The notes beneath the pieces were generated by a model. It was given only the letters and a program-made list of their open reading frames with translations. It did no database searches and was not told the DNA's origin. Positions 1-35,796 of a stretch of 35,796 bases of DNA are shown here, piece by piece. This DNA comes from Emticicia sp. (GTDB lineage: Bacteria > Bacteroidota > Bacteroidia > Cytophagales > Spirosomataceae), in assembly GCA_023254245.1 (NCBI GenBank), contig JALQYE010000021.1, positions 1 through 35,796 on the forward strand, written 5' to 3'. The translations under genes were made by a program, and so were the position numbers. The stretch's first letter is position 1. Each line of letters begins with the position of its first letter.

Positions 1-338
1 TTACGCTTGGCATAAATTGGCTTCTGAAAACCTTCATAAGATTTCAGAATATAACTACGATTTTTCTTTAAAGTCTCAATCCAAGTGTAAAGAAACGCCA
101 GTAATTTCTCACGAACAGAATAGTTTTGATACACTTCTTCACGCTCAGCAGCTGCACGAGCTTCAATGAAAAGAGCCTTCCAAATTTCACTTTCTATCTG
201 CGGAAACGACGAGTACTCATCATAAAAAGCTTCTTCTTTAATCTTCAATTTCTTACAAAAAGCATAAACCGACTCTGGTTGTTTTCCGTTTTCGAGTACG
301 TATTCGGTGTATGCTTGTCTTATTTTTTCTTGTGTCAT
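1..338 (-). CDS. TetR-family-like transcriptional regulator, N-terminal part (truncated by the window edge)
   Basis: Minus-strand ORF open to the window edge, starting MTQEKIRQAYTEYVLENGKQPESVYAFCKKLKIKEEAFYDEYSSFPQIESEIWKALF; resembles a TetR-type N-terminal HTH. Confidence 0.6.
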   Translation of the reverse strand, partial: MTQEKIRQAYTEYVLENGKQPESVYAFCKKLKIKEEAFYDEYSSFPQIESEIWKALFIEARAAAEREEVYQNYSVREKLLAFLYTWIETLKKNRSYILKSYEGFQKPIYAKR

Positions 339-343
339 AATAT

Positions 344-366
344 GTAGGACAGGTTTCTAACCTGTC
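344..366 (+). repeat. REP-like element: GTAG + 8-bp hairpin (GACAGGTT-TCT-AACCTGTC)
   Basis: GTAGGACAGGTTTCTAACCTGTC; perfect 8-bp stem, 3-nt loop, GTAG at the 5' foot. Confidence 0.75.
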
Positions 367-403
367 AGTTATAGCGATAAAATTTGGGCTTAAATGTCAA
401 TGA

Positions 404-426
404 GACAAGTTAGAAACTTGTCCTAC
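404..426 (-). repeat. REP-like element, inverted partner of 344..366 (BIME-like pair)
   Basis: Reverse complement is GTAGGACAAGTTTCTAACTTGTC; same 23-mer with two compensatory changes that keep the 8-bp stem. Confidence 0.75.
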
Positions 427-429
427 AAC

Positions 430-1398
430 CTAAAATATTTTCGACATCAAAACCGATGTTGTGTTATATACTTTCAACAAAGTGTTTGGGATATTTGTTT
501 CGGCAATGCCAAGCATTTTGGCATATTTTTCGCCAAGAAGCATTCGGGATTGCGATTGCAGTAAATCGGCCGTGATTTCGCTCGGAGCAAATGAGCGAAC
601 TACATTCATCAATGAAGCCGTAAGTTGTTGACCTTCAAGTGATTCCCGAAACTGTCGTTCGGCAATTTGCTTATCTATTTTCACAGCTTCTAAATAGCTA
701 TCGGGCATGATTTCTTTTTGCACTCCCAATAAGAATCCTATCACATTCCAAGTATTGATGTAGGCATCTTCATACGATTTATCAACCGAATAACCCAATT
801 TTTCCATGCCACGCAATACTACCAATGAAAAAGCCAGATTTGTACCGAGCATATCTTCTTGGTTGATGGGGTGCCCCCAAGCCAAATCCCATTGCTGGGA
901 ATGAAGTGTGAAATACCTAATGGTTGCGTGCAAGAGCCTTACTTTCAGGCAAATAGAAAATATTCGTTCGCTCTGCCAATTATCATAATTCATAACGGCT
1001 TTCAGAAAATTCCCTGTTTCGGTCAGGCGTTTGTAAGTATCATTCTTGATTCTTTCCGACATATACAACACCTTCGCTCCATCGGCTCCTAAATAGCAAT
1101 AAGGCAACGAATAAAGCCCCAAAATCAGCCCAATATTTTGTTGGTTTTCACGGTAAAAATCGGTGGCACGAATAAGTTTTTTTTTATCGTAGAAAGCTGG
1201 TAATGAGGAATTTAAAACTAAAAAAGATTGGAGAATAGGAGATTGATTTTGAAAGCTAAGATTTTGGTAATCAGAAAAAAACGGCATCAATTGACGTAAA
1301 GAAGATATTCCGTATTGCTTAACAATTTGTTCGATAATTTCGTCAGCTTCATTATCGCCCAAAGCTCGATATTTACTCAACCCTGCTTTACTAATCAT
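430..1398 (-). CDS. Oxygenase MpaB family / DUF2236-like protein
   Basis: 322 aa; LLHATIRYFTLHS and INQEDMLGTNLAFSLVVLRGMEKLG resemble conserved MpaB/rubber-oxygenase segments. Confidence 0.7.
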   Translation of the reverse strand: MISKAGLSKYRALGDNEADEIIEQIVKQYGISSLRQLMPFFSDYQNLSFQNQSPILQSFLVLNSSLPAFYDKKKLIRATDFYRENQQNIGLILGLYSLPYCYLGADGAKVLYMSERIKNDTYKRLTETGNFLKAVMNYDNWQSERIFSICLKVRLLHATIRYFTLHSQQWDLAWGHPINQEDMLGTNLAFSLVVLRGMEKLGYSVDKSYEDAYINTWNVIGFLLGVQKEIMPDSYLEAVKIDKQIAERQFRESLEGQQLTASLMNVVRSFAPSEITADLLQSQSRMLLGEKYAKMLGIAETNIPNTLLKVYNTTSVLMSKIF

Positions 1399-1415
1399 AA
1401 ATTTTTCGTCTATGA

Positions 1416-2093
1416 CTACTTAACGGCTTGATAATCTAAAGTGTTTGATTTTATAGGAAATAACTTCACATTTGCCAAGCCAGAGAAGAACAAAAGATGA
1501 CCAAATACGAATGAAAATCTACTGATGAGCTCAACAAACCAACGAGAATCCGAAAACAAGATTTTGCCAAAAATCAGAGAAAAAACCATAAAGCAATACC
1601 CTAAATATTTCTGCCTAAAAATCTCACTATCACTTTTTTTCAAGGATATTAAAAGAAAAATAATGGCAATCTGAATAGCTAAAATATATGCCAAAATATT
1701 ATTTTTTCCACCTACAAGTGCCGCTATAATCAGAAAAACAATAAGATAATTGATTGCCCATCGAAGCAATTTTTTGGTCAAACGAAGTTTTCCAATATCA
1801 GAATATAGAATGCAAAGCAAAAAGCTATATTTGAAATAAATGAGCAAAATCATGATTGACTCTATTGCTGCACCAAACTTAAAAAACAGATAATCCATAA
1901 AAGCGGCCATCACTATGGGAATACTGATAAGAAGCGAGCGTTTCGGGTTCAACTTTAGTTGATTTACCCAAAGCACCAAAATTATCATCTGAATCGGCCG
2001 AATCCATACACTAATTTCTTGACCAGGTATAATACAATTGATTAAGTCAATAATAGCAAGCAATACAAACAAAAACATTAGTGCTGTTTTCAT
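1416..2093 (-). CDS. Hypothetical multi-pass membrane protein
   Basis: 225 aa ORF with several hydrophobic helices; only 17 bp from the downstream oxygenase gene. Confidence 0.65.
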   Translation of the reverse strand: MKTALMFLFVLLAIIDLINCIIPGQEISVWIRPIQMIILVLWVNQLKLNPKRSLLISIPIVMAAFMDYLFFKFGAAIESIMILLIYFKYSFLLCILYSDIGKLRLTKKLLRWAINYLIVFLIIAALVGGKNNILAYILAIQIAIIFLLISLKKSDSEIFRQKYLGYCFMVFSLIFGKILFSDSRWFVELISRFSFVFGHLLFFSGLANVKLFPIKSNTLDYQAVK

Positions 2094-2288
2094 GGTCTAT
2101 ACATAATAGGTCTTTTTGGGAATACTATCATAAAATTAAATAATAATTACTAAAACCGAGTAGATTTATAGCAGTTTTTATTTTTTCAATGAATACGTTT
2201 ATTGGCAAGTTTATTGCACGATTTTTGTTTTAACAATAAAACTATTACTGAACCAGTTATTAAAATATACTCAGTCTTGGACTAACTA

Positions 2289-3116
2289 ATGCTTTTTTCA
2301 AAAACAAAATATCTATTTTTATTAAGTTTGCTATTCACTTTTATCGTTCTACTTGCATGCAACGACAAAGAGATAACACTCTTAAAAGAGAAACCAGCAA
2401 TCACCACTCAAAAATTGTGTTACTTAAAAGATGCTGACCACGGGCATGGTGTAATTTATAATTTAGGATACAACACCAATAATCAGTTAATTTCTTTCGA
2501 TGGTTTTCCTGATTTCAATAAAATCAACTACGACAATAGCTTTCCAAAGAAAGTCTATAGCTCGTTTGATGATTCATACTACATAACTTATGAATATGAT
2601 TCGAAAGGCTATCTTACCTTAATTAATTTTCTGGGAAAAGATAGCCGAGATAAACCCTTTGAGTTTAAGAGTAAGGTCTATACAAATACAAAAAAGCAAA
2701 TCGAAAGGATTGATTTAATAATGCCCGTATTTGATGAAGTTTTGGTGACAAAATTTGAGTATGATGCCAATAGTAATATTAAAAAGATGTATTTGGTAGA
2801 AAACGGCAAAAACAAGCTTTTGCTCGAAAACCTTAGCTTTGATGATAAAAAATCGCCTTATCTCAATACTCCACTCAACAATCTGATGATGTACTTTACG
2901 ATATTCTCAGCAACCATTGGTGGCGAAAATACTACTTACTTTCAGAACAAAAACAACGCTACTTCGACCAAAATCTATAACGATAGCGGCGATATGACCT
3001 ACACTTACAAATACGAATACACAGCTGATGGCTATGCATCTAAAGCAAAAGTTACCAAAAAACAGAATGGTAAAGAAGAGTCTCACGATGAAACCTTCAT
3101 CTACACTTGCAAGTAA
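2289..3116 (+). CDS. Putative lipoprotein with YD/RHS-like repeats
   Basis: Signal ending LLACNDKE (lipobox-like); motifs YEYDSKGYLTLI, KFEYDANSNIKKM, YKYEYTADGYASKAKV. Confidence 0.65.
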   Translation: MLFSKTKYLFLLSLLFTFIVLLACNDKEITLLKEKPAITTQKLCYLKDADHGHGVIYNLGYNTNNQLISFDGFPDFNKINYDNSFPKKVYSSFDDSYYITYEYDSKGYLTLINFLGKDSRDKPFEFKSKVYTNTKKQIERIDLIMPVFDEVLVTKFEYDANSNIKKMYLVENGKNKLLLENLSFDDKKSPYLNTPLNNLMMYFTIFSATIGGENTTYFQNKNNATSTKIYNDSGDMTYTYKYEYTADGYASKAKVTKKQNGKEESHDETFIYTCK

Positions 3117-3212
3117 ACCAAATATACTGTTTTTAATAGATTGATTATCAATTCTTTACTACGAAAAAGGTAAATTTATGTTTTTTTAGCCATAGAATCC
3201 ACCAAAATTTCG

Positions 3213-3220
3213 TACCTTTG
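3213..3220 (+). promoter_or_regulatory. Bacteroidota -7 box (TACCTTTG) upstream of pyrG
   Basis: Exact TAnnTTTG match about 28 bp before the pyrG ATG. Confidence 0.6.
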
Positions 3221-3248
3221 TATCCCGTAATCAAAGACAACAAACCTC

Positions 3249-4889
3249 ATGTCAGTACACGGGCAAACACGTAACCCTAAGTATATTTTCGTAACGGGTG
3301 GCGTTACATCTTCACTCGGCAAAGGCATTATTGCCTCTTCTCTTGCCAAACTTCTGCAAGCCAGGGGACTATCAGTAACCATTCAAAAATTCGACCCGTA
3401 TATCAACGTTGACCCGGGAACACTTAATCCATACGAACACGGCGAGTGCTATGTAACCGATGATGGAGCAGAAACTGACCTCGATTTAGGTCACTACGAA
3501 CGTTTCTTGAATGTTCCAACTTCACAGGCAAACAACGTAACAACTGGACGTATTTACTACAACGTAATTACAAACGAGCGTCGTGGAAATTATCTTGGCA
3601 AAACCGTACAAGTAATTCCGCACATTACTGACGAAATTAAACGTAATATTTTACAACTGGGTGAAACTGGTGAGTACGACATCGTTATCACCGAATTGGG
3701 TGGTTGCGTTGGTGATATCGAATCACTTCCTTTTGTTGAAGCTGTACGTCAATTAAAATGGGATTTAGGAGCTGATAATTTGCTCACAATCCACCTTACA
3801 CTTGTACCTTACCTAAGTTCGGCTGGTGAGTTAAAAACTAAGCCAACGCAACACTCAGTAAAGATGTTACAAGAATCGGGTGTACAACCTGATATTATTG
3901 TTTGCCGCACCGAACACCCACTTCCTGCTGATATTCGCCGCAAAATTGCTCTCTTCTGCAATGTTGAGCAAAGCTCAGTTATCGAAGCAATGGATGCCGA
4001 AACTATATATGATGTACCTGTATTGATGCAAAAAGAACGCCTCGACCAACGTGTACTTTATATGCTCGACATCTACAACGACCAAGATGCCGACATGGAA
4101 GCGTGGAAAGGCTTCTTGGATAGATATAAAAATCCTGTTGAACACGTAAAAATTGGTTTAGTAGGAAAATACGTTGAGCTGAAAGATGCTTACAAATCAA
4201 TCATCGAAGCATTTATTCACGCAGGAGCAGCCAATAAATGTAAAGTTACCATCGAGTGGATTCACTCAGAAAGCCTACAAGTAGATAATAGTGCTGAGAA
4301 ATTTAAAGGCCTTGATGGTGTTTTAGTTGCCCCAGGTTTTGGCGAGCGTGGTATCGAAGGTAAAATTGCCGCAGTAAGATATGTACGTGAAAACAACATT
4401 CCGTTCTTCGGTATTTGTTTGGGAATGCAAATGGCCTGTATCGAATTTGCACGAAATGTAATTGGTCTAACAGAAGCTCATTCTACTGAGATGTATCCAG
4501 AAACGCAATTCCCAGTAATTGATTTGATGGAAGAGCAAAAAACAGTGACCGACAAAGGCGGCACGATGCGTTTGGGAGCTTATGCTTGCAAAACTAAAGA
4601 TAAAACATTGGCTCGTAAAATTTATGGCAAAGCCAACATAAGCGAACGTCACCGCCACCGTTGGGAATTCAATAATAAATATTTGAAAGACTACGAAGCA
4701 GCAGGAATGGTGATTTCGGGTGTAAATCCAGATAGCGGGCTGGTAGAAATCGTTGAATTACCAAATCACCCGTACTTCATTGGCGTTCAGTTTCACCCAG
4801 AATTGAAAAGTACGGTCATGAATCCTCATCCGCTTTTTGTCAATTTTGTAAAAGCTGCCATTGATTTTTCGGCATCAAAAAAGAAATAA
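3249..4889 (+). CDS. pyrG: CTP synthase
   Basis: 546 aa; KYIFVTGGVTSSLGKGIIASSLAKLLQ, GICLGMQMACIEFARN and C-terminal glutaminase FHPELKS. Confidence 0.99.
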   Translation: MSVHGQTRNPKYIFVTGGVTSSLGKGIIASSLAKLLQARGLSVTIQKFDPYINVDPGTLNPYEHGECYVTDDGAETDLDLGHYERFLNVPTSQANNVTTGRIYYNVITNERRGNYLGKTVQVIPHITDEIKRNILQLGETGEYDIVITELGGCVGDIESLPFVEAVRQLKWDLGADNLLTIHLTLVPYLSSAGELKTKPTQHSVKMLQESGVQPDIIVCRTEHPLPADIRRKIALFCNVEQSSVIEAMDAETIYDVPVLMQKERLDQRVLYMLDIYNDQDADMEAWKGFLDRYKNPVEHVKIGLVGKYVELKDAYKSIIEAFIHAGAANKCKVTIEWIHSESLQVDNSAEKFKGLDGVLVAPGFGERGIEGKIAAVRYVRENNIPFFGICLGMQMACIEFARNVIGLTEAHSTEMYPETQFPVIDLMEEQKTVTDKGGTMRLGAYACKTKDKTLARKIYGKANISERHRHRWEFNNKYLKDYEAAGMVISGVNPDSGLVEIVELPNHPYFIGVQFHPELKSTVMNPHPLFVNFVKAAIDFSASKKK

Positions 4890-4940
4890 CATAATCATAA
4901 ACTTTCAGAATTCTTTCAGAAAGTAAGCAAATATTTATTC

Positions 4941-4988
4941 ATAGCCTTATGACTTTCATTATTTTATTGAAGTTATAGGGCTATTTTT
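4941..4988 (+). terminator. Putative intrinsic terminator of pyrG
   Basis: Imperfect hairpin ATAGCCTTATGACTTTCA / TGAAGTTATAGGGCTAT followed by TTTTT. Confidence 0.6.
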
Positions 4989-5112
4989 ATGATTAACGGT
5001 CTAAGTGTCAGATACTTGATTAGGATTTATAACTAATCTTTGCGAATTTTGTAGTAGAATGCGGCAGCTCTCAGTGAGTGCCCTTATATTTTTTACGTAT
5101 TTTTAAACTTTA

Positions 5113-6978
5113 ATGGAAAAATTAGTAGATAGAAACCAGCTAATTGGTATCGTGTTGTTGATGTGTATGTGGGCAGGTTACATGTATTTCATGCCACAAA
5201 CCCCACCCGAACAGCCTGCGAAGGTTGCACCAAAAACTGAAGCTAAAGCAATTGCTACACCTAATGTATCGACCGATACAACTGCCCTAAAAGCCGCTTT
5301 TGGCGATTTTGCAAGTGCAGCCACAGGTACAGCCCAAGATATTGTTATCGAAAACCAAGATGCTAAATTCACTTTTAGTACACTTGGAGGCTCAATCAAA
5401 GAAGCCGTTCTGAAAAATTACTCAACGTATTCAGATTTTCAGAAAGGAGCAAAAAATCCGTTGGTTTTATTCGACTCTAAAAGCTCAACAATGAGCTTAG
5501 AAGTTCAGACCAACAAAGGAAAAGTTGATTTAAAGAAACTTTATTTCACTTCTGACTCAAAACCAACAGTTTTGAAAGAAGGTGACTCAACTAAAGTGAC
5601 TTTTCGCCTAAACTTAGGTCAAAACCAATACATCGACCAAGTTTATACCATCAAAGGTAAAGGCTATACGATTGATTATGACATTAATTTTGTGGGTGTT
5701 GATGCCCTCGTGCAAAACCAACCAGCAAGATTTTTCTGGCAAGATAATCTTAAAGTGTTGGAGCATGATATTGCCGAAAACCGCAAATCAGCTCAAATCA
5801 ATTACTGGAATGCCAAAGAAGATGAATTCGATGATTTGGGTGCAAACGCCGCTGGTAATGCAGATTTAGCAGCCGAAGACCCAATCAAATGGTATTCATT
5901 TAAGCAAAAATATTTTGTTTCGGGTTTTGTGGCTAAAAATCAGCCATTGACAGGTGCGAAACTCAAATTAGTTACTCCTGAAAACGACCAAAACATTGTA
6001 AAAACTGTTGAAGTTGATGCAAATCTGGCTATTTCAGACCTAAAAACGGGAAAAGGGAATTTCCGTTTCTATTTCGGGCCCAACGATTATGATTTAGTAA
6101 AAGTAGTAGCCGACGGTTTCCACCGCAACGTTTACTTAGGATACGATTTCGTGAAGCCAATCAACCGTTTTGTGTTTGTGCCGCTTTTCAAATTAGCTGA
6201 ATCGTTTATCAGTAATTACGGTCTTTTGATTATTGTGGTAGTACTTGTGCTGAAAACTTTGCTAACACCTTTGATTTACAAGTCATACATCAGTTCGGCT
6301 AAAATGCGTATTTTGGCTCCTGAGTTAGCCGAAATCAAAGAAAAAGTAGGTGATGACCAAGTGAAAATGCAACAAGAACAAATGAAGCTCTACCAACAAG
6401 TGGGCGTAAATCCACTAAGTGGTTGTGTGCCGATGTTGTTACAAATGCCAATTTTGATGTCGGTGTTTTTCTTGTTCCCTAATATGATTATGTTCCGTCA
6501 GAAAAACTTCTTGTGGGCATCAGACCTTTCAACGTATGATTACCCAATTAGTTGGGCAACCAACTTACCAGTTGTAGGCAACCACATTAGTTTGTTTGTG
6601 GTTTTGATGACTATCTCAAGTTTGGCGTTTACGTACTATAACAACCAAATTACGCCAGACCAACCAGGGCCAATCGACATGAAGAAAATGAGTTATGTTT
6701 TCCCGATTGTGTTCTTCTTTGTCTTGAATAGTTTCCCTGCGGCATTGAGTTTTTATTACTTGGTTTCAAACGTTGTTACGATTGCTCAACAACAAATTGT
6801 GCGTCGTTTCGTTGATGAAGATAAAATTCGCAAAATCTTAGACGAAAATAAGGTTAAATTTAAGGCGAATCCGCAAGCAGCTAAAAAAGGCAAGTTTGCT
6901 CAATTCATGGAAAATCAAGTAAAATTGGCTGAGGAGAATCGTAAGTTACAAAACAACGAAAAGAAAAAGAAAAAATAA
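5113..6978 (+). CDS. yidC: Membrane protein insertase YidC
   Basis: 621 aa; RNQLIGIVLLMCMWAGYMYFMP N-terminus, KTLLTPLIYKSYISSAKMRILAPEL, QVGVNPLSGCVPMLLQMPILMSVFFLFP. Confidence 0.98.
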   Translation: MEKLVDRNQLIGIVLLMCMWAGYMYFMPQTPPEQPAKVAPKTEAKAIATPNVSTDTTALKAAFGDFASAATGTAQDIVIENQDAKFTFSTLGGSIKEAVLKNYSTYSDFQKGAKNPLVLFDSKSSTMSLEVQTNKGKVDLKKLYFTSDSKPTVLKEGDSTKVTFRLNLGQNQYIDQVYTIKGKGYTIDYDINFVGVDALVQNQPARFFWQDNLKVLEHDIAENRKSAQINYWNAKEDEFDDLGANAAGNADLAAEDPIKWYSFKQKYFVSGFVAKNQPLTGAKLKLVTPENDQNIVKTVEVDANLAISDLKTGKGNFRFYFGPNDYDLVKVVADGFHRNVYLGYDFVKPINRFVFVPLFKLAESFISNYGLLIIVVVLVLKTLLTPLIYKSYISSAKMRILAPELAEIKEKVGDDQVKMQQEQMKLYQQVGVNPLSGCVPMLLQMPILMSVFFLFPNMIMFRQKNFLWASDLSTYDYPISWATNLPVVGNHISLFVVLMTISSLAFTYYNNQITPDQPGPIDMKKMSYVFPIVFFFVLNSFPAALSFYYLVSNVVTIAQQQIVRRFVDEDKIRKILDENKVKFKANPQAAKKGKFAQFMENQVKLAEENRKLQNNEKKKKK

Positions 6979-6993
6979 ATCTTTTGATAGTGA

Positions 6994-7096
6994 ATGATGA
7001 ATGTTTGATAGTGTATGCTTAGTAATACTCTTGGGTAATGACAACCTAAAGAGAGATTCATGATTACTAAACTCTATATCATCAAACATTCATCAT
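6994..7096. repeat. Large imperfect palindrome with 16-bp perfect outer arms
   Basis: ATGATGAATGTTTGAT (6994-7009) and ATCAAACATTCATCAT (7081-7096); the interior also has partial complementarity (TTAGTAAT / ATTACTAA). Confidence 0.7.
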
Positions 7097-7131
7097 CAAA
7101 CATATCAAATACTTAACCAAACCTCTAACCT

Positions 7132-8811
7132 ATGAAAAGGTGCTATAGTCTTTTCATCCTTTTGCTGATAACGCACGCATTAGTGGCACAACAAGCCACT
7201 CTTTCAGAAAGGGAATATGCCCTAAAATACAAAAAGGCAGTGCAATTATACGCTGGGCAACAATATCTTGAAGCCCAAAGCGAACTCACTCCACTCACCA
7301 ATCGAAAGTACACTAACTCGATGGTGCCTTACGCCCATTTCTATCACGCCCTTTGTTCATTCAAACAAAATAAGTTTTTTGAGGCCCGCATCGTATTACG
7401 TCAGCTTTTTGAACGGTTTCCTGATTGGGATAAAATTGATGAAGCATATTACCTCTATGCCAATGCCGCACTCTCTGATAATTATATAGATGAAGGAATG
7501 CAGTATATTAACCGTATTTCAGGAACAATCCTCAAAAAAGATATCGAAAATATGCTTTACTACCATTTCAGTAAAGTAACAGACCGCACTCAACTAAAGC
7601 AACTCAATCAGAAATTCCCCAATAATGCAATTATCGCACAAATACTCGTCGATAACATTCAAAAAAGCCGAAATGTAAGCAAAGAAGAGTTAGAGATTTC
7701 TGACCAACTTACTAATCGCTTTAATTTAGGCGAAAGCACTACTAACCCAAAAAAGTCAACTACTCAACACAAAAGAGAAAATAAAGGGGTAGTAAATATT
7801 GCAGTCTTATTACCTTTCAGACTTAATGATTTCGATGCTAGTAAAGGAAACCGTGCGAATCAGTATATCTATGATTTATATGCAGGAATGAAATTGGCTA
7901 AAAATAAACTCGAAGCAGAGCAAATCAATGTTAATTTACTAACATTTGATATTGACCGTGATGCGAGCCTAATATCAGCCTTAGTGGAAGATAATCAGTT
8001 TTCTCAAATTGATTTATTGATTGGACCACTTTATCCCGAGGCCAATAAAATAGCAAATAACTTTGCAAAATCGAATGATGTAGTGCAGGTGCATCCGCTT
8101 TCAAATAATCGACAACTCATATCGAGCGATAAAAATACGTTTTTGGCAGCCCCATCATTTGAGACACAATCGGCAAAAGCACTGGAATACATGAAAACGC
8201 AAACGATTGGAAGAACAGTTGCAATTTATTACGGCAATACCCGAAAAGACTCAACCTTCGCTTATGCCTATCGCGATGAAGCAACAAAGGCAGGAATTGA
8301 AGTAATTACGATAAGGAAATTTACAAATCCCGAAGATATTGACACTCGCCGCCGACCAAGCCATGTTTTTATTTCAGGCAGTGAAACTACTTTTGGAGGA
8401 AAAGTCATCAATGCTCTTGATAAAAAGAAAGTTACTTCACCAATTATAGCCGCATCTTCGGCATTTGATTTTGAAGGGTCTTCGCTTACTATTTTTAGTA
8501 GAGAACTCTCTTTAATTCAATTAGATTATGTCAATCGAGATAAAGATGAAGTAAAAAACTTTAGAAGTCTTTATTTCAATGAACAAAATATTGCTCCTTC
8601 CTACTACAGTTATTGGGGCTATGATATGCTAATTTTCTATGCAAGAATGCTTAACGCTGGTAAAAATCAACTGCGTAATAGCCTGAATGCCATTGAATAC
8701 ACCCAAGGATATACCTTAGATGGATTTGATTATACCAACGGCTCAAATGAAAATCAGATTGTGCCGATTATCAAATATCAAGATGGGAGATTTATTGAAG
8801 TAATGCGATAG
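7132..8811 (+). CDS. Periplasmic-binding-protein-like protein with N-terminal TPR-like region (ABC substrate-binding/LpoA-type fold)
   Basis: 559 aa, signal peptide; N-terminal YAGQQYLEAQSEL...FYHALCSFKQNKFFEARIVLRQLFERFP repeats, then VVNIAVLLPFRL...DLYAGMKLAKNKLEAEQINVNLLTFDID...LIGPLYPEANK. Confidence 0.8.
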   Translation: MKRCYSLFILLLITHALVAQQATLSEREYALKYKKAVQLYAGQQYLEAQSELTPLTNRKYTNSMVPYAHFYHALCSFKQNKFFEARIVLRQLFERFPDWDKIDEAYYLYANAALSDNYIDEGMQYINRISGTILKKDIENMLYYHFSKVTDRTQLKQLNQKFPNNAIIAQILVDNIQKSRNVSKEELEISDQLTNRFNLGESTTNPKKSTTQHKRENKGVVNIAVLLPFRLNDFDASKGNRANQYIYDLYAGMKLAKNKLEAEQINVNLLTFDIDRDASLISALVEDNQFSQIDLLIGPLYPEANKIANNFAKSNDVVQVHPLSNNRQLISSDKNTFLAAPSFETQSAKALEYMKTQTIGRTVAIYYGNTRKDSTFAYAYRDEATKAGIEVITIRKFTNPEDIDTRRRPSHVFISGSETTFGGKVINALDKKKVTSPIIAASSAFDFEGSSLTIFSRELSLIQLDYVNRDKDEVKNFRSLYFNEQNIAPSYYSYWGYDMLIFYARMLNAGKNQLRNSLNAIEYTQGYTLDGFDYTNGSNENQIVPIIKYQDGRFIEVMR

Positions 8812-8873
8812 ATACTGGTTATTAGTTGATTTATGACTGGAAAATTAGTTTGCAGCACAAAACATAAAAAAAT

Positions 8874-8905
8874 TGGGATTGCAGTCGTGCAATCCCATTT
8901 TTTTT
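8874..8905 (+). terminator. Intrinsic terminator
   Basis: TGGGATTGCA-GTCG-TGCAATCCCA, 10-bp stem followed by T8; A-rich on the other side, so possibly bidirectional between convergent genes. Confidence 0.85.
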
Positions 8906-8924
8906 ATGCAAAATCAATGCAAAA

Positions 8925-9908
8925 TTATTCAAATAATTTATCGTACTGATTACCTGAAGATTTACTCGAAGAAACACTGCTTCCTGCAATCAAGGCTTTC
9001 TTATCATCTCCCAAAAGGAGTGATACACCCTCTTTCTCCCATTTCTCCAACATATTTAAGCCTTCTTCTTCAAATACGCCATTTTGAAGGTCAATCGAAT
9101 CCATGAAGTTGGAAGATACTTCCATGAAACGTTGCATTTCGCCTACTTTTTGGCTCACATCATCGGTGATTGATTCCATGGCCATATCAAACATTTGGCG
9201 TTGGTCTTTGTCTCCGTTCATGATATTCATCGCCGAACGCATTGCTGAGTGGCTCGCACGAATTGCCTTACGCTCTTGTTCTTTCACCACCACTTGGTCT
9301 TTAATGTCTTCGAGCATAATTTCAGAGTTTTCATACATTTTACCCAATACTCGGTAAAGAATTTCCATTTTTTTGTACAAATCATCGAGTTTCATGTTCG
9401 ACTCTTGCAAACGACCCGCCTTACGAGCTTTCAGCACCATCATGGCTTGTCTGTCAGTTTCCTTAGCTTTGCTTGCCAGTGTAAGGTCATTCTGAATCTG
9501 TTTTTTGTTGTTTTCGATGATAGTTTTCAAATTTATCATCTGTCCTTTTAGCTTCGAAATTTGCTGATTCATCTTACCTAAATTTCCTTGAAGCTCATCA
9601 ATATACGTTTTCAAGATTCCGATAGGGTCGAGTTGAATGAATAATCCCGTAACCCAACGCATAATGCTTTTATAAATGTAAAAAATCAAATTTCGCATTT
9701 TAGGGTCGAGAATCATATAGATTACCGCCGCCAAAACAATCAGCAAACCAGCTAAATAGAGCGTATTTGATGCCAACGTTATCAGAAATGGTAATGCTTG
9801 GTATAGCAAATATCCTCCTCCCAATAATGCACCTGCGGCAAAAAGCATTCCCGTTGTACCTTCTGGGCGATTCCAAAATGATTTAGGTTTTGATTCTTGT
9901 AATTCCAT
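8925..9908 (-). CDS. Membrane-anchored coiled-coil protein, PspA/ESCRT-III-like
   Basis: 327 aa; two N-terminal hydrophobic helices then LDPIGILKTYIDELQGNLGKMNQQISKLKGQM... long helices resembling PspA/Vipp1 heptads. Confidence 0.6.
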   Translation of the reverse strand: MELQESKPKSFWNRPEGTTGMLFAAGALLGGGYLLYQALPFLITLASNTLYLAGLLIVLAAVIYMILDPKMRNLIFYIYKSIMRWVTGLFIQLDPIGILKTYIDELQGNLGKMNQQISKLKGQMINLKTIIENNKKQIQNDLTLASKAKETDRQAMMVLKARKAGRLQESNMKLDDLYKKMEILYRVLGKMYENSEIMLEDIKDQVVVKEQERKAIRASHSAMRSAMNIMNGDKDQRQMFDMAMESITDDVSQKVGEMQRFMEVSSNFMDSIDLQNGVFEEEGLNMLEKWEKEGVSLLLGDDKKALIAGSSVSSSKSSGNQYDKLFE

Positions 9909-9918
9909 TGTTAAAAGA

Positions 9919-9942
9919 CCACCCCCAGCCCCTAAAGGGGAG
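9919..9942. repeat. Palindromic G/C-rich repeat-like element (CCCCTAAAGGGG core)
   Basis: CCACCCCCAGCCCCTAAAGGGGAG; G/C-rich island in AT-rich intergenic DNA. Confidence 0.55.
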
Positions 9943-10056
9943 TTTTGTTTATTTTATGATTGATAACCGTTGAGAGAGGGGCTAACCTCCTACTGGTTTA
10001 GGTAATATTTTAATGGATAATTGAGAATGGATTATTCTCAGATAAAACTACATTTT

Positions 10057-10722
10057 CTATTTCAAATACTTCTTCATGTTTTCAACATCTTGTCCGATTT
10101 GGCCAATTAAATCGCTGTAAGTAGCATGAAAATCGCTGAGAGTTGTTTCTATTTTTACGACTGCTTCCGATATTTCTGCTTTCATTTTGCCCATGTCTTC
10201 TTGGTGGGCTGCTATTTCTTGCGTGAGTCTGGCAATTTGCTCGCCTTTGGCTTTAATTGTTGCATCAAGGTCTGTAATAGCTTTTTCTTTACTTCCAATT
10301 TGCTTTTGACGTTGTGCATTGACCGATTCTTGAAATTTTGAGTCTTCGGTCTTTAATACATTCAGATAAAACTGTGCCGAATCATTGAGCTGCTGGCTCG
10401 AAACACCCATTGCTTGTGCCGCAGCATAAGCCGAACTATATCGAGTTGCTTCATCCATTGGCATTTTAGCAAGGGTTTGCAAAGATTTTTTGTATTCCAA
10501 ATAATCAAACCCAGGCTGATTATTCGTTTCCATTGCTTCAAACAAAATGTCGTAAAACTTATCTGAGACTTTGCCCGTTGGCATTACTACCTCAGTTTTT
10601 GTTGTCGCCGTAGCGGGCTTGGTAGTTGCATCAGTTTTTGCAGAAGTAGCTTCGGCAGCTTGTCCATCGGTTGGAGTCTGAACAATAAAAATACCTTTTA
10701 ATTTTGATAAAAAATCGCTCAT
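10057..10722 (-). CDS. Hypothetical coiled-coil protein, candidate partner of the PspA-like protein
   Basis: 221 aa, no signal peptide; conserved-looking SDKFYDILFEAMETNNQPGFDYLEYKKSLQTLAKMPMDE plus C-terminal coiled coil; same strand and directly upstream of 8925..9908. Confidence 0.7.
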   Translation of the reverse strand: MSDFLSKLKGIFIVQTPTDGQAAEATSAKTDATTKPATATTKTEVVMPTGKVSDKFYDILFEAMETNNQPGFDYLEYKKSLQTLAKMPMDEATRYSSAYAAAQAMGVSSQQLNDSAQFYLNVLKTEDSKFQESVNAQRQKQIGSKEKAITDLDATIKAKGEQIARLTQEIAAHQEDMGKMKAEISEAVVKIETTLSDFHATYSDLIGQIGQDVENMKKYLK

Positions 10723-10727
10723 TGTTT

Positions 10728-10832
10728 TTAGGTTTTAGGACGTAGATTTTAGGTATTAACTTTTTGTGTTCACATTAGTTATATATAACTTTTGGCATGT
10801 AGTAAGGAAAAAAGGTTTGTCCTAAAACCTAA
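10728..10832. repeat. 14-bp perfect inverted repeat with 77-bp spacer
   Basis: TTAGGTTTTAGGAC (10728-10741) and GTCCTAAAACCTAA (10819-10832). Confidence 0.65.
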
Positions 10833-11006
10833 TTCCTACATCCTATATACCTCAAATGCGATACAAACTTTTGGGTATTTCAAGGATTCTGCAAATTATT
10901 TCATACAACCCAAGCAAAAGGTGTGTCGAATGGCTAAATTTAGTGATGATATTTTGAATATAAATTATTCTCACAAAATATTTATATGAAATCAGCTCGA
11001 AAGTCT

Positions 11007-11014
11007 TAAATTTG
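11007..11014 (+). promoter_or_regulatory. -7 box (TAAATTTG) for the PSCyt/PSD1 gene
   Basis: TAnnTTTG match 27 bp before the ATG, embedded in the dyad GTCTTAaatttgTAAGAC (11003-11020). Confidence 0.5.
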
Positions 11015-11040
11015 TAAGACCCATACTTGTATAGACATCT

Positions 11041-13788
11041 ATGAAACGCTCAAAACTATTTCTTCTAAGTGCTTCTGTTGCGGCTGTTATTGGCTCAATG
11101 GCGTTTAGCTTCAATCCATTCAAAAAAGAGGTTGATTTCAATACTGACGTAAAGCCGATTTTGAACAAACACTGCGTGGCTTGTCATGGCGGGGTAAAAA
11201 AAGCAGCAAACTTAAGTTTTTTGTTTTCGCACGAAGCTATCAATACTAAAGGGAAATCGGGAAAAATTGCGATTGTGGCGGGCAATGCCGAACATTCGGA
11301 ATTTTATAAACGACTCATCACGAATGATTTAGACGAGCGAATGCCAAAAAACGAAGAACCACTCAAAAAAGAAGAAATAGAAATACTGAAACGCTGGATT
11401 GATGGTGGTGCAAAATGGGGCGAACATTGGGCGTATCAGAAACCCGAAAAACCAAATGTACCATCAATTGGTGGATTCTTTGCTCGAATCGGGCTCTTTA
11501 AAGACGATGAAACTCGCTTTGCAAAAAACGAAATCGACCATTTTGTGTTGGAAAAACTCAAAAAAGAAGGACTTTCGCATGCTCCCGAAGCCGAAAAAGG
11601 CACATTGCTACGGAGAGTTTATTTAGATTTAACTGGCCTACCTCCTACCGAACAGCAATTACAAGATTTTTTGAAAGATGAATCGGACGATGCCTACGAA
11701 AAGGTAGTGAATAAACTTCTGGCTTCGCCTGCGTATGGTGAGCGTTGGGCAGCTATGTGGCTCGATTTGGCTCGCTACGCCGACACCAAAGGCTATGAGC
11801 GTGATGTTTACCGAAATATTTGGCGGTATAGAGATTATGTAATCAAGGCTTTTAACGAGGATAAGCCTTTCGACCAATTTACGATTGAACAACTGGCGGG
11901 CGATTTATTGCCCAACCCAACTGATAATCAACTCGTTGCAACGGCTTTTCATAGAAATACCATGACTAACGATGAAGGTGGAACAGTTGACGAAGAGTTT
12001 AGAGTAGCCGCTCAAATTGACCGTGTAAATACTACTTTTGATGTTTGGCAAGGAACAACAATGGCCTGTGTGCAGTGCCACACGCACCCGTATGACCCTT
12101 TCGTGCATGACGAATATTATAAAACAATGGCGTTTTTTAATAATACTCGTGATGAAGACGTGGTGAGCGAAACCCCCTATTTGAGATTCTATAAAAAAGA
12201 AGACTCAACCAAAATTCAAGAAATAAAAAAGTGGATTTTAAGTAAAAGTTCACCCCAAAAAGCCCAAGAATTTGAGCATTTTGCCCGAGTTTTAGAACCG
12301 AAATTCAATTCACACGACATTGAGCAATTATCGCCTGTCACTTCTTCCCTGCTCGATGCCAAATATTTGGGACTTCAACATACAGGTTACGGCAGGTTAC
12401 GGAACGTTACGCTAACTGGTAAAAACAGAATGTTGATGACCTTCAATACGGGCAACGAAAAAGGCACACTACTCGTAAGAGATAATGCCTTAGATGGTAA
12501 AATTTTGGTAAATATTCCGATATTCAAGACCCGTGACACGGTGATGTTTTATAATTTGCCGAAGTTAGAAGGCAAACATGATTTGTATTTTGTATTTACC
12601 AATCCCAAAACTCCGAAAGAATGGTTACAAATCAAATGGGTAGCATTTCAGAATACTTTTGCAGAAACACCTGATTATCAACTCGTTGAAGCAAAATACA
12701 AAGAAGTTTTAAATGCAAAAGCTGATTACAGTCCGATTTTAGTAGAGGGTACAGGAGATTTGGCACGAAAACAACATATTTTCGAGCGAGGAAATTGGCT
12801 CGTAAAAGGCAAAGAGGTTAAACCTGACGTTCCGAAATATTTATCACAAATGCCAAAGGAATATCCTCGTAATAGATTAGGTTTTGCTAAATGGTTGGTA
12901 GATGGCCAAAATCCACTTACTTCGAGAGTGATTGTGAATCGTTTTTGGGAGCAGATTTTCGGCACTGGAATCGTAGAAACTGTTGAAGATTTTGGGACAC
13001 AAGGTTTTACTCCATCGCATCCCGAAATGCTTGATTATCTGGCCGTTACTTTTCAAGATGATATGCAATGGAGCGTCAAGAAACTACTTAAAATGATGGT
13101 AATGTCAGGCACCTATCGTCAATCTTCGGTAGTCAATCAAACTTTAGTTGAGAAAGACCCCACGAATAAATTCTTAGCTCGTGGCCCACGCATCAGGCTC
13201 ACGGCCGAGCAAGTTCGTGACCAAGCGTTGCTCGTGAGTGGGCTTTTATCGCAGAAAATGTACGGTAAAAGCGTAATGCCTTATCAGCCCGAAGGAATGT
13301 GGCAGTCGCCGTGGAGTGGAGAATCGTGGAATACATCAAATGGTGAAGATAAACATCGTCGTGCGATTTATACATTTTGGAAACGCACTTCACCTTATCC
13401 TTCGATGATGTCGTTTGATGCACCGAGCCGAGAATTTTGTCAGTCGAGACGCTTACGCACCAATACCCCTTTGCAAGCACTCGTAACCCTCAACGACCCT
13501 GCGTATGTAGAGGCAGCTCAAGAGTTGGCAAAAAGTATGTTAAAGAAAGGCAAAACGCCCGAACAACAGATTCAGGCAGGTTTCAATAAAATTATGATGC
13601 GAGATATTGATGAAAGAGAATTACGAATTCTTACGAAACTTTATCATCAAACCGAACAACAATACAAGAAAAACCCTGTGGAAGCCTATAAGTTTTTTGG
13701 TCGCTCAGATACTTCTCCTTCTTTGGCAGCTATGGCCGTTACAGCTAACGCAATGATGAATTTAGATGAAGTGGTGACGAAGGAATAA
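11041..13788 (+). CDS. Planctomycete-type cytochrome c / DUF1549 / DUF1553 (PSD1) domain protein
   Basis: 915 aa; CVACHGG and CVQCHTHPYDPF heme motifs; SPAYGERWAAMWLDLARYADTKGYE; NPLTSRVIVNRFWEQIFGTGIVETVEDFGTQG. Confidence 0.95.
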   Translation: MKRSKLFLLSASVAAVIGSMAFSFNPFKKEVDFNTDVKPILNKHCVACHGGVKKAANLSFLFSHEAINTKGKSGKIAIVAGNAEHSEFYKRLITNDLDERMPKNEEPLKKEEIEILKRWIDGGAKWGEHWAYQKPEKPNVPSIGGFFARIGLFKDDETRFAKNEIDHFVLEKLKKEGLSHAPEAEKGTLLRRVYLDLTGLPPTEQQLQDFLKDESDDAYEKVVNKLLASPAYGERWAAMWLDLARYADTKGYERDVYRNIWRYRDYVIKAFNEDKPFDQFTIEQLAGDLLPNPTDNQLVATAFHRNTMTNDEGGTVDEEFRVAAQIDRVNTTFDVWQGTTMACVQCHTHPYDPFVHDEYYKTMAFFNNTRDEDVVSETPYLRFYKKEDSTKIQEIKKWILSKSSPQKAQEFEHFARVLEPKFNSHDIEQLSPVTSSLLDAKYLGLQHTGYGRLRNVTLTGKNRMLMTFNTGNEKGTLLVRDNALDGKILVNIPIFKTRDTVMFYNLPKLEGKHDLYFVFTNPKTPKEWLQIKWVAFQNTFAETPDYQLVEAKYKEVLNAKADYSPILVEGTGDLARKQHIFERGNWLVKGKEVKPDVPKYLSQMPKEYPRNRLGFAKWLVDGQNPLTSRVIVNRFWEQIFGTGIVETVEDFGTQGFTPSHPEMLDYLAVTFQDDMQWSVKKLLKMMVMSGTYRQSSVVNQTLVEKDPTNKFLARGPRIRLTAEQVRDQALLVSGLLSQKMYGKSVMPYQPEGMWQSPWSGESWNTSNGEDKHRRAIYTFWKRTSPYPSMMSFDAPSREFCQSRRLRTNTPLQALVTLNDPAYVEAAQELAKSMLKKGKTPEQQIQAGFNKIMMRDIDERELRILTKLYHQTEQQYKKNPVEAYKFFGRSDTSPSLAAMAVTANAMMNLDEVVTKE

Positions 13789-13799
13789 AAATATAATTT

Positions 13800-14117
13800 A
13801 TGAACTTACTTTTTGTATGCAGCAGAAATCAGTGGCGAAGCCCAACGGCTGAGGAAATATTCAAAAATAATCAAGAACATCAAGCAAAATCGGCTGGAAC
13901 TGAGCCTTCGGCACGCATAAAAATTACCGAAAAGCTTATCAACTGGGCAGATATTATCTTTGTAATGGAAAAGAAACATAAAGAACGACTTAAACAAAGA
14001 TTTGCTACGGTGGTCGATGAAAAAGAGGTAATTGTCTTAGATATTCCTGATGAGTATCAATTTATGGATGAAGAATTAGTAGATTTAATCAAACTTTCGG
14101 TTTCACCCTATTTATAA
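13800..14117 (+). CDS. Low-molecular-weight protein tyrosine phosphatase-like protein
   Basis: 105 aa; LLFVCSRNQWRSPTAEEIF contains CX5R(S); SAGTEPSA follows. Confidence 0.85.
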   Translation: MNLLFVCSRNQWRSPTAEEIFKNNQEHQAKSAGTEPSARIKITEKLINWADIIFVMEKKHKERLKQRFATVVDEKEVIVLDIPDEYQFMDEELVDLIKLSVSPYL

Positions 14118-14162
14118 AATCATTAAATTTAAATTCAATCTATCAAAACCTACGATAAACTT

Positions 14163-15065
14163 ATGGAAAGAAGAGAATTTCTTCAAAAAGGTGCATTAGC
14201 ACTGGCAGGTACAGCCGCTTTTTCGAGCGATTTATTAGCTGCAAAAAAAGAAAAACATGTAGTGGGAGTCCAGCTTTATTCTATCAGAGAAGATATGAAA
14301 AAAGACCCGCTCAATAGTCTGAAGAAAATAGCCGAAATGGGTTATACACACGTAGAACACGCTAACTATATCGACCGCAAATTTTATGGATATTCGGCCA
14401 AAGAGTTTCGCAAAGTATTAGATGATTTAGGTCTAAAAATGCCAAGTGGACATACTGTAATGGGTAAAAAACACTGGGATGAAACAACAAAAGACTTTAC
14501 AGACTCTTGGAAACAAACAGTAGAAGATGCAGCCATTTGTGGACAAAAATATGTAATAAGTCCATCGCTTGATATTAGTATGCGTAAAGACTTAGAGCAA
14601 TTAAAGTATTTTATGGATGTTTTCAATAAATCGGGAGAGCTTTGTAAAAAATCAGGTATGAAGTTTGGTTACCACAACCACGATTTTGAGTTTAGTCTAA
14701 AACTCAGTAGTATCAAGGTTTATGATATAATTATGCAGAACACAGACCCAAGTTTGGTTGCACAGCAACTCGACATTGGTAATATGTACGGTGGTGGCGG
14801 ACGTGCTGCCGATTTATTAAAACAGTACCCAGGTAGATTTGAATTAATGCACGTGAAAGACGAAATCAAAAGTGCAACCGAACACATTGGTTGGGAAAGT
14901 GCGATTCTCGGCACGGGTGTAATCGGTGTGAAAGATATTATTGATACAGGTAAAAAATCGGGTGGTACAACTCAATTTATCATCGAACAAGAGTCTTATC
15001 AAGGTAAAGCTCCACTTGATTGCATGAAAGAAGATTTGGCAATCATGAAAAAGTGGGGCTATTGA
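14163..15065 (+). CDS. Sugar phosphate isomerase/epimerase (xylose isomerase-like TIM barrel), Tat-type signal
   Basis: 300 aa; MERREFLQKGALALAGTAAFSSD; VGVQLYSIREDMKKDPLNSLKKIAEMGYTHVEHA; KFGYHNHDFEF; HVKDE. Confidence 0.92.
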   Translation: MERREFLQKGALALAGTAAFSSDLLAAKKEKHVVGVQLYSIREDMKKDPLNSLKKIAEMGYTHVEHANYIDRKFYGYSAKEFRKVLDDLGLKMPSGHTVMGKKHWDETTKDFTDSWKQTVEDAAICGQKYVISPSLDISMRKDLEQLKYFMDVFNKSGELCKKSGMKFGYHNHDFEFSLKLSSIKVYDIIMQNTDPSLVAQQLDIGNMYGGGGRAADLLKQYPGRFELMHVKDEIKSATEHIGWESAILGTGVIGVKDIIDTGKKSGGTTQFIIEQESYQGKAPLDCMKEDLAIMKKWGY

Positions 15066-15110
15066 TATACTTCAGCTCATAACATTCCTTATAAACTTTA
15101 GTTTTTAATG

Positions 15111-15150
15111 TAAAGTACACAAAGCAGCTTCTTTGTGTACTTTATGTTTT
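15111..15150 (+). terminator. Intrinsic terminator hairpin
   Basis: TAAAGTACACAAAG-CAGCTT-CTTTGTGTACTTTA (14-bp stem) followed by TGTTTTT. Confidence 0.75.
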
Positions 15151-15175
15151 TAATTCTTACAACAAACCAAAATTT

Positions 15176-16132
15176 ATGAAATATTTTAGTTTTAGTAATG
15201 GTGATAAAATGCCTGCTTTGGGTTTAGGTACATGGAAATCGGCCAAAGGTGAAGTGTATAAAGCCGTAAGAGAAGCTATTTCCATTGGTTATCGCCACTT
15301 TGACTGTGCCTTCATTTACGGTAATGAAGCCGAAATTGGTCAAGCCATTGCCGATGCTATCAAAAATGGAGAAGTGAGTAGAGAAGAACTTTGGATAACT
15401 TCAAAACTTTGGAATAATCGCCACCGAAAAGAAGATATTCAAGGAGCAATCGAAATTACGCTTCGTGATTTACAGCTTGACTATCTTGACCTTTATCTGA
15501 TTCACTGGCCAATCGTACTCCGTAATGATATTGATTACCCTCAAAGTGGAGAACATTTAGTAAGTCTCAATGACGTTTCTCTGACCGAAACTTGGACAGG
15601 AATGATTGATTTGAAAGCCAAAGGCTTAACCAAACACATTGGAGTTTCTAATTTCAGTATCAAAAAAGTTGAGCAAATAAAAGCAGACACTGGTGTATGC
15701 CCAGAAGTTCTACAACTCGAACTTCACCCATTTCTACAACAAAAAGCCATTCTAAATTTTGCCAACGACAATAATATTATTCTCACAGGTTATTGTCCAC
15801 TTGGTTCGGCCGATAGACCAGCCAGTAGAGTTTCGGTGGGAGAACCAAAGCTATTTGAGAATCAGATGATTCTTGGTATTGCCTCAGAAATTGGTTGCTC
15901 ACCTGCACAAGTAATGCTCGCTTGGGCTGTTTGTAGAGGAACTTCTGTTATTCCGAAATCGGTTAACCCACAACGTTTAGCTGAAAATTTAGCGGCAGCC
16001 GATATCAACCTCTCAGCAACTCAAATGGAAGCCATGAGTGCTTTAGATAAGCATTATAGATATATTAAAGGAGATTTCTGGTGCTTAGCTGGCAGCGATT
16101 ATACGGTAGCGAACCTTTGGGATGAGCAATAA
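15176..16132 (+). CDS. Aldo/keto reductase
   Basis: 318 aa; MPALGLGTWKS, HFDCAFIYGNEAEIGQAI, LDLYLIHWP, IGVSNFS, SVIPKSVNPQRLAENL. Confidence 0.97.
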   Translation: MKYFSFSNGDKMPALGLGTWKSAKGEVYKAVREAISIGYRHFDCAFIYGNEAEIGQAIADAIKNGEVSREELWITSKLWNNRHRKEDIQGAIEITLRDLQLDYLDLYLIHWPIVLRNDIDYPQSGEHLVSLNDVSLTETWTGMIDLKAKGLTKHIGVSNFSIKKVEQIKADTGVCPEVLQLELHPFLQQKAILNFANDNNIILTGYCPLGSADRPASRVSVGEPKLFENQMILGIASEIGCSPAQVMLAWAVCRGTSVIPKSVNPQRLAENLAAADINLSATQMEAMSALDKHYRYIKGDFWCLAGSDYTVANLWDEQ

Positions 16133-16235
16133 TTTGGGGTATTTATCTACAAATTTCACCATTTGTAAAAAAAGAATGTCATAAAAGGCAAATTTTATGC
16201 TCATTTGTGATTCATTTTTCAAGAGAATCACAAAA

Positions 16236-16817
16236 ATGAATCATTATTACGAAAAACTCTTCGATTATGTATCTGAAATTCTGGTAATGCCAGAATCGGA
16301 CAAAAAGCTTTGTAGGCAATTATTTAAGCCTATTTTTGTGCCCAAAGATACCATCATTGAAAGAGCCGAAACGGTTCATCAGAATCATACATTTATTGTT
16401 TCGGGTTTCATGCGAAACTTTTATATTGATAACGATGGCAACGAAATAACCAATGATTTGAACGACGGCCCGAGGTTTTTTACTTCATATTTTCATTTTT
16501 TGAATCGTACGGTTTCAAACGAAACCGTACATACCATTACCGATTGTGAATTACTACAAATCAGTCGAGATGACGTCGATATTGCAGCTACTCAAGGCAT
16601 TACGCAGAAAGATTATACCGTTCAGATTTTGAATAAACGCTTGGAAATCAACAAACAACGGGCTTTTGATATGGCCAACCTAACAGCCGAAGAACGTTAT
16701 AATAAATTTGTGAAAGAAAACCCCAATATCATTCGTCATGTACCTTTGGGTTATATTGCTTCATTTTTGGGCATTACCCAACGACATTTGAGTAGATTAC
16801 GAAAAGAACATAGGTAA
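16236..16817 (+). CDS. Crp/Fnr-family transcriptional regulator (first of a tandem pair; ORF track starts at 16197, start at 16236 preferred)
   Basis: MNHYYEKLFDYVSEIL start; cyclic-nucleotide-binding-like N-terminus, C-terminal HTH HVPLGYIASFLGITQRHLSRLRKEHR. Confidence 0.85.
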   Translation: MNHYYEKLFDYVSEILVMPESDKKLCRQLFKPIFVPKDTIIERAETVHQNHTFIVSGFMRNFYIDNDGNEITNDLNDGPRFFTSYFHFLNRTVSNETVHTITDCELLQISRDDVDIAATQGITQKDYTVQILNKRLEINKQRAFDMANLTAEERYNKFVKENPNIIRHVPLGYIASFLGITQRHLSRLRKEHR

Positions 16818-16826
16818 AACACAAAA

Positions 16827-17390
16827 ATGACAACTGTAATTTTAAAAAAAATTGGTTATTTCTCAGATAAAGACATTGAACTTTTTGAAAAAAGCCTGTC
16901 CAAGAGAATAATTCAGAAAGGTGAAATTCTCCTCAAACAAGGTCAAATTTGTCAAACAGTATATTTTATTTCAAAAGGGGCATTTTTAGAATACAATTTC
17001 AAAGACGAAATCGAACAAAATATCATTGATTTATACCTCGAAAATCAATGGCTTTTGAATAAACAAAGTTTTGTGCGTCAAGAGCCTTCTGATACCATCA
17101 TCGAAGCATTTTGCGAAAGTACCGTTTGGGGCTTAGACATTCACACTATTCATCACTTGATTGCACATTCACCAGCCTTTCTGCAACTGGGAAGTATTTT
17201 AGAGCCAGCACATTCACGAGTTAAATTTTTCGATAACTCACTTACGCCATTACAAAAATATCAATACCTCCTCGATAATCGTAGAGAGATTATACAGGTT
17301 TTTCCCTTAAAAATTATTGCTTCTTATCTAAAAATAACACCCGAAACCCTCAGTAGAGTAAGAGAAAAACTATCAAAAAGACTTTCTTGA
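16827..17390 (+). CDS. Crp/Fnr-family transcriptional regulator (second of the pair)
   Basis: 187 aa; KGEILLKQGQICQTVYFISKGAFLEY; HTH PLKIIASYLKITPETLSRVREK. Confidence 0.88.
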   Translation: MTTVILKKIGYFSDKDIELFEKSLSKRIIQKGEILLKQGQICQTVYFISKGAFLEYNFKDEIEQNIIDLYLENQWLLNKQSFVRQEPSDTIIEAFCESTVWGLDIHTIHHLIAHSPAFLQLGSILEPAHSRVKFFDNSLTPLQKYQYLLDNRREIIQVFPLKIIASYLKITPETLSRVREKLSKRLS

Positions 17391-17402
17391 TTAGAATCAA
17401 GT
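17387..17402. promoter_or_regulatory. FNR-like operator CTTGATTAGAATCAAG
   Basis: Contains TTGAT-N4-ATCAA; 22 nt upstream of TACTTTTA. Confidence 0.75.
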
Positions 17403-17424
17403 AATTATCTGAGTTTGAAACTGT

Positions 17425-17432
17425 ACTTTTAG
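17425..17432 (+). promoter_or_regulatory. Putative -7 box (TACTTTTA) of the VOC gene
   Basis: 7/8 match to TAnnTTTG, 30.5 bp from the upstream dyad centre. Confidence 0.5.
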
Positions 17433-17448
17433 AGATAAAAAAATAACC

Positions 17449-17820
17449 ATGAAACATAACGCTATTTCTATCAGACCGTTTATTGGAGCAAAGAATTTTG
17501 AAATTTCTCGTAGCTTTTACCGAGACTTAGGTTTTCAAGAAGTCATTTTAGGACATAATTTTTCTTACTTCAAAACCGAGGGTATCGGCTTTTATTTACA
17601 AGATGCCTACGTAAAAGATTGGGTTGATAACTCCATGATTTTTTTGGAAGTAGATGATACTGACCGCTACTACGACGAGCTTTTAAAACTAAATTTAACC
17701 CAAAAGTACGATGGTGTAAGACTAACGCCAGTCAAAGTATTACCGTGGGGAAAAGAGTGCTTTCTGCACGACCCATCGGGCATATTATGGCATTTTGGTG
17801 AGTTTTTTAATAAAGAGTAA
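17449..17820 (+). CDS. VOC/glyoxalase-bleomycin resistance superfamily protein
   Basis: 123 aa; SIRPFIGAKNFEISRSFYRDLGFQEV; GKECFLHDPSGILWHFGEF. Confidence 0.9.
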   Translation: MKHNAISIRPFIGAKNFEISRSFYRDLGFQEVILGHNFSYFKTEGIGFYLQDAYVKDWVDNSMIFLEVDDTDRYYDELLKLNLTQKYDGVRLTPVKVLPWGKECFLHDPSGILWHFGEFFNKE

Positions 17821-17826
17821 AGCTTT

Positions 17827-17842
17827 CTTGATTACAATCAAG
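17827..17842. promoter_or_regulatory. FNR-like operator CTTGATTACAATCAAG
   Basis: Second TTGAT-N4-ATCAA dyad; 22 nt upstream of TACTTTTG. Confidence 0.78.
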
Positions 17843-17864
17843 TGTAGGCTTTAAGATGAGCATC

Positions 17865-17872
17865 TACTTTTG
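17865..17872 (+). promoter_or_regulatory. -7 box (TACTTTTG)
   Basis: Exact TAnnTTTG match, 30.5 bp from the dyad centre, upstream of the 17897 gene. Confidence 0.6.
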
Positions 17873-17896
17873 TAGCATCACAAAAATAGATGCTCA

Positions 17897-18541
17897 ATGA
17901 AAACAACTTTCACAAAATTTACAGGTTATTGCTTAGTTATTGGCTCGGTCTTGATGATTCTCACGATGGTTTTACACCCCGCAGGTGGTGATTTAAAGCA
18001 TATCATCAAAATTTCAAATGTGCTTATCATCAGTCATTCGATTGGTATTTTAAGCATGCATTTTGTACTGTTTGGCTTCTATGGTTTATCCGAGAACTTA
18101 TTAACCAAAAATCGCCTCTCCTATTTAGGCTTTGCATTTATCATTTTTAGTTTGATTGCAGGAATGATGGCTGCTTCAATTAATGGTTTAATATTGCCGA
18201 TGTTTGCTTCAAAGTTTTCGACCGAATCTGGGAAAAACCTCGAAACCGTCAAACTTATAATCAGTTACGGTTCTAAATTCAATAAGGCTATGGATTATAT
18301 TTTTATTTCGGGATATTCGATTGCCATGTTTATTTGGTCATTCATTATTATTCAAACCTCAAAACTACCTCGTTGGATTGGCTTTTATGGTTTTATTCTT
18401 TTGGCATTCGTAATCATAGGTTTTATAGTCGAATTCAATTTTATCAGCGTTTGGGGATTCAGAATCTACATTTTCGGAATTGTTAGTTGGATTTTATTCA
18501 CTGGAATATCTATGATAAGACCAACGTCTCAGCACAAATAG
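17897..18541 (+). CDS. Hypothetical multi-pass membrane protein
   Basis: 214 aa with several hydrophobic helices; DUF4386-like appearance but not certain. Confidence 0.75.
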   Translation: MKTTFTKFTGYCLVIGSVLMILTMVLHPAGGDLKHIIKISNVLIISHSIGILSMHFVLFGFYGLSENLLTKNRLSYLGFAFIIFSLIAGMMAASINGLILPMFASKFSTESGKNLETVKLIISYGSKFNKAMDYIFISGYSIAMFIWSFIIIQTSKLPRWIGFYGFILLAFVIIGFIVEFNFISVWGFRIYIFGIVSWILFTGISMIRPTSQHK

Positions 18542-18611
18542 CATTTATATTAAAAAATCGCCACTCATCCTAATAGGACATTTGTCTAAAAACGCATAAA
18601 GAATAGCACCT

Positions 18612-18619
18612 TAATTTTG
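18612..18619 (+). promoter_or_regulatory. Putative -7 box (TAATTTTG)
   Basis: TAnnTTTG match 23 bp before the ATG of the DUF2306 gene. Confidence 0.45.
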
Positions 18620-18642
18620 AAAAAACAAAAACGCTATTCTTT

Positions 18643-19467
18643 ATGCAAAACAATACGCTTTCTTCCGAAAATCTGAATTATAACTCAAAATTATTAGATT
18701 TATCCGCAAAACTTTGGTTCGTTATTGCCTTTGTTGGTCAATGGATTTTTGGCTTTTATGTAGTTTCGGTTTACCATGTTTCAACTTTCAAAGGCAACTT
18801 TGAAAAATGGAATACTGTGCTACCAAAAGGCTATGTTGTGGGCGACTGGAAAGGAAATCTGATGGTTGGCATTCATGTAATTTTAGCTGCAATTATGATA
18901 ATTGGTGGCCCTCTACAATTTATTCCGCAGGTACGTGAAAAGCTTCCAACTTTTCATCGTTGGTTGGGTAGAATTTATGTTATCACTGCCATTGTAGTAA
19001 GTTCGGCAGGTTTCATTATGGTCTGGACACGTGGCACGGTTGGCGATACTTTTATGCACATAACCAACAGTATTCAAGTCGTTTACATTATATTTTTTGC
19101 TATTCAAACAATTAGATTTGCTCAAAAACGACTAATACAAGAGCACCGAAAGGCGGCACTTCGCCTTTTTATGGTAGCCAATGGTGTTTGGTTTTTCAGA
19201 GTTGGACTAATGGCTTGGTTAGTCATCAACCAAGCACCTGTAGGCTTCAATCCCGATACTTTTACAGGGCCATTCTTGTGGGTACTATCTACTTTTGCTT
19301 ATGCCGTTCCGATTTCTTTCATTTTGCTCGAACTGTATTTTTATGCTCAGAAAGTACAACGACAAATTTTTTCTAACATTACCTCAGCAATTATTTTTTT
19401 ATTTACAATCATTATGGCTATCGGGATTTTTGGAGCAACAATGGGCATGTGGCTACCAAGAATATAA
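18643..19467 (+). CDS. DUF2306-family membrane protein
   Basis: 274 aa; IHVILAAIMIIGGPLQFIPQVREKLPTFHRWLGRIYVITAIVVSSAGFIM and HRKAALRLFMVANGVWFFRV. Confidence 0.82.
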   Translation: MQNNTLSSENLNYNSKLLDLSAKLWFVIAFVGQWIFGFYVVSVYHVSTFKGNFEKWNTVLPKGYVVGDWKGNLMVGIHVILAAIMIIGGPLQFIPQVREKLPTFHRWLGRIYVITAIVVSSAGFIMVWTRGTVGDTFMHITNSIQVVYIIFFAIQTIRFAQKRLIQEHRKAALRLFMVANGVWFFRVGLMAWLVINQAPVGFNPDTFTGPFLWVLSTFAYAVPISFILLELYFYAQKVQRQIFSNITSAIIFLFTIIMAIGIFGATMGMWLPRI

Positions 19468-19505
19468 ACATTAAAGAACTGATAATAAGAACATTGGTTA
19501 TAAAA

Positions 19506-20414
19506 TCACTTTACTAACTTTCTATAAAGTTCGGTTTTTGAAGGGTCAACGGCAGACAATAAGGTGAATGCTTTTTGCTTTTCATCTTTGGTAGCTTCCG
19601 AAAATATGTTTACCATTTCTTGATTTTTAGCATTCATAAAGCTATTCAAAAGTACCGAATTAGTCTTTAATTGCTGCATAGCTTTTATGGAGTTCAGTAA
19701 ATCCATTACTTGTTTGCGTCCGCCTACTGGGTCAATCGTAAAGTTATCAAGAGCAATGCGGTGATAATTATAAAGCCCTTCACGAAAAGCAGCCAACTGC
19801 TGATTCTGAAGATTTTCTACCAACCAATAACGATTACGTTGGTCACCTGATTGTTCCCAGCCACCTTGCCCAGCACTTGAGGCTAAGTTGGCAATATTAT
19901 AGGCTCTCGTCAAGTACGGATTTCCACCTAATTTCCCAAACGAATCATAATCAACCGTAAGGGCAATTAAGGAATAGAAACCTAAAATTGATGTTAAATT
20001 ATTGGTAAAAGTTTGCTCGTTGAAATTCATTTGTCGGTCTTCGGGCGTGAACGAAATATTGAAATTTCGGTCAACATAACTCAGCACTATGGTTTCGTAA
20101 GTAGTGTTATACACAGGACGAATCACCTGAAACTGAGCATTCCCTTGATAGACATTTTGCTGCGGAGATTTTGTAAATGTAATAATCAAATTACATTTGA
20201 TACGTTCTTCTTGGCTATAAATATCGCTTGTCCAGCGTTTTCCGTTCATAAAATCGCTAATTGCCGTTTTCATGTCAACAAACACTTGCTTTTCTGATGC
20301 CTGCTGAGACTGCAATTGGTCAGAAACAATCGTTACGTTACAGTTTATTTCCTGAGCTTTACTCACAAACGAGCCAGTTAGTAATGCTAATAATACAAGT
20401 TTTTTCATTTTCAA
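19506..20414 (-). CDS. DUF4835 / PorD-like protein (T9SS-associated)
   Basis: 302 aa, signal peptide; EINCNVTIVSDQLQ...VFVDMKTAISDFMNGKRWTSDIYSQEERIKCNLIITF; located next to coaBC. Confidence 0.85.
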   Translation of the reverse strand: MKMKKLVLLALLTGSFVSKAQEINCNVTIVSDQLQSQQASEKQVFVDMKTAISDFMNGKRWTSDIYSQEERIKCNLIITFTKSPQQNVYQGNAQFQVIRPVYNTTYETIVLSYVDRNFNISFTPEDRQMNFNEQTFTNNLTSILGFYSLIALTVDYDSFGKLGGNPYLTRAYNIANLASSAGQGGWEQSGDQRNRYWLVENLQNQQLAAFREGLYNYHRIALDNFTIDPVGGRKQVMDLLNSIKAMQQLKTNSVLLNSFMNAKNQEMVNIFSEATKDEKQKAFTLLSAVDPSKTELYRKLVK

Positions 20415-20504
20415 TAAATGTTAGTTGTGTTTGTCAAAACACTATCTTTAAATTAGCTAACGTCGGTATAGTTTTGAACCATGCCGATGTTTTCATAAAG
20501 TTTT

Positions 20505-21701
20505 CTATAATTTGCTCATGACAGTTGCCAAAATATCTTGAGCAACTTCTTTTTTGGTTTTAAGGTCAAAGTCATATACTTGTCCTTCTCGGTCAATGAT
20601 TTTGATTTTGTTTGTATCATAACGAAAACCAGCACCACTATCTTGTAAAGAATTCAAAACTACAAAATCAAAATTTTTGCGTTCGAGTTTTCCCTTCGCA
20701 TTTTCAAACTCATTATCGGTTTCAAGTGCAAAACCTACAATTATCTGACCAGTTTTTTTCTGTTGCCCCAAAGTAGCCGCAATGTCGGTAGTTTTAGTTA
20801 ATTCAATATTAAACACATCTTCCTTTTTTTTAATCTTTTTATCAGCAACGTTCAACGGTGTATAATCGGCCACGGCCGCCGAAAGTACCACAATATCGCT
20901 ATCAGCAAAATATTTGGCGGCTGCTTCAAACATTTGCTGTGCAGACTGTACTTTTTCAACTTTTACGCCTTTGGGCGGGGTAATCGAAACTGGTCCACTT
21001 ACGAGCGTAACCTCCGCCCCTGCCATCTCAAATGCCTCGGCAATAGCAAAACCCATTTTACCCGATGAATGATTACTAATAAATCTCACGGGGTCGATTG
21101 GCTCTTGGGTTGGCCCTGCCGTAATCAATATTTTTTTGCCTTGAAATACCGATATTTTCGAGAAATATCGGCTCAACTCATGTACTATTTGTTCGGGTTC
21201 GGCCAAACGTCCTTCCCCCACTAAGCCACTTGCCAATTCACCAAATTCAGCATTGATTATCTGATTTCCGTACGAAGTCAGTTTTCGTAAATTCTCAATC
21301 GTGCTTGGGTGCTTGTACATATCCAAGTCCATCGCTGGAGCAAAAAACACTTTACACTTAGCCGATAAATACGTGGCAATCAATAAGCTATCACAAACTC
21401 CATTGGCACATTTAGCGAGCGTATTGGCCGATGCAGGTGCAATAATCATCATATCTGCCCATAAACCAAGCTCAACGTGATTGTTCCATTCTCCCGAATC
21501 CCCTTTCGTAAAATTGGACAAAACAGGGTTTTTAGAAAGTGTCGAAAGTGTCAGGGGGGTAATAAAGTCTTTGGCCGATTCGGTCATGATTACCTTTACT
21601 TCGGCTCCTTCTTTCACCAAAAGTCTAACTAATAATGCCGATTTATAGGCGGCAATACTTCCCGATACTCCTAACAATATTTTTTTATTCTTTAAGCTCA
21701 C
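20505..21701 (-). CDS. coaBC: Bifunctional phosphopantothenoylcysteine decarboxylase / phosphopantothenate-cysteine ligase
   Basis: 398 aa; KKILLGVSGSIAAYKSALLVRLLVKEGA, APAMDLDMYKHPS, ILITAGPTQEPIDPVRFISNHSSGKMG. Confidence 0.98.
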   Translation of the reverse strand: MSLKNKKILLGVSGSIAAYKSALLVRLLVKEGAEVKVIMTESAKDFITPLTLSTLSKNPVLSNFTKGDSGEWNNHVELGLWADMMIIAPASANTLAKCANGVCDSLLIATYLSAKCKVFFAPAMDLDMYKHPSTIENLRKLTSYGNQIINAEFGELASGLVGEGRLAEPEQIVHELSRYFSKISVFQGKKILITAGPTQEPIDPVRFISNHSSGKMGFAIAEAFEMAGAEVTLVSGPVSITPPKGVKVEKVQSAQQMFEAAAKYFADSDIVVLSAAVADYTPLNVADKKIKKKEDVFNIELTKTTDIAATLGQQKKTGQIIVGFALETDNEFENAKGKLERKNFDFVVLNSLQDSGAGFRYDTNKIKIIDREGQVYDFDLKTKKEVAQDILATVMSKL

Positions 21702-21894
21702 GTTAAATTTTCGTTTGGGTCAATGATTCTAAGTATTTTTTATTTCTCTGTGGTTATTTTTATGGCTGGCACAGTTTTTTGGTTATAATTACTTTCGTAC
21801 AAAATTGAGATAATTCATAATAAAAATCAAAATCTAAATGCGAAGTCTTCGCTTTATACGTTAAAAGTACGTAGTTTTTGGCTAAATTTGTTTG

Positions 21895-24800
21895 ATGAAA
21901 CGACTTCTCCACATAATAGGTTGGCTGATTGTTGGAATTTCTTTGCTATTAGGGGGTATTTTGATGTACCTACAATCTCCTACAGGACAAGATTTTCTGA
22001 CAAAGGAACTCGTTTCATACCTACGAAAAAAACTTCAAACCAAAGTTGAAATTGGCAAAGTAAGATTCGATTTTCCTGACTGGGTTTCGCTCGAAAATGT
22101 TTATATCGAAGACCTCACAAAAGACACATTAGTATCAGGAAAACGCCTTTATCTCGACCTTGATATGCTGGCATTGCTGCAAAACCGTGCCGATATTAAT
22201 CAAATCAAACTTGAAGGTATTCGATTGAAAGTTAACCGAACACTACCCGATACTACGTTTAACTTCACTTTCATTCTAAAAGCTTTTGATTCGGGAACTC
22301 CGACTGATACTGCTTCCAAGCCATTCGATTTGGGAATGAAAGGTGTAAAACTCCAAAATGTGCATATCACCTACAAAGATGCAGTTTTAGGAACCGATGC
22401 CGATGCAAATTTCGCTTATTTGGAAACAAAGTTTGATAAGTTTCACCTCAACCAATCGCAATTCCATCTTGCATCTATTAACGGAAATAATGGCTCAGTT
22501 ATTCTGAATCTTTATAAACCTTTAGAAAAAACAGTAACTATTGCCAAAAACTCAAAATCTCTTACTGATACCCTTGATTTTAATTTCAAGAAACTCAATT
22601 TAACCAACATAAGTTGGCTATTTGACAGCAGCGAAGATGGCATCAGTAGTGGTGGAAAAATAGACACGATGCAAGCCGAAGGTGAAAAGATTTACTTAGA
22701 AAACCAAGAAATCAAATTGCCAAAGGTGCTACTCAACAATGCCACAGCATTTGTAGAATTTGCAAAAAAGTCACAACAAAGCTCACCAATAATAAAAAAA
22801 GACACTACCGAAAGCAAAACGTGGAAACTGAATTTGGGTGAAATAATTGTAAAAAACACGAATCTCCGCTATGATGACAACAATACTACCAAGCAAGTAA
22901 AAGGCCTCGACCCTGCCCATATCGATATCGAAAAGTTAGGTTTTAAACTCGATAAATTTGTTTTTGCTCAAAACCAGATTTCGGGAATTTTGAAAAATAC
23001 CACTTTCCAAGAAAAGAGTGGTTTGAATGTTCAGAATATTAGTTCTGATTTTGCTTACACCAATAAAGCTCTGACTCTAAAAAAACTTATTATCAAAACG
23101 CCGAATACATTACTGCAAGATGAACTGGCGATGCAGTACAGTTCGGTAGAAGATTTTAGTAAAAACTTAGGTAATGTTGGTATCAAGCTAAACCTAAAAA
23201 AGAGTCAACTGGCGGTAAAAGACTTATTAATTTTAGTACCAACCTTAGCCGAGAACCCTACTTTTAAAGAAAAAACCAATGAAATAATAAAAGCTGATGG
23301 AATAATCAGCGGGCGAGTAAACAACCTTGTAGTTTCAAAATTAACAGTTGATGGATTTGGTGAAGCTCACCTTCAAGTGAAGGGTAAAATCGTGGGTTTG
23401 CCCAATACCGATAAAATGGCAGTTGATATGGAACTGGGGCAATTAAGCATGACCAAAGCCGATATACTACGAATGGCGGGTGATAGTGCTATTCCTAAAA
23501 GCATCGAATTACCCCAATTTGTAAGTTTAGAAGGAAAAATAAAAGGCGGATTACAAAACTTAGTGCTTGATGCTTCGCTTGATTCTGATTTGGGCGGAGC
23601 GGCATTCAAAGGTACTTTGAAAAATATTACTGCCGATAAAAATCAACTATATGATGGGCAAATCAACTTACAAGATTTTGACTTAGGTAAACTAACCAAA
23701 CAACCCGAAAAAGTTGGTAAACTTACGCTAAATGCCACTGTCAAAGGAACAGGTTTCGACCCGAAAGCGATGAATACAACCGTTGATGGCGTAGCTCAGA
23801 AAGCCATGGTAAATAGTTATGAATATAATAACTTACGCCTAAAAGGCTCAGTCAAAGACCAAATAGCCAATTTCAATGCCTCGGTCAACGACGAAAATGC
23901 GAAAGTGGTGCTAAGTACCAAAGTCAACTTAGCAAACGAATATCCAGCCATTGAAGCCAAAGTAAATATCGACGAACTCGACCTCAATAAGCTAAAACTT
24001 TATGCGGGTAGTCTGAGTCTGAAAGGCGATATTGAAATGAATATGGTTTCAACAAACCCTGACAATCCACTCGGTAAAATCTTGATTAACAATGCAGTAA
24101 TAAGAAAAGATGGTAAAACTATCCCTTTAAACGGCATTGATTTAGATATTCGTAATACCAACAACCGACGAGACATTACACTAAAATCGCCGTTTCTAAA
24201 TGCTCAGATTGATGGCCAATTTATCTACACCCAACTAAGCGATATACTATTAACCGAAGTAAATAAGTATTTTGCTTTACCCGATATTGCGTATAAACCC
24301 ATCACCACACCTTACGATTTGAGTATTTCGGCAAAACTAAATAACCATCCCATCATCAAAAGTTTTGTTTCGGGAATAAGCAAATTAGATACGGTAAATT
24401 TCGATGCACAAATCAATAATCAGCGAGATACAACACTGCAAGCAAACCTGTTTATACCCAAAATTGAATACGATACTTCAAGCATTGATAATGCCCGATT
24501 CAAGATTTTTGGAGCAAATAAACGTGCTAAATACGAAGGAAATATCGCTCAAATCTTTTACAGTGATTATCGTTTCCGTCGTATTTTTATAGGTGGCGAT
24601 GTTGAAAATAATGTTTTGGGGCTAAATCTTATTGCCAAAGATTCGCTCAATACCAATCGTTATGGATTGGCCGCTAACCTGCGTTCGATTGATAAAAAAC
24701 TTCGTTTGCACCTTAATGAAAAAGGTACTTTGATTGACTATAAAGCATGGACGGCCGACTCGACAGGTTATCTTGAGTATAGCCCAGCGGGTATTTATAT

Positions 24801-26820
24801 CAGTAACCTACAACTTCGCCAAAACAAACAACGATTAACCATTAATAGCCAAAGTACCACACCCAATTCACCGCTAAATATTCAGATTGATAGTTTAAAT
24901 CTAAAGCCTTTTGTCACGCTCGCCACACAAGATTCTACCTTGGCCGATGGTACATTAAATGGTTTATTTAAATTAACTGACTACATGAATGCTCCAGAGT
25001 TTACAGGAGATTTAGCCATCAAAAACTTTGTCTTTACCCAAATACCCATAGGAGATTTGCAGATAAATGCTGCCAACGAAACATCCGACAGAATCAATGT
25101 GTTGGCAACAATTTTGGGGAATAATAACGATATTAACATCAACGGAAAATATCTTTTGAAAGAAAAGAAACCACTCGATTTCAAGATAAATATCAATAAA
25201 ATTGGAGCAAAAACAGTAGAAGCATTCAGTTTTGGCCAGTTAAAGAACGCACGAGGCAACCTAAGCGGCCTACTCAATCTGAAAGGAGAACCAAGCAAGC
25301 CCATACTTGATGGAAGTATCAAATTCGATACTGTTTCGTTTAGTTTAACCCAACTGGGGGCTGTTTATCGTATTCAAAACCAGTCAATGAACTTTAAAAA
25401 TAGTATCATTTCATTTAATAAGTTCATCATTGCCGATTCTCTTGGCCAAAATATGACTGTCAATGGAAATCTTTCACTACAAAATATTCCAAATTTTAAC
25501 TATAAGCTAACCATCGACACCAAAAATTTTATGGTGCTTAATGGAAGCCGAAAAGACAATGATTTCTTCTATGGTAAAGGCTTTGTTGATGCAAATCTGA
25601 ATATTCAGGGAATTGGCACAAAACCAGCCATTGAGGGTAATGTAAAAGTAAAAGACGGTAGCGATATTACGGTTCTACTCCCCGACCGAGAAATTGATAA
25701 AGCCGAAACCGATGGCATTGTTGAATTTGTAAATCTTAAAAATCCATCAGCAGCCAATGTTGCCAAAGTTGATTCAAACGACATTGCCCCTACATTTGAT
25801 TTTGCTGAAGAAGTTTCTCTTAATATCGAAGTCGACGATAAATCTCAACTTACAATCATCGTTGATGAACTCAACGGCGACAACATCAAGGTAAAAGGTA
25901 ATGCCCAACTCAATACTGGTATTACACCAAGTGGGCAACCTTATGTGCTTGGGTTATACGAACTTACCTCTGGTAGTTATGATTTATCATTCCAATTTTT
26001 GAAAAAAGAATTTGCTATTAAAAAAGGTAGCAATCTACTCTGGACAGGCGACCCAATGCAAGCCCAAGTAGATATTACGGCGGTTTATAATATTGAAGCT
26101 GAAGTACCCAAAGCAGTTGCCTCTGATAAGAGTACCAACAAAACCAAAACTCCGCTCGAAGTACAACTCAAAATGAGCGGAAATCTATCGAGTCCAGTCA
26201 TTGATTTTAAAGTTGTCGTGGCAGAAAATGCACCTTCTGACATAGCCAGCGAAATTGAGAAAGATGGGTACTTAAAAACACTTGAGCAAAACCCCGTAGA
26301 AATGAACAAACAGGTTTTTGCCTTATTGGTTTTGAATAAATTCTTGGGCGAACAATCGAGTGATTTCTTTTCGGGCATAAATCCCGAAGCCATTGCTCGA
26401 CAAAGTGTTAGTAAATTGCTCACAGACCAACTCAACTTGCTGGCTGGTGATTTAATTAAAGGTATCAAACTTGATTTCAACCTTAACTCAACCGCCATGA
26501 ATACCGATGCGGGTAATAAAGCCCGTACAGATTTGAATGTCGGTTTAAGTAAGGCATTTCTCAATGACCGCCTTAAAATTGCAGTTGGCCGTAACTTCCA
26601 ACTCGAAAACACTACTGGTTCGGCAGCAAACTCCAATGAAATCGTAGATAATATTTCGCTTAATTATAACTTAAGCAAAGACGGACGTTACCTGTTTAGT
26701 GCCTACCGCAAAAACCAATATCAAGCCATTCTTGATGGCTTTGTGGTCGAAACTGGGGTGGCATTTACACTCACCCTCGACTATGCGTATTTTAAAGAGT
26801 TATTTGAAAGGAAAAAATGA
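21895..26820 (+). CDS. Translocation/assembly module TamB-like (DUF490) inner-membrane protein
   Basis: About 1641 aa; single N-terminal TM, long beta-repeat body, C-terminal TamB-like region QVDITAVYNIEAEVPKA...NPVEMNKQVFALLVLNKFLG...LLTDQLNLLAGDLIKG...NDRLKIAVGRNFQLE. Track start 21892 is TTG; ATG is at 21895. Confidence 0.92.
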   Translation: MKRLLHIIGWLIVGISLLLGGILMYLQSPTGQDFLTKELVSYLRKKLQTKVEIGKVRFDFPDWVSLENVYIEDLTKDTLVSGKRLYLDLDMLALLQNRADINQIKLEGIRLKVNRTLPDTTFNFTFILKAFDSGTPTDTASKPFDLGMKGVKLQNVHITYKDAVLGTDADANFAYLETKFDKFHLNQSQFHLASINGNNGSVILNLYKPLEKTVTIAKNSKSLTDTLDFNFKKLNLTNISWLFDSSEDGISSGGKIDTMQAEGEKIYLENQEIKLPKVLLNNATAFVEFAKKSQQSSPIIKKDTTESKTWKLNLGEIIVKNTNLRYDDNNTTKQVKGLDPAHIDIEKLGFKLDKFVFAQNQISGILKNTTFQEKSGLNVQNISSDFAYTNKALTLKKLIIKTPNTLLQDELAMQYSSVEDFSKNLGNVGIKLNLKKSQLAVKDLLILVPTLAENPTFKEKTNEIIKADGIISGRVNNLVVSKLTVDGFGEAHLQVKGKIVGLPNTDKMAVDMELGQLSMTKADILRMAGDSAIPKSIELPQFVSLEGKIKGGLQNLVLDASLDSDLGGAAFKGTLKNITADKNQLYDGQINLQDFDLGKLTKQPEKVGKLTLNATVKGTGFDPKAMNTTVDGVAQKAMVNSYEYNNLRLKGSVKDQIANFNASVNDENAKVVLSTKVNLANEYPAIEAKVNIDELDLNKLKLYAGSLSLKGDIEMNMVSTNPDNPLGKILINNAVIRKDGKTIPLNGIDLDIRNTNNRRDITLKSPFLNAQIDGQFIYTQLSDILLTEVNKYFALPDIAYKPITTPYDLSISAKLNNHPIIKSFVSGISKLDTVNFDAQINNQRDTTLQANLFIPKIEYDTSSIDNARFKIFGANKRAKYEGNIAQIFYSDYRFRRIFIGGDVENNVLGLNLIAKDSLNTNRYGLAANLRSIDKKLRLHLNEKGTLIDYKAWTADSTGYLEYSPAGIYISNLQLRQNKQRLTINSQSTTPNSPLNIQIDSLNLKPFVTLATQDSTLADGTLNGLFKLTDYMNAPEFTGDLAIKNFVFTQIPIGDLQINAANETSDRINVLATILGNNNDININGKYLLKEKKPLDFKININKIGAKTVEAFSFGQLKNARGNLSGLLNLKGEPSKPILDGSIKFDTVSFSLTQLGAVYRIQNQSMNFKNSIISFNKFIIADSLGQNMTVNGNLSLQNIPNFNYKLTIDTKNFMVLNGSRKDNDFFYGKGFVDANLNIQGIGTKPAIEGNVKVKDGSDITVLLPDREIDKAETDGIVEFVNLKNPSAANVAKVDSNDIAPTFDFAEEVSLNIEVDDKSQLTIIVDELNGDNIKVKGNAQLNTGITPSGQPYVLGLYELTSGSYDLSFQFLKKEFAIKKGSNLLWTGDPMQAQVDITAVYNIEAEVPKAVASDKSTNKTKTPLEVQLKMSGNLSSPVIDFKVVVAENAPSDIASEIEKDGYLKTLEQNPVEMNKQVFALLVLNKFLGEQSSDFFSGINPEAIARQSVSKLLTDQLNLLAGDLIKGIKLDFNLNSTAMNTDAGNKARTDLNVGLSKAFLNDRLKIAVGRNFQLENTTGSAANSNEIVDNISLNYNLSKDGRYLFSAYRKNQYQAILDGFVVETGVAFTLTLDYAYFKELFERKK

Positions 26821-29255
26821 GAAAAGCCCACTTTTTATATACTCAAATTGATTTTTTTTCTTTTTTCAGAAAGAAAGTAAGAGGCTATATCATTTACTTT
26901 ATTTCTTGTCTCTTGGGTTTCTTCGTGCTTAGTTCTTGCTCCGTAAACAAATACATTCAATCAGGCGAAAGCCTTTATACAGGTGCAAAAATAAAGACCA
27001 ATATTGATTCGAGTTTAAATAAAAGCCAAAAGAAGGTTCTCGAAGAGCAACTAAACACCATTATTCGTCCAGTGCCGAATAGTACCATTTTGGGCTTTCC
27101 GTATAAAGTTTGGTTTTATTATGTAGCAGGAAAACCTAAAAACGAAAAAAGCCCACGAGCTTGGTTCAGAAAGCGTTTTGGTGAAGTACCCGTTTTGGCA
27201 AGCAAAAGAGCCGTAACTATCAATACCGAAATCATCAGTAACTATCTAAATAACGAGGGATATTTTCGCTCAACTGCTACGGGCGAATTAGTTGTGAAAG
27301 GCAAAAAAGCTGAAGCTATCTACGTAGCCAATGTAAAACCTCGGTACTCGATTGGTAAAGTAGAATTTATTAAGAAAGATAGCTCAGTTTTCAGTAAAAG
27401 TCTCATTCAAACCAAAGAGAATTCGCTACTAAAAGTAGGCGAGCCATACAGATTTGATAATATCAAACTCGAGCGTGACCGCATTGATAAAGCTCTAAAA
27501 CTAAATGGCTACTATTACTTTCGACCTGATTTTCTTATTATTAAAGCAGATTCCAATCAAAACACTCGTCAAGTAAATTTATATCTGGAGCTTAAACCTA
27601 ATATTACTCAGACCTCGCTCAAACAATATACCATCAAAGATGTTTTAGTTTATATTGATACGCCCGATAGCACGACTAACACGGGTATTCAAGTTAGGTA
27701 TGGTCTTAGAGTTTTTGACCCAAAACGAGCATACACTAACAAAGTATTTAACGATGCCATCGGTTTTCGTAGCGGACGCCTCTATAATAGCCAAACCCAC
27801 GATGCTTCACTTTCAAGATTAATCAACTTGCGGAATTTTAAGTTTGTAAAAAATCGCTTTGAGATGGTGAATCGCTCTGATTCGGCACTCATTAATGTAG
27901 TTTACGACCTTACTTCGCTCAAAAATAAATCATTGCAAGCAGAAGCCAATTTCCTGACTCGTTCTAATAACCTTGCGGGTACTCAACTGGGGGTTAACTG
28001 GCTCAATAGAAATATCTTTAAAGGAGCAGAAATCTTGAAAATTGGAATTAATACTGGTTTCGATTTCCAACTTACCAATAAAAAGCTCAATAATACACTC
28101 AATAGCTATTATCGTTTGGCCGCCGATGCCGATTTGACTTTTCCGAGATTCCTACTCCCATTTTATAGCGTTCGAGCAGGCAGGAATCAAGCTTTACCCA
28201 AAACCAATATCAATTTAGGATATGTTCGTTTGGTTCAAAAAGGTGTCGGTATCAACCCAGATAGTAGCACTTACCGTTATAATCAATACACAATTACCTC
28301 ACTCAGAAGCTCATTGAGTTATAGTTTACGAAAAAATGCTGCCGTAGAGCATAATTTTACGCCACTTTCCATCAATCTGATAAAACCACAAAATATCAGT
28401 GAAGAGTTTACGGATAAAATTTTCAGAAGTGCAGGAGCTGGAAATGTACAAGATTTACTGCGTTATGACCAGATTTTAATCACACGTCTGATTTTAGGTG
28501 GACAATACAACATCGTTTATACACCCGTACAAAGCCCTTTAAGTAAACATTATTTTTACCTCAATGCGGGGGTTGATATTGCAGGAAATCTGGCAGGACT
28601 TTTTGTAAAAAAACAAACTGATGATTCTAAACGTATTGCTAATACTGTTTTTGAGCAATATGCTCGTTTTGATGTCGAAACTCGTTACTATTTAGACTTA
28701 ACTCCTAATATCCGACTGGCAAACAGGGTAATACTGGGCTATGGTTTACCTTATGGAAACTCCAAAAGTTTACCAAACCAAGTAAAACAATACTTTGTGG
28801 GTGGAAGTAATAGTATCCGAGCATTTAGGGCGAGGTCTATTGGCCCTGGCAACTACAATATTTTAGGTGATAGCACGGCTATTTTTACAACGGCTTATGG
28901 CGATGTAAAACTCGAATTAAACTCAGAGCTACGCATAAAGGTCAGTCAGTTAATAAACTTAGCTACCTTTATTGATTCAGGAAATATTTGGTTGGCAAAA
29001 TACAATGATTCTTCGGGGTATCCAGAAAGTAGTGTTTTTGGCAAAAATTTTTACAAGCAACTGGCCGTTGGTGGTGGTTTGGGTTTACGTCTTGACTTCA
29101 CGTATGTCAAACTTCGTCTTGATTTGGCTACGCCATTTTGCAAACCGTGGCTACCCGAAGGTGAGCGTTGGGTGATTCAAGACATCAAACCATTTGATAA
29201 AGCATGGCGAAAACAAAACCTGATTCTAAATATTGCAGTCGATTATCCATTCTGA
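26817..29255 (+). CDS. BamA/TamA-family outer-membrane protein, lipoprotein variant (TamL-like)
   Basis: 812 aa; lipobox-like LSSCSVNKYI, POTRA-like N-terminus, barrel VGGSNSIRAFRARSIGPGNY; ATGA overlap with tamB. Confidence 0.92.
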   Translation: MRKAHFLYTQIDFFSFFRKKVRGYIIYFISCLLGFFVLSSCSVNKYIQSGESLYTGAKIKTNIDSSLNKSQKKVLEEQLNTIIRPVPNSTILGFPYKVWFYYVAGKPKNEKSPRAWFRKRFGEVPVLASKRAVTINTEIISNYLNNEGYFRSTATGELVVKGKKAEAIYVANVKPRYSIGKVEFIKKDSSVFSKSLIQTKENSLLKVGEPYRFDNIKLERDRIDKALKLNGYYYFRPDFLIIKADSNQNTRQVNLYLELKPNITQTSLKQYTIKDVLVYIDTPDSTTNTGIQVRYGLRVFDPKRAYTNKVFNDAIGFRSGRLYNSQTHDASLSRLINLRNFKFVKNRFEMVNRSDSALINVVYDLTSLKNKSLQAEANFLTRSNNLAGTQLGVNWLNRNIFKGAEILKIGINTGFDFQLTNKKLNNTLNSYYRLAADADLTFPRFLLPFYSVRAGRNQALPKTNINLGYVRLVQKGVGINPDSSTYRYNQYTITSLRSSLSYSLRKNAAVEHNFTPLSINLIKPQNISEEFTDKIFRSAGAGNVQDLLRYDQILITRLILGGQYNIVYTPVQSPLSKHYFYLNAGVDIAGNLAGLFVKKQTDDSKRIANTVFEQYARFDVETRYYLDLTPNIRLANRVILGYGLPYGNSKSLPNQVKQYFVGGSNSIRAFRARSIGPGNYNILGDSTAIFTTAYGDVKLELNSELRIKVSQLINLATFIDSGNIWLAKYNDSSGYPESSVFGKNFYKQLAVGGGLGLRLDFTYVKLRLDLATPFCKPWLPEGERWVIQDIKPFDKAWRKQNLILNIAVDYPF

Positions 29256-29276
29256 GTTGTTGTTTATAAACACAAA

Positions 29277-29309
29277 AAGGAAGGCTTCGCTTATAGCGAA
29301 GCCTTCCTT
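29277..29309. terminator. Bidirectional terminator between convergent tamL and rpoZ
   Basis: AAGGAAGGCTTCGCT-TAT-AGCGAAGCCTTCCTT, 15-bp perfect stem. Confidence 0.88.
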
Positions 29310-29334
29310 GAATAATTCTTTCTATAAAGAATTT

Positions 29335-29667
29335 TTACTCAGCGTCTTTCCAACGATATTCTACTTTATCTTCAATAAACTCTTCCAATGCTACCGAAGT
29401 TGGTTTTGGTTGACGCTCATAGAAACGTGAAATTTCAATTTGCTCACGGTTCTCAAAAATCTCTTCTAAGTTATCAATATTTGAAGCAAACTCACCCAAT
29501 TTTTGAGTCAATTCTTCCTTAGTTTTAATAGCAACTTGTCTGGCACGTTGCGATGCAATATAAACCGACTCATAGACATTACCAGTTTTAGCGGCTAATT
29601 TATCTACGTCTCTTGCAATGATTGAAGGATTTACTGCCATATTTTTAATTTTGCTCCCTACTTTCAA
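29335..29667 (-). CDS. rpoZ: DNA-directed RNA polymerase omega subunit (RpoZ/Rpb6-like)
   Basis: 110 aa; PSIIARDVDKLAAKTGNVYESVYIASQRARQVAIKTKEEL; next to bamD. Confidence 0.85.
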   Translation of the reverse strand: MKVGSKIKNMAVNPSIIARDVDKLAAKTGNVYESVYIASQRARQVAIKTKEELTQKLGEFASNIDNLEEIFENREQIEISRFYERQPKPTSVALEEFIEDKVEYRWKDAE

Positions 29668-29724
29668 AGGAACTTTATTTTAAATTTACTTATATCTATT
29701 TATAACTATTACTAAACAATTCTA

Positions 29725-30657
29725 TCAAGGATTACTTTTGCCTGCTTTATCATCTTTTTTAGTTGCGGCATCTTCTCTCTCTTTGGCAACTCTTGCAGCC
29801 TCTTTAGCCTTCAATTCTTTTACTTCCTGTTCGTACTTAACGGCTTTTTCTAAACCTTTAGTGGAACCATCATATACCTTTTCAGCTTGCTTGATATATT
29901 TGCTTTTAGGAAATTTATCAATAAAATCTTCATAAAACTTTAAAGCATCTGTGTAGCGTTCCTTTTGTTTATTTTCAAAACTAACCGAAGCTAAATCATA
30001 TTGTGACTGCACTTTCAAGAACGATAACTCTTCGATATACTCAGAATCTGGAAAATCTTTTTGGAAATTATCAATCGCCACTACGGCCGCCTTATAATTA
30101 GCAATCGTCACACCACTGGTTTTATAATAAAGTTTAGCCTTTTCGTAAGCTTTTTCTTCCAAACGGTGTCTTAGTTCTTTCAAGTTTTGATTACAACTTT
30201 CGGCATACTTACTTTCGGGAAACGAATTAATGAAAGTTTGCAAAGCTTCAATAGCTGTAAGCGTACTTGATTGGTCGAGGTTAAAGTTTGGAGAGTCTTT
30301 GTACATCGAGTTGGCGTACATATAAAATGCTTCTTCGGCCATTGGACTATTGGCGTAAGTGGCATAAAAACTCTTAAACAAATAAGCACTCATACTATAT
30401 TGTTTTTGCTGATACTGTGCATAAGCATTATAAAACTGTGCGTTTTCGGCGAGCGAGTCACCTTTCAACAACGGAATGATTTCTTCAAAAAGTATGCCTG
30501 CTTTGTAGTAGTCACCTTTCTTGTAATAATCATTTGCAGCTTTATATTTCTCATCGGTAGTACCTTTCTTCTGAAGCTTCATAAACTTACTTGAACAAGC
30601 TGAAAGCATCAAAATACTAACAAATAACAGGGCGATATGTGGTCTTTTTAAAAACAT
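29725..30657 (-). CDS. bamD: Outer membrane protein assembly factor BamD (lipoprotein)
   Basis: 310 aa; lipobox LMLSACSSKF; TPR-like KYKAANDYYKKGDYYKAGILFEEIIPLLKG...FYATYANSPMAEEAFYMYANS. Confidence 0.93.
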   Translation of the reverse strand: MFLKRPHIALLFVSILMLSACSSKFMKLQKKGTTDEKYKAANDYYKKGDYYKAGILFEEIIPLLKGDSLAENAQFYNAYAQYQQKQYSMSAYLFKSFYATYANSPMAEEAFYMYANSMYKDSPNFNLDQSSTLTAIEALQTFINSFPESKYAESCNQNLKELRHRLEEKAYEKAKLYYKTSGVTIANYKAAVVAIDNFQKDFPDSEYIEELSFLKVQSQYDLASVSFENKQKERYTDALKFYEDFIDKFPKSKYIKQAEKVYDGSTKGLEKAVKYEQEVKELKAKEAARVAKEREDAATKKDDKAGKSNP

Positions 30658-30662
30658 GGGTG

Positions 30663-30670
30663 CAAAGATA
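30663..30670 (-). promoter_or_regulatory. -7 box (TATCTTTG) 5 nt before the bamD ATG
   Basis: Minus strand TATCTTTG-CACCC-ATG; exact TAnnTTTG match. Confidence 0.5.
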
Positions 30671-30793
30671 ATAAAAATGCTACGTTTTTGTAACGAATTT
30701 TACAGCTTAATTATTTCTAATAAGTAAAATATAAGTGGTTTATGGTCTGAAACAGCTCAAATCTAAGATATTTGAAATAAGCGAGTTAAAGAA

Positions 30794-31573
30794 TTAGACT
30801 TGCTCAACCAATACTTTCATATCATTGAGGTAAATATTACCAAATTGTGTGGCAAAAGCTACGTCGCTGGCGTCACGTCCGTAGGCCAAAACCACCCTAT
30901 TTCCTTTGGGCTTAGCTTGTGTGGCATCGAATGTAAACCATTGGCTTTCAAGATATACTTCAAACCATGCGTGTAAGTCCATGGGGGTGAGTTCATATAA
31001 GTACCCCACTACCATGCGGGCAGGAATATTAATTGCTCGACAAAGTGCAATGCAGAGATGAGAAAAATCTCGGCAAACACCAATTCGACTTAAATTAATA
31101 TCGCAGGCAGATGATGAAGATGAACTATAACCATATTCGTAAATTATATTCGTTTGTACCCATTGGCATATTGCATCAACTTTTTCATAGCCTGTTCGAT
31201 AAGCTTGTGTAATTTCGTCGGCCATGTACAAAAATCTATCTGACTCACAATACCTACTTGGTAATAAATAAATTAAGGTGTAATCGGGGAGCTGTTCAAC
31301 CGAAACAGCTTGGGCAGCAAAGTTAACATCAATCGTTTCAGAAGTTTCGACGAGTGCCGAGGCTTGAATTTTAAAATTACCTATCGGACTCAGTAATCTT
31401 TGGCAAAGGTTCCCATAAATATCTTGATATTCATTAAAGTTGGTGAATGGAGAAAGTAAAAATCGTTCATCTAAAATCTGTTGTGCAGCCCCACTTTGCG
31501 GGCGAAGCATCATAACTAAAGGAACATTTTCAGGACAATCGTAATCAAGCTGACAAGATACTCTTAATTTCAT
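30794..31573 (-). CDS. Transglutaminase-like cysteine protease family protein
   Basis: 259 aa; SRIGVCRDFSHLCIALCRAINIPARMVVGYLYEL and DLHAWFEVYLESQWFTFDAT (Cys-His-Asp triad pattern). Confidence 0.93.
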   Translation of the reverse strand: MKLRVSCQLDYDCPENVPLVMMLRPQSGAAQQILDERFLLSPFTNFNEYQDIYGNLCQRLLSPIGNFKIQASALVETSETIDVNFAAQAVSVEQLPDYTLIYLLPSRYCESDRFLYMADEITQAYRTGYEKVDAICQWVQTNIIYEYGYSSSSSSACDINLSRIGVCRDFSHLCIALCRAINIPARMVVGYLYELTPMDLHAWFEVYLESQWFTFDATQAKPKGNRVVLAYGRDASDVAFATQFGNIYLNDMKVLVEQV

Positions 31574-31983
31574 TTAGACTATTTTTGATAAAGATAGTGT
31601 AATTCTTCAGAAGAAGAAATCCTTTTATAAAATACATTGAAAATATACGTTTCTATAGTTTTATGTCTATCCACTCAAACATACTCAATTCATTTTTTTA
31701 AAATTAAATACGAAAACAAATCTTTCATTCGTTATAGACGTGAGAATAATGGTAAATTACTTTATTCTGTTCGTTCTGATAAAATATTAGATTCTTTCGA
31801 TAAGGAATTTCTGTCAATGTTTTTTGATGCCGTTTTATGATTTTTTAATTGGAAAAATCATCATTTTACTTTAGCTTTATGTTCTAAATAAGTTGAACTG
31901 CGAAGAACTATAACTTTTTCAATATTAGTTTATATTTTTCCGTGAATTCATGCTTATTACTTTTAACTTTCCTAATAACCAAA

Positions 31984-33897
31984 ATGTTAATTTTTAAAAG
32001 CGTAGCTTTTATTGTACCCCTCTGCATAAAAATCAAAAAAAACTTCCCTTTAATTATTCTAACGGTCATTTCTTTTAATTGTTTTTCTCAAAATCAATGG
32101 ACTTGGATGTCAGGATATTTGGTAAGTGATGCAGTATGGAATTCGCCCCGCCCTTTGCCCTCGCCATTAAGTGTGCGAGGCACTCCTTGGATTTTAGGAA
32201 GTACCGTAAAGCCGTCTGTCAGAGAACACTCCGCTGGAGGTATAGCTAACAATAATGAAATTTATGTATATGGAGGTGCTTCTTTAGAATCAGAGTACTC
32301 TTCTGACTTTTGGGTCTATGATATTTCTCAACAGAAATGGGCTTTTATTTCAGATTTAGGAGCTACGGCCATTACTGACTCCATTACCAAAGAAAGTACA
32401 ATAGCAAATCCAGGTGGAAGAAATAGGGCAGCCTCTACCGTTGATAAAGATGGCAATATTTGGATGTTTGGCGGCCTCTATTATGATAAGTTTATTTCTA
32501 CAACCTACGCGAGGTCAGATTTATGGAAATATAACCCAAAAACAAAAAAGTTTGCCTACTTTGGTGAATTTGATGGCTCACAGTCAAAGCCAGTTGCCCG
32601 ATACAGAGCCAGAGCTTGGTTTGATGATAACAATAATATGTGGATGTATGGCGGTGCAGTAGATTACTCTAATGGTTCGCAATCTTTCAATGATTTATGG
32701 ATGTTTAACACCACCACCAAAAGTTGGACTTTTATCAGTGGAGACAAAAATCAATCTTATTGTAAAGATTGTCCAAATGGCTTGTATCCTGCAACTCTTG
32801 GAACTGGTGGAACGCAGTATTTTCCTCGTGCAAGGTCTGATTATGGCTACTGGCAAGATAATTCAGGCAATATTTGGATTTATGGTGGTTACGCAGAATC
32901 GCATGGTTCAGATGAATACGGCGACCTCTGGAAGTTTAATCCTACAACTAAATTCTGGACGCTTATTTCGGGGAATAGTACCTTAAACCCTCCCAAAACG
33001 GCTACCAATCCTGGTTCAAGAAATGCTCCTTATTGTTGGGTCGGAAATGACAACAAACTTTACATGACTGGTGGACAAAGGCAATACTGGTATTTTTTGA
33101 GAGATACTTGGCGAGTAAACCCTACAAACGGTAGTTGGGAAGCTGTAAAAACAGATACCTTAACCAATGAAGTTCCTATTTCAGCAGGTTTGAAGATTGA
33201 AAACTCTACTAATATGCCAGGGTCTTCGGTCAATACGCTCAATCACCTGACTACTGGCTCTCATACCTATATGTTTAGTGGATATGGCATGGGGTCTAAT
33301 AACCTTTTGGGCTTTACAGGAGCCATGTGGAGATATTCTTTAGATGGCTACAATTCCAATTTGTTGCCAGTTGCCAATTCAGATTCACTTGTTTTGCCTT
33401 ACCGAGATTCTATTGCTTGTAATATAAAAGCCAATGATTTACCCAGAGTTGCATTTAAAAACTCAACTTTTGATATTGATATAAACCTTGCAGGAATCCA
33501 AAAGAGTCTTACCACAACCAATGGAACTTTTACGGTTGATAGTACAGGGATTGTTTGGTTTAAGCCAACAGCTAATTTTACGGGTACAGCTCTATTAAAT
33601 TATACCTACCAAAATTCAGCCAAGTATGTTTCGAATACAGCACAGCTTAAATTGATAGTATATAAATGTGCAACGACCCAATTAACTCTTTCATCGCCTT
33701 CGAATGATATTACTAATGGGGTCTATCAATACAGCAATAATGAATCCGCCAAATTAACTAATAAAATAAATCCAACGGGTAGCAATAAAGTTACGGTACA
33801 AGTCAATGCTGCTACTGCGGTTGTTCTACTTCCTGGAGTTATAATTACCCCAAATAATGGTTCAACATTTGAAGCCAAAATAGCTGGCTGCAATTAA
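31984..33897 (+). CDS. Secreted Kelch-repeat protein with C-terminal 3-coathanger-stack-like domain (track start 31942)
   Basis: Repeats GGRNRAASTVDKDGNIWMFGG, RARAWFDDNNNMWMYGG, RSDYGYWQDNSGNIWIYGG; C-terminus NKVTVQVNAATAVVLLPGVIITPNNGSTFEAKIAGC. Confidence 0.85.
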   Translation: MLIFKSVAFIVPLCIKIKKNFPLIILTVISFNCFSQNQWTWMSGYLVSDAVWNSPRPLPSPLSVRGTPWILGSTVKPSVREHSAGGIANNNEIYVYGGASLESEYSSDFWVYDISQQKWAFISDLGATAITDSITKESTIANPGGRNRAASTVDKDGNIWMFGGLYYDKFISTTYARSDLWKYNPKTKKFAYFGEFDGSQSKPVARYRARAWFDDNNNMWMYGGAVDYSNGSQSFNDLWMFNTTTKSWTFISGDKNQSYCKDCPNGLYPATLGTGGTQYFPRARSDYGYWQDNSGNIWIYGGYAESHGSDEYGDLWKFNPTTKFWTLISGNSTLNPPKTATNPGSRNAPYCWVGNDNKLYMTGGQRQYWYFLRDTWRVNPTNGSWEAVKTDTLTNEVPISAGLKIENSTNMPGSSVNTLNHLTTGSHTYMFSGYGMGSNNLLGFTGAMWRYSLDGYNSNLLPVANSDSLVLPYRDSIACNIKANDLPRVAFKNSTFDIDINLAGIQKSLTTTNGTFTVDSTGIVWFKPTANFTGTALLNYTYQNSAKYVSNTAQLKLIVYKCATTQLTLSSPSNDITNGVYQYSNNESAKLTNKINPTGSNKVTVQVNAATAVVLLPGVIITPNNGSTFEAKIAGCN

Positions 33898-33908
33898 AAC
33901 ATAAAAAA

Positions 33909-34727
33909 ATGAAAAAATATTTTTACTCTTGTTTAATCGCTGGTGTATTTGTAGTAGCTTGTAGCTCTCGCACCATCGAAATCGACCCTAATATTATTCT
34001 TATTCAAGATAGCAATTTTGAAAAAGCTTTAATTGCAGCAAAAATTGATTCTGATAGCACAATCAATGGTCAAATCAAAAGGACCGATGCAGAAGATGTC
34101 AAGGTTTTGAGCATTCCGAACTTGCAAATAAAATCATTGAGTGGTATTGAAGGCTTTAAGTCTCTTACCTACTTAGATTGTTCGTTAAATCAATTGACTA
34201 CTCTCGATGTAAGTCAAAATACTCTTTTGGAGTCATTCGATTGTTCGTCAAACCTTCTTACTAATATTGATTTGACTAAAAACCCCAATTTGGCGGCGTT
34301 TAATTGTATTAATAATCAACTAAAAGATTTATCCATTCCAAGCAAGCAATTATACGCTCTCAATGCCGCTAATAACTTACTCGTTACGATATCGGTCGAT
34401 GCAGCTACAAGGCTTGGATTGCTTTATTTATCGAATAATCAACTCAAAACCCTTAACTTAATCAATAATCTGGCTCTTGCCGAGTTGAAATGTAATAGTA
34501 ACAAACTCACGATAATTGATTTGAGCAAAAACACTAAATTACGTTATTTAGATGTATCGAACAATACACTCTCAACACTTGATTTATGCAATAATACCGA
34601 AATTTCCAGACTCATTTGTTCGTCAAATAATATTGCTAAAATTACGATTCCTAAAAAGATTCAACCACTTTTTGTGAATAATACGGCGTTGATTGATAGT
34701 AAAACTTCTTATTCAACTTGTGATTAG
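33909..34727 (+). CDS. Leucine-rich-repeat lipoprotein
   Basis: 272 aa; lipobox-like VVACSSR; repeats LTYLDCSLNQLTTLDVSQNT, LESFDCSSNLLTNIDLTKNP, LAELKCNSNKLTIIDLSKNT. Confidence 0.9.
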   Translation: MKKYFYSCLIAGVFVVACSSRTIEIDPNIILIQDSNFEKALIAAKIDSDSTINGQIKRTDAEDVKVLSIPNLQIKSLSGIEGFKSLTYLDCSLNQLTTLDVSQNTLLESFDCSSNLLTNIDLTKNPNLAAFNCINNQLKDLSIPSKQLYALNAANNLLVTISVDAATRLGLLYLSNNQLKTLNLINNLALAELKCNSNKLTIIDLSKNTKLRYLDVSNNTLSTLDLCNNTEISRLICSSNNIAKITIPKKIQPLFVNNTALIDSKTSYSTCD

Positions 34728-34863
34728 AAATGATTGCCATAACATATTAAAATAGCATTAGAATTGCGTATTTTTTTATAAAACTATCGTTAAATTATTG
34801 TTAAATACTTGAATTTTACGCCTTTTTTGACTTATTTCGCAGAACACATTTTGTTGTCGAGCG

Positions 34864-35796
34864 ATGGAAGAAAGCATAAAAAATATACCCAATGATAAAG
34901 GCTCGAAAAGTAGCCTTTTTTCTTTTTTAAACGGATTAGTACCAAGCAATAAAACCAGCGAATCAAAAGGTATTGCCGAAGACTCAAAAATAAATCGTTA
35001 TGCTGATAGTATTGAGCAGTCGAATTATCTGAGTCGTGATTTAAGTTGGCTGAAATTCAACGAGCGTGTACTTGACCAAACTCGTGAAAAAGACCTTAAT
35101 TTATTTGAGCGTTTGAAGTTTCTGGCCATTACAGCTTCTAATCTTGATGAGTTCTTCACGGTTCGTCTGGGTAGCCTTTACAATTATCTTGACTTCAACA
35201 AAGAACGCATCGACTATTCGGGTTTGCGTGAAATTCCTTTCCGAAAAGCACTTATGCTCTCGGTTAAGCAATTTTGTCAAGAACAAGATAGAATTTTTAA
35301 AGAAGAACTCACTCCACTATTTTCTGATTATAAATTTAAAATCGTTAAAATAAACGAGTTATCCCCTGCTGAATTAGAAGAAACCATTGCGTACTTCGAT
35401 AATACGGTTTATCCGATGCTTACGCCAATGCTTTTCGACCACACGCATGCTTTCCCTGTCTTGATTGCGAAAACATTGATTTTTGGAGTTGTAACTGATG
35501 CCAATCGTTCAACACTTTTTCCTGATGATAGCGAAAACAAAAAACTTTCGTTTGTACAGATTCCTGGAAACCTCCCACGATTCTTTACGATTGAGCGTGG
35601 AGAAGACATCTTGTTTTTACCAATTGAAGAAATCGTTCGTCACGAAATAAAGAAACTTTACCGCAATATTGAAATTCAATCGGTAAATCTATTCCGTATT
35701 GTAAGAAATGGCGATTTTACGCTCGAGGAATCGGATGATATTGAAGCTGACTTCGTGGACGAAATTAAGCAAAAAATTAAAAGTCGTCGATTGGGC
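34864..35796 (+). CDS. ppk1: Polyphosphate kinase 1, N-terminal part (runs off the window edge)
   Basis: Open frame from ATG 34864 to the edge; YLSRDLSWLKFNERVLDQTREKDLNLFERLKFLAITASNLDEFFTVRLG. Confidence 0.95.
   Translation, partial: MEESIKNIPNDKGSKSSLFSFLNGLVPSNKTSESKGIAEDSKINRYADSIEQSNYLSRDLSWLKFNERVLDQTREKDLNLFERLKFLAITASNLDEFFTVRLGSLYNYLDFNKERIDYSGLREIPFRKALMLSVKQFCQEQDRIFKEELTPLFSDYKFKIVKINELSPAELEETIAYFDNTVYPMLTPMLFDHTHAFPVLIAKTLIFGVVTDANRSTLFPDDSENKKLSFVQIPGNLPRFFTIERGEDILFLPIEEIVRHEIKKLYRNIEIQSVNLFRIVRNGDFTLEESDDIEADFVDEIKQKIKSRRLG

Follow-up and report, generated by a model that had tools for sequence, protein, structure and literature searches.

Organization of the Regulator Region

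The window (the whole stretch of DNA that was analyzed, 35,796 nucleotides in length) corresponds to contig C133 in a genome of 4.6 Mb from the Bacteroidota. Genes for PorD and CoaBC border a regulator region in which five + strand genes lie in a row (16236-19467): the Crp/Fnr regulators R1 and R2, a VOC gene, a gene for a 214-aa membrane protein, and a DUF2306 gene. R1 (193 aa, 16236..16817, +) carries the recognition helix TQRHLSRLR; an alternative in-frame ATG at 16197 would lengthen the protein to 206 aa. R2 (187 aa, 16827..17390, +) carries the recognition helix TPETLSRVR. The putative targets of R2 are the VOC gene (glyoxalase/bleomycin-binding fold, 123 aa, 17449..17820, +) and the 214-aa membrane-protein gene (six long helices predicted, 17897..18541, +), and the putative target of R1 is the DUF2306 membrane-protein gene (274 aa, 18643..19467, +).

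Each putative target is preceded by an operator and a -7 promoter box. Operator O2a (CTTGATTAGAATCAAG, 17386..17401, +) is a perfect TTGAT-N4-ATCAA dyad that overlaps the end of R2, the TGA stop codon (17388-17390) lying inside it; the box that follows after 22 nt (TACTTTTA, 17424..17431, +) fits the consensus TAnnTTTG save for its last base. Operator O2b (CTTGATTACAATCAAG, 17827..17842, +) is a second perfect TTGAT-N4-ATCAA dyad, kept in the closest relative (genome G004, locus L014), and a perfect TAnnTTTG box (TACTTTTG, 17865..17872, +) again follows after 22 nt. Operator O1 (TAGGACATTTGTCTAA, 18574..18589, +) is of the GGACnnnnGTCY type and is the predicted R1 site; its box (TAATTTTG, 18612..18619, +) lies 22 nt downstream, as it also does in G004 (L393) and at loci L328 and L329.

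The original prediction for this region had described two perfect TTGAT-N4-ATCAA dyads, each followed by 22 nt and then TACTTTT, and this held. Dyad 2 was correctly placed at 17827-17842 with its box at 17865, but dyad 1, placed at 17387-17402, was off by one: it spans 17386-17401, and its box starts at 17424 rather than 17425. The helix readings (ITPETLSRVRE for the gene at 16827, ITQRHLSRLRK for the gene at 16236) were correct.

O2a and O2b are 441 bp apart and have the same 22-nt geometry to the box. Exact TTGATN4ATCAA occurs at 32 places in the whole genome (4.6 Mb, 82% complete), or about 0.25 per window, and a scan for dyad plus box, which the original prediction had proposed, found ANNTTTG within 16-36 nt at only about 10 of these, mostly intragenic. 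Two sites of the same geometry at this distance are therefore not due to chance. A large R2 regulon in this genome was considered and rejected because the boxed sites lie mostly within genes; the sole operator-like site outside the window, on contig C113, is that of another regulator (L007).

Fold, Ligand Residues, and Putative Targets

R2 passes the PF00027 cut-off. Its AF2 model (pLDDT 92.6) is matched by Foldseek to the structure 3dn7 and to CRP and FNR structures (E about 1e-10). R2 thus belongs to the Crp/Fnr superfamily, as shown by PF00027 and predicted by the model and the Foldseek matches, with an N-terminal cNMP-type beta-roll, a dimer helix, and a C-terminal winged helix. R1 falls just under the PF00027 (cNMP_binding) threshold (27.0 bits against a cut-off of 27.5, 4e-6) and is homologous to other regulators across its full length.

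The recognition helix of R2 is of the FNR type (P172-E173-T-x-S176-R177). The original claim that R2 has no N-terminal Fe-S cysteine cluster held, as no cysteine is invariant or even 90% conserved in an alignment of 34 orthologues (A2). Nor, by profile alignment to a PKA regulatory subunit, does R2 have the Glu and Arg through which the phosphate cassette contacts cAMP: the Glu of the FGE motif corresponds to a non-acidic residue and the Arg to Ser88, which is at least 90% conserved in A2. Sensing through an Fe-S cluster or cAMP is ruled out on these conserved residues, and the ligand is therefore unknown; a small molecule held in the N-terminal beta-roll is inferred.

The VOC protein of the window scores 17.4 bits against PF00903, below the cut-off of 20.6, and 8/11 members of its family match PF00903 (best 3e-8). 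The 214-aa membrane protein, whose AF2 model has a pLDDT of 91.6, has no PDB match with E<1e-3 by Foldseek and no Pfam family; some homologues show weak similarity to DUF4386. The protein encoded at 18643 is assigned to DUF2306 on the basis of PF10067 (46.2 bits, cut-off 31.6). Taken together, a VOC protein, a six-helix membrane protein, and a DUF2306 protein hint at the handling of a small hydrophobic or toxic compound, an idea that rests on inference only.

Conservation of the R2 Operators

Eight clear R2 orthologues (86-42% identity) are present in 59 related genomes, and in every one of them CTTGATTnnAATCAAG follows the gene directly on its 3' side. The set was extended to 44 orthologues by 80 further loci from named genomes. 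The core TTGATnnnnATCAA, with at most one mismatch, lies at -25..+100 of the regulator stop in 40 of the 44, compared with a mean of 0.53 and a maximum of 3 in shuffles. A near-perfect core is missing from the other four: neither L073 nor L078 has a dyad, L082 carries TTGACnnnnGTCAA, and L081 is cut by a contig end. The R2-linked sites persist across Emticicia, Dyadobacter, Pedobacter, Mucilaginibacter, and Aquimarina. Counted by eye, the gene behind the operator is most commonly the membrane protein (about 28 loci), followed by two VOC types (about 13); the VOC type of the window occupies this position at 7 orthologue loci.

Aligned promoters of the orthologues read ATTTCTTGATTnnAATCAAG, then 22 nt, then NAnnTTTG. 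Among the 40 promoters the box begins 22 nt from the 16-mer in 30, 21 nt in 3, and elsewhere in 2. The first base of the -7 box is degenerate, the 22-nt spacer itself is not conserved, and a -33 TTTG is absent from the aligned promoters (n=40); the dyad and the box are therefore what selection keeps. Also kept, in 35-40 of the 40 promoters, is an ATTT stretch at the operator's upstream edge (17380-17386 in the window). It has no mirror image on the other side, and a contact resembling that of an UP element is possible.

The position of the operator differs in Dyadobacter. At three loci (L066, L069, L101) the VOC gene is found on the 5' side of the regulator, with a separate operator copy 22 nt from its box, and at L065 a second dyad and box are likewise found on the 5' (VOC) side. 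The operator therefore goes with the target genes and not with a position. As inverted repeats placed where a gene ends, the dyads might be taken for transcription terminators or mobile-element repeats. This reading is all but excluded: no T-run follows the dyads, which have a promoter box at a fixed distance instead; the second dyad is located downstream of the VOC gene and, in Dyadobacter, upstream of it; and spacers and flanks are unconserved, unlike those of a repeat. The terminator or repeat reading was dropped on the spacing and the Dyadobacter relocation. At L066, L069, and L101 the VOC gene is directly upstream of the regulator, an arrangement in which a shared transcript and a positive loop are possible.

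A search blind to the regulator used the pattern CTTGATTNNAATCAAG, 23 N, and ANNTTTG in 391 genomes of the order, with the reversed pattern as control. It returned 12 matches, against 0 for the reversed pattern. Eleven of the 12 lie in a promoter adjoining an ETLSR/ETMSR-type gene or its remnant, and the twelfth (L043) is near a transposase. Five (L044-L048) are directly 3' of Crp/Fnr genes with the helix (T/S)PETLSR, in genomes that had not contributed any R2 orthologue to the set.

Promoter Geometry and Proposed Mechanism

TAnnTTTG is the Bacteroidota sigma-A box, which in Flavobacterium psychrophilum maps to -12 to -5 (PMC9723704). By this position the R2 dyads would be centered at about -42.5, or at -41.5 if the start shifts by one base, an estimate inferred from sequence alone; the center originally proposed was near -41.5. 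The layout is that of a class II promoter, with a distance of 21-22 nt in 33 of 40 promoters and no -33 TTTG; start sites and the contact with polymerase are inferred.

The explanation judged very likely as a whole is that 16236-19467 comprises two Crp/Fnr regulators, each with its own operator or operators and neighboring target or targets, one cassette being nested in the other. An R2 dimer would bind CTTGATTnnAATCAAG about 42 bp upstream of the inferred starts of the VOC and six-helix membrane-protein genes, where the dyad would stand in for the missing -33 element, and R2 would most likely act as an activator at both, contacting sigma-A RNA polymerase from a class II position. R1 would serve the DUF2306 gene likewise, by way of GGACnnnnGTCY. 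Fe-S chemistry would not be the signal; by inference, it would be a small ligand in the N-terminal beta-roll. The sites, their spacing, their conservation, and the co-variation described below are shown by sequence; binding, activation, ligand, and the function of the targets are inferred.

It cannot be excluded that the dyads are operators from which R2 represses, covering the -33 region until a ligand releases it. The dyad does overlap the -33 position, where a bound protein could block sigma. This alternative is nevertheless unlikely. The promoters have no -33 TTTG that would need protection, and the constant 21-22 nt is what contact with polymerase requires; the -7 box is also relaxed at its first base, a trait of activator-dependent promoters. 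Repressor sites usually vary more in position. Activation is therefore favored on the fixed spacing, the lack of a -33 element, and the relaxed first base.

A Recognition Code in Bacteroidota Crp/Fnr Regulators

In a panel of regulators picked by protein similarity alone, a TTGAT core is found on the 3' side of 30/71 regulators with an ExxSR helix versus 2/53 others (Fisher P = 3e-7), and core plus box in 20 of the 71 versus none of the 53. In regulators without ExxSR, palindromes of other kinds occupy this position at an equal distance. More broadly, the layout is widespread in Bacteroidota: of 335 distinct Crp/Fnr regulators, 132 carry a palindrome immediately 3' of the gene, with 21 or 22 nt between it and a -7 box, versus 9-16 in neighboring 2-nt bins; this set leaves out loci found by dyad patterns, and about 60% of it has no such 3' operator under the scan rules. 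An earlier set of 282 regulators gave 122 with a palindrome; shuffled flanks gave about 8, and the ends of other genes 5.6%.

The recognition helix predicts the half-site, which can be keyed to residues 180, 181, and 185 (CRP numbering). P-E-R goes with CTTGA(T/C), P-E-E with CTTAAA, P-E-K with CTTAAG, and A-E-K with CTTGAA. Both G-P-R and P-Q-R go with TTAAC, Q-Q-R with TTTACC, Q-S-R with TTTGCC, and D-S-R with CTTG(T/C)C; P/Q/R-R-R is paired with GGAC or AGAC and R-E-R with TGTGA. Because relatedness inflates simple counts, co-variation was assessed on 58 proteins of less than 45% identity. Four residues show mutual information above the permuted level (all p<=0.001): 180 is linked to base 1, 181 to base 4, 182 to bases 4 and 6, and 185 to base 6. 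The control residues 183 and 187 do not co-vary with half-site bases in the same proteins.

That the ETLSR helix reads the TTGAT sites at the next promoters was an inference in the original prediction and is now strongly supported by phylogenetic footprinting (40/44 orthologues, the Dyadobacter relocation, and the 30/71 versus 2/53 contrast), with binding, start sites, and activation still inferred. It might be argued that another FNR-like protein, such as the paralogue L007, reads these sites and that the adjacency of R2 is accidental, given that the L007 operator is near-identical and the ETLSR helix is common to many paralogues. Such a reader is very unlikely, as the sites stay with R2 orthologues from Emticicia to Aquimarina and every helix class has its own type of site beside its own gene. 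R2 remains the preferred reader.

L007 (G000:C113, 1057-1070 and neighbors) is encoded in the same genome and has the helix TPETFSRIR; CTTGATTTTTATCAAG lies 21 nt before GACCTTTG, with an SRPBCC-like gene behind. With operators this similar and an ETLSR class common to several paralogues of one genome, some cross-talk between R2 and L007 is possible.

General autoregulation was not seen in the 5' flanks of 322 regulators, which are near background (23 on the same strand and 17 divergent versus 14-18 at other offsets). Regulators with TQQSLSR or TQSSLSR helices (L254, L256, L343, L350, L355, L359) have TTTACC/TTTGCC sites at 21 nt on the 5' side as well, a pattern suggestive of autoregulation in this class only. 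Two APETLSRIK regulators (L364, L374) have TTGAC/TTGAT dyads at 21 nt in the divergent 5' promoter and not on the 3' side.

The Predicted R1 Operator and Cassette Nesting

Orthologues of R1 are 93% (G004), 68% (L329), 59% (L328), and 52-53% (L231, L232) identical to it. In other genomes the xR..SR helix class, to which R1 belongs, goes with GGACATTTGTCC, and the prediction for R1 is GGACnnnnGTCC. A scan of the window for a site of this class (at most 2 mismatches, 13-20 kb) found two places, one of which is O1 (TAGGACATTTGTCTAA), an imperfect palindrome (GGAC..GTCT) exactly 22 nt before TAATTTTG and ahead of the DUF2306 gene. The suggestion that the tandem partner at 16236 reads a different site is thus supported, with GGACnnnnGTCY at 18574-18589 upstream of 18643. 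The specificities, GGACATTTGTCT for R1 and the two TTGAT dyads for R2, are predictions from sequence alone, without binding data.

The pattern GGACATTTGTCN{25,26}ANNTTTG occurs once in the genome of the window. In 292 genomes it gives 13 matches in 12 genomes, with 1 for the reversed control, and 9/12 matches outside the window are directly 3' of a regulator with a (P/Q/R)R(H/T)LSR helix.

At L328 and L329 the R1 orthologue (59%, 68%), the site, the box at 22 nt, and the DUF2306 gene (57%, 64%) follow one another with nothing between. These are the only two relatives in which regulator, operator, and DUF2306 gene are contiguous, and it is from them that the R2 cassette is seen to sit inside the R1 cassette. 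In G004 two extra genes lie between the membrane protein and O1, with site, spacing, and DUF2306 (86%) kept. The plainest history is insertion of the R2 cassette between R1 and its operator.

The distant orthologues L231 and L232 have the helices NPGSLSR and KPESLSR and the sites CTTCACnnnnGTGAAG and CTTAACnnnnGTCAAG, respectively. Helix and site have changed together, amounting to a natural switch of specificity.

Comparison to Known Crp/Fnr Systems

R2 resembles E. coli FNR and DNR/NnrR in its fold, its E-x-x-S-R helix, the TTGATnnnnATCAA dyad, and a center near -41.5/-42.5. It differs in lacking Fe-S cysteines and a long N-terminal extension. In contrast to the large regulons of FNR and DNR/NnrR, R2 sites are local to the regulator, and they precede the Bacteroidota TAnnTTTG promoter rather than a sigma-70 -10 box. 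CRP/CAP has the same fold and likewise reads its half-site through residues 180/181/185; one Bacteroidota protein with Arg180 (L031, ARETLSRIR) even has TGTGA-N6-TCACA. However, the cAMP-contact Glu and Arg of CRP are replaced in R2 (the Arg by Ser88), and the targets of R2 are local. The closest solved relative of R2 by sequence (E 1e-27), also among the top folds, is Cytophaga hutchinsonii 3dn7, which is not known to have a regulon; its helix, TPEYLSEIR, differs from that of R2 and belongs to the class paired here with CTTAAA half-sites.

Rodionov et al. 2005 (PMC1274295) showed that R180 and E181 correlate with bases of CRP/FNR sites (HcpR, DNR, NnrR, NssR) in other bacteria. The same residues specify the site here, and the pairing of Gln181 with TTAAC and of Glu181 with TTGA recurs. 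The present code differs in its source, the operator 3' of each Bacteroidota gene itself, in the fixed spacing of 21-22 nt that accompanies it, and in its reach, which includes residues 182 and 185 as well as additional helix types.

Proposed Portable Regulatory Cassettes

The Bacteroidota genomes considered here can encode dozens of small Crp/Fnr proteins, for most of which no site, signal, or target is known. A bolder reading, which appears likely, is that this expanded family consists largely of portable one-switch cassettes: a small regulator, a class II operator behind its stop codon, 21 or 22 nt to NAnnTTTG, and, as target, the gene that follows. No earlier description of this regulator-3' operator layout was found in the open-access literature searched. 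Since operator and gene move together, the family's own protein-DNA recognition code can be read from its members, and that code appears already to have foretold an unseen site (O1) in the window, in the absence of binding data.

If this reading is true, sequence could reveal the sites and first targets of a sizeable part of the family (132/335 here), and the recognition code of a major fold could be completed from nature and tested by swaps of helix residues. It would also supply a set of orthogonal activator-promoter pairs matching the Bacteroidota promoter. The window is an example of cassette nesting.

Additional Features of the Window

A 105-aa protein (13800-14117) matches low-molecular-weight phosphotyrosine phosphatases in its N-terminal part only (residues 4-36). 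Directly before the R1 start is an inverted repeat (TTGTGATTC...GAATCACAA, 16203-16231), which is imperfect in the G004 orthologue.
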